NCBI RefSeq assembly: GCF_020622265.1 | Contig: NZ_JACNMQ010000001.1 | Location: forward strand, 992,001 to 1,056,000 | Length of the DNA stretch: 64,000 bases | Direction of reading: 5' to 3' | Source: Halomonas sp. M20 | GTDB taxonomy: Bacteria > Pseudomonadota > Gammaproteobacteria > Pseudomonadales > Halomonadaceae | Shown here: positions 1 through 64,000 of the stretch, piece after piece | Layout of the letters: every line of letters starts with the position of its first letter | How positions within the stretch are numbered: position 1 is the first letter of the stretch | The notes under the pieces: generated by a model | What the model was told of the DNA's origin: nothing | The model's database searches: none | Seen by the model: only the letters and a program-made list of their open reading frames with translations | Program-made: the position numbers and the translations under genes

Positions 1-256
1 AAGGAATGTTGCGAAACAGATCGATGGTGAAGTGGGTGATCAATTGGATCAGCCAGGGGCCGGCCAGTACCAGCGCGCCGAATACGCCAAGTATCTTGGG
101 TATGAAGGACAGGGTCATTTCGTTGATCTGGGTGGCGGCCTGAAAAAGGCTCACCAGTAGACCGATGAACAGCGCTGTGAGCAGCAGCGGGGCGGCCAGG
201 AACAATGTGACCTTCATGCCCTGGTAGGCCGTACTCATTACCATTTCCGGTGTCAT
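1..256 (-). CDS. fliQ: Flagellar export apparatus protein FliQ (partial, 3' end off the left edge)
   Basis: Small inner-membrane protein of the flagellar type III export gate, where FliP, FliQ and FliR form the channel. The reading frame starts MTPEMVMSTAYQGMK and shows two hydrophobic helices, about residues 16-40 and 50-75, joined by a short polar turn (QAATQINEMTLSF) typical of FliQ. About 85 codons are visible; the family is about 89 residues, so only the last few are missing. It lies 37 bp after fliP on the same strand and is the last visible gene of the fliLMNOPQ run; fliR would be expected just outside the window. Confidence 0.93.
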   Translation of the reverse strand, partial: MTPEMVMSTAYQGMKVTLFLAAPLLLTALFIGLLVSLFQAATQINEMTLSFIPKILGVFGALVLAGPWLIQLITHFTIDLFRNIP

Positions 257-293
257 GCCGTGCCTCGCAAGCGGTGAATATCGAATAGAAACA

Positions 294-1067
294 TTAAATG
301 TAGAAACTCTCGGCCAGGGAGCCGATCAGCAGCTGCCAGCCATCCACCAGCACGAACAGCATCAGCTTGAAAGGCAGCGAGATGGTCGCCGGGGGCACCA
401 TCATCATCCCCAAGGCCATCAATACGCTCGCCACCACCAGATCGATGATCAAAAACGGTATGAAGATGGTGAAGCCGATCTGAAACGCGGTCTTGAGCTC
501 GCTGGTGACGAAGGCGGGCAATAGCACCCGCATGGGGACGTCCTCAGGGCCCTGAAAGGTGCCAGCATCTGCCAAGCGTGCAAACAGGGCGATATCCGGC
601 TCCCGGGTCTGACCCATCATGAATTCCCGAAACGGCTCGCTACCCAGGCGCAGAAACTCATCGAAGTTGATCTGATCGGCGGAGAAGGGCAGCCAGGCAA
701 TTTCGTACACCTGATTGATGACCGGCGACATGACGAAGAAGGTCAGAAATAGCGCCAGCCCGAGCAACACTTGATTGGGGGGCGCGGATTGGGTGCCCAT
801 GGCGGTGCGAAGCAGGCCCAGCACGATGATGATGCGGGTGAAACCGGTCATCATCAGCAGAAGTGCCGGCAGAAAAGCCATGGAACTGAGCAGCAACAGC
901 GTCTGCAGACTCAGTGACCATTGTTGACCGCCATCCGCCAGGGGCTGGCTGATCATGCCGGGAATGGAAGCCTGGGCCCAGCTTTGCTCGGGCCAGACAA
1001 GGGCCAGGGCGATGAACATCGGTAGCGCGAGCAGGCGTGGAAGTAGCAGCACTGGAGTGAACTTCAT
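294..1067 (-). CDS. fliP: Flagellar export gate protein FliP
   Basis: Core protein of the flagellar type III export channel in the inner membrane. The 257-residue product has a cleavable-type signal peptide (about residues 1-31, ending WAQA), as FliP proteins do. After that come hydrophobic helices near 54-80 and 95-120, a soluble loop with the family motif [14 protein letters not shown], and two further helices near 190-250 ending with [21 protein letters not shown]. Length matches the family (about 245-255). The start overlaps the end of fliO by 4 bp, so translation is probably coupled. Confidence 0.97.
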
Positions 1068-1549
1068 GCATCACCCCCGGGCTTGCGATCTTGGCTGCTG
1101 AAACGCTCCTTGGTGTTATGACGCAGCGCAGATGCAAAACGGGTGGCGAAGCCGTCGCTGCCTTGTGCAGCGGTCGATGGCGCTGACGCGTTTGCGATCT
1201 CTTCCTCCGGTGCGGGCATTTCATGTAGATGCGTGATCTGGCCGCCCCCGACGCCAAGCACCAGCCAGGTACCTTTTACATCGACGATGACCACTCGCTC
1301 ACGCTGACCCACGGCGGTACTGGCGACCATTTTCAGATGCTGGCCGCTGCCTTTGCGCCCGGGCCCCACACGCTTGAGAAATGCGCTGCAGAGCAGGATG
1401 ATGCCGATGACCACTGCCAGCGCCAAGGCCGTTTTGCCCAGGGTCGCCAGGCCGATCAACGCATCGCTCTGGGCGCCGCTGACCGACTCCGCGACGCCCT
1501 GGGTCGCACTAGAGAAGCTCGCGCTGGAAGAAGAGGAAGTCTGACTCAT
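1064..1549 (-). CDS. fliO: Flagellar biosynthesis protein FliO
   Basis: FliO helps assemble the FliP ring of the export gate. The 161-residue protein has one transmembrane helix (about residues 36-59, [20 protein letters not shown]). The following cytoplasmic domain carries the FliO pattern [22 protein letters not shown], then a polar tail. The N-terminus is Ser-rich. It overlaps fliN upstream and fliP downstream by 4 bp each (ATGA), which fits one fliLMNOPQ transcript. Confidence 0.93.
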
Positions 1550-2157
1550 CGATTGAGCTTCTGTACTCGTTCTGAAGGGGTGACGATCTCGGTGATCCGA
1601 ATGCCGTACTTGTCATCCACCACCACGACTTCGCCCTGGGCGATCAGATAGCCGTTGATCAGGATATCCATGGGCTCTCCCGCTAGGCCGTCGAGTTCGA
1701 TTACCGAACCTTGGGCCAGTTCAAGCAGCTGCTTGATGGTGATGCGAGTGCGGCCCAGCTCTACGGTCATCTTGACCGGGATGTCCATGATCATTTCCAG
1801 ATCCCGTGCGGCACCGCTTTCAAACCCACTATTCAGTGGCTTGAACACCTGGTCGCCGGCGGCGGTGGCCGGTGCGGTAGCGTTGCCGCTCGCAGGCGTA
1901 TCGAACTCGTCCTCCGGCTCGGCTTCCGCCTGTTCGGCGAAGGCTGCCGCCCAGGGATCATCTTCGTCCGCGGCGGCGTCGCTGCCGGACTCTTCATCGG
2001 CACTGGCATTTTCCTGCTCTGCCATGGCATCGGCCCAAGGATCGTCAGCGCCCCCTTGTTCGAGGTCGTTCTGGTCGGAGCTTTCTGAACCGGGGCTCTC
2101 TAAATTGGAGCTGTCTAAATCAGAGCTGTTCTGGTCGGGGTTTTTGGGGTCAGTCAT
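1546..2157 (-). CDS. fliN: Flagellar motor switch protein FliN
   Basis: C-ring protein that, with FliM and FliG, sets rotation direction and docks export cargo (FliH). The C-terminal 85 residues are a clear SpoA/FliN domain (MIMDIPVKMTVELGRTRITI ... GEVVVVDDKYGIRITEIV). The first 110 or so residues are a low-complexity acidic, Ser/Ala-rich stretch with DDPWA repeats, so the protein (203 aa) is longer than enteric FliN (137 aa). Such an acidic leader is not rare in this group and is probably disordered. The gene overlaps fliM by 8 bp and fliO by 4 bp. Confidence 0.96.
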   Translation of the reverse strand: MTDPKNPDQNSSDLDSSNLESPGSESSDQNDLEQGGADDPWADAMAEQENASADEESGSDAAADEDDPWAAAFAEQAEAEPEDEFDTPASGNATAPATAAGDQVFKPLNSGFESGAARDLEMIMDIPVKMTVELGRTRITIKQLLELAQGSVIELDGLAGEPMDILINGYLIAQGEVVVVDDKYGIRITEIVTPSERVQKLNR

Positions 2158-3190
2158 TGTCGGTTTCCTTGGTGCCTGGCGTCAGACCGAGGGCGAACTT
2201 GTTGGTTTGGGCGACATGGTCGATCAGCTGGCGTACGCGTAGCGCGCGCTGGCCACTCTGACTACCGAATTCACAGTTCATGACCGGTACGCCATCGACG
2301 CGGGCCGGCACGATATCGGGAAGCTCGATAGGCAGGACATCGCCCATCTTCAGCGACATGACCTGGCTGATGCTGGCGTCGACCTCCACGAAATCCGCGA
2401 TCAGCTCGACCTGGGAGTGCTTGATTTCACCGGCCATACGCTGGCCCCACTGGCGATCTTCATCTGCGTTGTTGTCGGTGAGCGGGCCGGAAAGGCGCTC
2501 GCGCATCGGTTCGATCATCGAGTAGGGCATACAGATCTGGAATTCGCTGGCAAGGCTGCCAACTTCCAGATGGAAGGTGCTGGTCACCACGACTTCGTTG
2601 GGTGAGCTTGTGATATTGGCAAAGCGTACCTGCATCTCCGAGCGCACGTAGTCGATTTCCAGCGGGAACACCGATTTCCAGGCGTCCTGATAGGAGTCGA
2701 TGGCCAGATGCAGCAAGCGCTGAATGATGCGCTGCTCGGTATGGGTGAATTCCCGACCTTCGGATTTGGTCAGAAAACGCCCGTCGCCACCGAACAGATT
2801 GTCCACCACCATGAACACCAGGTTAGGGGGAAATACCACCAACGCGGTGCCCCTGAGCGGTTTCATGGTGATCAGGTTGACGTTGGTAGGCACCGGCAAA
2901 TGCCGCGAAAAATCGCTGTAGCTCTGATAGCGAACACTTTCCACGGTGATATCGGCGCTGCGTCGCAGGAGGTTGAAAAGACTCATGCGGAACTGACGAG
3001 CAAAACGCTCGTTAATGATATCCAGCGCATGCAGGCGCTCGCGGATGATGCGGTGTTGAGTCGCGGGATTGTAGGGGCGAATACGCGGTGCCGTCGATGA
3101 ATCGCCACCATCGCCGGCTTCTTCTTCGCCGCTGACGCCCTTGAGAAGGGCGTCTATCTCATCCTGCGAAAGCAGATCGTCTTGAGACAT
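2150..3190 (-). CDS. fliM: Flagellar motor switch protein FliM
   Basis: C-ring protein that receives CheY-P. I chose the start giving MSQDDLLSQDEIDALLKG because this is the conserved N-terminal CheY-binding peptide of FliM; the frame is open further upstream but that part overlaps fliL. The 346-residue protein then has the CheC-like middle domain (with PLRGTALVVFPPNLVFMVVDNLFGG) and a C-terminal SpoA domain that meets FliN. Length agrees with the family (about 334). It lies 7 bp after fliL and overlaps fliN. Confidence 0.97.
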   Translation of the reverse strand: MSQDDLLSQDEIDALLKGVSGEEEAGDGGDSSTAPRIRPYNPATQHRIIRERLHALDIINERFARQFRMSLFNLLRRSADITVESVRYQSYSDFSRHLPVPTNVNLITMKPLRGTALVVFPPNLVFMVVDNLFGGDGRFLTKSEGREFTHTEQRIIQRLLHLAIDSYQDAWKSVFPLEIDYVRSEMQVRFANITSSPNEVVVTSTFHLEVGSLASEFQICMPYSMIEPMRERLSGPLTDNNADEDRQWGQRMAGEIKHSQVELIADFVEVDASISQVMSLKMGDVLPIELPDIVPARVDGVPVMNCEFGSQSGQRALRVRQLIDHVAQTNKFALGLTPGTKETDND

Positions 3191-3197
3191 GGTGTCC

Positions 3198-3686
3198 CTA
3201 TTGCACGATGAAGTCGGTGTAGAGCACGTCGGCGATCGCAAGATCCGGCTGGGGATCGCTGAACGGCTCATCGAATAGTGTCAAGATCTTGTCGGCCAGC
3301 GCTTCCTTGCCTTCAGGGCGAGTCAGCTCTTCTGCATACTGGTCGGAAAGCAGCAGCAGAAGCCGGCTGCGAAGCTGGGGCATGTTCTGTGCGATCAGAG
3401 AAGCGGTCTCTTCGTTATTCACCTTGAAAGACAGGCCGATGTAGAGAAGACGCTGCTCGTAGTTTTCGCTTTGTACATTGACCGTGAACGGCGGGACGGT
3501 CGCGAAGATCGGAGCCGCTGCAACGATTGCTTTCGCTTCTGGCACGCTATCATCTGCGTTTACCGGTTTGTTCAAATCCAGCAGGTAATACACGCCGGCA
3601 GAGCTTGCCATCGAGATCGCTATGATCACGATACCGAGGAGCCACCAGGGCTTCCCGCCTTTTTTCTCAGACTGATTCTTGGCCAT
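3198..3686 (-). CDS. fliL: Flagellar basal body-associated protein FliL
   Basis: Inner-membrane protein near the stators that supports torque. The 162-residue product has a short basic N-terminus, one transmembrane helix (about residues 14-36) and a periplasmic domain with the FliL signatures VNVQSENYEQRLLYIGLSF and RSRLLLLLSDQYAEELTRPEGKEALADKI. It ends FDEPF...VLYTDFIVQ, as FliL proteins do. It is the first gene of the fliLMNOPQ cluster, after a 186-bp gap from fliK that holds a terminator-like stem and a possible sigma-28 promoter. Confidence 0.95.
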   Translation of the reverse strand: MAKNQSEKKGGKPWWLLGIVIIAISMASSAGVYYLLDLNKPVNADDSVPEAKAIVAAAPIFATVPPFTVNVQSENYEQRLLYIGLSFKVNNEETASLIAQNMPQLRSRLLLLLSDQYAEELTRPEGKEALADKILTLFDEPFSDPQPDLAIADVLYTDFIVQ

Positions 3687-3813
3687 TGTGTGTGTTCGCC
3701 GTCGTTGATCGATGATTGCAAGAGGATTATGGCGGCAGCGGATCGTTTGATATGGATGGAAAAGGCCGCCGATAGGTACTCAACTCAAGGTTTTGAGCTG
3801 ACGCTCCACTCGT

Positions 3814-3840
3814 GTATCGGCAAAACGCCCGGATCGTTGA
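3814..3840 (-). promoter_or_regulatory. Possible sigma-28 (FliA) promoter for the fliL operon
   Basis: On the minus strand: -35 TCAACGAT (3833-3840), an 11-bp spacer, and -10 GCCGATAC (3814-3821). The -10 fits the FliA consensus GCCGATAA at 7 of 8 positions and the spacing is exact; the -35 is weak against TAAAGTTT. It lies about 128 bp before fliL and overlaps the stem-loop that could end the fliK transcript. Enteric fliL operons also carry a FliA-dependent promoter, which supports the reading. Confidence 0.45.
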
Positions 3841-3855
3841 GCACGAACCGGGCGT
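3822..3855 (-). terminator. Probable intrinsic terminator after fliK
   Basis: Inverted repeat ACGCCCGG (3825-3832) / CCGGGCGT (3848-3855). Read on the minus strand, the stem is followed at once by TTTT. It sits 18 bp past the fliK stop codon, so it may separate the fliF-K and fliL-Q transcripts, at least in part. Confidence 0.5.
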
Positions 3856-3872
3856 AGAGTGAAGAAAAGGTC

Positions 3873-5243
3873 CTAGGCGTAGAGGTTGACTCGCCCATCC
3901 ATCTCGATGCTTTGCGGTGTCACGACCAACGACTCCGCATCATCGCTAGCGCCGGCTCCTGCGGAAGAATCCGCAAGCAGGGCGTCTCCACGCTCACCGG
4001 TTTGATCGCCTTCGCGCTGCTGATTCTGCTGACCGACCATGGCTTCGCCAAGCTGGATGCCGTTTTCTGCCAGGGCCTCACGTAGCTGCGGGATGGCCTG
4101 CTCGATAGCCGCGCGCACATGCGGGTTGGCAGAGGTGAACTGCGCCTGAGCCAGCTGGTCATCCATCTTCAAACTGATGCTTACCGGTCCCAGGTCCGCC
4201 GGATGCAGGTAAAGTTCGACACGTTGATTGCCACGCTGATGCATCGATACCAACTGCTGTCCAAGCCCTTGTTGCCACTGGGCGGAGGCCAGCGGTGCGC
4301 TGAGGGTCGCTTGGGTGATGCCTTGAGCCTGTCCGGTAACCTGGGAAGATGCCCCCGTCGTACCCGCCCCCGCTGCCAGCGCTCCTTGACCGGCGAGTGT
4401 TTCCGCACCGCCGCGACCGTTCAGGGCGCCATCGCCGCCAGCCATCGCATCAATGAAGGAGCCGGGAGTGCCGAGATTGCCGAAAGTACCGTTCTGCTGA
4501 GCGACAGTCATATTCTCGGCACTCAGCGTGTTCGCCTGGGCGAGGGCGCCAGGCTGTCCTTGGGCCGTTAACGCCTGATGCCGCAGGGTGCCGCTGTCGA
4601 CCAAACGTGTCGAAGCTGCCTTATCGCCAAGTTTATCCAGCGGCGCCAGGGCTTGATCGCCTTGCGTGGCGGCCATCAGGGCCGCAGGCTGCTGGCCCTG
4701 GGTTTGCTGAGTCGTGGCATCACCGCGCTGGGCTTGAGCAATGAGTTCCAGGCGCTGGCGAATGGCATCGAGTCCGGACGCCGCGCCCTGGGTCTGTGCA
4801 ATGGCGACGTCGGCCTGGCGAACCTGGACGCTACTCAGCAAGGCGCCGGCCGGTACTTGGCTGTCATTTCCTGCCAGCATGGCGATCTGCTGGGCCAAAG
4901 GCGTCATTTCCGCTGGCATCTGAGTCGCATCAGCCAAGCCGTCCAGTAACGATGCCTCATCATCCGAGAGCTCGATGCCGGCGTCGAGTTTGTCCAGCAG
5001 CTTGTCGAGTGAGGTTTTGCCGTTTGCGCCAAGAAGCTCTTTCCCGGCGGCACCGCCAGAGACAATCGCGGATGAAGGCTCCCTGGTGGCATTCGTCTCG
5101 ACAGAGGACTTGGCGTTCTGGCCGGCTTTTTGATAAAGCTGCGCGAACTTGTCGCCAACATCGGACTCGCCCTTGGCATTCTGGCCCAGAGCAGAGGCTG
5201 GTTGTGACGCCCCCTTGGATGCTAGCAGTTGTGAAATTTCCAT
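3873..5243 (-). CDS. fliK: Flagellar hook-length control protein FliK
   Basis: Secreted molecular ruler that stops hook export by acting on FlhB. The 456-residue protein is Gln/Ala-rich and of low complexity for its first 310 residues. It then has a C-terminal Flg_hook domain: WQQGLGQQLVSMHQRGNQRV, ELYLHPADLGPVSISLKMDD, and the conserved LREALAENGIQLGEAMV. It is placed as in other gammaproteobacteria, between fliJ and fliL. A second FliK-like gene lies at 35742-37022; this one is the canonical copy by position and by its intact LHPADLG motif. Confidence 0.93.
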   Translation of the reverse strand: MEISQLLASKGASQPASALGQNAKGESDVGDKFAQLYQKAGQNAKSSVETNATREPSSAIVSGGAAGKELLGANGKTSLDKLLDKLDAGIELSDDEASLLDGLADATQMPAEMTPLAQQIAMLAGNDSQVPAGALLSSVQVRQADVAIAQTQGAASGLDAIRQRLELIAQAQRGDATTQQTQGQQPAALMAATQGDQALAPLDKLGDKAASTRLVDSGTLRHQALTAQGQPGALAQANTLSAENMTVAQQNGTFGNLGTPGSFIDAMAGGDGALNGRGGAETLAGQGALAAGAGTTGASSQVTGQAQGITQATLSAPLASAQWQQGLGQQLVSMHQRGNQRVELYLHPADLGPVSISLKMDDQLAQAQFTSANPHVRAAIEQAIPQLREALAENGIQLGEAMVGQQNQQREGDQTGERGDALLADSSAGAGASDDAESLVVTPQSIEMDGRVNLYA

Positions 5244-5279
5244 AGAAGCAAGGTCTCCCCTTGGTGGGTAGAATCAGAA

Positions 5280-5750
5280 TTAGTGGCTGGAACCAGAGTG
5301 ATCTTGTTGGGCCTGACGCCGAATGCGCATGCCGGCACTCATTTCATCTGCCATGCGCTGTTCACGACGCGTTGTGCGCTGATGTTCGGCAGTGTTGCGG
5401 CGATCCACCAAGGTGTCGTAGGCGGAGAGTCGTTGCTGCTCCTGTTGCCAACGCAGCTGCCCCTGGGCTAGCTGCGACTCGTGTGTCGAGAGGGCGTGCC
5501 GCGAGCCGGCGATCGCATCGTCCAGGGAGCGCAGGAACTGTTGGTAATTGCTCCAGCTGGCAGGGCCAATGCCGGACTCCATGGAGGTCTGCAGCTTCTG
5601 ACGATACTCATGGCGATACTGCAAGAGCGTATCGAGCTGAGCCTTGGATTCTTGTTGGGCACGACGCAGACCACTGAGCTCGATCCCGGCATTATCCCGG
5701 GAATCCCGAGCGAGAGTGATCAAGGTGTCAAGCGGTGTGGATGTCGCCAT
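5280..5750 (-). CDS. fliJ: Flagellar export protein FliJ
   Basis: Soluble coiled-coil protein of the flagellar export ATPase complex; it inserts in the FliI hexamer and escorts chaperones. The 156-residue product is almost entirely helical and charged, with a FliJ-type pattern (LDTLLQYRHEYRQKLQ). Length is close to enteric FliJ (147). It lies 84 bp after fliI and 36 bp before fliK, all on the same strand. Confidence 0.9.
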   Translation of the reverse strand: MATSTPLDTLITLARDSRDNAGIELSGLRRAQQESKAQLDTLLQYRHEYRQKLQTSMESGIGPASWSNYQQFLRSLDDAIAGSRHALSTHESQLAQGQLRWQQEQQRLSAYDTLVDRRNTAEHQRTTRREQRMADEMSAGMRIRRQAQQDHSGSSH

Positions 5751-5834
5751 GTGTCTCTTCCTTCTCTATAAATTCGTTCTTCAAGCGGCTTGCGTTTCGA
5801 GATGCTTTACGCTTGAAGGTATCGATGACAGTCA

Positions 5835-7271
5835 TCAAACCGGCAGCAGAAGATCGAGCGCATGGTGCGTCTGTGGTATATCGGCACGCTCATCGATTCT
5901 CTGCTGTAGAAACTGCTCCAACTTGGGTTGCATCATCACCGCCTGATCGAGCTGAGGATCGTGACCCGGCGTATAGGCGCCGACGCTGATCAAATCCTGA
6001 TTGCGCTGATAGCGGGACATCATTTGCTTGAAACGCTGGGATTGGCGCTGCTGTTCGTTGCTGACGATGGCGGTCATGGCGCGGCTGATCGAGGCTTCGA
6101 TATCGATGGCCGGGTAGTGGCCGCTTTCCGCCAGTGAGCGAGATAGCACGATATGGCCATCGAGAATCGCCCGGGCGGAGTCTGCAATCGGGTCCTGCTG
6201 ATCGTCGCCTTCCGTGAGTACCGTATAAAAGGCAGTAATAGAGCCGCCGCCCTTCACGCCGTTGCCAGCGCGCTCCACCAGGCCGGGGAGCTTGGCGAAC
6301 ACGGAGGGTGGATAACCCTTGGTCGCCGGCGGCTCGCCAATGGCCAGTGCGATCTCCCGCTGAGCCATGGCGTAGCGGGTCAGCGAATCCATGATCAGCA
6401 GCACATCCTGGCCCGCGTCACGAAAACCTTCCGCCAGCCGGGTGGCGTAGGCTGCCCCTTGCAGGCGCTGCAACGGTGAAGTGTCCGCCGGAGCGGCGAC
6501 CACCACGGCCCGTCGGCGCCCCTCGGCGCCTAAAATATTGTTGATGAAATCCTGTACTTCCCGGCCACGTTCGCCGATCAGTCCGACCACGATCACATCC
6601 GCCTTGGTGTAGCGGGCCATCATTCCAAGCAGCACCGATTTACCCACCCCGGAGCCTGCGAACAGGCCCATGCGCTGGCCCCGGCCGACACTCAAGAGCC
6701 CATTGATGGCGCGAATGCCCACGTCTATTTGTGTCTCGATGGGGGCGCGATCCATAGGGTTGAGTGGCGTAGCTGCCAAGGGGGAATGGGGCGCATCTGT
6801 CAGCGGTTCCAGCCCATCCAACGGCCTACCGTTGCCATCCACCACGCGACCCAGCAGGCTTTCACCCAAGGGGAAGCGCCGGGCACTGCTGTCCGGACCG
6901 CCTTCCCCAAGGGGAAATACCCGAGCGCCGGGAAGCAGACCGCTGATCTCTTCCAGTGGCATCAGAAACAGCTTTTCCCCGGAGAAACCGACGACCTCCG
7001 CTTCCGCAAAGCGCTCATTGTTCGATAGCGTGGAAGCGGGTGTTGAAGCAGATGCCGCGGCTGACTTTAAAGAAGGTGGTGAAATCTCGATACGACAGGC
7101 GCTACCCAAAGGCACCCGCAAGCCGATCGCTTCGAGCACCAGACCGGTAGCCCGCACGATACGACCGCTGGTGCGATAAGGGGGAATGGTCTGCACGCGA
7201 CTCTGAACGCCGTTGAGGGCATTCTGCCAATGGCGCTGATGGATGTTGTCTGGCTCCGCGACGACGCTCAT
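5835..7271 (-). CDS. fliI: Flagellum-specific ATPase FliI
   Basis: F1-like ATPase that energises flagellar export. The 478-residue protein has a Walker A at residues 204-212 (AGSGVGKS, Lys211), the family segment [14 protein letters not shown], and a Walker B-like stretch [18 protein letters not shown]-terminal motifs include [24 protein letters not shown] Ser/Ala-rich insert at about 64-86 makes it slightly longer than enteric FliI (457). Its start overlaps fliH by 4 bp. Confidence 0.98.
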
Positions 7272-8005
7272 GAGGCATCTCCTGTCGGGGCATCCTTGTT
7301 ATGTCGACGGCGCACCTTGCTGACGACCGTCTCCCAACGGGACTCGAAGGTGGCATCGAGTTCGCCGCTGGCACTGGTCGCTCGGCAACCGCCACGGGTA
7401 ATCGTATCGTCCGGCTGCAGCTGCCAGCCTGCCGCGTCGAACTCCACCCCCAGTTGCGCCTTGACCAGTAGCAGATCCGACGGATGCAACCATAGCCGTG
7501 GACGGCCGGAAAGCGCGGGTTCTACGTGCAGGAGTTCACGCACGATGGCAAGTATCTGTTCCGGCTTTTCTTCCAGTGCTTCACCGGCAAGCTGACGGCC
7601 AGTGGTCAAGGCGAGATCCGCCAGGTGCTCGGCGATATCGTCATCGAGGCTTGAAAGGGCGTCTTGAAACCGTTCTGCCAGCGCAAGCAGGGGAGCCAGT
7701 GTCTGTTCGATCTGGCGTTGCAGCTCCTGCTCGCCGGTCTGGCGACCTTCCTCGAGGCCTTGTTCGAAGCCATCTTGCTTGCCCTGTTCCAGGCCTTCCG
7801 CATAGGCGGCGTCGAATGCTTCCTTACGGGCACTCTTGCGTTCCGCGTCGAGTTCGGCACTGCGCCGCAGAGCTTGCTGGCGAATCGCGTTCTGGCGGGA
7901 GTGCTCCTGAGAAGCGTTGGCCTGCTGGGCCGTATCGAGCTCTTCCATCTGCCAGCGACGCCAATCGTCACTGTCCCGAGTAAGGGTAGCGGAGCGCTTA
8001 GACAT
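7268..8005 (-). CDS. fliH: Flagellar assembly protein FliH
   Basis: Negative regulator and stator of FliI, linking the ATPase to FliN at the C-ring. The 245-residue protein has a charged N-terminal region, a long coiled coil with glycine-spaced repeats ([20 protein letters not shown], the GxxxG-type segment typical of FliH), and a C-terminal globular domain. I chose the ATG giving MSKRSATL because GGTGGAG lies about 9 bp before it; an in-frame GTG 15 bp upstream is possible. It overlaps fliG by 8 bp and fliI by 4 bp. Confidence 0.94.
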
Positions 8006-8993
8006 AGCTGTCGTCTCCACCGCCTAGTACGATCTCGCCGTTTTCTGCCAGGCGTCGCACCACCAGCAGGATCGCTTTTTGCTCGTTCTCGACTTGAGAC
8101 ATGCGAACTGGACCGCGAGCTTCGAGATCCTCTGTCAGTAGCTGTGCCGCACGCTGGGACATGTTGGAAGTGAACTTCTCGAGCAATTCGCTGGGCGCGC
8201 CCTTGAGCGCCAACACCAGGGAGTTGTTGTCGATCTCCTTGAGGATGAGCTGAATGCCGCGATTGTCGAGGTCGATGATATTTTCGAACAGGAACATCTC
8301 GTCGATGATCTTCTGCGCCAGTTCTTCGCTGTGAGCACGCACGTTCTCGATGATGGCCTCTTCCTGTGCCGAACTCATCAGGTTGAGGATTTCCGCCGCG
8401 GTTCTTACGCCGCCCATCTTGCTGCGCTTGAGATTCTGGCCGTCGAGCATGCCGCCGAGCACTTCCGTCAGTTCCTGTAGGGCTGCGGGCTGAACACCGC
8501 TGAAAGTCGCGATACGCAAGATCACGTCGTTGCGCTGCTTCTCATTGAACAATTCCAGAATGTCCGAGGCTTGGTGACGTTCAAGATGCACCAGGATGGT
8601 GGCGATAATCTGTGGATGCTCGTCGCGGATCATTTCCGCCACTATGGGGGCTTCCATCAGGTTGAGAGAGTCAATACCCGAGCTAGTACCCTTGGCCTCA
8701 AGGATATCCTCGATCAGACTCGATGCACGCTCATTACCTAGCGCTTTGGTCAATACCGCGCGGATATGGTCGCTAGAATGCAGGTTGAGTGCGGCGAACT
8801 GCTCCGCCTCATCATGGAATTCTTCGAGTACCTGGCGCATCTCGTCATGAGAGATCTGGCTTAGCTGGGCCATCTCCATGCCCAGCTCTTCGACATCCTG
8901 GGCCGATAGATACTTAAATATTTCCGCGGCGCTGTCCTCATCCAGAGACAGCAGCAGGATAGCGCTGCGGCGCGTACCAGTCATCTTAGTCAT
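7998..8993 (-). CDS. fliG: Flagellar motor switch protein FliG
   Basis: Rotor protein that contacts MotA for torque. The 331-residue product matches family length. It shows the middle-domain EHPQ motif ([15 protein letters not shown]), the GGMLDG-type middle segment, the linker before a C-terminal domain with alternating charged residues ([23 protein letters not shown]), and the ending [24 protein letters not shown]. It lies between fliF (8-bp overlap) and fliH (8-bp overlap). Confidence 0.98.
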
Positions 8994-10698
8994 TTTTGTT
9001 CATCCAACCTTTGACAACGAGGGCGACCATACGCGGATCTTCCTGAGCCATCTCCCGCGCTGTCTTGAGGTTCTGTTCGTAAGCAGATGCGCCACGAGGG
9101 CGGCGACGCGGCGGCGGCATCTCGTCGATGAAGTCATCTTCAGCGCGCTCATCCGATGAAGAGGTCGCAACCATGTTCGGTGTACTAGGCGCTGCCGACG
9201 GCAAGGGTTGACTATGACGCTTGACCAGGGGGCGCAGTACCATGAACCAGAGGAACAGCGTGGCCAGGGCGACGAGCAGATAACGACCCAGCGTCATGGC
9301 CAGTTCGATGGCTTGAGCGGTCTGCCACCAGGCTAGGGGATCAATGGCGTCATCACGCTGAGCAAAGCTCGAGTTGACCACTTCGATGGCATCGCCTCGC
9401 GCCTCGGAGAAGCCCATGGCCTGACGTACCAGTCGCTCGATCTGTGCCAGTTCGCTATCGCTCAAGGGCTCGCGAATCGCCTGGCCTTCCTCATCGAGAC
9501 CATCCCGATAATTGATCACGACCGCTACCGAGAGACGCTGAACGCTGCCGCGACGGTACTGCACGTGCTCGACGCTGCGATCCACTTCGTAGTTGACCAC
9601 GTCATCCCGATCCAGACGGCTCGGCGGCTTATTCTCGGTGGTCTGATCGACATTGCCTTCTTCGTTTTCATTCGCGGCGGTTTCTGCGCCCTGATCGATA
9701 GGGGAAGGAGCGGTGCCGGGAGGCGTATTGGTTAGCGCGCCGGGAATGCCGCGACTCAGGTTGTCACCACCGGTGAAGGATTCGCTGGTCTGGCGACTAC
9801 GCACCGCAGCTTCGTTCGGCGGCTGATTGGGACTGTAACGCTCCGCGGTCTGTTCCCGAATGGAAAAATCGATCTGGGCCGCCACCTGGGCACGCACGTT
9901 GTCCGGGCCAAGAATAGGGGAGAGGATGCGTTCGATACGCTGCTGATAGGAGCGCTCGACTTCCTGAATGTAGCTCAGCTGAGTCCCGTCGAGATCTCCC
10001 AGGCTGCTGCCACTGCGAGAGAGTAGACGACCGTTCTGATCCACCACGGTAACCGCTTCCGAGGCAAGTTCCGGCACGCTACCGGCGACCATGTGCACGA
10101 TGGCATTGATCTGACCGTCACCCAGCACGCGTCCGGGTTGCAGCGTCAATACTACGGACGCCTTGGCGGGCTCCCGCTCACGGACGAAGACCGACGATTT
10201 GGCCATGGCCAGGTGAATGCGCGCCGAAGCGACTGGGCCCAGTGCTTCAATCGAGCGAATGAGCTCGCCTTCCAGCCCGCGCTGATAGTTGAGTTGTTCC
10301 GTGAACTGGCTGACCCCGAAGGCCTGGGTGTCCATCAGCTCGAAGCCGACGTTGCCACCCTGAGGCAGGCCTTGCTCCGCCAGCTGCAGGCGCAGTGTAT
10401 GCACCTGATCGCCGGGCACCAGCAGGGCACCGCCGCCATCATTGAAACGATAGGGAATTCCTCGTGTGTCCAGCTCGTTGATGATGCGTCCGCCATCTGC
10501 ATCGCTGAGATTGCTGTACAGCACGCGGTAATCCGGCGTGCTGGCCCAGAGCAGCATGGCTGCCACGATGGCGACCGCAGCGGCGCCGGCGATCAGCAGA
10601 GGGACCAGCGGACTGCTGCGCAGCTTGGTCAACACGTTTGCAGCCGATGATGCCTTGGCATTCTGAGTCGATTGATTGGCCGAAGCGGCGTCACTCAT
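8986..10698 (-). CDS. fliF: Flagellar MS-ring protein FliF
   Basis: Builds the inner-membrane MS ring. The 570-residue product has two membrane helices, about residues 32-52 and 465-488. Between them is a large periplasmic region with the secretin-like ring-building motifs ([20 protein letters not shown] and the [26 protein letters not shown] segment) and an Asn/Glu/Gln-rich stretch. The cytoplasmic tail that binds FliG ends [14 protein letters not shown]. It is the first gene of the leftward fliF-Q cluster and is divergent from fliE. Confidence 0.98.
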
Positions 10699-11008
10699 GC
10701 TCGCCTCCCAGCGTTAAAGATAGTGCCTGTAAAGGCAATGTTGTTTGTGTCGGCCCGATAGCCGTGGGTCGGTCCAGATAACATGATGATGTCCGGCTCC
10801 AGCATCCGTCTCGATTCGTCGTTCCGACCAGGCCCGAATGCCTGATCCGAACGGTCGGGTGATGGAGGACATTATCCGCAACGATGGCAAGGCTAAAGGC
10901 AGGAAAAGGACGCTTTTGTTAGTTCATTTGCATGCATGAATAAGACGAAGGGGTTGATAGGCTTGCCATCACTATCAATCCCATTATCAATGCGTGCAGG
11001 AGTTCGCC
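10699..11008. other. Divergent intergenic region between fliF and fliE
   Basis: 310 bp without a gene. It should hold the promoters of the leftward fliF operon and of fliE. I see a short hairpin TGCCT-GTAA-AGGCA near 10727-10740 just after the fliF start region, but no convincing sigma-28 or sigma-54 site. Class II (FlhDC) sites are loosely conserved and I could not place one with confidence. Confidence 0.5.
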
Positions 11009-11338
11009 ATGAGTGCACCAGCCATTCAAGCAGCACTGAGTCAGATGCAGAGTCTGGCAACCCAGGCCAGCGGTCAGGCCGCCAAAGGCCAGCAGCTATC
11101 CACTATGGTGGGACAAGGCGGTTTTGCCGGAGAGCTGCAGTCGTCGATACAACGTATCAATCGGCTGCAACAGACCGCCAACGCCAAGCTCAACGCTTTT
11201 CAGGCGGGTGCTCCCGGCGTGTCGCTAAACGATGTGATGGTGGACATGCAAAAAGCCAGCGTCGGTTTTCAGATGGGGGTGCAGGTGCGCAATCGTCTGG
11301 TGACGACCTACAAGGACATTATGAACATGCAGGTGTAA
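11009..11338 (+). CDS. fliE: Flagellar hook-basal body junction protein FliE
   Basis: Small basal-body protein joining the MS ring to the rod. The 109-residue product ends with the conserved FliE tail: VSLNDVMVDMQKASVGFQMG, VQVRNRLVTTYKDIMNMQV. I start at MSAPAIQ because GCAGGAG lies 7-8 bp before that ATG; an ATG 15 bp earlier is also in frame. It is monocistronic here, divergent from fliF, and followed by a strong stem-loop terminator. Confidence 0.95.
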   Translation: MSAPAIQAALSQMQSLATQASGQAAKGQQLSTMVGQGGFAGELQSSIQRINRLQQTANAKLNAFQAGAPGVSLNDVMVDMQKASVGFQMGVQVRNRLVTTYKDIMNMQV

Positions 11339-11426
11339 TGGCAGGGCTCACCAGGGAAAGACCCGCGGCTGCCTCCAGCGCTTCGCCGCGGATAGAAAAG
11401 ATATAATCGGATAGGAAAGATGCAAT

Positions 11427-11470
11427 AAGGCCACGATAGCGCAGCGGGTAACGTTCGCTATCGTGGCCTT
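11427..11470. terminator. Bidirectional terminator between fliE and the GGDEF-EAL gene
   Basis: Perfect 15-bp inverted repeat, AAGGCCACGATAGCG (11427-11441) and its complement (11456-11470), around a 14-nt loop. It lies between two convergent genes, with short T/A-rich stretches outside each arm, so it can serve both. Confidence 0.75.
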
Positions 11471-11526
11471 CGTTCTTTATGCAGCCAGGCAGGCGAAAGC
11501 CAGTGAACCCAGATCCTGATGACTGC

Positions 11527-14295
11527 CTATTCCTGACTGGACTGGAGCAACAACGCCGGCTCGGGCCTCCCCAGTAAATAGCCTTGAATCCTGTCGCAGC
11601 CGTGCTGGTAAAGAAAGTCCAATTGCTCCTGGGTTTCGATACCTTCCGAGCAGACTTCTCGTCCGAACCCGGCACAAAGCGTCAGAAGCGATTCGACGAT
11701 GGCGCTGTCCTCTTTGGAGTGAGGCAGGCCGGCGATGAAGGACTTGTCGATCTTGATCGTATCGAAGGGAAATTGCTTCAGGTGCGATAGTGACGAAAAG
11801 CCGGTACCGAAATCATCCAGGGCGATCCGCACGCCATGATTGTACAAATATGCCAGCTGCTGACCGATCCATTCCGGCGACTGGATGAGGGCGGTTTCCG
11901 TAATCTCGAGTTCCAGGGCCTTCGTGGGCAACCCGCGTTGGCGAAGTGCGTCCAGAACATTGGCCGCCAGACGATCGTCGTCCATCAGCTGAATGGCGCT
12001 GACGTTGACGCTGATGAAAAAGTCGATGGGAAGCCGATCACGAACCGCGATGAAGTCGTCCAGCGCTTGCTCGATGATCCATTTTCCCACTTCGATCATC
12101 ATTCCGTTTTCCTCGAGGATGGGAATGAAAACATCCGGGCCGACGATGCCAAGCTGCTCATCGTTCCACCGCAAGAGAACTTCCGCGCCCACAGGCTGGG
12201 AAAGATCCGATAGTTGCCATTGAGGCTGAAAAAGCAGGTAAAAGTCATCCCTGGCAAAAGCGCCCGAGAGTCGCTGTTCGATATTCTGATAGCGGCTGGC
12301 TTCCTTGAGCATGCCTCTCAGGTATTGTCGTGTCCGGTTGCGCCCATGCAATTTGGCTTGTACCTGAGCGGCATTGGCACGGCGGAGGAGCTCCTCGGGT
12401 TTGATATAGCCGCCAGTCGTGGTGGCAAGGCCAATACTGATGGTTAATTGCAACTCGCCGATCATGGAAAAGCGATGCTGCTCCACCCGTTGACGCAAGC
12501 GATCCGCCAGCTCCAGCGCGTGCTTGTCATCGACTAGATTCACGCCTATGGCAAATTCATCGCCTCCTAGACGCCCTAGTAGCGCATCGGGATAGACGTC
12601 CAGTGTCGCTGCGAAAACAGCGGACAGCTCGCGCAGCACATCATCTGCCATTGCCGTGCCATGAGCATCGTTGATCCGCTTGAAACGGTCGACACCGCAC
12701 ACCAGCACTGCCTGACGGCGAGCTGCCGCACAGCGCAAGGGAATGTTTTTCGAAAGTGCTTGTAGGAATCCCTCACGGTTGAGTTGCCGAGTCAAGGCAT
12801 CGTGATGTGTGATCCATTCGATTTCGCGTTGGGCTTCCAATGACTCACGCAAATCCCTGGCGACGATGACATAGTTATAACGACCCGAGTTCTCGTGTCT
12901 GATTCGCTGTATGGTCGCCTGTACCGGAAGAAGTTCGCCATTACGACAACGCAGATGAGTATTCAGGCGTACCGATTGGTCGTCTCTTTTCAGCATGGCG
13001 AGCTGCTCCGGAGGAGCCGTGTCGCTGAAGCAGTCGATCAGATGAGCAGGGGATAGCGTCTTGATTTCATCATCGCCATAACCAAGCTGATCCATCCCCC
13101 CTTGGTTGCAATAGGTAAAACGCTGAGACTGCTCTTCGAAGATGAGAATCAGGTCCAGAGTCGCGTCCAGTGTGGCGCGAAATTCTTCCAAGGTGGCGTA
13201 AAGGGCAGTTTGCTTTCGCTCTTCTTGCATCGATTCGATTAGGCGGCTACCAATATCCATCAGAGGCTTCAGCAAACGTTGTGCGCGGGATAAACTGAAG
13301 CCCCCCTCGCGATTGGCCACCAGCATTAGCCCTACGTTCTGCTTGCCTACCACGAACGGCACCATTAACGCGTTATGCAGGGGGGGGTGATTTTCCGGGA
13401 GCGAACTCGGCGAGATGGCGGCAAAATCGGTCTCGCTGAATACCTGGATTTCAGGACGTTGAAAGCGACCACCAGTCAGGGCACTCATGCGATCGACGTT
13501 CAAACGGCGACCGCCATGAGCGAAGAAGGCATGCATCTTATCGCTCATATCTCCCAAGGAGATACCAATGACGTCGAGCACCAGGGCGCCATCTTCGTTC
13601 ACAACCTCGCCTACCATACCGTATTGGCTCTTGCTCAAATGCAGGAAGTCATCAAGTAGCTCGAGCAGGATGAGCTTTGGCGGTGTGCCGGCTCGGTGGC
13701 GTTGTTCTGCACGGGCGATAAGCGCCCCGACAAGGGTTTCCACGCCGATTTCATCCGCGGGTAGTTCTCCCGATGTAACGGATTGCTGCCCGTCGGCAAT
13801 TGCGAAATTGACCAGATCCGCAAGGTGCTGAAGCGTAATCAGTTCTTCGGGACTGATAGCGCGAGGTGTACGATCGATGATGCAGAGTGTTCCCAAGGGG
13901 TTATTACCGAGACCGTAGATCGGTACTCCGGCATAGAAGCGGATATGAGGTGGCCCGGTTACCAGGGGATTATCTTGGAAACGGGGGTCCTGGCTTGCAT
14001 CTTCAACGATGACAGGCTCGTTCGCTTCGACTACACGAGCGCAAAAAGTATGCTCCGCTGGCGTTTCACGTACAGTGATGCCTTGGGCTGATTTGAACCA
14101 TAGGCGCTTATCATCCACCAGGCTTATCAATGCGATGGGCACCTTGAAGAGCCGGCAAGCGAGGCGTGTCAGCACATCGTAGCGCTGCTCTGAAGGCGTA
14201 TCCATCAGGCGTACCGATTCCAACGCTTCCAGACGCCCTGAATCCTCAACGCTCGATGGTTGCTGGGGTAAGGAGCAACTGACGAAATGGTTCAT
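11527..14295 (-). CDS. GAF-GAF-PAS-GGDEF-EAL c-di-GMP signalling protein
   Basis: A 922-residue soluble protein predicted to make and/or break cyclic di-GMP. Domains in order: GAF about 33-170, a second GAF-like domain about 205-355, PAS about 365-485, GGDEF about 490-655 and EAL about 672-912. The GGDEF motif is intact (577-581), but the expected RxxD inhibitory site just before it is absent (YPDA). The EAL domain has EVL at 705-707 plus DDFGTG and KIDKSFI, so it looks active. No membrane segment is seen. It is convergent with fliE and has a sigma-28-type promoter about 71 bp upstream, which ties it to the flagellar regulon. Whether synthesis or hydrolysis dominates cannot be read from sequence. 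Confidence 0.93.
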   Translation of the reverse strand: MNHFVSCSLPQQPSSVEDSGRLEALESVRLMDTPSEQRYDVLTRLACRLFKVPIALISLVDDKRLWFKSAQGITVRETPAEHTFCARVVEANEPVIVEDASQDPRFQDNPLVTGPPHIRFYAGVPIYGLGNNPLGTLCIIDRTPRAISPEELITLQHLADLVNFAIADGQQSVTSGELPADEIGVETLVGALIARAEQRHRAGTPPKLILLELLDDFLHLSKSQYGMVGEVVNEDGALVLDVIGISLGDMSDKMHAFFAHGGRRLNVDRMSALTGGRFQRPEIQVFSETDFAAISPSSLPENHPPLHNALMVPFVVGKQNVGLMLVANREGGFSLSRAQRLLKPLMDIGSRLIESMQEERKQTALYATLEEFRATLDATLDLILIFEEQSQRFTYCNQGGMDQLGYGDDEIKTLSPAHLIDCFSDTAPPEQLAMLKRDDQSVRLNTHLRCRNGELLPVQATIQRIRHENSGRYNYVIVARDLRESLEAQREIEWITHHDALTRQLNREGFLQALSKNIPLRCAAARRQAVLVCGVDRFKRINDAHGTAMADDVLRELSAVFAATLDVYPDALLGRLGGDEFAIGVNLVDDKHALELADRLRQRVEQHRFSMIGELQLTISIGLATTTGGYIKPEELLRRANAAQVQAKLHGRNRTRQYLRGMLKEASRYQNIEQRLSGAFARDDFYLLFQPQWQLSDLSQPVGAEVLLRWNDEQLGIVGPDVFIPILEENGMMIEVGKWIIEQALDDFIAVRDRLPIDFFISVNVSAIQLMDDDRLAANVLDALRQRGLPTKALELEITETALIQSPEWIGQQLAYLYNHGVRIALDDFGTGFSSLSHLKQFPFDTIKIDKSFIAGLPHSKEDSAIVESLLTLCAGFGREVCSEGIETQEQLDFLYQHGCDRIQGYLLGRPEPALLLQSSQE

Positions 14296-14365
14296 TGTTC
14301 TGTTCAGTCCTCGAGGGATGGGTGGGGCGATACCGATAGCACTGGATACGCCGTGTTATCCGCTG

Positions 14366-14392
14366 TTATCGGCAGTTATCCTGCGAATCTTA
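14366..14392 (-). promoter_or_regulatory. Sigma-28 (FliA)-type promoter for the GGDEF-EAL gene
   Basis: Minus strand: -35 TAAGATTC (14385-14392), 11-bp spacer, -10 GCCGATAA (14366-14373). The -10 matches the FliA consensus at all 8 positions and the -35 at 5 of 8, with ideal spacing. It lies about 71 bp before the start codon. Confidence 0.65.
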
Positions 14393-14531
14393 AGCAATGC
14401 TCGTTTTTCCGAGGCAAGTGGGTCGTCATCACATCGGGAGAGTGACTAGACGACCCTGCAATCGCTCAAGAGAATTGACGTCATCGATAAAGAATGTCAT
14501 GGCGATTCCTAAGCGTATCGGAGCCAAGGAT

Positions 14532-15011
14532 TCAGGTAACAACCTCAACCTGACTGTTATCGATATCCTCATCGACCCCGATGCTCAAAAACAAGGCATG
14601 CTGATAGCCCAGCTCCTTCTTGTAGGCTTTCAGCTTCTTGATGTCCTGATGAATACTGAAGCGGTTGGAGCTCTTTGCAATCTCAATGGCTGCAAGATTT
14701 TCCGAGGTGCCTCGTCGATGAATGACGATATCCGGGAAAATGGTGCGCGCCTCGGTTGCCGATGACGTGGTGCCAGTGACGACATGCTTCATGTAATGGC
14801 AGGGCGTTTCCCAGCAGTTGTATTCACAATCCACGTTCCACTCGGGCAACAGCGCCTGAAGATGCATGGCCAGACGAAATGAAATCGCACGCTCATTGGC
14901 CGAGGTCTTCAAAAGGAAGCGGTCCTGCTCGACCAGGGTTTTCAATGCCTGGTCGAGAGTTTCTCGAAACGCATTGTCTAGTTTAGTTTTGGAGGCAGTT
15001 GATTGACTCAT
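14532..15011 (-). CDS. PD-(D/E)XK nuclease-fold protein, catalytic lysine shifted
   Basis: A 159-residue protein of unknown role. The segment TIFPDIVIHRRGTSENLAAI followed by EIAKSSN matches a PD-(D/E)XK nuclease core: the Asp of PD, a hairpin, then Glu. In the usual motif the Glu is followed by any residue and then Lys (ExK, often EIKK); here it reads EIAK, so the Lys position is Ala and a Lys follows one residue later. It may be inactive or may use the shifted Lys. It is monocistronic on the minus strand at the edge of the accessory island. It could be a stand-alone restriction- or defence-type protein; no partner genes are adjacent. Confidence 0.6.
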   Translation of the reverse strand: MSQSTASKTKLDNAFRETLDQALKTLVEQDRFLLKTSANERAISFRLAMHLQALLPEWNVDCEYNCWETPCHYMKHVVTGTTSSATEARTIFPDIVIHRRGTSENLAAIEIAKSSNRFSIHQDIKKLKAYKKELGYQHALFLSIGVDEDIDNSQVEVVT

Positions 15012-15083
15012 TGGATTTCCTGCTTATCGAGTATGTATTTGTGTGTGTATAAATGTATCTTTGAAGTTCTATCGGCTAATACG

Positions 15084-15109
15084 TAAAAAGGTTTAAATTC
15101 ACCCGATAA
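15084..15109 (+). promoter_or_regulatory. Weak sigma-28-like site before the sugar-amine operon
   Basis: TAAAAAGG (15084-15091), a 10-bp spacer, CCCGATAA (15102-15109). The -10 has one mismatch to GCCGATAA, but the spacer is 1 bp short. It points towards the small gene and aminotransferase starting about 125 bp downstream. The surrounding 15012-15235 is AT-rich, with no other feature I recognise. Confidence 0.25.
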
Positions 15110-15235
15110 GGCAGTTGGTTTAAATGGTAAAGCCGCCTGCATAACTAAATTTACTTTGTAATAAAGCCCTTCGTTTTTAGATTAGCGCTCGATTTTGAAG
15201 GCTTATCGAGCATATGCACATGCCGCTCACGCGCG

Positions 15236-15562
15236 ATGATGCATCCTGACCCAGTGAGGCTGATCAGGATGGCGGTTATGAGGGCGTTGATAAAAGTCGA
15301 AGCAGATTTTCACGCTACTGCGCCGAGCAAATATACGGCTTGGCAAACTGTGCTTTTTGACAGGCCGAGCTATGCCGGAAGCCTCAAGCGCTTAACTGCA
15401 TGTATCGATTTTCCACGCTGTAGCTTCGTCAAAAGCGGTACTGCCAGACGCAATGGCTGGTTGAGCATTGATGCGCTTGCAGCGGCAGGTGAGGGGTTGG
15501 GTAAGAATGGCTATGGGCGATATCTGGGTGAGCTGATCAGGAAAGGGGATTTTTTGTCATGA
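15236..15562 (+). CDS. Hypothetical protein coupled to the aminotransferase gene
   Basis: A 108-residue frame I do not recognise. It begins with two ATG codons and ends ELIRKGDFLS. Its stop overlaps the start of the next gene by 4 bp, which suggests it is really translated or is the tail of a decayed gene. No membrane segment or signal peptide is visible. No earlier in-frame ATG exists, and the frame opens only at about 15149. It could be a remnant of a sugar-modifying enzyme; nothing in the sequence shows that directly. Confidence 0.35.
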   Translation: MMHPDPVRLIRMAVMRALIKVEADFHATAPSKYTAWQTVLFDRPSYAGSLKRLTACIDFPRCSFVKSGTARRNGWLSIDALAAAGEGLGKNGYGRYLGELIRKGDFLS

Positions 15563-16665
15563 GTAGTGAGCCTGTCTACGTTACTCAACCTCATCTACCG
15601 CCACTAGAAGAGTTTATTCCTTATCTGGAAGAAATTTGGCAAAGCAAAACGCTGACTAACGGCGGTCCCATGCATCAAGCGCTGGAACAGGCGCTTTGTG
15701 ACTATCTTGGTGTTGAGCATATTGCATTGTTTAACAATGGCACTACAGCCTTGCTTACCGCCTTGCAGGCACTGCGGGTGACGGGTGAGGTTATTACCAC
15801 CCCGTATTCATTTGTTGCCACTGCGCATTCGCTGCTGTGGAATGGCCTTACTCCAGTGTTTGTCGATATCGATCCACAGACGTTCAATCTTGACCCGGCA
15901 AAAATCGAAGCAGCGATCACTCCACGTACTACCGCCATCATGCCCGTGCATTGCTATGGCAATCCTTGCGATGTCGAGGCCATTCAGAAGATCGCAGACA
16001 ACTACAACCTTAACGTTATCTACGATGCCGCCCATGCCTTTGGCGTAAATGATGGCGGTGGTAGTGTGCTGCGCCATGGTGACTTGAGCGTGCTGAGTTT
16101 TCATGCCACCAAGGTATTCAATACCTTTGAAGGCGGAGCCATCGTTTGCCCGGATGCCAAAACCAAGAAGCATATCGACCATCTGAAGAACTTTGGCTTC
16201 GTCGACGAGGTGACCGTAGTAGCCTCGGGTATCAACGGCAAGATGAGCGAGATCAATGCAGCCTTCGGTCTGTTACAGCTCAAGCATATTGACCAGGTTA
16301 TCGCCCGTCGCCGCGATATCGATCGACTCTATCGTGAAGAGCTCAAGAGTGTGAAAGGCATTCGTATCCTTGAGCAACCGGTTCATGTGACCTCCAACTA
16401 TTCTTACTTTCCGATCCTTGTTGAGCCAGATTATCATCTCAGCCGTGACGACCTGTATCAGAAGCTGAGAGATCATAATGTATTCGCTCGACGCTATTTC
16501 TATCCGTTGATAAGTGAGTTTCCCATGTATCGAGGTATGCCCTCAGCTTCAGCTAGCAACTTGCCTTCATCAAGACGTATAGCCTATAAGGTCCTGTGTC
16601 TTCCAATTTACCCAGGCTTGAATGCAAATGATGTAGATAAAATACTATCCATTGTAAAAAAATAA
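15559..16665 (+). CDS. VioA-type sugar nucleotide aminotransferase (DegT/DnrJ/EryC1/StrS family)
   Basis: PLP-dependent enzyme that puts an amino group on a nucleotide-linked keto sugar. The 368-residue protein has the family landmarks NNGTTALLTAL, TTPYSFVATAHS, VHCYGNPCDVEAI, YDAAHAFGV, and the PLP-lysine segment LSFHATKVFNTFEGGAIV. The opening YVTQPHLPPLEEFIPYLEEI and LTNGGP resemble VioA, which makes dTDP-4-amino-4,6-dideoxyglucose; the exact sugar is inferred. A Shine-Dalgarno-like GGAAAGGGG lies upstream. It sits in the flagellin-side island, so its product probably becomes part of the flagellin glycan. dTDP-sugar synthesis genes such as rmlAB are not in the window. Confidence 0.88.
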   Translation: MSSEPVYVTQPHLPPLEEFIPYLEEIWQSKTLTNGGPMHQALEQALCDYLGVEHIALFNNGTTALLTALQALRVTGEVITTPYSFVATAHSLLWNGLTPVFVDIDPQTFNLDPAKIEAAITPRTTAIMPVHCYGNPCDVEAIQKIADNYNLNVIYDAAHAFGVNDGGGSVLRHGDLSVLSFHATKVFNTFEGGAIVCPDAKTKKHIDHLKNFGFVDEVTVVASGINGKMSEINAAFGLLQLKHIDQVIARRRDIDRLYREELKSVKGIRILEQPVHVTSNYSYFPILVEPDYHLSRDDLYQKLRDHNVFARRYFYPLISEFPMYRGMPSASASNLPSSRRIAYKVLCLPIYPGLNANDVDKILSIVKK

Positions 16666-16691
16666 TTTAACTAAAATAAAAGTTATCAATA

Positions 16692-17540
16692 ATGTTATCG
16701 ACACCTTTTTTTATAATAGGCAACCCCCGTTCGGGAACATCACTGCTAAGGTTGATGCTCAATAGCCACCCGGAGATTACGGTTCCTCCCGAGTGTGGTT
16801 TTTCCCTATGGCTTGCGCCTAAATTTTCGGACATGGAAGATTTTAATGAAAGTGCTTATCTGAAGTTTGCAGACAATGTGGCTAAATCAAAAAAATTTGA
16901 AACATGGGGGGTGCCTTCAAAGCTAGTTCTAGAAAATATCATGAAGTTTAGGCCTGAGCGCTATTCAGAAATGGCGGCCTGTGTTTATCATGCATATGGC
17001 GAGTTTTTTAATAAAAACCCTCGGTCCTTGGGCGATAAAAATAATTATTACATAAATCATTTGGGTGAAATTGATCAGTTTTTTCCTGGCGCTCAGAAAA
17101 TTTTTATAATTAGAGACGGTAGGGATGTCGCCTGCTCATATATTGATATTTTATCAAAAAAAATAAATTCTACTTATAAGCCAAAACTACCGAGCACGAT
17201 ATCTGAGATGGCCAGCGAATGGAGCCTTAATGCTGCAAAGGCAATTGAGAGGGAGAAAGAGCAGGGTGTGTTAATAGTTAAATATGAAAATCTTATCGAA
17301 AATCCGAATGGCATATTAAGAGAGGTATGTAGTTCTTTGGGTGTGGGTTTTTCATCAGAAATGCTGAGTTATTATCAGAAGAATGATGAGCCTACTGATT
17401 TTATGCAGTGGAAATCAAAAACATTCGAGCCTGTTGATAAAAAGAATCACGGACAATATAAAAGAATTCTAACTAAAGATCAAATAAATGAATTTGAAAA
17501 ACACGCATTTGTAAATCTTGAGTATTTCAATTATTTGTAA
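16692..17540 (+). CDS. Sulfotransferase family protein
   Basis: A 282-residue PAPS-dependent sulfotransferase by motif: the 5'-phosphosulfate-binding loop IIGNPRSGTSLLRL at residues 7-20, and the 3'-phosphate-binding segment KIFIIRDGRDVACSYI near 137-152. The coding DNA is strongly AT-rich compared with the flagellar genes, a sign of recent transfer. It starts 26 bp after the aminotransferase on the same strand and is followed by a strong stem-loop. The acceptor is unknown; in this setting a sugar of the flagellin glycan or another surface glycan is likely. Confidence 0.85.
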   Translation: MLSTPFFIIGNPRSGTSLLRLMLNSHPEITVPPECGFSLWLAPKFSDMEDFNESAYLKFADNVAKSKKFETWGVPSKLVLENIMKFRPERYSEMAACVYHAYGEFFNKNPRSLGDKNNYYINHLGEIDQFFPGAQKIFIIRDGRDVACSYIDILSKKINSTYKPKLPSTISEMASEWSLNAAKAIEREKEQGVLIVKYENLIENPNGILREVCSSLGVGFSSEMLSYYQKNDEPTDFMQWKSKTFEPVDKKNHGQYKRILTKDQINEFEKHAFVNLEYFNYL

Positions 17541-17541
17541 G

Positions 17542-17572
17542 AACGGCCGAGGTTGATTGCGCCTCGGCCGTT
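17542..17572. terminator. Bidirectional terminator
   Basis: Perfect 11-bp inverted repeat, AACGGCCGAGG (17542-17552) and its complement (17562-17572), with a 9-nt loop and T-rich DNA beyond. It lies between the convergent sulfotransferase and methyltransferase genes. The stem is GC-rich while the flanking genes are AT-rich. Confidence 0.8.
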
Positions 17573-17584
17573 TATGTTTTTATG

Positions 17585-18136
17585 CTATATTTTTTGTACT
17601 ATGAATTGATTTCCAAATATCTTCTTATCAAGATTTATTTTAAGGCAAAAATCATCAACGGCCCTTAAAACCCCACCTTCCCACCAACCTCCTTCTTCAT
17701 AATCATCGCCGCAAATAAAGCCTTTTTCTTTCACTTTTGAGTAAGCTAACTTGAGGTCGCACATCACATAATCAAATAAATGATTTCCGTCTATATAAAT
17801 CCAATCGAAATAATTGTCAGGGAATCCGCTTAGTGCTTCGGTTGAAGTTTTTCTATGGATAGTTACCGTAAGTTTTTCAATTTCTTTTTTAAACTTTTCG
17901 TTAACACTCGAGTAGCGTTCATCCATTTCGATTTGACCTTTGGATAAACCGCCATACCACGAGTTTTTATATGTGTCACTGTCCTGATAATGCCAGGGAT
18001 CGATTAGATGTAGTTCTTGGGGATCTAATGCATTTAAAAGATCAGCACTGAAATCTCCTTTATGAACGCCAATTTCTGCACCTATAGATTTCTTAGGGAG
18101 AGTGTCTATTAGTTTTTTTCTGTTATCTTCTTTCAT
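17585..18136 (-). CDS. Class I SAM-dependent methyltransferase
   Basis: A 183-residue protein with a Rossmann methyltransferase pattern: motif I GAEIGVHKGDFSADLL near residues 18-34, the acidic strand HLIDPWHY, and FDWIYIDGNHLFDYVMCDL resembling Methyltransf_24-type enzymes. The start overlaps the end of the large glycosyltransferase gene by 4 bp, so the two are probably translated together. It is AT-rich, like the last third of that gene. The likely role is methylation of the sugar added to flagellin, by context only. Confidence 0.8.
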   Translation of the reverse strand: MKEDNRKKLIDTLPKKSIGAEIGVHKGDFSADLLNALDPQELHLIDPWHYQDSDTYKNSWYGGLSKGQIEMDERYSSVNEKFKKEIEKLTVTIHRKTSTEALSGFPDNYFDWIYIDGNHLFDYVMCDLKLAYSKVKEKGFICGDDYEEGGWWEGGVLRAVDDFCLKINLDKKIFGNQFIVQKI

Positions 18137-21100
18137 CTTTCCACCTTATTCTTTAAGCAGGTTTTTTGAATTTTAGCCAGACAGTCTCTTGAGTAATTTT
18201 CTCCGCGAGCGGATATGAGATTTTCCCGGTCTAGTAATATTTTCGAACTGTTTTTTTCTTGTAAAGTAGATATTTTTTCAGCTTCGATGAATTTTTCATA
18301 GCTAATAGGATCAATCTTCATTTTATTTATTCTGGACCACATAGGATTCAGCAAAATATGTTTGCCGTGCTGAATGTTTTTCTTTAAAACAACTTTTGTT
18401 CCATAATAGATGGCGGCATGGGTCGTTACACCAGCTTGAGATCGATCTTGCGCTGTTATTAAGACTTCTGCCCTAGAGATCAAATTAAAATAACGCTCCT
18501 TGTTCATATGTTCCTCAATTATATAAATGTTTTCTTTTATCCCTATCAAAGCAGCCTGGGTTTCTACCTCTTCTTTATAGCCTGTGGGTGCGTTATAAGA
18601 AAAAGGCAGGCATATACTATAATTATTTATGTCTTTTTTCTTTGAGAGATTTTTAAGTATTTCAATATGGTTGTTAGTGATATCGCCACTGTTCCCTACA
18701 ATCAGTAACTTTTCTTTTGTATTGGCATTTGCTTTTTCTAAATCATCAAAGGGTAGACGATAGGCAAAGTCGAATCTTGGCTTATTGCCAAAGAGTTTTT
18801 TGAATACCTCATAGTCCGAGGCAGTCAATGTAGCCAAGTAATCTATCTGCTCAACCACTTTTTTCATATCGCTATCTGCTGACTTATATCTGTATAGATC
18901 CCCTCCCCATACCACCCAAATAGTTTTCTTTCTTGAGCCAATGCTTAAAACAAGTCTTTTTTGCCAATCAAAAAATAGACCGTGAAAAAAGATACCTGCC
19001 ACGTCATCCTTCAAACAGTCAAGAAGTACCTCTTCTAATTCTTGACTGGCATCAAAAAACAAAGAATTACTATTCCTGCTTATGTCGACATCGTAATCTT
19101 TGACGCTTCGGTGTTTGTTAATATAAATGTGATTTTCCGATTCGGATTCTTCATCGCTGTTACTCAAAGCATCAACTAGCCTCTGCACATGCATGTTGTT
19201 GAAGCAAATATGTATGAAGCGATTTTTGGCTTTTTTTGAACCTGTTCTCGTTAATAATGATGAGTTAGGGGTGGGGAGCTCTGAATCGGCTTGAGAAGCG
19301 CTAGACGTTTTAGAAGTCAAATAATTTTGCCTTGCCAAATATCGCTCTGCCACCTCCGTATCGACCTGATGGATTAGCTTATGCGTTAAATCATGATTTC
19401 CGTAAGCCGAGTGTAGTATGAATGCCAACTTCAATTGCTGACTATCGGTTAATTCGTTCAACCGTTCTGCGCTGGGCATATAAAGTGCGTCCGCACTAGT
19501 CAGCTGAGTAGCCTGTTGCGAAACCTGCTCTTGGCTATCGTCCAGTTGACCAGATTGCGGTCGATTATTCAGTTGTAGCAGGTGGAAGCCATGAGCGGAC
19601 ATCCATTGGCTGATCTGCGTCAGTTCTGGTTGCTTTTTATGCGTGGGCTGCAAGCTAACACTCGCCTGAATTAACAGAGTGTTCTTTAGCGCTTGTTCGC
19701 CATTTTCTAGTACCGCGAGGCTGTCATTCAGGTTGTCGAGAATCAACCAATCGATACTCTCCAATCCCTCGATACTGTCGAGTTGAATCGTCTGGATCGG
19801 CAGGGTGGTGAGTACCTGGCTACCTTGCCCCTGACCCTGGGGTTGTTGCTCCGCAGATAAGGGCTCCAGGGTGGCGCTCATCGCCGGGTCCAGGCATACG
19901 TGTAGCGTTGCGGGATTGCCATCGCCAAGCAGAGTATGCGGGTAGTGATGAAGTTCACCGCCTGTCTGTAGAGGGGCGGGATCGCTAATCCGGCTTGCTG
20001 GGTCGAAAGCGATCAGCGCGAAGGCATTCGATTTCATCAGCTCCGGCGTGGTCGACAAAGAGGTCAGGCCAGCGCCATTGTCGATAGCGATGATCTTGCC
20101 GTCGATATTCCACTGGAAGCCTGCCTCCTCTTTCTGACTTTCGTGATATGGGCTCGAAAGCAGGATCTCGACTGGCTTTTCTTCCCCATCGAAATAGGCC
20201 TCGCCCTGTTTGTTGAAAGTTAGGGCGGCTGGCGCCTTGCCTTCGCAATGGCGCTGCCAGATGGCGCGCAGGGCAGTGGTCAGGTGTTTTCCGAAACGTG
20301 GGCCATCGCATACCGGCGATTGCAGCAGATAGGTGCGTAGGCAGGCGCGAATTACGCTGAGGTCGGGTAGGTTGGCGGCCAACTCGACGGCGCGTTGACG
20401 GTATTCGTCCCAGCTATGGGTCACCAGTTCCGCCATGCCGGCGTTGGTCAGGTGTGTGGCGGAGTGGCGGCCGGCGAAGGTCGGGCCGGGCAGTGTCACT
20501 ACTGGCACTCCCATCAACAAGGCTTCGCAGGTGGTCAGGCCGCCGGAATAGGGCCAGGTATCCAGGGCGATGTCGATGCGATTGTAAGTGGCCAGGAAGT
20601 CCTGATGATGAGTTGGCCCTTCGAGTATCAGGCGCTGTTCATCGATGCCATGTTCTTTGAATATCCGAATAATCCGATCGTAAAAATCTGGACTCTCGAA
20701 CTGGGCGCCACGTAGCAGTAAACGACTCCCTGCGACGTCCTGCATCAGCTTGGCCCATTGTGCTAGCAGTTCATCGTTGAGCTTGGCCGGGTTGTTCAGA
20801 CAACCGAAAGTAATATGGCCGTTCTTGAGTGCTGGCAGGGCCGAGGTGGCCGGTGCATGTTCTGGACGGTGATAACAAATATAGTCATCCGGCATGCGAA
20901 TCAGGCGTTCGGTGTAGCGATGATCGACGCCTGCTGGCGTCTCGATCGCATCGCTGATCAGATAGTCAACGCCACTCAAGCCCGTGGTATTGAACAGACT
21001 GCCTACCCATTTGACCTGGAGCGGGGCGGGCTCGAGGACCAGCGTCTTGAAGCGGCTATCTTCCCCGCCGCCATTGAGATCGATCAGTATATCGATCTTG

Positions 21101-21960
21101 TCTTCACGAATTTTTCGAGCCGTATCATCGTGAGAAAGGTATTTTATTGAACGCCAAAGATGTGTTTTCTGCTTGAATTTGTCTGTAAGGAGGTCGGATA
21201 GTTCGTTAGTGGTATAGACGAAAATCTCAAATTCACGATCATTTAGTGTCTTGATCGCAGGTAGTACCATTTGCCCGACTGGGTGCATACGCAGGCCTCC
21301 GGAGAGCAGCCCAATGCGTAATCGACGCTGAGGATCACGGTCCGTATCAGCTCTTGTCGGATGATTCGATGATGCAAAATAGCGCTCCCAGCTCAATATA
21401 TCTTCGTAGAGTTCATCGACGCTATAGCTTGGATTGTAATGCTTAGTCGACACCATATTGGAGTAAGCGAGGTCGTTTTTGGGATCGAGTTCCCATGCCC
21501 TTCGAAAATGTCGCTCAGCCTGAAGGTAATTGGCCTCCTTAACTTGTAAGGTAGCGATATTGTTATGTGCGCTTATATTCTGCGGGTCTTTCTCGAGTGC
21601 CTTCTGCAGGCACTCGATGGCTTCGCTATGGCGATGTAGCTTTTCCAGAATACTGGCATGCCATGTTAGTACGTTGGCGTCATGGGAAGCGTGTTTAATC
21701 AGCCATTCACCATGTTCCAAGGCAGAATCGTAGTGTCCCAAAGCGAAGAGGGAGCGCGATAGCATTAGCCGGGCTTTGGTATCTTGCGGGTAACACCTTA
21801 CCGCTTTTTCCAAAGGAGTGAGCGACTGTTGCGTCTTGCCTTTTTTGGTGTGTTGCTCCCCCTGCAAGATCAAGCTTTCGAGACTGGTAGATTTATTAGC
21901 CTGAAAGTTTTTTTTGTGGCGATTGGAGAGTTTTGAAGAAGATTTTTTACTGCGCGCCAT
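18133..21960 (-). CDS. Multi-module glycosyltransferase: TPR, GT41 (SPINDLY/OGT-type), FkbM-like, GT56 (WecF-like)
   Basis: A 1275-residue protein, probably the flagellin glycosyltransferase. TPR helices span about 28-165. A GT41 O-GlcNAc-transferase-type catalytic region spans about 207-572, with MHPVG (225-229) and the donor-site segment DIALDTWPYSGGLTTCEALL (463-482). Residues about 580-860 resemble an FkbM-type methyltransferase domain with a decayed SAM motif (IAIDNGAGLTSLS). After a Ser/Thr-rich linker (about 880-910), residues about 915-1265 resemble GT56 TDP-Fuc4NAc transferase: VVWGGDLYRYK and LLIVGNSGDITNNHIEIL. The DNA for the GT56 part is clearly AT-rich while the rest is not. It lies next to fliC and overlaps a methyltransferase gene. 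Domain calls come from motif reading. Confidence 0.85.
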   Translation of the reverse strand: MARSKKSSSKLSNRHKKNFQANKSTSLESLILQGEQHTKKGKTQQSLTPLEKAVRCYPQDTKARLMLSRSLFALGHYDSALEHGEWLIKHASHDANVLTWHASILEKLHRHSEAIECLQKALEKDPQNISAHNNIATLQVKEANYLQAERHFRRAWELDPKNDLAYSNMVSTKHYNPSYSVDELYEDILSWERYFASSNHPTRADTDRDPQRRLRIGLLSGGLRMHPVGQMVLPAIKTLNDREFEIFVYTTNELSDLLTDKFKQKTHLWRSIKYLSHDDTARKIREDKIDILIDLNGGGEDSRFKTLVLEPAPLQVKWVGSLFNTTGLSGVDYLISDAIETPAGVDHRYTERLIRMPDDYICYHRPEHAPATSALPALKNGHITFGCLNNPAKLNDELLAQWAKLMQDVAGSRLLLRGAQFESPDFYDRIIRIFKEHGIDEQRLILEGPTHHQDFLATYNRIDIALDTWPYSGGLTTCEALLMGVPVVTLPGPTFAGRHSATHLTNAGMAELVTHSWDEYRQRAVELAANLPDLSVIRACLRTYLLQSPVCDGPRFGKHLTTALRAIWQRHCEGKAPAALTFNKQGEAYFDGEEKPVEILLSSPYHESQKEEAGFQWNIDGKIIAIDNGAGLTSLSTTPELMKSNAFALIAFDPASRISDPAPLQTGGELHHYPHTLLGDGNPATLHVCLDPAMSATLEPLSAEQQPQGQGQGSQVLTTLPIQTIQLDSIEGLESIDWLILDNLNDSLAVLENGEQALKNTLLIQASVSLQPTHKKQPELTQISQWMSAHGFHLLQLNNRPQSGQLDDSQEQVSQQATQLTSADALYMPSAERLNELTDSQQLKLAFILHSAYGNHDLTHKLIHQVDTEVAERYLARQNYLTSKTSSASQADSELPTPNSSLLTRTGSKKAKNRFIHICFNNMHVQRLVDALSNSDEESESENHIYINKHRSVKDYDVDISRNSNSLFFDASQELEEVLLDCLKDDVAGIFFHGLFFDWQKRLVLSIGSRKKTIWVVWGGDLYRYKSADSDMKKVVEQIDYLATLTASDYEVFKKLFGNKPRFDFAYRLPFDDLEKANANTKEKLLIVGNSGDITNNHIEILKNLSKKKDINNYSICLPFSYNAPTGYKEEVETQAALIGIKENIYIIEEHMNKERYFNLISRAEVLITAQDRSQAGVTTHAAIYYGTKVVLKKNIQHGKHILLNPMWSRINKMKIDPISYEKFIEAEKISTLQEKNSSKILLDRENLISARGENYSRDCLAKIQKTCLKNKVER

Positions 21961-22102
21961 GGGGACGTTCCTGAACGGGTGAGCAATGGTTATGCGATGC
22001 TAACACCCGGTTATGCCGTAGCTTGGTATGAAAAGGCAGGGTTCGTCAGCGTTATTCGGGTGTTCGCGATCGAACTGGGCGGTCCCGAGTTCCAGGTACA
22101 AT

Positions 22103-22131
22103 AAAAAACAGGCCACCTTGCGGTGACCTGT
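22103..22131 (-). terminator. fliC intrinsic terminator
   Basis: Stem ACAGGCCACC (22108-22117) / GGTGACCTGT (22122-22131) with a TTGC loop and one mismatch. On the minus strand the stem is followed by a run of six T (complement of 22103-22108). It sits about 65 bp after the fliC stop. Confidence 0.85.
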
Positions 22132-22195
22132 CAGTGGTGCTAAAGGGTAGGCGAAATAGACGAGGCCGAAGCCCCGTCTTGTTGCTACCTGATTA

Positions 22196-23020
22196 TTAGC
22201 CCAGCAGGGAGAGAACGCCCTGCGGTACCTGGTTGGCCTGGGCGAGGACAGACGTACCGGCCTGCTGCAGGATCTGGGCGCGAGTCATGTTGGAGACTTC
22301 GACCGCGTAGTCGGCGTCTTCGATGCGTGAACGCGCGGCAGACAGGTTAGTGGAAGAAGTGCTCAGGTTGCTGATGACCGAGTCGAAACGGTTCAGCGTG
22401 GCACCCAAGGTGCTGCGGTTTGTATCGATAGTGTTGATAGCAGTGTCAACGGCGTCGATAAGAGCTTGGGATGAGCCAGAGCTAGCTACGTTAACAGTAG
22501 TGCCGGACACACCAAGGCTTGCTGAAGTCGCATCAATGGTATTGACGTCGATAGTGTCCTCGGCTTCGGTATTGGCGCCGATTTGAATAGTGAGGGCGGC
22601 GGCGCCGTCGAGCAACATAGTGCCGTTAAAGGAAGCGCTGCCGGCGATACGGTCGATCTCGGCAACACGCTCATCGATTTCAGTCTTGATGGAAGCGCGG
22701 TCGACGTCGCTGTTGGTGTCACTCGCTGCCTGTACGGCCAGTTCACGAACGCGCTGCAGGTTGTCGTTGATCTGATTCAGGCCGCCTTCCATGGTCTGCA
22801 CCAGGGAGATGCCGTCGTTGGCGTTACGGCTGGCCTGGTTCATGCCGGTGACCTGAGCGGTCATACGGTTGGCGATGGCCTGGCCGGCGGCATCGTCCTT
22901 GGCGCTGTTGATGCGCAGGCCGGAAGACAGACGCTCCATGGCGGTAGTCAGGTCGCCCTTGGAAGAGTTGAGGTTCTGTTGAGAGATCAGAGAAGTGATG
23001 TTGGTATTGATAACTGACAT
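22196..23020 (-). CDS. fliC: Flagellin FliC
   Basis: Filament subunit. The 274-residue protein has the conserved D0/D1 N-terminus (MSVINTNITSLISQQNLNSS, LSSGLRINSAKDDAAGQAIA, ANDGISLVQTMEGGLNQIND) and C-terminus (ARSRIEDADYAVEVSNMTRA, ending QANQVPQGVLSLLG). The variable middle is very short (about residues 140-190) and rich in Ser/Thr, suitable for O-linked glycans. It is the only flagellin gene here and is transcribed alone from a sigma-28 promoter; the glycosylation genes lie just downstream. Confidence 0.99.
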   Translation of the reverse strand: MSVINTNITSLISQQNLNSSKGDLTTAMERLSSGLRINSAKDDAAGQAIANRMTAQVTGMNQASRNANDGISLVQTMEGGLNQINDNLQRVRELAVQAASDTNSDVDRASIKTEIDERVAEIDRIAGSASFNGTMLLDGAAALTIQIGANTEAEDTIDVNTIDATSASLGVSGTTVNVASSGSSQALIDAVDTAINTIDTNRSTLGATLNRFDSVISNLSTSSTNLSAARSRIEDADYAVEVSNMTRAQILQQAGTSVLAQANQVPQGVLSLLG

Positions 23021-23440
23021 GTGTATTTCCTTCCTATTAGTAACCTGATTAGGTCTTGGGGGCTCCAGCGGCGGATCGGCGTTTATCAGTAGGGTTCTGC
23101 CTCTCTCACCACAACGGCACCGTTGGCCGTTACCCTGTTTATCGTCGCTTGGGAAAAATGCTTTAGGACTAATTGCGATTTTTTTTGTGGAAGGAGTGTG
23201 AAAAGAGTCAATAGGTGAAATGGCGGCGCTTTTGATGCCAGTTCGATTTGTCGAGCCCCTGGGCGTTTAGAAGCGGATGTATGTGAAACCGTATACCGCC
23301 AAGCCATCAAGGACATGGGTGAATATTGCTTGGAATCGATCAGGCAAGGGTCGTACCCTGCAAAGCTCCCAACGACGTCGCGGATGGTTTCGAGGCTCGA
23401 TTGATGTAATGTGGCGGCTCAACAGCAGTAAACTTCCCTG
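23021..23440. other. Intergenic region carrying the fliC promoter and leader
   Basis: About 420 bp without a gene between fliC (leftward) and the DUF2835 gene (rightward). It contains the sigma-28 promoter at 23139-23165 and a fliC leader of roughly 110 nt. Nothing else recognisable was seen in 23170-23440. Confidence 0.6.
23139..23165 (-). promoter_or_regulatory. Sigma-28 (FliA) promoter of fliC
   Basis: Minus strand: -35 TAAAGCAT (23158-23165), 11-bp spacer, -10 GACGATAA (23139-23146). It matches the FliA consensus TAAAGTTT-N11-GCCGATAA at 6 of 8 and 7 of 8 positions with exact spacing, and lies about 120 bp before the flagellin start. Confidence 0.88.
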
Positions 23441-23668
23441 ATGCCCAGTATCGATGTGGTGATTGATCTTTCCGCCGAGCAGTGCCTGGCCCACTACGCA
23501 GGCGGTGCGCAACACGTTTATGCCTACAGCCTGGACGGTCGACGGGTAATGTTCCCCGCCCAAGCGCTACGGCGTATCGTCGGGCGCGATGGCGTGCATG
23601 GCCTTTATCGGCTGAGTTTTACCAGTGATGGCAAGTTCGAGTCGTTGGTGGCCTTGTCGAGTCGCTAG
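23441..23668 (+). CDS. DUF2835 family protein
   Basis: A 75-residue protein resembling the DUF2835 family of small gammaproteobacterial proteins: a short strand-rich domain with LAHYAGGAQHVYAYSLDGRR and VMFPAQALRRIVGRDGVHGL. Function is unknown. It stands alone between the divergent fliC and the convergent asparaginase gene. Length fits the family. Confidence 0.75.
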   Translation: MPSIDVVIDLSAEQCLAHYAGGAQHVYAYSLDGRRVMFPAQALRRIVGRDGVHGLYRLSFTSDGKFESLVALSSR

Positions 23669-23731
23669 GTGTCTAAGAAGTTAGGGGCGATTCAGACAGC
23701 ACTCTCAATGTAGTCGGCAGCATCCCTTTTT

Positions 23732-24781
23732 CTATAGTTCTCCCGCCAGCGCGACCACAAAACGCTGTCGTTTCTCGGCGTCGCTCAGCGGTTGGGCTAC
23801 CAAGTGCACCAGTTTGGTCATGGCGGCTTCCGGGGTCATGGCATCGCCGGAAAGTACGCCGGCATCGAGCAATCCACTACCGGCGGCGTAGGTGCCGATA
23901 GAAACCGACCCATGGGGGCATTGGCTGATGGCAGCCAGCAATTTACCTTCGCCGGTCGCCTGGGCGAGAACGCCAAGGATTTCCGGGTCTTCGGGGATGT
24001 TGCCGCTGCCCCATACTTCCAGTAGTGCTCCCTGTACGCTGTCATCGAGCAGCCAGGCAGCCAGCAGGCGGGCGGAGACACCCGGCCAGAGGGCAATGCG
24101 AACCACGGCGGTGTCATCCAATGCGCTGTAATCCGGCAATTCGAATCGTGGCAAGCCGCGTTGTTGTGAATCCAGCCCCCGCGAGGGGTACAGCACGGGT
24201 GCGGTATCCACCATTTCGCCAAGCAGGGGATAGTTAGGGCTGGTGAAGCCATCGAAGGCATGTGTATGCCATTTGCGGGTGTGCACGCCACGCATCAACT
24301 TGCCGGCGAAGCACACGGCCACTTCCTGTAATCCTGGCAGGGTGGCGAAGCGTAGTGCCGCTTCGATATTACCCAGTGCATCGCTGCCGCCAGCTTCCAA
24401 GGGCAATTGCGATCCGGTCACGACGACCGCTCGATCTAACCCTTGTAATTGGAAGGCCAGGCTAGACGCGGTCCAGGCCAGGGTGTCGGTGCCATGCAGC
24501 ACTAGGAAACCGGCATACCTCTTCTGTGGATCGGCATAGCGTCCGGCAATATCCCGGGCCAGGCGCTGCCAGTCTGCGGGAGTCGCGGCGCTGGAGTCGA
24601 TGGGGTCGGGATATTCCAGCACTTCGAATTCGGGAAGAGAAGCTTGGCGCGCGGGAGGAAGTGTCTTCAGCGCCCCACGCAGACGCGCTTCGAAATCGTG
24701 ACCTGGCACAAGACCGGTGTCACTAGGCAGCATGCCCAGGGTGCCACCGGTGTAGATGACCAGGAGGGGAGTGTTTGACAT
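23732..24781 (-). CDS. ansA: L-asparaginase, type I (cytoplasmic)
   Basis: Hydrolyses L-asparagine to aspartate and ammonia. The 349-residue protein has both active-site signatures: the N-terminal nucleophile Thr motif VIYTGGTLGM and the second Thr motif FLVLHGTDTLAWTASSLAF. There is no signal peptide, which argues for the cytoplasmic type I enzyme. It lies 46 bp after the TRAP large-permease gene on the same strand, so it may share that transcript. This neighbourhood hints at use of amide or lactam amino-acid derivatives. Confidence 0.93.
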   Translation of the reverse strand: MSNTPLLVIYTGGTLGMLPSDTGLVPGHDFEARLRGALKTLPPARQASLPEFEVLEYPDPIDSSAATPADWQRLARDIAGRYADPQKRYAGFLVLHGTDTLAWTASSLAFQLQGLDRAVVVTGSQLPLEAGGSDALGNIEAALRFATLPGLQEVAVCFAGKLMRGVHTRKWHTHAFDGFTSPNYPLLGEMVDTAPVLYPSRGLDSQQRGLPRFELPDYSALDDTAVVRIALWPGVSARLLAAWLLDDSVQGALLEVWGSGNIPEDPEILGVLAQATGEGKLLAAISQCPHGSVSIGTYAAGSGLLDAGVLSGDAMTPEAAMTKLVHLVAQPLSDAEKRQRFVVALAGEL

Positions 24782-24827
24782 CGTTGGCTTCTAACGTCGC
24801 GGTAAATATTCTTGAGGCTACTGGGCA

Positions 24828-26126
24828 TCAACGCCCACTCATCGCTTCGGGCAGATAGGTGGCGATCTCCGGAAACAGCGTGATTAGGATAACACCCAGA
24901 CCCATCAGGAAGAAAAACGGCAGCGCCGCCCGGGCAATACTCAGGATGTTATTACCGGTCATGCCTTGCAACACGAATAGATTGAAGCCTACCGGTGGGG
25001 TGATCTGCGACATCTCCACGACGATGACCAGATAGATGCCGAACCAGATGAGGTCGATGCCGGCGGCCTCGACCATGGGCAGCAGGATAGAGGTAGTCAG
25101 CACGACGACCGAGATGCCGTCCAGAAAACAGCCCAATAGTATGAAGAAGACGGTTAGCGCCACTAGTAGCATGTAGGGCGAGAGGTTCAACGAGGCGATC
25201 CATGCTGCCAGATCGCTGGGCAGTCCGGTGAAGCCCATGGCAGCAGTCAGAAACGAGGCCCCAGCGAGGATGAAGGCAATCATGGTTGAGGTGCGCACCG
25301 CGCCCATCGTTGCCTCGACGAAGGTACTCCATTGCATGACCCCTTGCCAGCGGGCCAGTAACAGCGACAGCACCACCCCCACGGCGGCGGCTTCCGTGGG
25401 CGAGGCGAGCCCGGCGTAGATCGAGCCGATCACTCCAACGATCAACCCCAGCAGCGGAATCAACCGGCGTGAACGGCGGAACTTCTCACCCAGCGAGGTG
25501 TGTTCATCCGCGGGAGGGACGCGATCGGGAAAACGCCAGGACCACAGCATCAAATAGCCGGCGAACAGCGAGATCAGCAGCATCCCGGGCAGGATACCGG
25601 CGATGAACAGCCGAGCAATGGATTGGTCCGTGGCCACGGCGTAGACGATCAAGATGATCGAGGGTGGAATCAGCAAGCCCAAGGTGGCGGAACCGGCCAG
25701 GGTACCGATGATCAGGCGTTCGTCATAGCCGCGCCGGGTCAGTTCGGGAATTGCCATCTTGCCCATGGTGGCGCAGGTGGCCGCCGAGGAGCCAGAAACC
25801 GCGGCGAACAGGCCGCAACCGACCACGTTGGTATGCAGCAAACGCCCTGGAATGCGCGTCATCCAGGGCGCAAGGCCGGAGAACATGTCCTCGGCGAGGC
25901 GCGAACGGAACAGAATCTCGCCCATCCAGATGAACATCGGTAGCGCCGTCAGCTCCCAGCTGTAGCTGGCGCTCCAGATATCCGAAGCCATGACGTCGCC
26001 GGCGGGTATCGAGGTGAACTGGCTAATGCCGATCCAGCCAAGGCCCATCAGCGAGAACGCGACCCAGACGCCACTGCCGAGCAGCACGAGCAGGGCGATC
26101 AGCAAAGTCAGTATGAGGATTAGCAT
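24828..26126 (-). CDS. dctM: TRAP transporter large permease (DctM family)
   Basis: Membrane-embedded transport subunit of a tripartite ATP-independent transporter, driven by a sodium or proton gradient. The 432-residue protein has about 12 hydrophobic segments and family motifs including SGSSAATCATMGKMAIPELTRRGYD, PPSIILIVYA and ITPPVGFNLFVLQGM. Length is standard (about 425-430). It follows the small permease by 15 bp. Confidence 0.96.
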   Translation of the reverse strand: MLILILTLLIALLVLLGSGVWVAFSLMGLGWIGISQFTSIPAGDVMASDIWSASYSWELTALPMFIWMGEILFRSRLAEDMFSGLAPWMTRIPGRLLHTNVVGCGLFAAVSGSSAATCATMGKMAIPELTRRGYDERLIIGTLAGSATLGLLIPPSIILIVYAVATDQSIARLFIAGILPGMLLISLFAGYLMLWSWRFPDRVPPADEHTSLGEKFRRSRRLIPLLGLIVGVIGSIYAGLASPTEAAAVGVVLSLLLARWQGVMQWSTFVEATMGAVRTSTMIAFILAGASFLTAAMGFTGLPSDLAAWIASLNLSPYMLLVALTVFFILLGCFLDGISVVVLTTSILLPMVEAAGIDLIWFGIYLVIVVEMSQITPPVGFNLFVLQGMTGNNILSIARAALPFFFLMGLGVILITLFPEIATYLPEAMSGR

Positions 26127-26141
26127 CGAGGTTTTCCTGGG

Positions 26142-26696
26142 TCATTCATTGGGGCTGGCGTCGTCGATACGAAACTCGCCGGGCCGCGTGAAGGCAACTA
26201 GTGCAGTACTGATCCAGGCTTCGAGCAGTGCGAGGGTCAGCAGCAAGATGCCCAGCAGCATGGCGCTTTGAGGAATCCATAGCGGCACCGGCACCATGCC
26301 GTAGGAGACTTCATTGAATTCAATACTGTCGAGCATCAGTACGCCGGTATACCAGGCGAGATAACCACATAAACCCAAGGCAATACTCAGGCACCATAGT
26401 TCGACGAATGCCCGCACCTTGGGCGGCAGTTGCCCGGTCACCAAGGTCACGCGGATATGGCCGCCGTGAACGAAGGTGTAGGCCAACCCTAGAAAACTTG
26501 CACCCACCAATAGAAAGCCGGAAATTTCCGATAGGCCGGGAATGACCAGATTCAGGCTCTCGGCATCGATCGCCGTCAGCAGCTTGTCGAGGAGGCGGCC
26601 CACCACCTGCAGGGCGATCATGGCGCAGATGACGCACAGACAAACCGCTGCCGCGTATCCGCCTAAGGTATAAAGTGCGCGAAGTCGAAAGTGCAT
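26142..26696 (-). CDS. dctQ: TRAP transporter small permease (DctQ family)
   Basis: Small membrane subunit with four helices that holds the binding protein and the large permease together. The 184-residue product shows the DctQ features: an N-terminal helix, FLLVGASFLGLAYTFVHGGHIRV (the loop with HGGHIRV is characteristic), and WIPQSAMLLGILLL near the end. I start at MHFRLRAL, which gives normal family length; the frame is open to 26789. A gap of 190 bp to dctP may hold a transcript-processing or attenuation site. Confidence 0.93.
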   Translation of the reverse strand: MHFRLRALYTLGGYAAAVCLCVICAMIALQVVGRLLDKLLTAIDAESLNLVIPGLSEISGFLLVGASFLGLAYTFVHGGHIRVTLVTGQLPPKVRAFVELWCLSIALGLCGYLAWYTGVLMLDSIEFNEVSYGMVPVPLWIPQSAMLLGILLLTLALLEAWISTALVAFTRPGEFRIDDASPNE

Positions 26697-26886
26697 GAAT
26701 AATCCCGGCTTGTTAATGTTAAGGAATCGCTGGATAAATTGCCGTACGAAATGAAGCGCAATGCGCACGGAGCACAAAAAACGAGACATAACTGGGTGTT
26801 AGGCAAGTTTTTACCGGGCTGGCGCACCAGCACCGCGCAACGAAGCGATTCGTTCGTACAGGCATTTAAACAGTGATTACTAAGCG

Positions 26887-27888
26887 CTACTGTTGAAGCT
26901 GCTCATAGTTATCCAGAATCTGCTGACCCTGTTCGCCGGCGCGCTTGCTCCACTCCTCCGTCATGGTGTTGCCGATTTCCTCGAGGGACGCGGCCAATTC
27001 CTCGCTAGGTTCACTGACGGTGATGCCGTTCTCGCGCAGCACCTCGAGTGCCTCTTCGGTTTCCGTGCGACTCATCTCCCAACCGCGTTCCTGCGCTTCT
27101 TTCGCTGCGTCCAGTACGGCCTGTTGGGTTTTTTCGTCAAGGCGGCCAAAGGCGCGTTCGCTGACGATGATCATGTTCTTGGGCAGCCACAGCTGAGCGT
27201 GGTTGAAGTTGCCGAGATAGTCCCAGGCCTTGGTGTCGGCGCCAGTAGCCGGTGAGGTGACCATGGCATCTACGCGACCGGTGCTGAAGGCAGTAGGAAT
27301 GTCCGGTACTTCGATCTGGGTTGGCACTGCGCCGGCCAGCTGCGCCAGACGCTCGCTGGATTTGTTATAAGCGCGCATCTTGAGATTCTTCAGATCGTCG
27401 ATGGTTGACACCTTGTCCTGAGTATAGATGCCCTGAGGTGGCCAGGGAACGGCGAACAGCAGGCGCAGTTGCTGCTTGGCGAGTTCCTCGTCGATGATCT
27501 CCTTAGAGGCTTCCCAAAGGGTCCGCGACTGTTCGTAGCTCGAGGCTAGATAAGGCACCGAATCCACCTCGAAGATCGGATTTTCGTTGGCCAGACGTGA
27601 CATGATCATCTCGCCTATAGGTACGATGCTGCGCCGTACCGAATTCTTGATCTCTGGATGAGCGATCAGTGAACCGTTGGCATGCACGGTGATATCCAGC
27701 TCGCCGCCGGTTTTCTCGCGCACGTCGTCGGCAAATTCGCGAATATTGACGGTATGAAAGGTGCGATCACCATAGGGGGTGGGCATGTCCCATTCCGTCG
27801 CGGCCTGAGCGGTGTTCAAGGCGGCGGCCAGACCCGTGGCAACTAGCGATAGCGCGACGAACTGACAACCGGATCTATAAAGAGACAT
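26887..27888 (-). CDS. dctP: TRAP transporter substrate-binding protein (DctP family)
   Basis: Periplasmic solute receptor for the dctQM permease. The 333-residue protein has a signal peptide (about 1-29, ending AQA) and DctP motifs: GGELDITVHANGSLIAHPEI, LKMRAYNKSSERLAQLAGAV (with the Arg that clamps carboxylates) and VDAMVTSPATGADTKAWDYL. Carboxylated ligands are usual. The divergent 5-oxoproline operon and the downstream asparaginase make pyroglutamate or a related amino-acid derivative a reasonable guess, not shown by sequence. Confidence 0.95.
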   Translation of the reverse strand: MSLYRSGCQFVALSLVATGLAAALNTAQAATEWDMPTPYGDRTFHTVNIREFADDVREKTGGELDITVHANGSLIAHPEIKNSVRRSIVPIGEMIMSRLANENPIFEVDSVPYLASSYEQSRTLWEASKEIIDEELAKQQLRLLFAVPWPPQGIYTQDKVSTIDDLKNLKMRAYNKSSERLAQLAGAVPTQIEVPDIPTAFSTGRVDAMVTSPATGADTKAWDYLGNFNHAQLWLPKNMIIVSERAFGRLDEKTQQAVLDAAKEAQERGWEMSRTETEEALEVLRENGITVSEPSEELAASLEEIGNTMTEEWSKRAGEQGQQILDNYEQLQQ

Positions 27889-28020
27889 ACGCGATTCCTT
27901 CTTTGTTGTCGAAAAAGTGTTTTGCCCCGAGCCTTGTCGATCGGCACAAGTACGGCTTCAATGAGCATAGAACACAACTTGAGTGAAGCACACCACGACC
28001 ATCCAATGAAGGGAGACCCA

Positions 28021-28899
28021 ATGGCCAATGTTGCTGCCGCCTATCGTGCCACCTCGGGATCGATTCTCGATATCGACCGTAATTTTTATCGTCGGCTTGC
28101 GCAAGAGCAGGATGGCCGCAAATTGACCACCAGCCATACGGTGCCTATCCGTGATGGCCTGGCCTGGGAGGTGCCAGCAGGGCATATATTTCGCATTAAG
28201 ATAACGCAAGGCCCGCAGGTCGGCGATCTCAATCTCTGGAGTCTGCACAATCCTCGCGAGCGCTTCTGGGCCTCCCGCACCCGTCAGCTGCAGCATGCGC
28301 ATGTCTCGACCTTCGATAGGCTGTGGTCGACACTGCCTTATCTGCGTCCCATGGCCACCATCATCGACGACAGCCTGGCGGATTACGGCATGGACGACGA
28401 AGGTGGACGGGTACACGATCTGCTCGGCACGCGCTGCGATCCTTATGTGAATCGACTACTCAGCGGTGAAGATTTCGACTTTCATTGTCATTCCAATCTG
28501 GTGCGGGCGGTGCTTCCTCATGGTCTCGATGAGCGGGACGTCCACGACGTGCTCAACGTCTTTCAATGCACAGGCTTGAATGATGACGATCAATATTTCA
28601 TGAAGGCCTGCCCGGCACGAAAGGGCGACTATCTGGAATTCTTCGCCGAGATCGATCTGCTCTGCGCCATGTCCTGCTGCCCAGGGGGCGATCTCTCTGT
28701 GGATCTTTGGGGTCCGGAGGCCGCCGATCCGCTACAGACCTGTCATCCGCTGGGCGTGGAGGTCTATGCTGTAGAAGATGATTTGCTCAAAGGCTGGTCG
28801 CCGCCGGAGCCCGCTCCTTATAAAGGAGGGCATGGATTGCAGCGACCGCAGGTCGACTGGGCGGAAATCAAGGCAAACAGCACGAATAGCGGCCAATAA
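28021..28899 (+). CDS. DUF1989 / urea carboxylase-associated family protein
   Basis: A 292-residue protein of the DUF1989 family, found near urea carboxylase and other amide-degrading genes. Seen: [20 protein letters not shown] and a Cys-containing segment [14 protein letters not shown], compatible with metal binding. I start at MANVAAAYR, which is preceded by GGGAGA; the frame is open to 27922. It is the first gene of the divergent operon with pxpABC, 14 bp before pxpA, so it probably helps pyroglutamate or related lactam metabolism. Confidence 0.85.
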
Positions 28900-28913
28900 G
28901 GGAGGACAACACC

Positions 28914-29681
28914 ATGCCAACCTTGCTACTCAATGCGGATGTGGGAGAGAGTTTCGGTGCCTGGACGATGGGGAGGGATGAAGAGGTCATGCCCTACATC
29001 GATCTGGCCAACGTGGCTTGCGGTTTCCATGCCTCTGACCCGGATACCCTGCGGCGTACAGTGCGTCTGGCGGTGGCGAACAAGGTCGCGGTAGGCGCGC
29101 ATCCCGCCTATCCGGATCTGGTGGGGTTCGGACGTCGTTCCATGGCGTGTTCCGCGGAGGAGATCGAGAACCTGGTGCTCTATCAGATTGGCGCGCTAGC
29201 GGCGATGTGCGAGGCGGAAGGCACTCGGCTGCGATACGTCAAACCCCATGGCGCACTCTACAACGACATGATGCGCGACAGCGTCAAGCTCGCCGCGGTA
29301 ATGCGGGCGGTGGCCGCCTTCGATGCGGCACTGCCATTAATGGTCATGGCCACTCGCGATCCCGCACCGGCCCAGGAGTTGGCCGATGGCCATCTGATTA
29401 CCCTGTGGTTCGAGGCTTTCGCAGATCGCGCCTATGACGGCGAAGGCCGGCTGGTATCTCGGCGCAAGCCCGGCGCGGTACATCACGATGCCGAGACGAT
29501 CGTCGATCAGGCGCTGCGAATCGCCAAGGGCCAGCCGCTAACCGCAAGCGACGGCAGCGAGCTGGTGCTAGAAGCGCAAACACTGTGCGTGCATGGCGAC
29601 AATCCGGAATCCATCGCCGCGGTGAGAGCGATTCGTCAGGCGCTGGCGGAGAGCGGAATGAGCGCTACGATAGAGGTATGA
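28914..29681 (+). CDS. pxpA: 5-oxoprolinase subunit PxpA (LamB/YcsF family)
   Basis: Subunit A of the bacterial ATP-dependent 5-oxoprolinase, which opens pyroglutamate to glutamate. The 255-residue protein shows [12 protein letters not shown] at the N-terminus, [40 protein letters not shown], and the ending [19 protein letters not shown]. All are hallmarks of the family. A good ribosome site (GGGAGGA) precedes it. It is followed by a 198-bp gap containing a REP-like hairpin before pxpB. Confidence 0.96.
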
Positions 29682-29729
29682 GCCGACTTGGAAACTGTTT
29701 CCGAATTTTTCACAGCGATGGACGCCGGG

Positions 29730-29814
29730 GGTAAGGTAAAGCAAGGGTCTTTTGCCATGGATGGCAAAAGTAGCGCCCAAGGACGGGTTTACAGCGCCCT
29801 TGCGGTACCTTGCC
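29730..29814. repeat. REP-like double inverted repeat between pxpA and pxpB
   Basis: Outer imperfect 18-bp arms: GGTAAGGTAAAGCAAGGG at 29730-29747, matched by 29797-29814. Inside is a perfect inner hairpin, CTTTTGCCAT (29749-29758), GG, then ATGGCAAAAG (29761-29770). Such long intergenic hairpins are common repeated elements in this bacterial group; here it may cut or stabilise the pxp message. Confidence 0.65.
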
Positions 29815-29879
29815 GCCGGAGAAGTGTCTCTTAGCGACTGAGTTTTGAAAAGCACTCTATGAGCAAGGAAGCATATGCA

Positions 29880-30614
29880 ATGCAGTTACCGTGTCTGGAA
29901 GTGGCGGGGGTCGACGCCTGGCTAGTGCGATTGTTCGATCGTATCGACGATGCCAACATGCCCTGGATCATGGCGTTGCTACGCCGCTGCGAAGAGAGTT
30001 TTGGCGATGCGCTGGTCGACTTGGTGCCGTCCTACACCACGCTATTGGTGCATTACAATCCCCTACAGCTCACGCCGGCGCAGGCGCGCTCGCGTCTAGC
30101 GACGCTGCTTGCGGATCTCGAACCCGACGAGCAGGGTGCCCTCGGTGAGATTAAAGAGCTGCAGGTCTGGTATGACGATAGCGTAGGGCCAGAGCTTTCT
30201 CTGCTCCAAGAGCGTAGCGGACTTTCCCGGGAGGCGGTCATCGAGGCCCACACCGATCAGAAATATCATGTCTTCGCCCTGGGGTTTGCGCCAGGGTTCG
30301 CCTTTATGGGCAGCTTGACCGAAGAGCTGGTATTGCCGCGTCTGGATACCCCGCGAAAGCGCGTGCCGGCGGGCAGCGTAGCGGTAGCCAATCGCCAGAC
30401 ATCCGCTTACCCGCGCATATCCCCTGGGGGCTGGAACCTGATCGGGCGCACTAGCGCACGGCTGTTCGACCGCGAGCGCGACGGCTTCAGTCTATTGCGA
30501 GTGGGTGATCGGGTGCGCTTCGTGGCGGTGGATCGCAAAGAGTTCGAGGACGCCGGTGGCGATACCACGCCGGTCGAGGAGCGCGGCGCGGAGACAAGCA
30601 GGAAGAATTCATGA
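29880..30614 (+). CDS. pxpB: 5-oxoprolinase subunit PxpB (KipI-like)
   Basis: Second subunit of 5-oxoprolinase, carboxyltransferase C/D-type domain. The 244-residue product has HYNPLQLTPAQARSRL, QVWYDDSVGPELSLLQERSG, the family signature FALGFAPGFAFMGSL, and TPRKRVPAGSVAVANRQTSA, YPRISPGGWNLIGRT. I chose the ATG with AAGGAAG 8 bp upstream; another ATG lies 21 bp earlier in frame. It overlaps pxpC by 4 bp. Confidence 0.95.
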   Translation: MQLPCLEVAGVDAWLVRLFDRIDDANMPWIMALLRRCEESFGDALVDLVPSYTTLLVHYNPLQLTPAQARSRLATLLADLEPDEQGALGEIKELQVWYDDSVGPELSLLQERSGLSREAVIEAHTDQKYHVFALGFAPGFAFMGSLTEELVLPRLDTPRKRVPAGSVAVANRQTSAYPRISPGGWNLIGRTSARLFDRERDGFSLLRVGDRVRFVAVDRKEFEDAGGDTTPVEERGAETSRKNS

Positions 30615-31594
30615 GTGTAGCCAGCGGTAGGAGCAGTAGGGGCGGTAGTGGTGAAGGCAGAGTGCAATTGCGCGTAGAGCAAGCCGGGCCGCTTGCGTTA
30701 TTACAGGATGCCGGGCGCTTCGGTGTGCGGCGCCTTGGCGTGACTCAGGGTGGTCCGGTAGACATTCATGCCTGGGCCTGGGCCAATCATTTACTAGACA
30801 ACCGCTGGGGCGCGGCGACGCTCGAAATCACTTTCGGTGGCTTGAGTCTGATTGCCGAAGGCAATGCACGGCTGGCGCTGGCGGGAGCGGATCTCGAAGC
30901 GACCCTGGACGATGAACCAATCGAACCCTGGTCGCGTTTTGAAGTACAGGCGGGTCAGCGCCTGCGCTTCGGTGCGCCGAAAGATGGGTTGCGAGCCTAT
31001 TTGGCCGCGCCGGGCGGCTTTCTTGCCGAGCCGGTGCTGGGGAGTGTTGCCGGTGTGACCAGGGAGGGCTTGGGAGGCCACGATGGCCAGGGCGGCAAGT
31101 TGCAAAAAGGCGATGCTCTGGTCTTTCAACAAGGCCATATTGAAAACGATGAACTGCCCGAAGCACCATCTGCAGATAAGCGCCCGGATTATTCACAACC
31201 GACGAGACTTGCGCTGGTACCCGGCGCCCAGATTGCCGACTTTGAAAGCCGTAGTCTCTTTGCGGCGTTCAATCACCCTTGGCAGGTCGATGATCGTGCC
31301 GATCGTATGGGCGTGCGTCTCACCGGCCCGCTTTTGAAGTGCGCCGTTTCCAGCATGATCTCTGAGGGCATAGGGCTCGGCGCCGTACAGGTACCGCCGG
31401 ACGGCCAGCCAATCGTTCTGCTCAATGATCGCCAGACCATTGGTGGCTACCCGCGGCTGGGCACCTTGACGCCGCTTGCCTGCGCGCAACTGGCGCAGTG
31501 TTTACCAGGGCATGAGGTGCATTTACAGGCTCAGGCGTTAAGTGCGGCGCAAGAAGAATACCGAGACTTTCTGCGGCTCTTTCGGGCTGATTGA
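30611..31594 (+). CDS. pxpC: 5-oxoprolinase subunit PxpC (biotin-dependent carboxyltransferase family)
   Basis: Third subunit of 5-oxoprolinase. The 327-residue protein has the carboxyltransferase A/B-type signatures QDAGRFGVRRLGVTQGGPVD near the start, LALAGADLEATL, RAYLAAPGGF, SEGIGLGAVQVPPDGQPIVL and LNDRQTIGGYPRLGTL. It overlaps pxpB by 4 bp, which supports a coupled PxpBC complex. The gene ends 16 bp from the convergent MFS transporter gene. Confidence 0.95.
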   Translation: MSVASGRSSRGGSGEGRVQLRVEQAGPLALLQDAGRFGVRRLGVTQGGPVDIHAWAWANHLLDNRWGAATLEITFGGLSLIAEGNARLALAGADLEATLDDEPIEPWSRFEVQAGQRLRFGAPKDGLRAYLAAPGGFLAEPVLGSVAGVTREGLGGHDGQGGKLQKGDALVFQQGHIENDELPEAPSADKRPDYSQPTRLALVPGAQIADFESRSLFAAFNHPWQVDDRADRMGVRLTGPLLKCAVSSMISEGIGLGAVQVPPDGQPIVLLNDRQTIGGYPRLGTLTPLACAQLAQCLPGHEVHLQAQALSAAQEEYRDFLRLFRAD

Positions 31595-31609
31595 CGCCCT
31601 GTGCGGCAA

Positions 31610-32827
31610 TCAATGGGCGATGGTCACCAATTGGCCCTGAGTATCGAGTTCGAGCCTGCGCTGACGCCCTGCCAGCAGGGCGAAGTTAGTGGCCAGCGCG
31701 ACGTAGACCAATAACACCGTGGCCAGCAATCTCATGTCCTGGGTATATTCCAGCAGGATACCGACCATCAATGGCCCGGTGGCCGCCAATACATAACCAA
31801 ACCCCTGAGCCATGCTCGACAACTGGCTTGCGAGTTCCGAAGTGCCGGTGCGCAGCACGATCAGCGTCAGCGCCATGCTGAAGCAGCCCCCTTGACCCAT
31901 CCCCAGAAGAAGTGCCCCCAGCCAGCGCCAGTTCAGCGGTGCCAAGAGGAGCAGGGCGATACCTGCGGCAGTCATGCTCATCAGCAGAAGAATGGTAGGG
32001 CGCTGATCGCGACCCAGGCGTGCAAGCCAAGGCGCCCCCAGAGCGGTCGCCAGTTGGCAGGTAATCGAGGTGGCCAACAACCAGCCGGCCTCGCTTTCGT
32101 CGAGCCCGCGGTGTTGAAGCAGTACCGGCAGCCAGCCGAAGACGATATAGGCAAGGGATGACTGGCAGCCCATGTAGCCGGTCACCTGCCAAGCCAGCAT
32201 TGAACGCATCAGGCGGGGCTTGGGGTGTTGAAGTTGTGTATGTCCCCCGATGCCCGAGCGGGGGTGCGGCATGCTCAGACGCCAGGCGGTCAGTGCCAGC
32301 AAGGCAAGAAGCGCCCAGCTACCCAGACCGAAGCGCCAGTCACCCAGCCAGTTCGATAATGGTACCGTGAGTCCGGCGCCTAGTGCTCCGCCCAAGCACA
32401 GCGCCATGGTATAGACGCCGGTCACCACATCGGCGCCCTGGGGGAGCTCGCGCTTTACCAGGCCGGGCAGCAGGGTGCCCGCAATACCGATGGCGGCGCC
32501 GGCCAGCAAGGTGCCGAGGTAGAGCAAGGGAATATTGTTAGTGGCGCGTAATATCAGCGCGAATACCAGCAACAGCAGTCCCAGGCTCAAGGCGCGCTCC
32601 GCACCCAACCGGCTTGATAGTCGAAGCGCCAGAGGCGCGAACAGCCCCAGGCACAGCACCGGAAGAGTGGTCAGGGCGCCAATAGCGGAGGCGGAAAGGC
32701 CAAGCTCTTGCTGAATACGTATCAGCAAGGGGGCCATCGACGATAGCGCCGGACGCAGATTGAGCGCCACGAGAATCATCAATGCCACGAAGAGCAGCGG
32801 GCGAGACCGCGACGGTAGCGATGCCAT
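31610..32827 (-). CDS. MFS transporter, CynX/NimT family
   Basis: A 405-residue major facilitator protein with 12 hydrophobic helices. The N-terminal region (ALNLRPALSSMAPLLIRIQQ) and the early motif LAPLALRLSSRLGAERALSL fit the CynX/NimT (cyanate / 2-nitroimidazole transporter) subgroup. Substrate unknown. It is convergent with the pxp operon and separated from the upstream small gene by only 5 bp on the same strand, so the two probably share a promoter. Confidence 0.85.
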   Translation of the reverse strand: MASLPSRSRPLLFVALMILVALNLRPALSSMAPLLIRIQQELGLSASAIGALTTLPVLCLGLFAPLALRLSSRLGAERALSLGLLLLVFALILRATNNIPLLYLGTLLAGAAIGIAGTLLPGLVKRELPQGADVVTGVYTMALCLGGALGAGLTVPLSNWLGDWRFGLGSWALLALLALTAWRLSMPHPRSGIGGHTQLQHPKPRLMRSMLAWQVTGYMGCQSSLAYIVFGWLPVLLQHRGLDESEAGWLLATSITCQLATALGAPWLARLGRDQRPTILLLMSMTAAGIALLLLAPLNWRWLGALLLGMGQGGCFSMALTLIVLRTGTSELASQLSSMAQGFGYVLAATGPLMVGILLEYTQDMRLLATVLLVYVALATNFALLAGRQRRLELDTQGQLVTIAH

Positions 32828-32832
32828 GGGTG

Positions 32833-33336
32833 TTATTGCAGGTGCTTTTTCAGATCGCCGCGGACGCTGTCGAGGAAGGTGATAAAACGTGTCTCTCGCT
32901 CATCGTCCTGGCGGTCGATACGACAGCCTAGGGACATGCTGCGCTTGACTAGTATCTCGTCAAAGATATCCAAGGTGATCTTGATGGCGGGCTTGGTGCC
33001 CGGTTCGATGCTGCCATCCTCTAGGGTGAAGCTTTCCAGCAAGGTAGCGCGCACGCGGGTAGTGCCGCCTTCGGTCAATACCCGGCGCACGAAGAGCCAG
33101 CCTTCGCAGGCCAGTTCTTCTGCGTTGTCCCGCCGGCGCAGGAACAGGGTGCGATAGCAGGCGCCTTCCTTGGCGCTCTTGTCCGCCATGCTGCGGTAGC
33201 CTTCGGTGACCCGAGAGGCCATGGCATGGGACTCCGCTAGTTTGCGTATAGCGGCATTATGTTCCCGGCTCACTTGATCCTGGCGGTTGAAGCGTTGCCA
33301 GCGGTGATAGTCGTTAAAAAGTCCGGTCGAGTCCAT
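32833..33336 (-). CDS. Hypothetical protein next to the MFS gene and fliD
   Basis: A 167-residue soluble protein that I do not recognise. It starts MDSTGLFNDYHRWQRFNRQD and ends FLDSVRGDLKKHLQ. The N-terminal half is helical and charged; the C-terminal half alternates strands (GWLFVRRVLTEGGTTRVRAT, KPAIKITLDIFDEILVKRSM). No signal peptide or membrane segment. AAGGACA precedes the chosen ATG; the frame is open to 33399. It is divergent from fliD. Confidence 0.7.
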   Translation of the reverse strand: MDSTGLFNDYHRWQRFNRQDQVSREHNAAIRKLAESHAMASRVTEGYRSMADKSAKEGACYRTLFLRRRDNAEELACEGWLFVRRVLTEGGTTRVRATLLESFTLEDGSIEPGTKPAIKITLDIFDEILVKRSMSLGCRIDRQDDERETRFITFLDSVRGDLKKHLQ

Positions 33337-33451
33337 GACAATGTCCTTGAATATCAAGAGGAGTGGCAGTGCAGCCGATATCGAGAGGGAGGCCCTCATT
33401 CAAAGGGGAACCATGATGGCGTACCTGTCGATCTCATGCCAGCGATGACCC

Positions 33452-33478
33452 TCAAGTTCACGCGTAATTTGCCGATAC
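33452..33478 (+). promoter_or_regulatory. Sigma-28 (FliA) promoter of the fliD operon
   Basis: -35 TCAAGTTC (33452-33459), 11-bp spacer, -10 GCCGATAC (33471-33478). It matches the FliA consensus at 6 of 8 and 7 of 8 positions with exact spacing, about 88 bp before the fliD start. It lies just outside the divergent unknown gene. Confidence 0.82.
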
Positions 33479-33565
33479 ATCGAATTGAACACCTGTCGCG
33501 AGCCTTTTCCAGCGGCGAAGCCGTTGTCGGGCTGGTAAAAAGGTCATAGATCAAAGAGGGTCATC

Positions 33566-34954
33566 ATGGCGAGTATTTCTTCACTAGGTATCGGGTCGGG
33601 AATGGACCTCAATGGTCTGCTCGATCAGCTTAAAGCCGCTGAGCGTCAGAAGCTGGTCCCGATCGTTCAGCAACAAAAAAGCTACGAGGCCAAGATTTCA
33701 GCATTTGGCAAGCTCGAGTCGGCGTTGGACAAGTTTCAGGAAGCGGCGTCCAAGCTGAATAAGCCGGATACCTTCCGCGCAGTGACCAGCAATGTCACCG
33801 GTGAAGGGTTCACCGCTGCCTCGAGTAGTAGTGCAGTGCCAGGTCGCTATGAGGTCTCGGTCACCAATTTGGCCAGGGCACAGTCACTGGCATCGCCTGG
33901 TGTCGCCGACAAGAGTGCTCAGCAAGGTACCGGTGCCGGCACTATCTCCATTACCCAGAATGGTACGACTCACGATATCGCCATCGGTGATGGGGCAAGT
34001 TCGCTGACCCAGATTCGCAACGCGATCAATGCTACCGACGGGCTCGGTGTGACCGCCTCCATCGTCAACGACGGCGATGCAACCGCACCCTATCGTTTGG
34101 TACTGACATCAGACGAGACCGGTACGCAATCCGAGATGACGTTGACGACCAGCGGCAATGCTCGCCTGGGTGAGCTGCTCACTTATGACAGCAGCGCGAA
34201 TACGGGCACGATGACCGAGACGGTGGATTCCCAAGATGCCAGCCTGAGCGTCAACGGCATCGCCATCACTAGCCAGTCAAACCGCCTCGAGGAAGCTATT
34301 CAGGGTGTCACGCTCGATCTGACCAGTCCTACGGCATCGGGCACCTTGACGGTTAGCGGCGATAGCGAGGGCATCACGCAAAATGTCCAGGACTTCGTCG
34401 ATGCTTACAATTCACTGCAGAAAACCATGGATGGTCTCACTTCTTATAACAAGGAGACCGACGTGGCGGGTCAATTGCTTGGGGATAGTACGATGCGCAG
34501 CGTTGAAGCGCGGTTGCGTACCGTAATGAGCTCCACTGCCGGCGCCGGCACTGCTCAAATGCTGTCGGATGTGGGCATCGAGCTGACCCTCGACGGCAGT
34601 TTGAAGATCGACGATGAAAAGCTCGGCGAGTGGGTCAATAACGATCCCGAGGGGCTGAACAAGTATTTTGCCGGCACTGCCACGACTGACGGTCTGGCGG
34701 ATAAAGTAGGCGACACCTTGGGTGCCATGCTCGATTTCGAAGGCATGCTGGATAACGCCACGGGTGGCCTGAAAGAACGGATGAGTTCTCTGGACGATCG
34801 CTTCGATCGAATGGAGCGCACAATTGATTCTACCGTAGACCGCTATCGCCAGCAGTTCGCGCAGATGGATACTCTGGTCGCCCAGATGAACTCCACCATG
34901 AGTTACCTGGGTCAGCAGTTCGATGCCATGAATGCCCAATTGGGTAATAGTTGA
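33566..34954 (+). CDS. fliD: Flagellar filament cap protein FliD (HAP2)
   Basis: Caps the growing filament and folds flagellin. The 462-residue protein begins MASISSLGIGSGMDLNGLLD, the conserved FliD start, followed by a coiled-coil N-terminal domain (LKAAERQKLVPIVQQQKSYE). The C-terminal FliD domain has NVQDFVDAYNSLQKTMDGLT and ADKVGDTLGAMLDFEGMLDN, ending in a coiled coil. Length is standard. It is the first gene of the fliD-S-T run; fliS overlaps or abuts the stop. Confidence 0.97.
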   Translation: MASISSLGIGSGMDLNGLLDQLKAAERQKLVPIVQQQKSYEAKISAFGKLESALDKFQEAASKLNKPDTFRAVTSNVTGEGFTAASSSSAVPGRYEVSVTNLARAQSLASPGVADKSAQQGTGAGTISITQNGTTHDIAIGDGASSLTQIRNAINATDGLGVTASIVNDGDATAPYRLVLTSDETGTQSEMTLTTSGNARLGELLTYDSSANTGTMTETVDSQDASLSVNGIAITSQSNRLEEAIQGVTLDLTSPTASGTLTVSGDSEGITQNVQDFVDAYNSLQKTMDGLTSYNKETDVAGQLLGDSTMRSVEARLRTVMSSTAGAGTAQMLSDVGIELTLDGSLKIDDEKLGEWVNNDPEGLNKYFAGTATTDGLADKVGDTLGAMLDFEGMLDNATGGLKERMSSLDDRFDRMERTIDSTVDRYRQQFAQMDTLVAQMNSTMSYLGQQFDAMNAQLGNS

Positions 34955-34965
34955 TGGAGCTTTCA

Positions 34966-35349
34966 ATGAGTGCGATGCGCGGTGCCAATGCCTACGCTCG
35001 AGTGGGCGTGGAAACCGGGGTGATGTCCGCATCGCCCCATCAGTTGATCGTGATGCTTTTCGATGGCGCACAGGCTTCCATGCGGGCCGCGCGCCTGCAC
35101 ATGCAGCAGGGTAACGTAACGGAAAAAGGCAAGTCGCTATCCAAGGCGATCGATATCGTCAACAATGGACTGGGGGCAGGGCTTGATCATGAGCGCGGGG
35201 GCGAGGTCGCCGAACGCTTGGGATCGCTTTATGATTATATTGTCAGCTTGTTGCTGAAGGCCAATCTGAAGAACGACGAGCAGTCTCTCGATGAGGCCTC
35301 GCAATTGCTTGAAAACATCGCCTCCGCTTGGCGCGAAATTGCACCTTAA
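34966..35349 (+). CDS. fliS: Flagellin chaperone FliS
   Basis: Cytoplasmic chaperone that binds the flagellin C-terminus before export. The 127-residue protein has the conserved YARVGVETGVMSASPHQLIV, MLFDGA and the KAIDIVNNGLGAGLDHERGG segment. GGAG lies 6 bp before the chosen ATG (MSAMRG); an in-frame ATG 12 bp upstream is possible. It is 11 bp after fliD. Confidence 0.95.
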   Translation: MSAMRGANAYARVGVETGVMSASPHQLIVMLFDGAQASMRAARLHMQQGNVTEKGKSLSKAIDIVNNGLGAGLDHERGGEVAERLGSLYDYIVSLLLKANLKNDEQSLDEASQLLENIASAWREIAP

Positions 35350-35379
35350 CACGTGCGCTTGAGCAAGGAGGAGTTGCCG

Positions 35380-35745
35380 ATGAGGCCAATAGACGCAGTG
35401 TTCGTGAGCTATAAAAAACTTCTTACCCGTTCTGCACGTATGCTGGCTCTGGCTCGCAAAGAGGAATGGGCGCAGCTAGCCGAAGAAGAATCTGCTTACC
35501 GGAAGGAGATTGAAGCGCTCAAGGAGTTGGAGACGCCCGAGACGCAGACCTCCGATAGTGTGCGCCGTAAAGCCGAACTGCTCGAACGACTTCTCATCCA
35601 GGATGCAGAAACGCGTCGGTGTGTGGAAAAGCATCGCGCCGAACTTGGCGAATTGATGGACGACAGCCGTCGTCGACGAGATCTTTCCCGAGCTTATCAG
35701 GCTGCCGATATTGGTGGTGTTTCCAGTAATCAAGGCCGCCAATGA
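35380..35745 (+). CDS. fliT: Flagellar protein FliT-like chaperone
   Basis: A 121-residue helical, charged protein after fliS, in the place of FliT, the FliD chaperone that in enterics also inhibits FlhDC. Sequence similarity by eye is weak, as is usual for FliT; position and size (121 against about 121-127) carry the call. A strong AAGGAGG site precedes the ATG giving MRPIDAVF. The stop overlaps the next gene by 4 bp. Confidence 0.75.
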   Translation: MRPIDAVFVSYKKLLTRSARMLALARKEEWAQLAEEESAYRKEIEALKELETPETQTSDSVRRKAELLERLLIQDAETRRCVEKHRAELGELMDDSRRRRDLSRAYQAADIGGVSSNQGRQ

Positions 35746-37022
35746 GCGGCGTCATTACACCGCTGCTCGACACGTTATTACATCAGGTGTTGGGAAAGCG
35801 CGTGGATACGCTGGCAAACCGGGAACTCCTGGAACCGGTCAAGCCCTTGACGCCAGGTCAGGCGCCCCGGGCGCTTCACAGCGACTCTCGGTTGCATACG
35901 GAGCACAGCGGCGTCTCTCTTCCCGGTACGGGTGCAAAGGAATCGAGAGGGCAGGCCGGGCCGTTGCCTCACGTCGCCACAACGCCTGCCTCGACTACCA
36001 CCCATTTCAGCCCTGCTGCTCGCAGCATCGCCGATATTCTCTTCAAATTCCCCGCACCGCCCTCCGTTATCAGATCGCCAGCGCCGTTGTTGGCCGGCAG
36101 TGCTGATCAGGGCGTCATCAATGCACCTGTCTTGGCAAGCCGGCTACAAAGCAGTATCGAGACCAGCGGATTGTTCTATGAGTCCCATGTCGGACGCTGG
36201 TATCGAGGAAAGATGTCTGGAGCCGCGCTCTTGCGTGAGCCCCAGATGCAGGCTCACTCTTCGAATGTTGCGATGGCCAATGCGTTGATGACTAAATCGG
36301 GCCAGTCCGAAGGCGCTGCGTCAGCCGGCAGCCTGCTGATCGATAGACGCTCCATGCCTGCCTTGCTGGGGGCTGAGCGGTGGATATTGACGCCGCTACC
36401 TGCAGGAGCACAGCCTGCCTCGCCCCTGGCGCCTTTGTCTCCTATGCAGGCTGCTCTGGCATTCATGACACCCCAGGAGGTAGCCCAGGCATTTGCTCAG
36501 CGGGGTGAGCTACTCATGGGGTCAGGTGTCAATCCGGGTATCGATGCGACCCAGCGTGCTCATGCCAATGCCATGGACGGTATCGATGAGTCTTTGCAGG
36601 GTATTTTAAGGCATCAGCTCGAGTTGCTGGTAACGCCAACCCTGCGATGGGAGGGGGATCTCTGGTCCGGTGTTTTCATGGCGCTAGTCATTCAGATCCC
36701 CGAGCAACTGGCGGAGCATGCAAAGCACGGCGAGGATCAGGAGCAGGAGCGGGGTGAAGAGGATCAGGAAGCGGTGTGGCATAGCCAGCTTAAACTCGAA
36801 CTACCGCGCCTGGGCGAACTGGAAGTACAGTTGCATCTGCGCGATACCTCGATACGCCTTGTATTGCAAAGCGAGAGCGTGGCTTGTACAGGCATGCTCA
36901 ACGAAGAGCGGGACGCCTTGAGCGAACGGCTCGTTCGCTGTGGTTTTGCGGACGTACAGGTCAATGTATTGACCAAAGTAAAGGGCACGAAGGCTAATTT
37001 CTCTGGTGAAGAAACATCATGA
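35742..37022 (+). CDS. FliK-like hook-length-control-type protein (second copy)
   Basis: A 426-residue protein with a low-complexity N-terminal two thirds and a C-terminal domain like that of FliK (Flg_hook): LKLELPRLGELEVQLHLRDT, SIRLVLQSESVACTGMLNEE and LSERLVRCGFADVQVNVL. It lacks the LHPADLG motif present in the canonical FliK at 3873-5243. It overlaps fliT upstream and an FlhB C-terminal-domain gene downstream, 4 bp each. Since FliK acts on FlhB-C, the pairing suggests that they work together. Its role is inferred only. Confidence 0.75.
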   Translation: MSGVITPLLDTLLHQVLGKRVDTLANRELLEPVKPLTPGQAPRALHSDSRLHTEHSGVSLPGTGAKESRGQAGPLPHVATTPASTTTHFSPAARSIADILFKFPAPPSVIRSPAPLLAGSADQGVINAPVLASRLQSSIETSGLFYESHVGRWYRGKMSGAALLREPQMQAHSSNVAMANALMTKSGQSEGAASAGSLLIDRRSMPALLGAERWILTPLPAGAQPASPLAPLSPMQAALAFMTPQEVAQAFAQRGELLMGSGVNPGIDATQRAHANAMDGIDESLQGILRHQLELLVTPTLRWEGDLWSGVFMALVIQIPEQLAEHAKHGEDQEQERGEEDQEAVWHSQLKLELPRLGELEVQLHLRDTSIRLVLQSESVACTGMLNEERDALSERLVRCGFADVQVNVLTKVKGTKANFSGEETS

Positions 37023-37300
37023 GTCAATCGCAACCGCCTCATAAAGAGCGTCGTCAAGCCGTAGCCCTTGCTTATAGCGACGATGGACGTGCCCCTAAGG
37101 TGTTGGCCAAGGGGTATGGTGAACTCGCTGAACGGATTGCCACCGAAGCCCGTCGCCAGGGTCTTTACATACACGATGCGCCGGAACTGGTGGCCCTGCT
37201 GATGCAAGTCGATCTCGACACTCAAATCCCTCCTGCCTTGTACCAGGTCATTGCGGAACTGCTGGCCTGGGCCGCTGAAATCGACGCCGACTCCCACTAA
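37019..37300 (+). CDS. Stand-alone FlhB C-terminal domain protein (FhlB / EscU-YscU switch family)
   Basis: A 93-residue protein that aligns with the cytoplasmic end of FlhB after the NPTH cleavage site. Compare AVALAYSDDGRAPKVLAKGY here with AVALRYSDDMGAPRVVAKGA in the true FlhB at 51020-52183; the end LDTQIPPALYQVIAELLAWA matches LDREIPATLYTAVAEVLAWA. The membrane part and the NPTH motif are absent. It overlaps the FliK-like gene by 4 bp. FhlB-type proteins can substitute for the FlhB C-terminal part in other bacteria. Confidence 0.88.
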   Translation: MSQSQPPHKERRQAVALAYSDDGRAPKVLAKGYGELAERIATEARRQGLYIHDAPELVALLMQVDLDTQIPPALYQVIAELLAWAAEIDADSH

Positions 37301-37340
37301 ACGCTTTTCCATCTCCTATTCACAGGCTGTGTCTATCGTT

Positions 37341-37376
37341 TTTGCGTTTAAATTAGTATGGTAAATTAAACGCAAA
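37341..37376. repeat. Inverted repeat upstream of flhDC
   Basis: Perfect 11-bp arms TTTGCGTTTAA (37341-37351) and TTAAACGCAAA (37366-37376) with a 14-nt AT-rich spacer. It may be an operator or a weak stem-loop. It lies between the end of the fliD-T operon and its GC-rich terminator. Confidence 0.5.
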
Positions 37377-37409
37377 CGATCGTTTCAATCTCTTGACCTC
37401 TCGTGAAGC

Positions 37410-37427
37410 CCCCGCATGCGGGGTTTT
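37410..37427 (+). terminator. Terminator of the fliD-S-T-fliK-like operon
   Basis: CCCCGC-AT-GCGGGG palindrome (37410-37423) followed by TTTT. Compact GC-rich stem with a T-run on the plus strand, about 110 bp after the last gene. Confidence 0.7.
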
Positions 37428-37645
37428 CTGCATTATGCGTTAAAAAAAATCGCTTTATAAAGCAGCAAGTTATGCGCGTTTTTCTCGATTGATTACATTT
37501 CGGTAACGCATTCGTCATTTTTTTGCGACACACCTATTGCAATGGCTCATAAAAAGGTCTCAAAATACACCTGTCCTAAAGCATTAGAACTAAGTCAAAT
37601 GTGACAGGGGCACAATAAATAATGACCATTAGAGTCATACACAGC

Positions 37646-37659
37646 TAGGCGAAAGCCTA
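37646..37659 (+). promoter_or_regulatory. GNRA-loop hairpin in the flhD leader
   Basis: TAGGC-GAAA-GCCTA followed by ATAAAAAAA, ending 43 bp before the flhD start. A 5-bp stem with a stable GAAA tetraloop could act in mRNA stability or translation control of flhDC. Confidence 0.4.
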
Positions 37660-37702
37660 ATAAAAAAACCAAATGAAAAACGCAAACGCAGGGAATAACA
37701 TC

Positions 37703-38032
37703 ATGACAATCGACAGCCTTCTAGAAGATATCCAAGACATCAATCTGTCCTATCTGCTACTTGTACAGCGTCTGTTGAACGAAGATCGTGCAACGGCAAT
37801 GTTCCGCCTCAAGCTGAGCGAATCCATGGCTGATCTGCTCGCTTCCTTGTCCATCAAACAGCTGGGTCAGCTTTCTCGTACCAACCAGCTTCTGTGTCGT
37901 CTGTGCTTCGACAATCCAGAGCAGCTGCTGAAATTGACCAACGATCCTCGGGAGCAGGGACTGGGACAGACCCATGCCGCGCTGCTGATGGCCTCCGTAC
38001 CCACGGCTTCGCTCGCTCAGGCAAGGGGTTAA
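37703..38032 (+). CDS. flhD: Flagellar master regulator subunit FlhD
   Basis: With FlhC forms the FlhD4C2 activator of class II flagellar promoters. The 109-residue protein shows LLEDIQDINLSYLLLVQRLL, NEDRATAMFRLKLSESMADL and LRQLSxxQL-type helices, close to enteric FlhD (about 116). AGGGA lies 8 bp before the ATG giving MTIDSLL; an ATG 30 bp upstream is also in frame. It is 3 bp before flhC. Confidence 0.95.
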   Translation: MTIDSLLEDIQDINLSYLLLVQRLLNEDRATAMFRLKLSESMADLLASLSIKQLGQLSRTNQLLCRLCFDNPEQLLKLTNDPREQGLGQTHAALLMASVPTASLAQARG

Positions 38033-38035
38033 ATC

Positions 38036-38632
38036 ATGACTCAGAAAAGCCTGGTCACCGAGATGCACCAGGTGCGGATGGCCATCGAGCTGATCGAGCT
38101 CGGTGCCCGTCTGCAGGTGCTGGAGACCGAAACCGACCTAAGCCGGGCGCGTCTGATCAAGCTGTATAAAGAAGTGCGCGGTATGTCCCCTCCCAAGGGT
38201 ATGCTGCCATTTTCAACGGATTGGTTCATCACTTGGCTACCCAACATACATTCGTCGCTTTTCTACAATATCTACCAGCGGCTGGTGCAGGATCACGGGT
38301 GTGAACGCATGGACGCCTTCGTGCGGGCCTACAAGCTTTATCTGGAGCAGTTGGCACTGGAAGAAGCGGAACCGGTTCTTGGTCTGACCCGGGCCTGGAC
38401 GCTAGTGCGCTTCTTCGAGAGCAACCTGCTCGAGCTATGCAAATGTACCGGCTGTTCCGGTCACTATGTCATGCATGCACATACGCCTTCACACGATTTC
38501 GTATGCGGTATCTGTCAGCCTCCCTCGAGGGCCGGCAAGACTCGCAAGCGACGTGAAGAAGAGAAGCAGGTGACACCTACCGCAACGATCGACAAGCGAA
38601 CTAGCCAGCTTCTGGTCAAGCGTCACGCTTAG
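38036..38632 (+). CDS. flhC: Flagellar master regulator subunit FlhC
   Basis: Zinc-containing partner of FlhD. The 198-residue protein has the family N-terminus (HQVRMAIELIELGARLQVLE TETDLSRARL in two parts) and the four zinc-binding cysteines in CKCTGC...CGIC near residues 137-162. Length matches E. coli FlhC (192). It follows flhD by 3 bp and is followed by a strong terminator. Presence of FlhDC indicates enteric-style control, commonly linked with peritrichous flagella. Confidence 0.97.
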   Translation: MTQKSLVTEMHQVRMAIELIELGARLQVLETETDLSRARLIKLYKEVRGMSPPKGMLPFSTDWFITWLPNIHSSLFYNIYQRLVQDHGCERMDAFVRAYKLYLEQLALEEAEPVLGLTRAWTLVRFFESNLLELCKCTGCSGHYVMHAHTPSHDFVCGICQPPSRAGKTRKRREEEKQVTPTATIDKRTSQLLVKRHA

Positions 38633-38672
38633 CCCCGTATTCAAGGGGCAATGATTCGATGTGAACCCACCA

Positions 38673-38702
38673 GCCGCAGTGTCATCACACTGCGGTTTTT
38701 TT
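38673..38702 (+). terminator. flhDC terminator
   Basis: Stem CCGCAGTGT (38673-38681) / ACACTGCGG (38686-38694) with a CATC loop, followed by a run of eight T (38695-38702). Textbook intrinsic terminator, 41 bp after flhC. Confidence 0.92.
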
Positions 38703-38746
38703 GTTTCTTGACGACCCCGATGCGCATAAGTTTTCAGCCGGTTGCC

Positions 38747-38773
38747 TCAAGCTGTTTCCCCCTCTGCCGATAA
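38747..38773 (+). promoter_or_regulatory. Sigma-28 (FliA) promoter of motAB-cheAW
   Basis: -35 TCAAGCTG (38747-38754), 11-bp spacer, -10 GCCGATAA (38766-38773). The -10 is perfect and the spacing exact. It lies 42 bp before the GTG start of motA, so the transcript must begin downstream of the earlier in-frame codons; this helps decide the motA start. Confidence 0.82.
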
Positions 38774-38814
38774 TCCATTACAAGTCCAACGGTTCACGGC
38801 AAGGGTGTTTCCAC

Positions 38815-39687
38815 GTGCTAATTCTTATCGGTTACTTGGTTGTTATCGGCTCCGTATTCGGCGGTTATTTGCTGATCGGTGGTCACCTTAGTGGGCTTTA
38901 CCAGCCCGCTGAAATCATCATGATCGTCGGCGCGGCGGTTGGTGCCTTCCTGGCGTCGAATAACGGTAAGACCATCAAAGCCACCCTGCGTACCTTCTCC
39001 AAATTGAAGCGCACCAACAAGTACAACAAGATAATGTACATGGAGCTCATGGCGTTGCAGTACAAGCTGCTGGCCAAGGCACGACGCGACGGTATGCTGG
39101 CCATCGAACGTGATATCGATGCGCCACAGGAGAGCGCCCTGTTCGCCGAATACCCCACATTGCTGAGCGATCCCATGATCATGGGGTTTCTCACGGATTA
39201 CCTGCGCCTGATGGTCAGCGGCAACATGGACCCCTTCGAGATCGATGCCCTCATGGAACACGAGATCGAGACCTTCCAGCACGAAGCAGAGGTACCGGCA
39301 CACGGCCTGCAAAATGTCGGCGATGGCCTGCCAGCATTCGGTATTGTGGCGGCGGTCATGGGAGTGGTGCATTCATTGGCCGCAGCGGATCAGGGCGCCG
39401 CTCAAATGGGTATCTTAATTGCCAATGCTTTGGTCGGCACCTTCCTGGGCATCCTGCTGGCCTATGGCTTCGTCAATCCTCTGGCGTCTCGCATTCTTCA
39501 TCAGGTGACCGAGGCTGTAAAGATGTTGCAGTGCATTCGCGTCACCTTGATGGCGAGTCTCAATGGCTATGCCCCGCAATTGGCGGTGGAGTTTGGGCGT
39601 AAGGCGCTATTTACCGCCGAGCGTCCCAGTTTCAATGAACTCGAGGAGCATGTGCGCTCGACCAAGAATACGGCGGGTGGTTCATGA
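38815..39687 (+). CDS. motA: Flagellar motor stator protein MotA
   Basis: Proton-channel and torque subunit of the stator. I use the GTG start that gives (M)LILIGYLVVIGSVFGGYLL, because AAGGGTG lies 8 bp upstream, the length (290 aa) then matches MotA (295), and a sigma-28 promoter lies between this start and earlier in-frame codons. Four membrane helices are visible near 5-25, 33-52, 168-190 and 198-222. Further family motifs are GAFLASNNGKTIKATL, VGDGLPAFGIVAAVMGVVHS and EFGRKALFTAERPSF. It overlaps motB by 4 bp. Confidence 0.96.
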   Translation: MLILIGYLVVIGSVFGGYLLIGGHLSGLYQPAEIIMIVGAAVGAFLASNNGKTIKATLRTFSKLKRTNKYNKIMYMELMALQYKLLAKARRDGMLAIERDIDAPQESALFAEYPTLLSDPMIMGFLTDYLRLMVSGNMDPFEIDALMEHEIETFQHEAEVPAHGLQNVGDGLPAFGIVAAVMGVVHSLAAADQGAAQMGILIANALVGTFLGILLAYGFVNPLASRILHQVTEAVKMLQCIRVTLMASLNGYAPQLAVEFGRKALFTAERPSFNELEEHVRSTKNTAGGS

Positions 39688-40640
39688 GTGGCGCTCATCG
39701 CCCCATCATCGTCAAGCGCAAGAAAGTGGCGAAGGGTGGCCACCATGGCGGCGCCTGGAAAATCGCCTATGCGGATTTCATGACGGCACTGATGGCCCTG
39801 TTTCTGGTGTTATGGATTCTGGCTCAGGCGGATGAGTCTGAGCTCAAGACCATTGCCGAGTATTTTCGCACGCCCTTGCCTGTCGCTATGGCCGGGGGCG
39901 ACAAGAATACCGCCAGTGCCAGTGCCATTCCTGGTGGCGGGCCGGATCCTGCGCATATCAACGGTGAGGAGGAGCGCGTAGATCGTCGTCAAGAGACTCG
40001 CACCAGCGACGAACAACAGCGCTTGATCGATCTCGAGCGGCGTATCGAAGCGGTCATCCAAAGCAAGGCGAATCTGCGGGACATGCGGCCACAGATGCGC
40101 ATGTCCCTTACCTCAGAAGGGCTCAGGATTCAGCTCGTCGACTCCGATCGCCGGCCGATGTTCGAACGCGGCAGCGATCGCGTCGCACCTTATATGAGTG
40201 ACATTCTTCGCGCCATCGCGCCAGTGCTCAATGAGTTGCCTAACAGCATCAGCTTGAGTGGCCATAGCGATAATGTGCCTTACATCAATGGTGAAAAAGG
40301 CTACAGCAACTGGGAGCTGTCCGCGGATCGTGCCAATGCATCAAGGCGCGAGTTGGTGGCAGGCGGTCTCGATTCCGAGAGGCTACTGCGAGTAGCCGGC
40401 ATGGGGTCACGGGTGCCGCTCAACGAAACTGAGGCCAACGATGCTGCCAATCGGCGCATCAGTATCGTCGTGCTGGATAAGCGTGCAGCGAATTTGATCG
40501 AGCGCCAAAGCATGCGTAGCTGGCCACAACCCAATACTACCTTCGAGAACGGGATGGAAATGCCGGCAACACAAGTGGAAACAATAAATGTTTTACCGAG
40601 TTCGGTATCGCCGGCGCCCGTCGTCGGCGATGCCCTCTGA
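39684..40640 (+). CDS. motB: Flagellar motor stator protein MotB
   Basis: Peptidoglycan-binding stator subunit. The 318-residue protein has one transmembrane helix with the proton-carrying Asp31 in YADFMTALMALFLVLWIL. A long linker is followed by an OmpA-like domain: ISLSGHSDNVPYINGEKGYS, NWELSADRANASRRELVAGG and the end NDAANRRISIVVL. Length is near that of E. coli (308). Coupled to motA by a 4-bp overlap and 19 bp before cheA. Confidence 0.98.
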   Translation: MSGAHRPIIVKRKKVAKGGHHGGAWKIAYADFMTALMALFLVLWILAQADESELKTIAEYFRTPLPVAMAGGDKNTASASAIPGGGPDPAHINGEEERVDRRQETRTSDEQQRLIDLERRIEAVIQSKANLRDMRPQMRMSLTSEGLRIQLVDSDRRPMFERGSDRVAPYMSDILRAIAPVLNELPNSISLSGHSDNVPYINGEKGYSNWELSADRANASRRELVAGGLDSERLLRVAGMGSRVPLNETEANDAANRRISIVVLDKRAANLIERQSMRSWPQPNTTFENGMEMPATQVETINVLPSSVSPAPVVGDAL

Positions 40641-40659
40641 GACCCAACTGGACTAGCCC

Positions 40660-42795
40660 ATGGATATCACAGATTTCTATGACACTTTCTTCGAAGAAGC
40701 CGAGGAACTCCTGGGTGACATGGAGCGCCTTCTTCTGGAGCTGGATGTCGATGAACCTGACGCGGAGGAGCTCAATGCGATATTTCGTGCTGCTCACTCC
40801 ATCAAGGGGGGCGCTGGAACCTTCGGCTTCCTGGTGCTTCAGGAGACCACCCATATTCTCGAGAACCTGCTCGATCATACCCGACGCGGCGAGCTTACCC
40901 TGCGTCGGGATATCGTCGACACCTTTCTGGAAGCCAAGGACATGCTGCACGATCAGTTGAATGCCTATCGCAATGGCGAGGAGCCCGACCAGGAGGCTTT
41001 TGAGCGAATCTGCAAGACCTTGAAGCAGATGGCGCTGGATGAGCTGGGCGGCGGTGGTGGCGAGAATGCGCCTGAAACCAAGCCGGCTCCAACTCCCGAA
41101 CCGGTCGAGGAATCCGGGACGACGGCAGCTGCCGACGACGAAAGCAATGCAGGGCAGGAAGCGACACTATGCGTTGCCCTGCTGAATGTTGCCGAGAAGG
41201 ACCGCGGTTTGCTGGTCGAGGAGCTGGAGCAGTTGGGCAGCGTGATCGAACAGCAAGGCGACGACAAGCGCTACGAAGTGACCCTGAAAACCGGGGTGAG
41301 CGGCGAGGATATCGAAGCGGTGATGTGTTTCATCATCGATGACGAGCAACTCGAGATCACTACTGCCAAGGCTTCGAACCAAGAATCGGCTGCTTCAAGT
41401 GCTGACAAGAAAATCGATGAGCCCGAACAAGCCGCTGAACCTGACGAAGCGATAGCGGCTGAGAGTGTTTCGGCTGCCAAGGTTGAAACGTCAGCGCCCC
41501 CTGAAGCCTCTGCACCGACAAAGGCTGCCAAGGCTCAAGGTAAACCTCAAGGCGGCAAGGCGAAAAATGGCAGCGGCGAATCCTCTCTGCGAGTGCCGGT
41601 AGACAAGGTTGATCAGATCATCAATCTGGTGGGCGAGTTGATCATCACTCAGTCGATGTTGGATCAGACTGCCAGCGAAATCGATGGCATCACTCACACC
41701 GCCCTGCACAACGGGCTCAATCTGTTACAGCGCAATGCTCGGGATCTCCAGGAAGCGGTGATGTCGATCCGCATGATGCCCATGGATTACGTATTCAGTC
41801 GTTTCCCCCGGCTGGTGCGGGATCTAGCGGACAAGCTGGAAAAAGACGTGGAACTCGTCACTGAAGGCAAGTCCACGGAGCTCGACAAGAGCTTGATCGA
41901 ACGCATCATCGATCCATTGACCCACCTGGTGCGTAACAGTCTCGATCACGGCATCGAATCCCCGGATGTTCGCGAAGCAAAGGGTAAGCCTCGAGGCGGC
42001 AAGCTCACGCTCTCCGCCCAGCATCAGGGCGGCAACATTCTCATCGAAGTGATCGATGACGGCGCCGGTCTCAATCGCGCCAAGCTGCTGGCCAAGGCGG
42101 AATCGAACGGCTTGGCGGTCTCGGACAGCATGAGCGACGACGAGGTGTGGCAGCTGATCTTCGCGCCTGGATTCTCCACTGCTGAGCAGGTCAGCGATGT
42201 GTCCGGTCGCGGTGTTGGCATGGACGTGGTCAAGCGAAACATTCAGGCCATGGGCGGTCATGTCGAGATTCTTTCTCGGGAAGGTCAGGGCACCACGACT
42301 CGCATCGTGTTGCCATTGACCCTGGCGATTCTCGACGGCATGTCGATCAAGGTCGGTCAGGAAGTCTTCATTCTGCCTCTGGGGACAGTGCTCGAATCAC
42401 TGCAGCCGAGCCGAGACGATCTCTACACCATGGCGGGCAGCGATCAGTTGCTCAAGGTGCGGGATGAGTATCTACCGGTGATCGCACTGCATCAGGTGCT
42501 CGACATTGATGGTGCACGCACCGAGCTCACGGAATGCATCGTGGTCATCGTGCAGGGAGAGGGGCGCCGCTATGCCTTGATGGTCGATGATCTGATCGGT
42601 CAGCAGCAGGTGGTGGTCAAGAACCTGGAAACCAACTATCGCAAGGTGCCGGGTATTTCCGCCGCCACCATTCTTGGCGATGGCAGCGTCGCGCTCATCC
42701 TGGATATTGCCGATCTGCATCGCCTCAGCCGGCGTAAAACCGGACAAGCTAGCCACAACTCAACCAAGCCCACTCAGGAGGTGCTTACGTCATGA
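40660..42795 (+). CDS. cheA: Chemotaxis histidine kinase CheA
   Basis: Kinase that reads chemoreceptors and phosphorylates CheY and CheB. The 711-residue protein has P1 with the phospho-His46 ([10 protein letters not shown]) and a P2 CheY/CheB-binding region (about 165-250). After an Ala/Glu-rich linker come P3 ([20 protein letters not shown]), the P4 ATPase with N box [11 protein letters not shown] and G boxes EVIDDGAGL and [13 protein letters not shown], and the P5 CheW-like domain. It lies in the motAB-cheAW operon and overlaps cheW by 4 bp. Confidence 0.98.
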
Positions 42796-43307
42796 CCGCC
42801 GTATCTCAAGCCAATGCTCAATTGCAACAAGCCAATGCTGCCAACCTCGATGCTCATAGCAGCGAGTTCCTAGTGTTCTCTCTGGGCGAAGAAGAGTATG
42901 CCGTCGATATTCTCAAGGTGCAGGAAATTCGTGGCTACGAAAATGTCACCCGCATTGCCAACGCACCGGATTTCATCAAGGGGGTGACCAACCTACGCGG
43001 CGTCATCGTGCCGATCGTCGATCTGCGTATCAAGTTTCATCTCGATAACATCGAGTATGGCGGTCAGACCGTCGTGATAGTGGTCAATGTCGGTGAGCGT
43101 GTGGTGGGTATCGTCGTCGATGGCGTCTCCGATGTCATGACATTGAGCCCGGATCAGATCAAGCCGGCTCCGGAGTTCGGCGTTACCATGTCCTCGGATT
43201 ATCTCAGCGGTTTGGGGAGTCTGGAGGATCGTATGCTGGTACTGGTGGATATCGACAAGTTGCTTACCAGTGAGGAAATGGCGCTGGTCGATAAAACGAC
43301 ACACTGA
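42792..43307 (+). CDS. cheW: Chemotaxis coupling protein CheW
   Basis: Adapter joining receptors to CheA. The 171-residue protein has [57 protein letters not shown] and [12 protein letters not shown], the standard CheW pattern. Length matches (about 167). It ends the motAB-cheAW operon, just before a strong terminator. Confidence 0.98.
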
Positions 43308-43330
43308 CGATAACGTTACTGGTAGTAATA

Positions 43331-43361
43331 GGGCGAAGGTAAATACCTTCGCCCTTTTTTA
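43331..43361 (+). terminator. Terminator of the motAB-cheAW operon
   Basis: Stem GGGCGAAGGTA (43331-43341) / TACCTTCGCCC (43344-43354) with a run of T directly after. Strong intrinsic terminator, 23 bp past cheW. Confidence 0.93.
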
Positions 43362-43479
43362 TTCTATTTTGTCGGGTTTTTTTCTTATTTAATTTGAAAA
43401 TATTTATTTAAATAATGCGTTTTTTGTGAAAATTAAAATAAAAAATTTTGTTTTTATCCCTTCGTTTAACAACAAGCTA

Positions 43480-43507
43480 TCAAGAATGATCTCTATCACG
43501 CCGATAA
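43480..43507 (+). promoter_or_regulatory. Sigma-28 (FliA) promoter of the chemoreceptor operon
   Basis: -35 TCAAGAAT (43480-43487), 12-bp spacer, -10 GCCGATAA (43500-43507). The -10 is perfect; the spacer is 1 bp longer than ideal. It lies about 128 bp before the chemoreceptor start. Confidence 0.7.
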
Positions 43508-43634
43508 ATTTTACAAATCATATTTCTGGAGGTTCCTTGTCTTAGAAAAATCAATTTTTGGTTTTTTAGTGTTTTTGGCGAAGTGAATAAAAAGCAACGT
43601 GGTGGGCGAAATGGCCAATCCGATAGGGGGGGAT

Positions 43635-45338
43635 ATGAATCGACTCAGGAATATGACGGTAAGAACCAGCTGGATACTTGTCCTGGTGGTATTTACCGGG
43701 GTGATAGTGGGATTGAGCGCCTTGGGTGGCTATGCGGTGCAGTATAGCGAACAGTCATTGAGGACACTCAATCAGGTCAATGTCGAGCAGCAGTCCGCGC
43801 TCAATCGGGCCAACAGTCAGCTGTTGAATCTGCGCCTGTCGATCGTGGAAGAGTACGGACGTTTCAACGGCACAACATGGGGAAATCAGGAGCCTCAGAT
43901 AGATAATCTCCCGAATGTTCTCGAGGATATACATCAGACATTCGATCGGTTTAGCGACATTCCGGTACTCCCTGAACATGCCGAATTGGTTGCCGAGGTC
44001 GAAGAGAACTATCAGCGACTGGTTGACGAATCCCTGGCGCCTCAGATTGCTGCGCTACTGGATCTGGATCTAGCGACATACAGAGAAAATATCGCTTCGA
44101 CCCAGCCACTCAATGATGCATTTCAGAGTAGTGTCGATAGCTTTCTTGACGCCGTCAGCGTCAAAGGGGATGTGCTTTATACCGACTTTAGCGCCATCGC
44201 GACGATGTTGAAAGTCGCTATCGGGGTGGCCCTTGGCGTTTCCCTGATCATGATTCTCGTCATATTGCGAGGCATCACCGTCAATGTCATCCAGCCATTG
44301 AAGCGAATTGTCAGCCATTTCGAGCGCATTGCCGAAGGGGATCTCTCGGGACGTATCGAGCGACATGGCAACAATGAGATCGGCAAACTGTTCGCAGCGA
44401 TGGCAAAGATGCAGGAGAGTCTGTCCCACACCGTGGGCAAGGTGCGCCATGGCAGTCAGCGCATTCATCTGGACGCTCAAAGCATTGCGCAAGGCAATGG
44501 CGATCTCTCCTCGCGCACCGAACAGCAGGCAGCCTCCCTGGAGGAGACCGCCTCGAGCATGGAAGAGCTGACCTCCACGGTTTCCCAGAATACCGAGAAC
44601 GCACGTCAAGCAAGCAAGCTGGCCCAAGAGGCGTCACGCACCGCGACTCAGGGCGGAGAGGTGGTCGACCAGGTGGTGGAAACGATGCATGGCATCAGTA
44701 CCAGTTCGCATGAGGTTGTGAACATCATCGATGTCATCGATTCCATTGCCTTTCAGACCAATATCCTCGCCCTCAATGCCTCGGTTGAGGCGGCCCGGGC
44801 TGGCGAGCAGGGGCGTGGTTTCGCCGTGGTGGCCGAGGAAGTCCGCAACCTGGCAGGACGCTCTTCGGATGCCTCGAAGGAGATCCGTAGTCTGATCGAG
44901 GCATCGGTCAGCCGAGTGGACAACGGCTCGAAGCTGGTCGATCAGGCAGGTAGCACCATGGGCGAGATCGTCGCTGCGGTACAGCGAGTCAACGACATCA
45001 TGGATGAGATTGCGGCTGCCTCTCAGGAGCAAAGCAATGGCATCGGTCAGGTCAACGAGGCCGTCAGTCAGATGGATCAGGTTACTCAACAGAATGCCGG
45101 CCTGGTGCAGCAGGCTGCCTCCTCGGCCCAGGCATTGGCGGGAGAGGCCGAAGCGCTGAGTGAGGCCGTCATGCTATTTCGTCTCACCGATGGTCAAGAC
45201 GAGCGCCATACAGCGCCGCCGGCAGCTGATCCAAATCCCGAAGAATCGACAAGAACTTTGCCGCGTGCCGGCGCTTCAGTGCCGGAGCGAGAGCCTGCTC
45301 GAGCGCAGAAGGTGGAAGAGGAGTGGGGAGAGTTCTAA
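43635..45338 (+). CDS. Methyl-accepting chemotaxis protein with periplasmic four-helix-type domain
   Basis: Transmembrane chemoreceptor. The 567-residue protein has TM1 (about 11-33), a periplasmic helical domain of about 155 residues, TM2 (about 190-212) and HAMP. The signalling domain carries the conserved hairpin tip IDSIAFQTNILALNASVEAA, RAGEQGRGFAVVAEEVRNLA. It ends EWGEF, an xWxxF-type pentapeptide that can dock CheR/CheB. I start at MNRLRNMTVR because GGGGGGAT precedes it. The ligand cannot be read from sequence. Confidence 0.95.
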   Translation: MNRLRNMTVRTSWILVLVVFTGVIVGLSALGGYAVQYSEQSLRTLNQVNVEQQSALNRANSQLLNLRLSIVEEYGRFNGTTWGNQEPQIDNLPNVLEDIHQTFDRFSDIPVLPEHAELVAEVEENYQRLVDESLAPQIAALLDLDLATYRENIASTQPLNDAFQSSVDSFLDAVSVKGDVLYTDFSAIATMLKVAIGVALGVSLIMILVILRGITVNVIQPLKRIVSHFERIAEGDLSGRIERHGNNEIGKLFAAMAKMQESLSHTVGKVRHGSQRIHLDAQSIAQGNGDLSSRTEQQAASLEETASSMEELTSTVSQNTENARQASKLAQEASRTATQGGEVVDQVVETMHGISTSSHEVVNIIDVIDSIAFQTNILALNASVEAARAGEQGRGFAVVAEEVRNLAGRSSDASKEIRSLIEASVSRVDNGSKLVDQAGSTMGEIVAAVQRVNDIMDEIAAASQEQSNGIGQVNEAVSQMDQVTQQNAGLVQQAASSAQALAGEAEALSEAVMLFRLTDGQDERHTAPPAADPNPEESTRTLPRAGASVPEREPARAQKVEEEWGEF

Positions 45339-45413
45339 GCAACAAGAAAAGCCAATAAAAAAATTATACCGATTGCCTCACGTAGGGGCCTTGCAAAGAG
45401 TAGGGAAAATTAT

Positions 45414-47603
45414 ATGCACAATAACTCATCAGTGACTCAGCGCGAGTATGTGCTCTCGGAGGAGCATTATCTGATCACGCGCACCGATATGAAAGGTCGT
45501 ATCACCTACGCTAATCCGGCGTTCATCGAGGTCAGTGGCTATGACCACGAGGAATTGATCGGCGCACCCCACAGTATCGTGCGTCATCCGGACATGCCTG
45601 AAGCCGCCTTCGCCAATCTCTGGCAGACCCTTGAAGCGGGAAAAACCTGGAGCGGCTTGGTCAAGAACCGGCGCAAGAATGGCGACCATTACTGGGTACA
45701 TGCCAGTGCTTCGCCCATCATGGAAAACGGCAAGGTGCGAGGCTATGCCTCGCTAAGAATAAAGCCAGCCCCTGACGAGTGTGAATATGCCGATCGCATC
45801 TACGCAGATATACGCGATGGTCGCACCCGTGGCGTGCGCTTGAATAATGGCCGTATCGAGCGTACCGGCCTGGTGGGATGGTTGAAGCGCATACAGCTGC
45901 GTTCATTGCAGGGTCGTCTGGTAACCATGATTGGTCTGGCGCTGGTCTTGTTGCTGGGCAGCAGCGGGTTGGGCATGGTGTCGCTGGAAACTGCAAGTCA
46001 GCGACTAGAGGCGCTTACTCAGGATGGCCTGGAGGATATAGCCCGCCTGCAACGTATGGATCAACTGGTAGCCCAGGGTCATCAGAGCTTGTCCCAACCC
46101 TCCGCCCTGGATCTCCTGAACGCACGCCAACAGCATGCCGAAGAGCTCAAAAGCCTGGCCAGTCAGCTGGATGGTCTATGGGTCGACTATGTTGCTCGCG
46201 CCGTCAATCAGACGACGCTGGCGGCCGAGTTCGGGAAACGTCTCGAAGGCTATACGCATGAAGGATTGTCGGCTGCATCCGAAATTCTAGGTGGCGAAGA
46301 TCAGTTCAAGGCATTTACCGCGATCAAGGAGTTCGTGCCCAGGCTGCAGGCCAGTGGTGGCGAGCTTTCCCAGGCGATTTCGACCCTGGTCGAGAGCAAA
46401 CGGGCCTCGGCGCAGATCATGGCGCAGCAGGCTCAGGTTCAACAGCGCAACATGCTGTTCTTTCAAGCAGGGCTTCTGACGCTAGGGGTGTTTTTTTTAT
46501 GTGTCATGGGAATAGTCACCATTCGGGCCATTCGTCGGCCAATCCGCGAGTCGATGCGCTTTGCCCAGCAGATTGCCACTGGCAACCTGGGTGCCACTCT
46601 CCCCAGCCAGCGCGATGATGAACTCGGTCGATTGATGCAAGCCCTCGATGCCATGCGCAAGAGCCTGAGCAGCATCGTCACGGACGTCAATCGTAGCGTT
46701 GAGGTGGTACGACCTGCTTCCAGGGAAATCGCCCAGGGCAATGAGGACCTTTCGACCCGCACCGAACAGCAGGCCGCCTCGTTGGAAGAGACTGCGTCGA
46801 GCATGGATGAGATGACCGCCACGGTACGCCAGAACGCAGGTAATGCAGGCCAGGCCAGTGATTTGGCAGGTAGCGCCAGCGATGCGGTGAGCGAAAGTGG
46901 TGCGGTCATGCAGCAGATGGTCGGCACCATGGAAAACATCACCGCCAGTTCGAAAAAGATGGCCGAGATCATCGGTGTCATCGATTCCATTGCCTTCCAG
47001 ACCAATATCCTGGCGCTCAATGCGTCCGTCGAAGCCGCTCGGGCAGGGGAGCAAGGCCGAGGGTTCGCCGTAGTCGCTGGGGAAGTACGCAATCTGGCCG
47101 GGCGCTCGGCGAACGCCGCCAGTGAAATTCGTACATTGATCGATGATTCCGCTAAAGAAATCAACGGCGGGGCCGAATTAGTTAAACAAGCCGAGGCATC
47201 CATCGAGGAGGTCGTGACAGCGGTACTCAAGGTCAACGACATCATGAAGGAAATTTCCATGGCCTCGGATGAACAGACCCAGGGTATCGAGCAGGTCAAT
47301 CAGGCGATCACACAGATGGATGAGGTTACCCAGCAGAATGCCGAGCGGGTGCAGTCCACTGCTCGCGCGTCCAACAGCCTGAATGAGCAGGTGTCGCTGC
47401 TGGCCAATGCCATTGCGGTGCTGCGTCTGAGCGGTAGTGGTCAAGAGACGGTAGCTCGGGAAACTCGCTTCAAAGCGGCTACGGCTAGACGCGAGAGTCA
47501 AAAAAGCAACGCACAGAGTGATTTTCAAGCCGCCGCTCAAACCTCTGCAATAGCCCGGGATGAACGTCAGGTGCCTTCGAATAGTGAATGGGAGACTTTC
47601 TGA
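45414..47603 (+). CDS. PAS-containing chemoreceptor (Aer-like) with periplasmic segment
   Basis: A 729-residue energy or redox-type receptor. The N-terminal PAS domain (about 10-125) resembles Aer: ITYANPAFIEVSGYDHEELI, HSIVRHPDMPEAAFANLWQT and WSGLVKNRRKNGDHYWVHAS. Unlike E. coli Aer it has two separated membrane helices (about 168-190 and 345-372) with about 150 residues between, predicted periplasmic. HAMP follows, then a signalling domain with IDSIAFQTNILALNASVEAA. It ends EWETF, very close to the NWETF CheR-docking peptide. It lies 75 bp after the first receptor and 2 bp before cheR. Confidence 0.94.
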   Translation: MHNNSSVTQREYVLSEEHYLITRTDMKGRITYANPAFIEVSGYDHEELIGAPHSIVRHPDMPEAAFANLWQTLEAGKTWSGLVKNRRKNGDHYWVHASASPIMENGKVRGYASLRIKPAPDECEYADRIYADIRDGRTRGVRLNNGRIERTGLVGWLKRIQLRSLQGRLVTMIGLALVLLLGSSGLGMVSLETASQRLEALTQDGLEDIARLQRMDQLVAQGHQSLSQPSALDLLNARQQHAEELKSLASQLDGLWVDYVARAVNQTTLAAEFGKRLEGYTHEGLSAASEILGGEDQFKAFTAIKEFVPRLQASGGELSQAISTLVESKRASAQIMAQQAQVQQRNMLFFQAGLLTLGVFFLCVMGIVTIRAIRRPIRESMRFAQQIATGNLGATLPSQRDDELGRLMQALDAMRKSLSSIVTDVNRSVEVVRPASREIAQGNEDLSTRTEQQAASLEETASSMDEMTATVRQNAGNAGQASDLAGSASDAVSESGAVMQQMVGTMENITASSKKMAEIIGVIDSIAFQTNILALNASVEAARAGEQGRGFAVVAGEVRNLAGRSANAASEIRTLIDDSAKEINGGAELVKQAEASIEEVVTAVLKVNDIMKEISMASDEQTQGIEQVNQAITQMDEVTQQNAERVQSTARASNSLNEQVSLLANAIAVLRLSGSGQETVARETRFKAATARRESQKSNAQSDFQAAAQTSAIARDERQVPSNSEWETF

Positions 47604-47605
47604 AC

Positions 47606-48526
47606 ATGACAATCCATCGGTCCATCACCGGGAGTGCCGTTGCCTCGATTGAACCGGTTCGTCAAGGCGGCTGGGTAAGCAGCCTCGAGCGTGATCTGGA
47701 AATGACCGATGCGGATTTCGAACGTGTGCGTAAGTTGATCTATCAGCGTGCCGGTATCGTGCTGGCGGAGCATAAGCGGGAAATGGTCTACAGTCGGCTG
47801 GCGCGTCGTTTGCGCCAGCATAAATTGACCCGTTTTGCCGATTACCTGGCGCGTCTGGAGAGCAAGCCGGATTCCTCTGAATGGGAATCCTTCACCAATG
47901 CATTGACTACCAACCTCACCGCCTTTTTTCGTGAAGCGCACCACTTTCCGCTACTTGCAAGCCATGTGCTCAAACAGAGTGGCCCCATACGCATATGGTG
48001 TGCAGCAGCCTCTACCGGTGAGGAGCCTTATTCCATTGCCATGCAGTTGAGCGAGACCCTCGGCGCAAAAGCGCGGGACGCCAAGGTCATTGCCACGGAT
48101 ATCGATACCGATGCCTTGGCCAAGGCCCGAGAGGCGGTCTACCCGATCGATCAGGTAGCCAAGCTGGCTGAGGCCAGGCGCAAGCAATTCTTTCTGAGGG
48201 GAAGTGGCGCTCGTTCCGGCCAGGCCAGAATAAGACCGGAAATATCGGCAATGGTCGAATTCAAGCCGCTCAATCTACTGGCACCCAAATGGCCAATAGA
48301 GGGGCGCTTCGATGCGATTTTCTGTCGTAATGTCATGATCTATTTCGATAAGTCGACTCAGGCAAAAATACTCGAAAGTTTCGTGCCATTTCTCAAACCA
48401 AATGGACTTTTGTTTGCGGGTCATTCCGAGAACTTTTCTTTTATTAGTCAGGCGTTTCGTCTGCGTGGGCAGACGGTGTATGAGCTGGCTAATTCATCCT
48501 TAAGTCAGTCGTCCTCCGGCCGATAA
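47606..48526 (+). CDS. cheR: Chemotaxis protein methyltransferase CheR
   Basis: Methylates receptor glutamates using SAM. The 306-residue protein has the CheR N-terminal domain (FERVRKLIYQRAGIVLAEHK, REMVYSRLARRLR) and the catalytic domain: IRIWCAAASTGEEPYSIAMQ, VIATDIDTDALAKAREAVYP, FDAIFCRNVMIYFDKSTQAK and LLFAGHSENF. The start (MTIHRSITG) lies just after the receptor stop; an in-frame start 18 bp upstream would overlap it. Confidence 0.97.
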   Translation: MTIHRSITGSAVASIEPVRQGGWVSSLERDLEMTDADFERVRKLIYQRAGIVLAEHKREMVYSRLARRLRQHKLTRFADYLARLESKPDSSEWESFTNALTTNLTAFFREAHHFPLLASHVLKQSGPIRIWCAAASTGEEPYSIAMQLSETLGAKARDAKVIATDIDTDALAKAREAVYPIDQVAKLAEARRKQFFLRGSGARSGQARIRPEISAMVEFKPLNLLAPKWPIEGRFDAIFCRNVMIYFDKSTQAKILESFVPFLKPNGLLFAGHSENFSFISQAFRLRGQTVYELANSSLSQSSSGR

Positions 48527-48589
48527 ACAAATTAATAACAGAAACTATACCTGCCTCTTGCAGATAGAGTGATGGAAAGGAGAGGGCTC

Positions 48590-49651
48590 TTGAGCTCACC
48601 CAAGATCAAGGTGCTTTGCGTAGACGATTCAGCACTGATTCGTGATTTGATGACTGAAATAATCAATTCGCAGCCGGATATGGAAGTGGTGGCTACGGCT
48701 CCGGATCCACTGGTTGCGCGGGATCTCATCAAACGCACTAATCCTGATGTCCTGACGCTGGATGTAGAAATGCCGCGAATGGACGGGCTGGATTTTCTTG
48801 ACCGACTGATGCGCCTTCGTCCCATGCCGGTACTGATGGTGTCGTCACTGACTCAGGCCGGTTCCGAGATCACTCTGCGTGCACTGGAGCTCGGCGCGGT
48901 GGACTTTATCGCCAAACCGCAGATGGGTATTCGTAGCGGCATGCTTGATTACGCCAACATGATCGCGGACAAGCTACGCGCTGCCGCCAGATCGCGACCG
49001 CGTACCGCCCGGCGCAAGGATGAAACACCCCCGGCGGCGCTCAAGGCGCCACTGATCTCAAGTGAAAAACTGATCATCATCGGGGCGTCGACCGGTGGCA
49101 CCGAAGCCATTCGTACCGTGCTCGAACCGCTGCCTGCCAACAGCCCAGCGATTCTCATCACTCAGCACATGCCCGGCGGTTTTACCCGTTCTTTTGCCGA
49201 GCGTCTTAATCGTTTATGCCGGATTACCGTCAAGGAGGCGGAAGAGGGCGAACGTATTCTACCGGGTCATGCCTACATCGCCCCGGGAGATGCTCATCTG
49301 AAATTGGCTCGCAGTGGCGCCAACTATGTGGCGCGACTGGACGACGGGCCTCCGGTGAATCGGCATCGTCCTTCCGTGGACGTGCTGTTTCATTCCGCAG
49401 CGCAGTATGCCGGGCGTAACGCCATAGGCGTCATTCTCACCGGTATGGGCAAGGATGGCGCGGCGGGTTTGCTCGAAATGCATCAGGCCGGCGCACAGAC
49501 GCTTGCACAAAGCGAAGCCAGCTGCGTGGTTTATGGTATGCCTCGGGAAGCGGTGGCCTTGGGTGGGGCGATGGAAAGTGTCGATCTCGACCAGATGGCG
49601 AGCCAGATCATGCAGCGCGTGGCCGCCTCGGGTCGTGCCCAACGGGTTTGA
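48590..49651 (+). CDS. cheB: Chemotaxis response regulator methylesterase CheB
   Basis: Removes methyl or amide groups from receptors. The receiver domain has phospho-Asp58 ([13 protein letters not shown]) and the linked esterase domain has [13 protein letters not shown] (catalytic Ser), [20 protein letters not shown] (His) and [20 protein letters not shown] (Asp). I favour a TTG start giving (M)[20 protein letters not shown], since AAGGAG lies 7 bp before it; ATG 18 bp upstream is the alternative. 353 aa, normal length. It follows cheR by 63 bp. Confidence 0.96.
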
Positions 49652-49724
49652 TGAATCACCAATCAGGTGAATAACCAGTCAATAGTGCAGCAATAAACAA
49701 TTGAATGAATAACGAGGTTTGAAA

Positions 49725-50114
49725 ATGGCCGATAAGAACATGAGTATCCTGGTGGTAGACGATTTTCCCACTATGCGACGCATCGTCCGCAGTCTACTCA
49801 AGGAGTTGGGCTACACCAATGTAGAAGAAGCCGAGGACGGGCAGGAGGGCTTGAGCAAGCTCCGGGGCGGTGGCTTCGAGTTCGTCGTTTCGGACTGGAA
49901 TATGCCTAATCTTGATGGCCTGGAGATGCTCAAGCAGATTCGCGCCGACGATGCCTTGAAAGAATTACCGGTATTGATGGTTACCGCGGAAGCCAAGAAA
50001 GAGAACATCATCGCGGCAGCGCAAGCCGGAGCCAACGGCTATGTGGTCAAGCCTTTCACGGCGGCGACTCTTGAAGAAAAACTCAACAAGATCTTCGAGA
50101 AATTGGGTAAGTGA
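49725..50114 (+). CDS. cheY: Chemotaxis response regulator CheY
   Basis: Diffusible signal that binds FliM when phosphorylated. The 129-residue single receiver domain has the acid pocket Asp12/Asp13, phospho-Asp57 ([12 protein letters not shown]), the switch Thr in MVTAEA, and the conserved Lys in [18 protein letters not shown] lies 7 bp before the chosen ATG. It follows cheB by 73 bp and precedes cheZ by 34 bp. Confidence 0.98.
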
Positions 50115-50148
50115 GCCTCGAAAATAACAGGCAGCGAGGAGGGTAACC

Positions 50149-50811
50149 ATGAGCGGTGATACGCAACAACCCGTACAGTTCCAGTCCGATGATCTCGTTC
50201 TAAGAATCGGGCAATTAACCCGCATGCTCAGAGAGAACATGCGGGAGCTGGGCCTGGATAAGGAGGTCGAGAAAGCCGCGGAAGCCATTCCGGATGCACG
50301 GGACCGCTTGAGCTACGTGGCAACGATGACGGAGCAGGCCGCGGAGCGAGCGCTCAATGCCATCGACCGGGCGCAGCCGATTCAGGAAGGGTTGGAAGCT
50401 CGGGCCAATGAGCTCGATGGGCGCTGGGCCGAGTGGTTTGCCGAGCCCAAGGAGTTGGACGAAGCCAAGATGCTGGTTGTCGATACCCGTGAGTATCTGG
50501 CTTCTATACCGTCCCAGACCCAGGCGACCAACGGTGAGCTGCTGGAAATCATGATGGCTCAGGATTTCCAGGATCTGACCGGTCAGGTCATCAAGAAAAT
50601 GATGGACGTGATCAAGCAGATCGAGAATCAGCTGGTGCAGGTACTGCTCGACAGCGTCCCCAGCGATCAGGATCGCAAGGAGCTACGCAAGGCCATGGAC
50701 AACGAGCGCGAGAACTCCCTGGTCAACGGCCCACAGGTCAATCCAGATGCCCCGGACGTGGTCAACGACCAGGATCAGGTGGACGATCTGCTGGATTCTC
50801 TGGGCTTTTAA
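50149..50811 (+). CDS. cheZ: CheY-P phosphatase CheZ
   Basis: Dephosphorylates CheY-P. The 220-residue helical protein has the catalytic-helix segment [20 protein letters not shown]-type motif (with the key Gln in [11 protein letters not shown]) and the C-terminal CheY-binding peptide [12 protein letters not shown]. Length matches E. coli (214). It closes the che gene run and is followed by a stem-loop terminator. Confidence 0.97.
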
Positions 50812-50900
50812 GTGTCGCTCGATTCGTATCTCGTGGCTCAATGATTTAGACACCGCTCCTCTTAGCGCTCGCCTCCCATCCTCATGCGCACCTCTTTACG

Positions 50901-50941
50901 CGCGACAATCGTGGATTAACGCCCGATTCGTCGCGCTTTTT
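50901..50941 (+). terminator. Terminator after cheZ
   Basis: Stem CGCGACAATCG (50901-50911) with CGATTCGTCGCG (50924-50935), one bulged base, followed by TTTTT at 50937-50941. It lies about 90 bp after cheZ and 80 bp before flhB; flhB therefore probably has its own promoter in 50942-51019. Confidence 0.65.
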
Positions 50942-51019
50942 GCGTGATCGTTTTTCCTCTTTGCCGCTCAGAATAGCCAGCGTTTACCTATCTTTAAACG
51001 CCATTTCTGAGTGGTGACC

Positions 51020-52183
51020 ATGTCCGACGACAGCAGCGATGACGATAAAACCGAAGAGCCGACGCCGCGACGCCTGGAAAAGGCGCGGGAAGAAGGCCAG
51101 GTAGCTCGTTCTCGAGAGCTTTCCACCTTCATGATGTTGATGGCCGGCGTGGCTGGGCTATGGAGTACCGGCTCGCTTCTTTACGATCAGCTGGGAACGG
51201 TGATGGAACAGACGTTCGTGTTCGATCGCAGCATCGCCTTCGATAGTACTCTAATGCTGGCCTCCCTCTGGACCTTGGGTACGAATACTCTCATCGCGCT
51301 GGCGCCGCTTTTCATTCTGCTTACGGTGATGGCGCTGGTGGCGCCGGCACTGCTGGGCGGTTGGCTGATCTCCGCCAAATCCCTCAAGCCCCAGGTCTCC
51401 AAGCTCAACCCGCTCAAGGGCCTGAAGCGCATGTTCTCCAGCCAGGCCCTGGCGGAGTTGGCCAAGGCGATATCCAAGTCGATTCTTACCGGTAGTGTGG
51501 CAGTGATGTTTTTATGGGCCAAGCGGGGGGAGCTCCTGGCCCTGATGGATCAGCCGCTGCAAATGGCCCTGTTTCACGCCTTGAAGCTCGCTGCGCTGTG
51601 CTGCGGCTTGATCGTGTTTTCCCTGGTAGTGGTGATCCTCATTGATGTGCCTTATCAGCTTTGGAGTCACAACAAGAAATTGCGTATGACCAAGGATGAG
51701 ATCAAGAAAGAGCACAAGGAGTCCGAAGGCGATCCTCAGGTCAAGGGCCGTATTCGTCAGCAGCAGCAGGCCATGGCCCGGGGACGCATGATGAGCAAGG
51801 TGCCCGAGGCGGATGTCATCGTTACCAATCCGACCCACTATGCGGTCGCCTTGCGTTACAGCGATGACATGGGTGCACCGCGTGTGGTGGCCAAGGGCGC
51901 TGATGCCGTGGCTGCACGCATTCGTGAGATCGGCGAGGAGCACGCCATTCCCCGACTCGAAGCGCCGCCCCTGGCTCGGGCGCTGTATCGCCATGTAGAT
52001 CTGGATCGCGAAATACCCGCAACCCTTTATACCGCCGTGGCCGAAGTGCTGGCCTGGGCGTTTCGACTCAAGCAGGTACGCCGGGAAGGGGGCGACATGC
52101 CCGACAAACCCAGCGATCTGCCAGTACCCGCCGAGCTGGACGATGCCAACCGGCCCGCTTCATCCTCTGAGGATTCTCGATGA
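51020..52183 (+). CDS. flhB: Flagellar export switch protein FlhB
   Basis: Export gate protein that self-cleaves to change substrate class. The 387-residue protein has the start MSDDSSDDDKTEEPTPRRLE, KAREEGQVARSREL, four membrane helices (about 35-55, 88-115, 145-165, 190-212) and the autocleavage motif NPTH with Asn270-Pro271. A C-terminal tail is rich in Pro/Asp. The ATG was preferred to a GTG 9 bp upstream. It overlaps flhA by 4 bp. Confidence 0.97.
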   Translation: MSDDSSDDDKTEEPTPRRLEKAREEGQVARSRELSTFMMLMAGVAGLWSTGSLLYDQLGTVMEQTFVFDRSIAFDSTLMLASLWTLGTNTLIALAPLFILLTVMALVAPALLGGWLISAKSLKPQVSKLNPLKGLKRMFSSQALAELAKAISKSILTGSVAVMFLWAKRGELLALMDQPLQMALFHALKLAALCCGLIVFSLVVVILIDVPYQLWSHNKKLRMTKDEIKKEHKESEGDPQVKGRIRQQQQAMARGRMMSKVPEADVIVTNPTHYAVALRYSDDMGAPRVVAKGADAVAARIREIGEEHAIPRLEAPPLARALYRHVDLDREIPATLYTAVAEVLAWAFRLKQVRREGGDMPDKPSDLPVPAELDDANRPASSSEDSR

Positions 52184-54261
52184 ACCTGTTTGCCACCCTG
52201 GGGCGCCAGAACTTTCTGGGCGATGCCCGTCTGAAGATTCTGGCGGGGCCCATCCTGATCATCATGATTCTGTCCATGATGATCCTGCCGCTGCCACCGT
52301 TTGCACTGGATCTGTTCTTCACCTTCAACATCGCCCTGGGGATCATGGTGCTGCTGGTGAGCATGTTCACCCAGAAGCCCCTGGATTTCGCCGCCTTCCC
52401 CGCGGTGCTGCTGTTTACCACGCTGCTCAGGCTGTCCCTCAACGTCGCCTCTACCCGGGTCGTGTTGATGAACGGCAACGAAGGCGGCGACGCGGCGGGC
52501 AAGGTCATTCAGGCCTTCGGCGAGTTCCTGATCGGGGGCAATTTTGCCGTGGGTCTGGTGGTGTTCCTGATTCTGGTCATCATTAACTTCATGGTCATCA
52601 CCAAGGGCGCCGGGCGTATTGCCGAGGTGGGCGCCCGCTTCATGCTGGACTCTATGCCGGGCAAGCAGATGGCCATCGACGCGGATTTGAACGCGGGTCT
52701 GATCGGTGAGGAAGATGCCAAGAAGCGCCGTAGCGAAATATCCCAGGAGTCCGATTTCTACGGTTCCATGGACGGTGCCAGCAAGTTCGTACGGGGCGAT
52801 GCGGTGGCGGGTCTGATCATCATGGTGGTCAACCTCATCGGCGGCCTGTTGATCGGCGTTCTGCAGCACGACATGAGTTTCGCAAGCGCCGGGCGCACCT
52901 ATACCTTGCTGACCATCGGCGACGGTCTCGTCGCTCAGATTCCGGCGCTGGTGATCTCCACCGCCGCGGGTGTCACCGTGTCTCGGGTCAACACCGATCA
53001 GGACGTGGGCCAGCAGATGATGGGGCAGCTGTTCACCAATCCCCAGGTGCTGATCCTCGCGGCCTGTGTCATGGGATTGCTTGGTCTGGTGCCGGGCATG
53101 CCCAACCTGGTATTCCTGCTGTTCAGCGTCATGCTGGGCAGCCTGGCCTGGTGGTTGATGCGTCGTAACCAAGACAAGCTCGCCGAAGAGACCATCAACG
53201 CCGAAGCGCCGCCGCCGGCCCAGGGAACGCCCGAGGCGAGCTGGGACGATGTGCAGCTGGTCGATACCCTGGGTCTGGAAGTGGGGCATCGGTTGATCCC
53301 GCTAGTGGATCATCGTCAGGATGGCGAATTGCTCGGCCGCATCAAGAGCGTGCGCAAGAAGTTCGCCCAGGAGGTCGGCTTCCTGCCGCCGGTGGTGCAC
53401 ATCCGCGACAACCTGGAGTTGGGCCCCAACACCTATGTGATCACCCTCAAAGGCGTTGAGGTCGGGCGTGCCGAGGCCTATCCCGGCAAATGGCTGGCCA
53501 TCGATCCCGGGCAGGTCTCGGGTCATCTCGAAGGCACTACCACCACCGACCCGGCCTTTGGACTCCCGGCGGTATGGATCGACGCCTCGCAACGCGAGCA
53601 TGCGCAAGTCTACGGCTACACCGTGGTGGATGCGGGCACCGTGGCGGCCACCCATCTCAATCATTTGCTGCATCACCACGCCGGTGAAATGCTGGGGCGC
53701 AATGAAGTGCAACAGCTGCTCGACAAGATGGGCGATGAGAGCAAGGCCCTGGTCGAGGACGTGGTGCCCAAGTTGATATCGCTTACCACACTGCAACGAC
53801 TGCTGCACAACCTGTTGGAAGAAGACGTCTCGATCCGCGATCTGCGCACCATCCTGGATACGTTGGCGGAGCACGCCACCGCCCAGAGCGATGCCTATGA
53901 GCTTACCGCCGTCGTGCGGGTGGCATTGGGCAGAGCCATTACCCAGCACTGCTTCCCGGGGCAGAATGAACTGCACGTGATCGGTCTCGATGCCAACCTA
54001 GAGCAGGTGCTGAGCCAGGCCATGAACGGCGGCGGTGCCCTGGAGCCCGGGCTGGCCGATACCCTGATGCGGGAGGCGGAAGCCGGTGTGGCTCGTCAAG
54101 AAGCCAGCGGCGAGCCTTTGGTGCTGGTGGTTCAGCACGGTCTGCGAGCGCTGCTTTCGCGCTTTCTGCGCCGTCGTCTAACCCACTTGACGGTGCTGTC
54201 CCAGGCCGAGATTCCCGATGATAGAACTCTACGTGTTACCACTCTGATTGGAGGTCAATGA
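52180..54261 (+). CDS. flhA: Flagellar export gate protein FlhA
   Basis: Large export gate protein that forms a nonameric cytoplasmic ring for cargo. The 693-residue protein has eight N-terminal membrane helices (to about 310), the conserved FHIPEP-type loop region (QKPLDFAAFPAVLLFTTLLR, LSLNVASTRVVL, RFMLDSMPGKQMAIDADLNA) and the C-terminal soluble domain. Length is standard (692 in E. coli). It overlaps flhB and meets flhF with overlapping ATG codons. Confidence 0.98.
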   Translation: MNLFATLGRQNFLGDARLKILAGPILIIMILSMMILPLPPFALDLFFTFNIALGIMVLLVSMFTQKPLDFAAFPAVLLFTTLLRLSLNVASTRVVLMNGNEGGDAAGKVIQAFGEFLIGGNFAVGLVVFLILVIINFMVITKGAGRIAEVGARFMLDSMPGKQMAIDADLNAGLIGEEDAKKRRSEISQESDFYGSMDGASKFVRGDAVAGLIIMVVNLIGGLLIGVLQHDMSFASAGRTYTLLTIGDGLVAQIPALVISTAAGVTVSRVNTDQDVGQQMMGQLFTNPQVLILAACVMGLLGLVPGMPNLVFLLFSVMLGSLAWWLMRRNQDKLAEETINAEAPPPAQGTPEASWDDVQLVDTLGLEVGHRLIPLVDHRQDGELLGRIKSVRKKFAQEVGFLPPVVHIRDNLELGPNTYVITLKGVEVGRAEAYPGKWLAIDPGQVSGHLEGTTTTDPAFGLPAVWIDASQREHAQVYGYTVVDAGTVAATHLNHLLHHHAGEMLGRNEVQQLLDKMGDESKALVEDVVPKLISLTTLQRLLHNLLEEDVSIRDLRTILDTLAEHATAQSDAYELTAVVRVALGRAITQHCFPGQNELHVIGLDANLEQVLSQAMNGGGALEPGLADTLMREAEAGVARQEASGEPLVLVVQHGLRALLSRFLRRRLTHLTVLSQAEIPDDRTLRVTTLIGGQ

Positions 54262-56663
54262 TGAGCGTCAAACGATTTGTCGGGGCCACTAGCCGCGATG
54301 CCATGCGCCAGCTGCGCGCCGCCCTGGGGAACGATGCGTTGATTCTCTCCAATCGCAACGTGGCGGAGGGGGTTGAAATTCTGGCCATGGCTGATGAGGC
54401 GCATGGGCAGATGGTGGGCTCACCAGCAGCGACGCAGCCGAAACCAAGCGCCATGCCGCAGGCAGTTTCCAGGAATCCGATGAGGGCGAGCGCTTCTCCA
54501 GCGCCCCAGGTTACAGAGCGCGCTCATGTACCTTCAGCGCCTTCAGCGCCCCAGGCGGATTTCGCTGCCTTCAGCGAGCGGGTGCTGGGGGAAATGCAGG
54601 ATCTGCGTACCCTCTTGACCGGCCAGGCCCAGCGTTCGGCGGATCCGTCGCGGATGGCGGCGGAAAGTACGCTGGAGCGGTTGCAGCGCCGACTTCTGGG
54701 AGCCGGATTCGGTGCGCGGCTGGTGGAAGAACTGCTCGAGACGCCACCGGTGGAGCTGGTGCACGCCTCTGATGAACTGGCGCTGGCCTGGGCCAAACGC
54801 CAGCTCACGTCGCGCTTACCGATTCTCGATGATGAAGCGGCACTGCTCGACCAGGGCGGGGTGTTTGCCCTGATCGGCCCGACCGGTATCGGCAAGACCA
54901 CCACCACCGCCAAGCTCGCCGCCCGCTACGTGATGCGCCACGGTGCGGCGGGTGTGGCCCTGGTGACCACGGACAGCTACCGTATTGGCGCCCACGAGCA
55001 GCTGCGTATCTACGCCCGGCTGCTTGGGGTGGACGTACATGCCCTGGAGGCGGATGCGCCCTTAGGAGATTTGCTGACGAGACTTGCTCACAAGCGTCTA
55101 GTCATCATCGATACCGTCGGCATGAGTCAGCGGGATCAGCGTCTGGCGGGTCAGGTCGCGATGCTTGGCGATTCGACCGGGCAGTCCCAGGGGCATCAAG
55201 TGTCACGTCCCATCCGGCGGTTGCTGCTGCTCAATGCCGCCAGTCACGGCGATACCCTCGAGGAGGTCGTCGAGACCTATCAGCGCGCATCCAAGGCCGC
55301 AGGCGCGCCCCTGTTCGGCGCAATTCTGACCAAAGTAGATGAAGCACCGCGTCTGGGCGCGGTGCTGGATATCGCCATTCGCCATGGTCTGCGGTTGCAC
55401 TATGTTTCTCACGGTCAGCAGGTGCCGGAGGATTTGAGTCTGGCGGACGGGGATACATTGCTGGATCAAGCCTTGAATGCCCCCGGCGACTCCTCCTTTG
55501 CCGCCGAAATGCCGCAAACGTCTGGCGCTGCCTCCCAGCGCAAGCAGACTCAATCCCGCAAACAGCTGACCCGAGGGCTGCTGGGCCAGGGCAGGGCGCT
55601 GGTCTCGACGTTGAATACGCTGAGAAACGAGGTCGCCGGTTTCGCGCTGCTCGAACGGGCCTGGCCACTGCTCGGCTATTCCTTGGAGCAGCAGCAGGCT
55701 CATCTTGAAGGGCTGCTCGACGGTGCAAAAAGGCGGCGCCATCTCGAGAGCGTCGAGCCCGCCCAGGCCATGCTGTGGGCCCAGGCCAAATCCGTCAGCG
55801 GTGTGGACTGGACGATGCCGGGGCTGTCCTTGAACCCCTCGGGCCAGATACAGGCGCTCCCCTGGTTGCTGCATCGCTTGCCTGCCGGGGAGGAGGGGCG
55901 TGTGGATTGGGCCCGGGAACAGCTTGGTATTCGCTGGCAGCTATTGCCGCGTTGCCCTGGTACAGCGACGCGTCAACGCATGGCAGAAAGCGGCTCGACC
56001 TGGTTGGCCACGGCCCAGGCGGGTTCCCAGGTCATCGTCGAAGGAAGACGCCAGCGTTTGAAGGAGCTGGCGAGTCTGGCGGATACCTGGACCGAGCTGA
56101 GCTGTCGCTATCGTGGACGCGATGCCCATCTCAGGCTGTCTCGTCTGGTGGTCACGCTTGCGGATGGCACCTCTTTGACGGCTTGGTTCGGTCTCTTGAG
56201 CGATCCTGAAAGCAAGCGCCAGTTGGCTCAGCGTTATTGGTTGGCGCCGCAAGAAATAGCGGGGAGAGGCGATGCTGCGGCAGATAGAGCTGCTGGAAAA
56301 GGCTCGGCGGACCACGCCTTTGCCCAGGCACTGATGGCACAGCTGGTACACGACGATTTACCGCTGCTTACCCGCCGCGCATGGCAGCGTCTCACGGATG
56401 CCGGCGAAAAGATCGACCCGGAACTGCGCCTGCTGGTGGCAACCGGACTGGCGGCAGTCGTGAGTCGGCTCGATCAGGAGCGAAGCGATTGGGCAATGGA
56501 TGTCAGAGCACAATTGATGGGGTCGCTCGGCAAACATCGGGGGCGTTCGACCCAGGTGTTGATGGATGCTCTACTGCATCTGCTGACCGCCCGCGATGTT
56601 TTTCTCATGCTGGGTGATGCGGGGCTGGGCGGCGTGGGGCTGGTCGATGAGGTGGCTGCGTGA
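54261..56663 (+). CDS. flhF: SRP-type GTPase FlhF with a large C-terminal extension
   Basis: SRP-family GTPase that usually places and numbers flagella. N-terminal basic region 1-45 (MSVKRFVGATSRDAMRQLRA), a low-complexity linker (50-100), then an NG domain with G1 GPTGIGKTTTTAKLA (206-220), TTDSYRIGAHEQLRIYA, DTVGMSQRD (284-292) and the base motif TKVDEA. Family members end soon after the NG domain (about 430-500 aa); this one is 800 aa, with about 395 residues after position 405 matching no domain I recognise. GGAGG lies 6 bp before the chosen ATG. It overlaps the FlhG-like gene. Confidence 0.93.
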   Translation: MSVKRFVGATSRDAMRQLRAALGNDALILSNRNVAEGVEILAMADEAHGQMVGSPAATQPKPSAMPQAVSRNPMRASASPAPQVTERAHVPSAPSAPQADFAAFSERVLGEMQDLRTLLTGQAQRSADPSRMAAESTLERLQRRLLGAGFGARLVEELLETPPVELVHASDELALAWAKRQLTSRLPILDDEAALLDQGGVFALIGPTGIGKTTTTAKLAARYVMRHGAAGVALVTTDSYRIGAHEQLRIYARLLGVDVHALEADAPLGDLLTRLAHKRLVIIDTVGMSQRDQRLAGQVAMLGDSTGQSQGHQVSRPIRRLLLLNAASHGDTLEEVVETYQRASKAAGAPLFGAILTKVDEAPRLGAVLDIAIRHGLRLHYVSHGQQVPEDLSLADGDTLLDQALNAPGDSSFAAEMPQTSGAASQRKQTQSRKQLTRGLLGQGRALVSTLNTLRNEVAGFALLERAWPLLGYSLEQQQAHLEGLLDGAKRRRHLESVEPAQAMLWAQAKSVSGVDWTMPGLSLNPSGQIQALPWLLHRLPAGEEGRVDWAREQLGIRWQLLPRCPGTATRQRMAESGSTWLATAQAGSQVIVEGRRQRLKELASLADTWTELSCRYRGRDAHLRLSRLVVTLADGTSLTAWFGLLSDPESKRQLAQRYWLAPQEIAGRGDAAADRAAGKGSADHAFAQALMAQLVHDDLPLLTRRAWQRLTDAGEKIDPELRLLVATGLAAVVSRLDQERSDWAMDVRAQLMGSLGKHRGRSTQVLMDALLHLLTARDVFLMLGDAGLGGVGLVDEVAA

Positions 56664-57214
56664 GCCAGGTCGACCAGGCGGCAGGGCTGCGGCGCTGGGC
56701 CGAATCTCAGGCGCCTTCTTCATCACCCGCCATTGAATCGTCATCCGCCGTAGTGTCATCGCTCGCTGCGGTCAGCCAGTTCGATGCGAACCAGGCTGAC
56801 ACGAACCACGCAATGAAAGTGCTGGTGACTCTGGGGCTTCCTGGAGGCGTTGAGGCAGATGTGACGCCGGTTACCGAAGCGTTGATACGTTGGCACGCTC
56901 AAGGGCAACGCTGGATAGAAGATCCCGACAGCTGGCGCATTCTGCCCTTATCCATGAGCAGTCCGCATTTTTCGGCGTTGATGACCCAGCAGTCTCGTTG
57001 GGCGCTCTGGGTGGGGGATGATCTGGATGGTTTTCGCCGCGCTTATGGCATGCTCAAGCGGCTGGCGCAACAAGGAGGCCCCCGGCGCTTGTTGCTGGTG
57101 CATTCTCCCTTGCCTTCCCGGGCGGGGCTGCTCAACAACCTCCAGCAGGTGGCGGCGCGGTTTCTGGATATGCAGCTGCTGGTGATTACACCGCCGCGAA
57201 TACGCAAAGACTAG
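56660..57214 (+). CDS. FlhG-like protein lacking the ATPase P-loop
   Basis: A 184-residue protein in the usual place of flhG/fleN. It starts with GTG and overlaps flhF by 4 bp. Residues 5-11 read DQAAGLR, the N-terminal motif by which FlhG activates the FlhF GTPase. FlhG then has a MinD-type Walker A, KGGVGKT; here the matching stretch (53-67) reads KVLVTLGLPGGVEAD, so the Lys and Thr are gone. Residues about 117-175 (DDLDGFRRAYGMLKRLA, AARFLDMQLLVI) resemble the C-terminal half of FlhG. The middle is much shorter than in a real MinD ATPase. The stop codon lies inside a mobile-element repeat. Homology is read by eye. Confidence 0.65.
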   Translation: MSQVDQAAGLRRWAESQAPSSSPAIESSSAVVSSLAAVSQFDANQADTNHAMKVLVTLGLPGGVEADVTPVTEALIRWHAQGQRWIEDPDSWRILPLSMSSPHFSALMTQQSRWALWVGDDLDGFRRAYGMLKRLAQQGGPRRLLLVHSPLPSRAGLLNNLQQVAARFLDMQLLVITPPRIRKD

Positions 57215-57481
57215 GGTCTGTTGACGTTTCATTCACGTTCGCGCTGGTGCCAGTTTTTATTCGGGGCAAGGCAGGAGGAGAGAAATTTGGTTATTCCAAA
57301 TGAACGACGACTAACGCCGCAGCGGATAAAAACTGACCCAGCCCTTCGGGTTGCGCATCAAAAAGCGCCATCCTGCGTTGCGAAACTTGAAAAGGGAATA
57401 ACCCTTCTCTGCGTTCCGCGCCTTGACTGGCACATTTTGATGCAGCAACGCGGTTCGCGATGAAACGTCAACAGACCCTAG
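57211..57481. mobile_element. MITE-like element with 22-bp perfect terminal inverted repeats
   Basis: A 271-bp element bounded by perfect 22-bp inverted repeats, 57211-57232 (core GGGTCTGTTGACGTTTCAT) and 57460-57481. The ends read CTAG...CTAG, so a TA or CTAG target duplication is plausible. No transposase is encoded; the interior has smaller palindromes (e.g. TTTGGTTATTCCAAA near 57290). The left repeat contains the TAG stop of the FlhG-like gene and the right repeat contains the ATG used by flhE. This suggests a non-autonomous element moved by a transposase encoded elsewhere. Confidence 0.85.
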
Positions 57482-57948
57482 CCGCGGCATTACTTCTTTC
57501 GATACGCGTGGGCTGGGCAACAGGGTTCTTATATCTGTTGTTGGTTGTGGCGACATTGGCGCCTGACGCTCAGGCAGCATCAGGCAGTTGGGTAGGCAGC
57601 GCGCCTGGCGTACGTGTGTTTACCCCGGGACGCCCGGCGCAATCCGCGCCGATTACCTCTTCTTCTCCGCTATCTTCCGATACTCGCATTGACAGCATAA
57701 GCTGGCGTTTTGAGCCGCCGCCCGGTCAGTCTTCGCTCGAGGCCTGGCTTTGCCAGAGCAAGCGCTGCTTTGCGTTGTCCATGGCCCGAGGCACTAGCCG
57801 AGCATTATCGGGCCTAGACGCCAACCAGGCACTATTCTTCGTTTTTCGTCTTCCCCACGATGCTCACGCTATCAAACCTTTTCTGGTTCAGGGGCTGCAG
57901 GTCATCGTGAACTACCGTTCAATTTCCTCCGATTTTCCTAAAGGTTGA
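57460..57948 (+). CDS. flhE: Flagellar protein FlhE
   Basis: Periplasmic protein linked to proton-leak control of the export apparatus in enterics. The 162-residue product has a long signal-peptide-like N-terminus (MKRQQTLAAALLLSIRVGWA...APDAQA). The body matches FlhE: GSWVGSAPGVRVFTPGR, APITSSSPLSSDTRIDSISW, the paired cysteines in LCQSKRCFAL, and the end LVQGLQVIVNYRS. The ATG and first codons come from the right inverted repeat of the MITE-like element. Without it the first in-frame start would be GTG at 57508, and neither start has a clear ribosome site. Confidence 0.85.
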   Translation: MKRQQTLAAALLLSIRVGWATGFLYLLLVVATLAPDAQAASGSWVGSAPGVRVFTPGRPAQSAPITSSSPLSSDTRIDSISWRFEPPPGQSSLEAWLCQSKRCFALSMARGTSRALSGLDANQALFFVFRLPHDAHAIKPFLVQGLQVIVNYRSISSDFPKG

Positions 57949-58074
57949 ATAGCTATCGGCTTTCATAGGTATTTGTCGCTTGGTTGCGACGCATTTGGCG
58001 CAATACTACCCTCATGGACAGCACCCCGATAAAGACAAGGTGCTGTCGTCCTTCGACAGCACGAGGCATGTGGG

Positions 58075-58776
58075 ATGTATACGGCACAAGGCAAAATCGA
58101 TCAGCGCGCAATACTCGATCAGTACTTACCTATCGTGCGACGTCAGGCGCTGTCGCTACAGGTCAAGCTTCCAGCCAGCGTCGAACTCGACGATCTCATA
58201 CAGGCAGGAATGGTGGGGCTGCTGGACTGTCTGAATCGCTACGATTCGGGCCAGGGGGCAAGTTTTACCACCTATGCCAGCCAGCGTATCCGCGGGGCGA
58301 TGATCGATGAGTTGCGCAGCCGCGACTGGGTGCCGCGAAGCGTTCGGCGCAACGCCCGGGAAGTGGATGAGACCCTTCGCCGCCTGGAGCAAGAGCTAGG
58401 TCGTCCGGCAGAAGAGCGCGAAGTCGCCGAGGCGATGTCTCTGAGCATGGAAGAGTATCGCCAGCGTCTGGCGGATACTAATAACGGGCAGCTGCTGGGT
58501 TACGACGATGTGTTTGCCGAAGGCGATGAGCCGGATGCGGGCATCGGCGGGCCCAAGTCACCCTTCGATGCGCTGGTCAGCGGCGAACAGAGGGAACGCC
58601 TGGTGGGTGCGATCGACCAGCTTCCGGAGCGGGAAAAGTTGCTGCTGGGGCTTTACTATCAGGAAGAACTCAATCTCAAGGAGATCGGCGCCGTATTGGG
58701 GGTCAGCGAATCTCGCGTCTGTCAGCTGCATAGCCAGGCCGTTGCTCGGTTACGGGTCAAGCTCGCGGATGCTTGA
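58075..58776 (+). CDS. fliA: Flagellar sigma factor FliA (sigma-28)
   Basis: Alternative sigma factor for late flagellar genes. The 233-residue protein has region 2 (VELDDLIQAGMVGLLDCLNR, YDSGQGASFTTYASQRIRGA, MIDELRSRDWVPRSVRRNAR), region 3, and region 4 helix-turn-helix (LNLKEIGAVLGVSESRVCQL HSQA). GAGG lies 8 bp before the ATG. It is 126 bp after flhE. Six sigma-28-like promoters in this window are its likely targets. The anti-sigma gene flgM is not in the window. Confidence 0.98.
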   Translation: MYTAQGKIDQRAILDQYLPIVRRQALSLQVKLPASVELDDLIQAGMVGLLDCLNRYDSGQGASFTTYASQRIRGAMIDELRSRDWVPRSVRRNAREVDETLRRLEQELGRPAEEREVAEAMSLSMEEYRQRLADTNNGQLLGYDDVFAEGDEPDAGIGGPKSPFDALVSGEQRERLVGAIDQLPEREKLLLGLYYQEELNLKEIGAVLGVSESRVCQLHSQAVARLRVKLADA

Positions 58777-58860
58777 GAGGAACAATCGACGCAACTAAAG
58801 CGCTGTAGAAATGTGTCGGAACAATAAAACACATATGAATCGTCATTGGAAATGACACGA

Positions 58861-59604
58861 TCACTGTAGCCTGAATTCCAGCCGCTGCCGAGCACGCCTC
58901 AATTCGCTGCTCGGCTCGAACCGCCACTGTGCCACCGCTTGCTGAGCGGCCCTTTCAAAGACGCTGCGTGGCCGAGCGTCGGTCACCTTAATGGAAGACA
59001 GATCCACGCTACCATCCGGGCGGATCAGGAAGGTCAGTACCACATGGCCTTCCAGGTTGCGTCGCTGGGCGCGGACTGGATATTCCGGGGGTACCCGACT
59101 GATCGGTGACGCCTGCCCGACATCCTTGGGTGCCGAATCCGCATTGCCGCCACCGGCTACCTGTGACTGGTTAGCGTCGGGTGCTGTACCGGAAAAACTT
59201 CCGGCACTCGGGGTTTGAGAAGGCTGAGGCGATGGTGCTGGAGCTGGCTGAGGCTTGGGTTCAGGTTTTGGCGCTGGCTTTGGTTCCGGGATGGGCTCCG
59301 GCGTCGGCTCTGGTTCCGGAACCGCTATATCGCCATCCGATTCGGGAGCCGGCGTGGGTTCCGGAGGCGATATTGACGGCGGTATCTGGGTAGGTGGTTG
59401 GGGTAGCGGCGGTGACGCCGTCTGGGAGCCCGCGCTTGACGCTGTCTGGGTCTGAGCTTGGGGAGCATCGGTCATGCTCAGAGACATGGTCTGTTCTTTT
59501 ACCTCCACCGGGGCTTCCGGCGGTGCGACTAGCAGAGCCAGTAGCCAGAACAGCGCCAGCGCCAGGGTTACTCCGCCCATGGCTGATAATAGCGCCCTGA
59601 TCAT
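58861..59604 (-). CDS. tonB: TonB energy-transducing protein
   Basis: Couples the inner-membrane proton gradient to outer-membrane receptors. The 247-residue protein has one membrane helix (about 8-28), a Pro/Glu/Lys-rich spacer with EPxP repeats, and the TonB C-terminal domain: PPEYPVRAQRRNLEGHVVLT, FLIRPDGSVDLSSIKV and FERAAQQAVAQWRFEPSS. It is the last gene of a DUF3450-ttpC-exbB-exbD-tonB operon, overlapping exbD by 4 bp, and is convergent with fliA. Confidence 0.95.
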   Translation of the reverse strand: MIRALLSAMGGVTLALALFWLLALLVAPPEAPVEVKEQTMSLSMTDAPQAQTQTASSAGSQTASPPLPQPPTQIPPSISPPEPTPAPESDGDIAVPEPEPTPEPIPEPKPAPKPEPKPQPAPAPSPQPSQTPSAGSFSGTAPDANQSQVAGGGNADSAPKDVGQASPISRVPPEYPVRAQRRNLEGHVVLTFLIRPDGSVDLSSIKVTDARPRSVFERAAQQAVAQWRFEPSSELRRARQRLEFRLQ

Positions 59605-60008
59605 GAGCCGCTACGTGTCGCCGCGACAGCGACATCCCCGACACCTGCGTCGCTTAGACGATCCATTACTTCCATCAACAGCCCGGTGGTCGATGCCCGA
59701 TCCGCCTGGATCACCACGCTGCCTTCCTCGCTGACCAGTGCGGCTACTTCCGTGCCGACACGATGGGCATCCACGGGCTGGCCATCGACCCAGACGGCGC
59801 CTTCGGAGGTCAGCGCCACCATTACCTGGGCATCCGGTCGCGGGCTAGCATCGCTCGACTCGGGCCGTTCGATCTCCACGCCGCTCTCCTTGATGAAGCT
59901 GGTGGTGACGATGAAGAAGATGAGCATGATGAAGACGACATCCAGCATGGGAGTCAGGTTGATCTCGCTGGCTTCGCTATTATCGGCTTGCAGGCGGCGT
60001 CTACGCAT
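59601..60008 (-). CDS. exbD: Biopolymer transport protein ExbD
   Basis: Proton-channel component of the TonB motor. The 135-residue protein has one helix with the key Asp in INLTPMLDVVFIMLIFFIVT, and a periplasmic domain. I start at MRRRRLQADNSEASEINLTP, the normal ExbD beginning; the frame is open to 60041 inside exbB. It overlaps exbB by 8 bp and tonB by 4 bp. Confidence 0.94.
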   Translation of the reverse strand: MRRRRLQADNSEASEINLTPMLDVVFIMLIFFIVTTSFIKESGVEIERPESSDASPRPDAQVMVALTSEGAVWVDGQPVDAHRVGTEVAALVSEEGSVVIQADRASTTGLLMEVMDRLSDAGVGDVAVAATRSGS

Positions 60009-60558
60009 GGGCGTTCTCCGCGGCGCGAGCCATGCGGTCATGCAACCGTTGGTCCTCGCGCCGAATGATGAATTCCAGTCGGGTCGTGAACAGTAGCCCC
60101 ATGACCGCCACGGCCATGCCGGCCAGGGTGGGAAGCGTCGCGCGGGCTACGCCATCGGCCATTGCCCGGGCCTGGCCGGTGTCCTGGATGGCCAGCCCAT
60201 CGAAGACGGCAATCATGCCGGTCACAGTGCCCAGCAAACCCAGAAGCGGGCAAAGCATGACCAGCAGCTTGAGCCAGGGCAGGGGGCGGCGCAGCCGCGC
60301 GATCAGGTCGCGGGTCCATACCTCGCGCAAGGTCAGGGCGCTCCAGCTGACATGATCGTGCCGGGCCCTCCACCGACTTATCAGGGCGCGTCGTTCGCGA
60401 TGCCACGCGAAACGAAAATACCACCAGCGCTCCAGGCCCAAGGAGAACAGCACGATCGCCACGCCGAGAATGGCCACCAGCACCGTACCCCCCGCCTCGA
60501 TCAGCCGAGTGAAGGATTCGAATGGCGTGGTAAAAATCTCAAGCCAGAGGGGAGGCAT
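60001..60558 (-). CDS. exbB: MotA/TolQ/ExbB proton channel protein ExbB
   Basis: Second ExbB-type channel subunit. The 185-residue protein has three helices and the family segment LLGLLGTVTGMIAVFDGLAI, then MADGVARATLPTLAGMAVAV. I start at MPPLWLEIFTTPFES, which overlaps the end of the preceding ttpC gene by 20 bp. Along with TtpC, ExbD and TonB it resembles the TonB2-type system of Vibrio. Confidence 0.92.
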   Translation of the reverse strand: MPPLWLEIFTTPFESFTRLIEAGGTVLVAILGVAIVLFSLGLERWWYFRFAWHRERRALISRWRARHDHVSWSALTLREVWTRDLIARLRRPLPWLKLLVMLCPLLGLLGTVTGMIAVFDGLAIQDTGQARAMADGVARATLPTLAGMAVAVMGLLFTTRLEFIIRREDQRLHDRMARAAENAHA

Positions 60559-61927
60559 GCTCAACCCCGTGACGGTTATCGACGCTCGTCGGCTGCGCTT
60601 CGAGGTGTTCTGCCAGCACGGCACTTGCCTGACCTTCGAGTACCATGACGATTTGCCGGCTGCGGCTGGCCAGAGCGGTATGGGCGAACAGCAGTGGCAC
60701 CGCAGTGATCAGGCCCAGTACCGTTGTCACCAGTGCCTGGCTGATGCCGCCGGCCATGAGCTGCGGATCGCCGGTGCCAAACACCGTAATGGCCTGAAAG
60801 GTGACGATCATGCCGGTCACTGTGCCCAAAAGCCCAAGTAGCGGTGCAATGGCGGCCAGCAACTTGACCAGGGCCTGGCCCCGTTCGATGCGGGGTTGTT
60901 CGGCAAGTAGCGCCTCGTCGAGACGCGCCTCCAAAGCTTCCGGGGCAAGCCCTTGGCGCACCGCCCCGAACTTGTGGAGTATGCGGCCCAGAGGATTGTT
61001 GTGGTGCAACCGATCCAGGTTCTTGAGTTGGCGGCGCAAGCGAGTGGTGACGATAAGCAAATAGCCGTACTGGACTAATGCCACCAGCAGGCCCAGAGCG
61101 CCGAGTGCCACTACCACGTAGCCTACCGCGCCGCCCTGATGGAAGCGCTCGAGCAGGGACGGGTGCTGGGCTAGGGCATCAAGTACTTTTCCGCGGGTCG
61201 GATCGAGCATCAAACCCTTGTCTTCACCATTGGCGAAGGCCTGTAGAGTCTCTTGTGCAGCGGTTGGAGTGTGTTCAACGATCGCCGGAGGCATATCGTC
61301 TTCTCCTTGGCGGAGCCAATGTCCATTGCTGAACGCTGCCATGTCACCCAGACGCACGACTTTCTGATCCGTCACTTGGCCTTCAACACTGGCTATGGGG
61401 ACGGTAAGGCGCGTAATGCCTCCGGATTCCCTGGTCAGCTCCATGAGGGCATCGGCCACCGTTTCGAGGCGTTGTGGAGTCAATAGCGTCTCCGTGGAAC
61501 CTCTTGCAGGCAGTGCGAGTTCACCCAGGGTCAGCCAGCTGTTCGCCAGTTCATCACGCAGCTCGCCGACATGGCGATCGAGAACATCGGCCACAGCCTG
61601 TACATCAACGCCTTTCTGATCGTCGCTGCCAAGCTCATCACGCCGCGCCGCGAGTTCGTCCAGGCGCTTGCGCTGTTCAGCCTGTCGGGTTTCCAGCTCA
61701 TCGCGACGCTCATTCTCGGCTGCTTGGCGTTCCCGAGCTGCGTCTAGCGCTTCTTGCAAGGCCTCGCGATCGTCGACCAGTGCAGCCAGGCGAGCCGTAT
61801 CCTGGGCTTCAGCGGCGTCTCGTTGGGCGCTGAAGGAGCGCTCGGGATCGTTCTGTTGTGCCCCGGCAAACGACGGCACGAGCAACAGCAAAGCGACACT
61901 GCTACGGAGCATGCTTCTTCGGATCAT
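60539..61927 (-). CDS. TtpC-like ExbB family protein with periplasmic coiled-coil extension
   Basis: A 462-residue ExbB relative. It has a signal peptide (about 1-23, ending AGAQ), a coiled-coil periplasmic region rich in Glu/Arg/Ala (about 25-110), further periplasmic domain, and a C-terminal ExbB unit with LLGTVTGMIVTFQAITVFGT and GGISQALVTTVLGLITAVPL. This layout is that of TtpC in TonB2 systems. Its start overlaps the DUF3450 gene by 4 bp. Confidence 0.9.
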   Translation of the reverse strand: MIRRSMLRSSVALLLLVPSFAGAQQNDPERSFSAQRDAAEAQDTARLAALVDDREALQEALDAARERQAAENERRDELETRQAEQRKRLDELAARRDELGSDDQKGVDVQAVADVLDRHVGELRDELANSWLTLGELALPARGSTETLLTPQRLETVADALMELTRESGGITRLTVPIASVEGQVTDQKVVRLGDMAAFSNGHWLRQGEDDMPPAIVEHTPTAAQETLQAFANGEDKGLMLDPTRGKVLDALAQHPSLLERFHQGGAVGYVVVALGALGLLVALVQYGYLLIVTTRLRRQLKNLDRLHHNNPLGRILHKFGAVRQGLAPEALEARLDEALLAEQPRIERGQALVKLLAAIAPLLGLLGTVTGMIVTFQAITVFGTGDPQLMAGGISQALVTTVLGLITAVPLLFAHTALASRSRQIVMVLEGQASAVLAEHLEAQPTSVDNRHGVEHASPLA

Positions 61928-62700
61928 GTGTCTGCCCCTTGATCGCTGGCGCTCTTCACCGGATGAGAGACGGGCAGGTTCAGTAGTTCCGGGGCGCGCT
62001 GGTCCCGGGCGATACGCAGCCCGTTACGCACTTCCTGGCGGGCATCGTCGCTCAAGGGTTGCCATTTATCCTGTGAGGAATCCCATACGCCCCCTTCGCG
62101 GCCATCCGGGGTCAAGTAATACAACCCGGCTCGGCCTAGGCGCAGGAAGTCGACTTCGCGTTGTTCATCGAGCATGCCCCGCCAGGCGCCCATTTCCCGA
62201 CCATAGTTCAACTCGGTGCGCCAGGCGGAGAGCACCCTGTCCAGGCGTTCGGCGTCGTCGAGGTCGGGATCGACCAGCATCTGCTCGAGGTTGGCGACCC
62301 GCGCCGATCGTTCCTGGCGCAGGAACGGCATGTCGCGGGCAATCCAGCCATCCAGGCGTTGCACCAGCGTGCGCAGCAGTGGCGGTAGCGATTCGTCGAT
62401 TACCTTGGCTGACTCCAGGGCTTCAGAGCGTTGCTCCAGAATGCCGGCCTGATGTGTTACCACCTGTTCGAGCTCGTCGTTGTAGGCCGTTAGCCGGCGC
62501 GTGTTACCTTCCAAGCGACGTAACTCGGTCAGCAACTTGTGTGTTTCGTCGTCTGCGGCATCGATCTTCGCCTGCTGCTCCGCCTGGCTGAGTGGAGCTT
62601 GTCTGGATGCGTCGCGTGATGTTGCTTCAGCTTGAGCACCGCTACTCAACAACAGCCAAATCACGGCGCTGTAAAAGCCACGCGAGCGAATCATCCTCAC
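61924..62700 (-). CDS. DUF3450 family protein of the TonB2-type operon
   Basis: A 258-residue periplasmic coiled-coil protein found upstream of TtpC/ExbB genes. Signal peptide about 3-25 (ending AQA), then a coiled coil (QAEQQAKIDAADDETHKLLT, ELRRLEGNTRRLTAYNDELE) and family motifs including DGWIARDMPFLRQERSARVA and the end with GLYYLTPDGREGGVWD. I use a GTG start (GGGAG 7 bp upstream); an ATG two codons later is possible. Confidence 0.88.
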   Translation of the reverse strand: MRMIRSRGFYSAVIWLLLSSGAQAEATSRDASRQAPLSQAEQQAKIDAADDETHKLLTELRRLEGNTRRLTAYNDELEQVVTHQAGILEQRSEALESAKVIDESLPPLLRTLVQRLDGWIARDMPFLRQERSARVANLEQMLVDPDLDDAERLDRVLSAWRTELNYGREMGAWRGMLDEQREVDFLRLGRAGLYYLTPDGREGGVWDSSQDKWQPLSDDARQEVRNGLRIARDQRAPELLNLPVSHPVKSASDQGADT

Positions 62701-63302
62701 GGCGAGTCTCCCGTTAGGTTGTTGGAAATGGGAGTTGACCATGCCACCAATGCAAACAATTATCAATGGCGTCATAAGCCCATATCATTGCCTTGCTGTA
62801 GGCCGGTCATGGCGACATCGGTAACGTTGGCCGAGCTGATTGGCCCTGTTCTTGAAAGGGTCAACCTCAAAGGGCTGGGCGAAAAGGCTAAAGGTGCGTC
62901 CGGATAAGGCTGTTTACCAGCCGGGACTGATCGTCGATCTAAGCGTGACGTTCTCACCCTTGTGATGCTGCATGATCGAGCAACGGCGGCCAAAGAGGTC
63001 GAGCGGTGAAGCATCGCCTGCCGTAGCGCACCCAGTATCCTTCTCGCTGACGTACAAAACGCGATACGACTCCTGTTCGACACCTGGGAACCTAGGTGAC
63101 CTCGCTGAATACTACGCGTCGAACCGTTCCGTAACTAACCGCCGCGCACGCGTCGTAGGCTTGGAGGTACCTCCACAGGGGTGAAAACGTATCGACCTGG
63201 CTGGGTGAGCAGGAGACTATGTCTAAAGAGAAAACGTCTTTGATGCACGGGTGATTGAGTATCAGGCGAGGTCCAGTTGGAGTGGTAGTCACTGACTGAT
63301 TT
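62701..63302. other. Intergenic region between the TonB operon and the integrase gene
   Basis: About 600 bp. It should carry the promoter of the leftward DUF3450-tonB operon near its left end. I see no convincing gene, tRNA, attC-type repeat or insertion-sequence end in the rest; small frames on both strands lack ribosome sites and family features. Confidence 0.5.
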
Positions 63303-64000
63303 TTAGCCCAGCGGACTGCGAACCCCGGCGAAGCCTTGCCCTAGGACGTGGGTATAGATTTGGGTGGTTCGCAGGTCTGCGTGACCGAGCAGCTCCTGGA
63401 CCGTACGGATATCGTTACCGCGTTTTAGCAGTTCCGTGGCGAAAGAGTGCCGGAAGGTGTGACAGCCTGCGGGCTTACTGATACCGGCTGCTTTTACGGC
63501 ATTGCGCACAGCTCGCTGCACCGACGTAATATGGCGGTGATGGCGGGCGACATTACCGAGATTATCGGTACTCAACGAAGGTGAGGAGAAGAGCCATTGC
63601 CATTCCAGGGAGTGGCCAGCGTTGGGGTATTTTCGAGATAGCGCATAGGGCAGACTGACAGGGTGTTGATACTCGGGATCTTTTTGTTTCCAAGTTTTAT
63701 AGATGCTATCGGTATGATCCTGTAATGCACTAATGAGTGCTCCCGGCATCAGCGTTGTACGGTCTTTGGCACCTTTGCCATCGCGAACGGTCACAATTTG
63801 CTGGCTAAAATCCAAATCTTTAATGCGAAGCCTGCACGCCTCTGTAACCCGTAGCCCAGAACCGTACATTAGTGAAGCGATCAAGTGATCGGGGTGGCGT
63901 AGCTCACCGATGATGCGCATAGCTTCTTCGTGAGTGAGCACCACCGGCAGTCTTCGTGGCTTTTTTGAGCAGATAACCTCGCCGATCTCCCCGAGAGGTT
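63303..64000 (-). CDS. Integron-type tyrosine recombinase IntI (partial, N-terminus beyond the right edge)
   Basis: Site-specific recombinase. The frame is open to the window edge, and PRRLPVVLTHEEAMRII is still in-family, so the start lies outside. Catalytic residues seen: Arg in SGLRVTEACRLR, His-x-x-Arg in HTFRHSFATELL, His in LLGHADLRTTQIYTHV, and the Tyr nucleophile in the same segment. Between them YALSRKYPNAGHSLEWQWLF is the extra patch that marks integron integrases, and the end GVRSPLG is also typical. The attI site and any cassettes would lie beyond the right edge. It may be a mobile or a chromosomal integron. Confidence 0.88.
   Translation of the reverse strand, partial: PLGEIGEVICSKKPRRLPVVLTHEEAMRIIGELRHPDHLIASLMYGSGLRVTEACRLRIKDLDFSQQIVTVRDGKGAKDRTTLMPGALISALQDHTDSIYKTWKQKDPEYQHPVSLPYALSRKYPNAGHSLEWQWLFSSPSLSTDNLGNVARHHRHITSVQRAVRNAVKAAGISKPAGCHTFRHSFATELLKRGNDIRTVQELLGHADLRTTQIYTHVLGQGFAGVRSPLG

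Follow-up and report, generated by a model that had tools for sequence, protein, structure and literature searches.

An FlhG-like protein without the ATPase P-loop as a putative ATP-independent activator of FlhF in FlhDC-carrying Halomonadaceae

Our comparative analysis of a genomic region of Halomonas sp. M20 (the window, by which we mean the whole 64,000-nucleotide stretch of DNA analysed) points to the product of the gene directly downstream of flhF, here termed FlhG', as a probable descendant of FlhG that has lost the ATPase and would stimulate FlhF independently of ATP in bacteria where FlhDC has replaced FleQ. Two functions meet in FlhG: it activates FlhF, and it runs through an ATP cycle on which membrane and FleQ/FlrA binding rely. 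A natural FlhG endowed with FlhF activation only would separate the two and allow a test of which one determines how many flagella are formed and where. Our confidence in this reading is good, albeit slightly lowered by the fact that the invariance of the motif described below is partly due to selection of the sequences. The features of the window are as follows.

38036-38551, + strand: flhC, subunit of the master regulator (genome match converted to window coordinates)
54258-56663, + strand: flhF, long form of 801 aa, FlhF GTPase region present (ORF, domain search)
55491-56660, + strand: C-terminal extension of FlhF (residues 412-801), with a predicted fold that resembles Tn5 transposase (model)
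56660-57214, + strand: FlhG' gene, encoding a putatively FlhG-derived, ATPase-less protein of 184 aa (ORF, alignments, dN/dS, predicted fold)
56672-56698, + strand: FlhF enhancer-helix motif DQAAGLRRW, FlhG' residues 5-13 (sequence)
56705-56812, + strand: FlhG' linker, residues 16-51, low-confidence and fast-evolving (model, dN/dS)
56813-57211, + strand: shrunken MinD/FlhG-like alpha/beta domain of FlhG' without P-loop, residues 52-184 (model, fold match, alignments)
57460-57948, + strand: flhE, with the boundaries given by the ORF tool; it starts within an inserted repeat (ORF list)
58075-58776, + strand: fliA (resemblance, by eye)

A conserved FlhG-like protein lacking the P-loop

The FlhG' open reading frame starts with GTG (N-terminus VSQVDQAAGLRRWAE) and overlaps the flhF stop by 4 nt. 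The 184-aa length of its product, the DQAAGLR motif at residues 5-11 and the location just 3' of and overlapping flhF are all as the original prediction, made from this DNA alone, had described them. The loss of Walker A that it had claimed extends to the whole set of relatives, as the GxxxxGK[ST] pattern (P-loop or deviant Walker A) is absent from FlhG' and 80 relatives (0/81). The Walker B/DTAAG stretch of FlhG is skipped in both the profile and the MAFFT alignment of FlhG', which also stops short of the part of FlhG that forms the C-terminal membrane-targeting helix. Because three defining features of the FlhG ATPase were tested and none was found, FlhG' should not be filed as such. The protein is unrecognised by Pfam and NCBIfam, and sequence searches of PDB and Pfam (with either alignment or with the N-terminal peptide) returned nothing usable. 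The LGLPGGVEAD region, regarded in the original prediction as the former Walker A, falls in a predicted strand (53-58), loop and helix (69-80) compatible with the place of Walker A; the MAFFT and profile alignments pair it elsewhere in FlhG, not with Walker A.

In the structural model of FlhG' the N-terminal third is of low confidence (including residues 8-16, modelled as a helix) and the core mostly has pLDDT > 90. A Foldseek search of 350,542 PDB chains placed FlhG/FleN at all of the ranks 1-10 (E 3.6e-4 to 4.9e-3, below 0.001 in 2 of the 10; TM 0.36-0.44, rmsd 9-12), so that the fold predicted for FlhG' alone comes nearest to FlhG/FleN, albeit at low TM-scores, and gives no sign of the unrelated fold raised originally as a counter-indication. 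Profile comparison with canonical FlhG (hhalign), which the original prediction had also suggested, gave E 2.8e-4 with a probability of 41%; a second run gave E 8e-4, a probability of 24.5% and a score of 31.0 (12 shuffles <= 17.4). The aligned C-domain is collinear with the IVPAS, VVVxDEP, AYxxxKxL and RFL parts of FlhG. That FlhG' is instead an unrelated alpha/beta protein which acquired a DQAxxLR helix appears highly improbable: the modest profile and TM scores and the lack of a significant Pfam, NCBIfam or PDB sequence match would be in keeping with such an origin, but ten FlhG/FleN chains outrank other MinD/ParA and Rossmann folds, the gene position is the same and the profile alignment is collinear.

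Comparison of the window gene with its three nearest relatives yielded dN/dS values of 0-0.02 for the helix (15 codons), 0.07-0.11 for the C-domain and 0.14-0.75 for the linker, and the three relatives compared among themselves gave 0.11-0.14 for the C-domain and 0.32-1.81 for the linker; these estimates took 3 of the 80 relatives (L160 and L161 were aligned only) and some dS values exceed 1. The three relatives, taken from a motif-filtered scan, appear to correspond to the nearest ones of an unfiltered protein search. Signs of decay, raised originally as a counter-indication, are absent: the frame is open, the C-domain is constrained and the protein is conserved across genera. The possibility of a pseudogene, or of a gene cut by the repeat insertion at 57211-57481, was rejected, as the proteins of near relatives stop at a similar position and dN/dS is low.

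The inserted repeat is a 271-bp element with perfect 22-nt inverted ends, located between the FlhG' gene and flhE; in the genome it occurs five times at full length (93-100% identity), besides several partial copies. The listed start codon of flhE falls inside it.

Distribution and genomic association with long FlhF and FlhC

The survey of Halomonadaceae for a full-length flhG revealed no canonical FlhG in 201 genomes. The best match of the FlhG profile among them (E 6.2e-25), as well as that in the M20 genome itself (E 5.9e-23), is at MinD level, and these best matches are taken for MinD, judged by level and length. At least 115 of the 201 genomes have an FlhG' relative by a protein search of sampled genomes, which missed diverged copies in the genera g4 and g16. 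FlhF (best E < 1e-30, a threshold passed by 161 genomes, or 160 by the tool's own cut-off) and FlhC were both found in all 115, consistent with the claim that the same bacterium also has FlhDC, borne out by flhC within the window.

To read the gene after flhF, 60 flhF loci were fetched, 45 with a long FlhF (722-873 aa) and 15 with a short one (422-468 aa across the 14 that could be parsed; the parsing patterns did not capture L047 or, among the other loci, L114 and L122). In 42 of the 45 long-FlhF loci the gene after flhF encodes a DQA[ASQ]GLR protein of 131-295 aa. The ORF filter used in one of the two readings demanded DQA.GLR, and the motif columns in alignments A1 and A3 are invariant partly by construction; among long-FlhF-locus ORFs chosen without motif filter, the DQAxGLR motif is present in 37/37 (the 45 loci less three without the gene and five with a wrong or no ORF). 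The DQAxGLR ORF is found after flhF in none of the 15 short-FlhF loci, where the next gene is fliA-like in the 14 parsed (by eye). All 14 FlhF-positive Halomonadaceae genomes without FlhC have short FlhF frames (424-477 aa). FlhG is missing from its usual place, with a fliA-like gene after flhF, both in the short-FlhF Halomonadaceae (L037-L051) and in another family of the order (L115, L116 and L119).

Three long-FlhF loci without FlhG' (L058, L061, L068) all belong to the genus g8 and have an flhE-like gene next (by eye). Since 3 of 45 long-FlhF loci do without it, FlhG' is dispensable in one genus. This, together with 14 of 201 genomes that have FlhC without FlhF at E < 1e-30, could represent steps in module loss. 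A corresponding explanation is that FlhG' is a relic, with no more than a residual role, of an FlhF-FlhG module being dismantled in FlhDC lineages and finally lost, as in enteric bacteria. The g8 loci, the FlhC-only genomes and the reduced FlhG' of g2, g4 and g16 (131-158 aa from the chosen start) speak in its favor; we nevertheless consider it unlikely, as dN/dS is low in the C-domain as well as in the helix, and the motif is present in every one of the unfiltered ORFs.

A scan of named genomes demanding DQA[AS]GLR[RQA]W produced 128 stretches, of which 83 were confirmed and 80 kept. Seventeen of the 80 loci are outside Halomonadaceae, the carriers being Azotobacter vinelandii, Pseudomonas, Stutzerimonas stutzeri, Pseudidiomarina, Aliidiomarina and Alloalcanivorax. 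An flhF frame is directly upstream of FlhG' in 79 of the 80, the remaining one (L193) being at a contig end. This constant neighbor, as well as the lack of the DQAxGLR ORF in short-FlhF loci, makes it quite improbable that the helix has ceased to act on FlhF and that the protein is an adaptor of the C-ring or FlhDC, even though the aligned FlhG part includes the AYxxxKxL and RFL segments and FliM binding to FlhG is reported to be nucleotide-independent (PMC11236974). A class-wide search with alignment A3 matched 2 of 369 genomes, both Halomonadaceae; because it missed the diverged copy of G015 (L055), the absence of FlhG' elsewhere is weak evidence.

The FlhG profile finds FlhG/FleN in 7 of the 12 other FlhG' carriers (E 7.5e-147 to 5.5e-84), and the same profile finds none in the other five (four Idiomarinaceae and Alloalcanivorax). 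All seven FlhG/FleN proteins lack DQAxxLR (0/7), therefore the helix and the ATPase are on separate genes in these carriers. The spread outside Halomonadaceae, the constant long-FlhF partner and the carriers with a FleN of opposite composition go beyond the original prediction.

Elsewhere in the order, the FlhG read after flhF has a P-loop in 24/24 loci and the strict DQAxxLR in 0/24; in three further loci of one family (L115, L116, L119) no FlhG follows flhF. In the class sample (L128-L156), 29/29 FlhG after flhF have the P-loop and 24/29 the strict motif too. Among 20 more class loci (two from already-counted genomes), 18 have the P-loop. Of the other two, the genome G417 (L261) has directly after flhF a gene with the motif DQAAGLR and without a P-loop, and in G533, of the same family, the gene after flhF has neither. 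Genes following flhF may thus have lost the P-loop on more than one occasion.

The C-terminal extension of FlhF

Residues 412-801 of the window FlhF (~390 aa) form a confident predicted domain (pLDDT 91). All of the 79 FlhF measured upstream of FlhG' have a C-terminal extension, with 248-406 residues counted from a position 205 residues C-terminal of the FlhF P-loop. The only PDB fold matches below E 0.001 (Foldseek) are three Tn5 transposase chains (3ECP, 4DM0, 1MUS; E 6.8e-8 to 1.5e-7, probability 1.00, 409-473 columns), with a TM of 0.41-0.42; the next hit has E 0.096. The extension has no Pfam transposase match. Alignment A4 comprised 78 of the 79 extensions (without L158) plus that of the window. 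Sequence comparison of the extension with transposases gave E 0.2-0.25 and a score of 17.0 with a two-sequence profile (1 of 12 shuffles higher, 19.2), and E 0.034 and 24.4 with a nine-sequence one (40 shuffles <= 22.0, reversed 16.2). The latter profile comprised 9 of 15 transposase frames (repeats were dropped, one was trimmed and several are partial). The D-D-E residues are not visible by eye in the weak nine-sequence alignment. Overall, the model suggests that the extension likely has a transposase-like fold; a transposase origin is possible, the sequence support being marginal with the nine-sequence profile and at noise level with the two-sequence one, and catalytic activity is unlikely. 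A transposase-derived extension would make an unusual case of domestication within flagellar assembly.

Proposed mechanism and comparison with known systems

In the systems studied so far, it is the glutamine of DQAxxLR that stimulates the FlhF GTPase; FlhG itself alternates between monomer and membrane-bound dimer in an ATP-driven cycle (PMC12826062). FlhG' most likely works like the activator half of FlhG. Its DQAAGLR helix would dock on FlhF and speed GTP hydrolysis, a disordered linker would tie this helix to the shrunken, nucleotide-free MinD-like domain, and the latter, presumably incapable of the ATP-dependent cycle of dimerisation and membrane binding, would probably be a docking domain. 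Docking on FliM/FliN is conceivable because FliM-FlhG binding is nucleotide-independent, whereas FlrA is reported to bind only the ATP-bound FlhG dimer (PMC11236974); for the latter reason the ATPase may no longer have been needed in lineages in which FlhDC took the place of FleQ/FlrA. What FlhG' retained would be the stimulation of FlhF, perhaps along with docking to FliM, whereas the FleQ/FlrA arm would be gone. Our results support the ATP-independent FlhF activator of the original prediction, of which both the action of the helix and the independence of ATP are what we infer.

A broader scheme, which we put forward tentatively and would give somewhat less than an even chance, is that of a rebuilt FlhF-FlhG switch under FlhDC. 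The MinD-type ATPase timer would have been discarded, leaving an ATP-independent GTPase activator, and FlhF would have gained, by fusion, a domesticated Tn5-like domain devoid of catalytic activity that serves new positioning or scaffolding, with the halves of FlhG on separate genes in Azotobacter and some Pseudomonas. Among the papers listed by full-text searches of open-licence PMC texts (subscription journals lie outside this collection), no title or abstract start describes an ATPase-less FlhG or such an FlhF extension. One carrier of FlhG', A. vinelandii, has peritrichous, FlhDC-dependent flagella that have been genetically studied (PMC2885672).

The FlhG-like protein of G417 shares with FlhG' the DQAAGLR motif, the lack of a P-loop and the place directly after flhF; it differs in the length of its frame (about 262 aa), as does its FlhF (~525 aa), and comes from one genome. 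FlhG/YlxH (PDB 4RZ2, 4RZ3) has in common with FlhG' the place after flhF and the DQAxxLR helix and is, with FleN, its best fold match; in contrast, FlhG' has only 184 aa, contains no P-loop, skips Walker B in the alignment and lacks the C-terminal part with the LEFFVERL region. Pseudomonas FleN (PDB 5J1J, 7EJW, 8P53), likewise among the fold matches at ranks 1-10, retains the ATPase and lacks DQAxxLR (the latter also stated in PMC12713375), a composition opposite to that of FlhG'.
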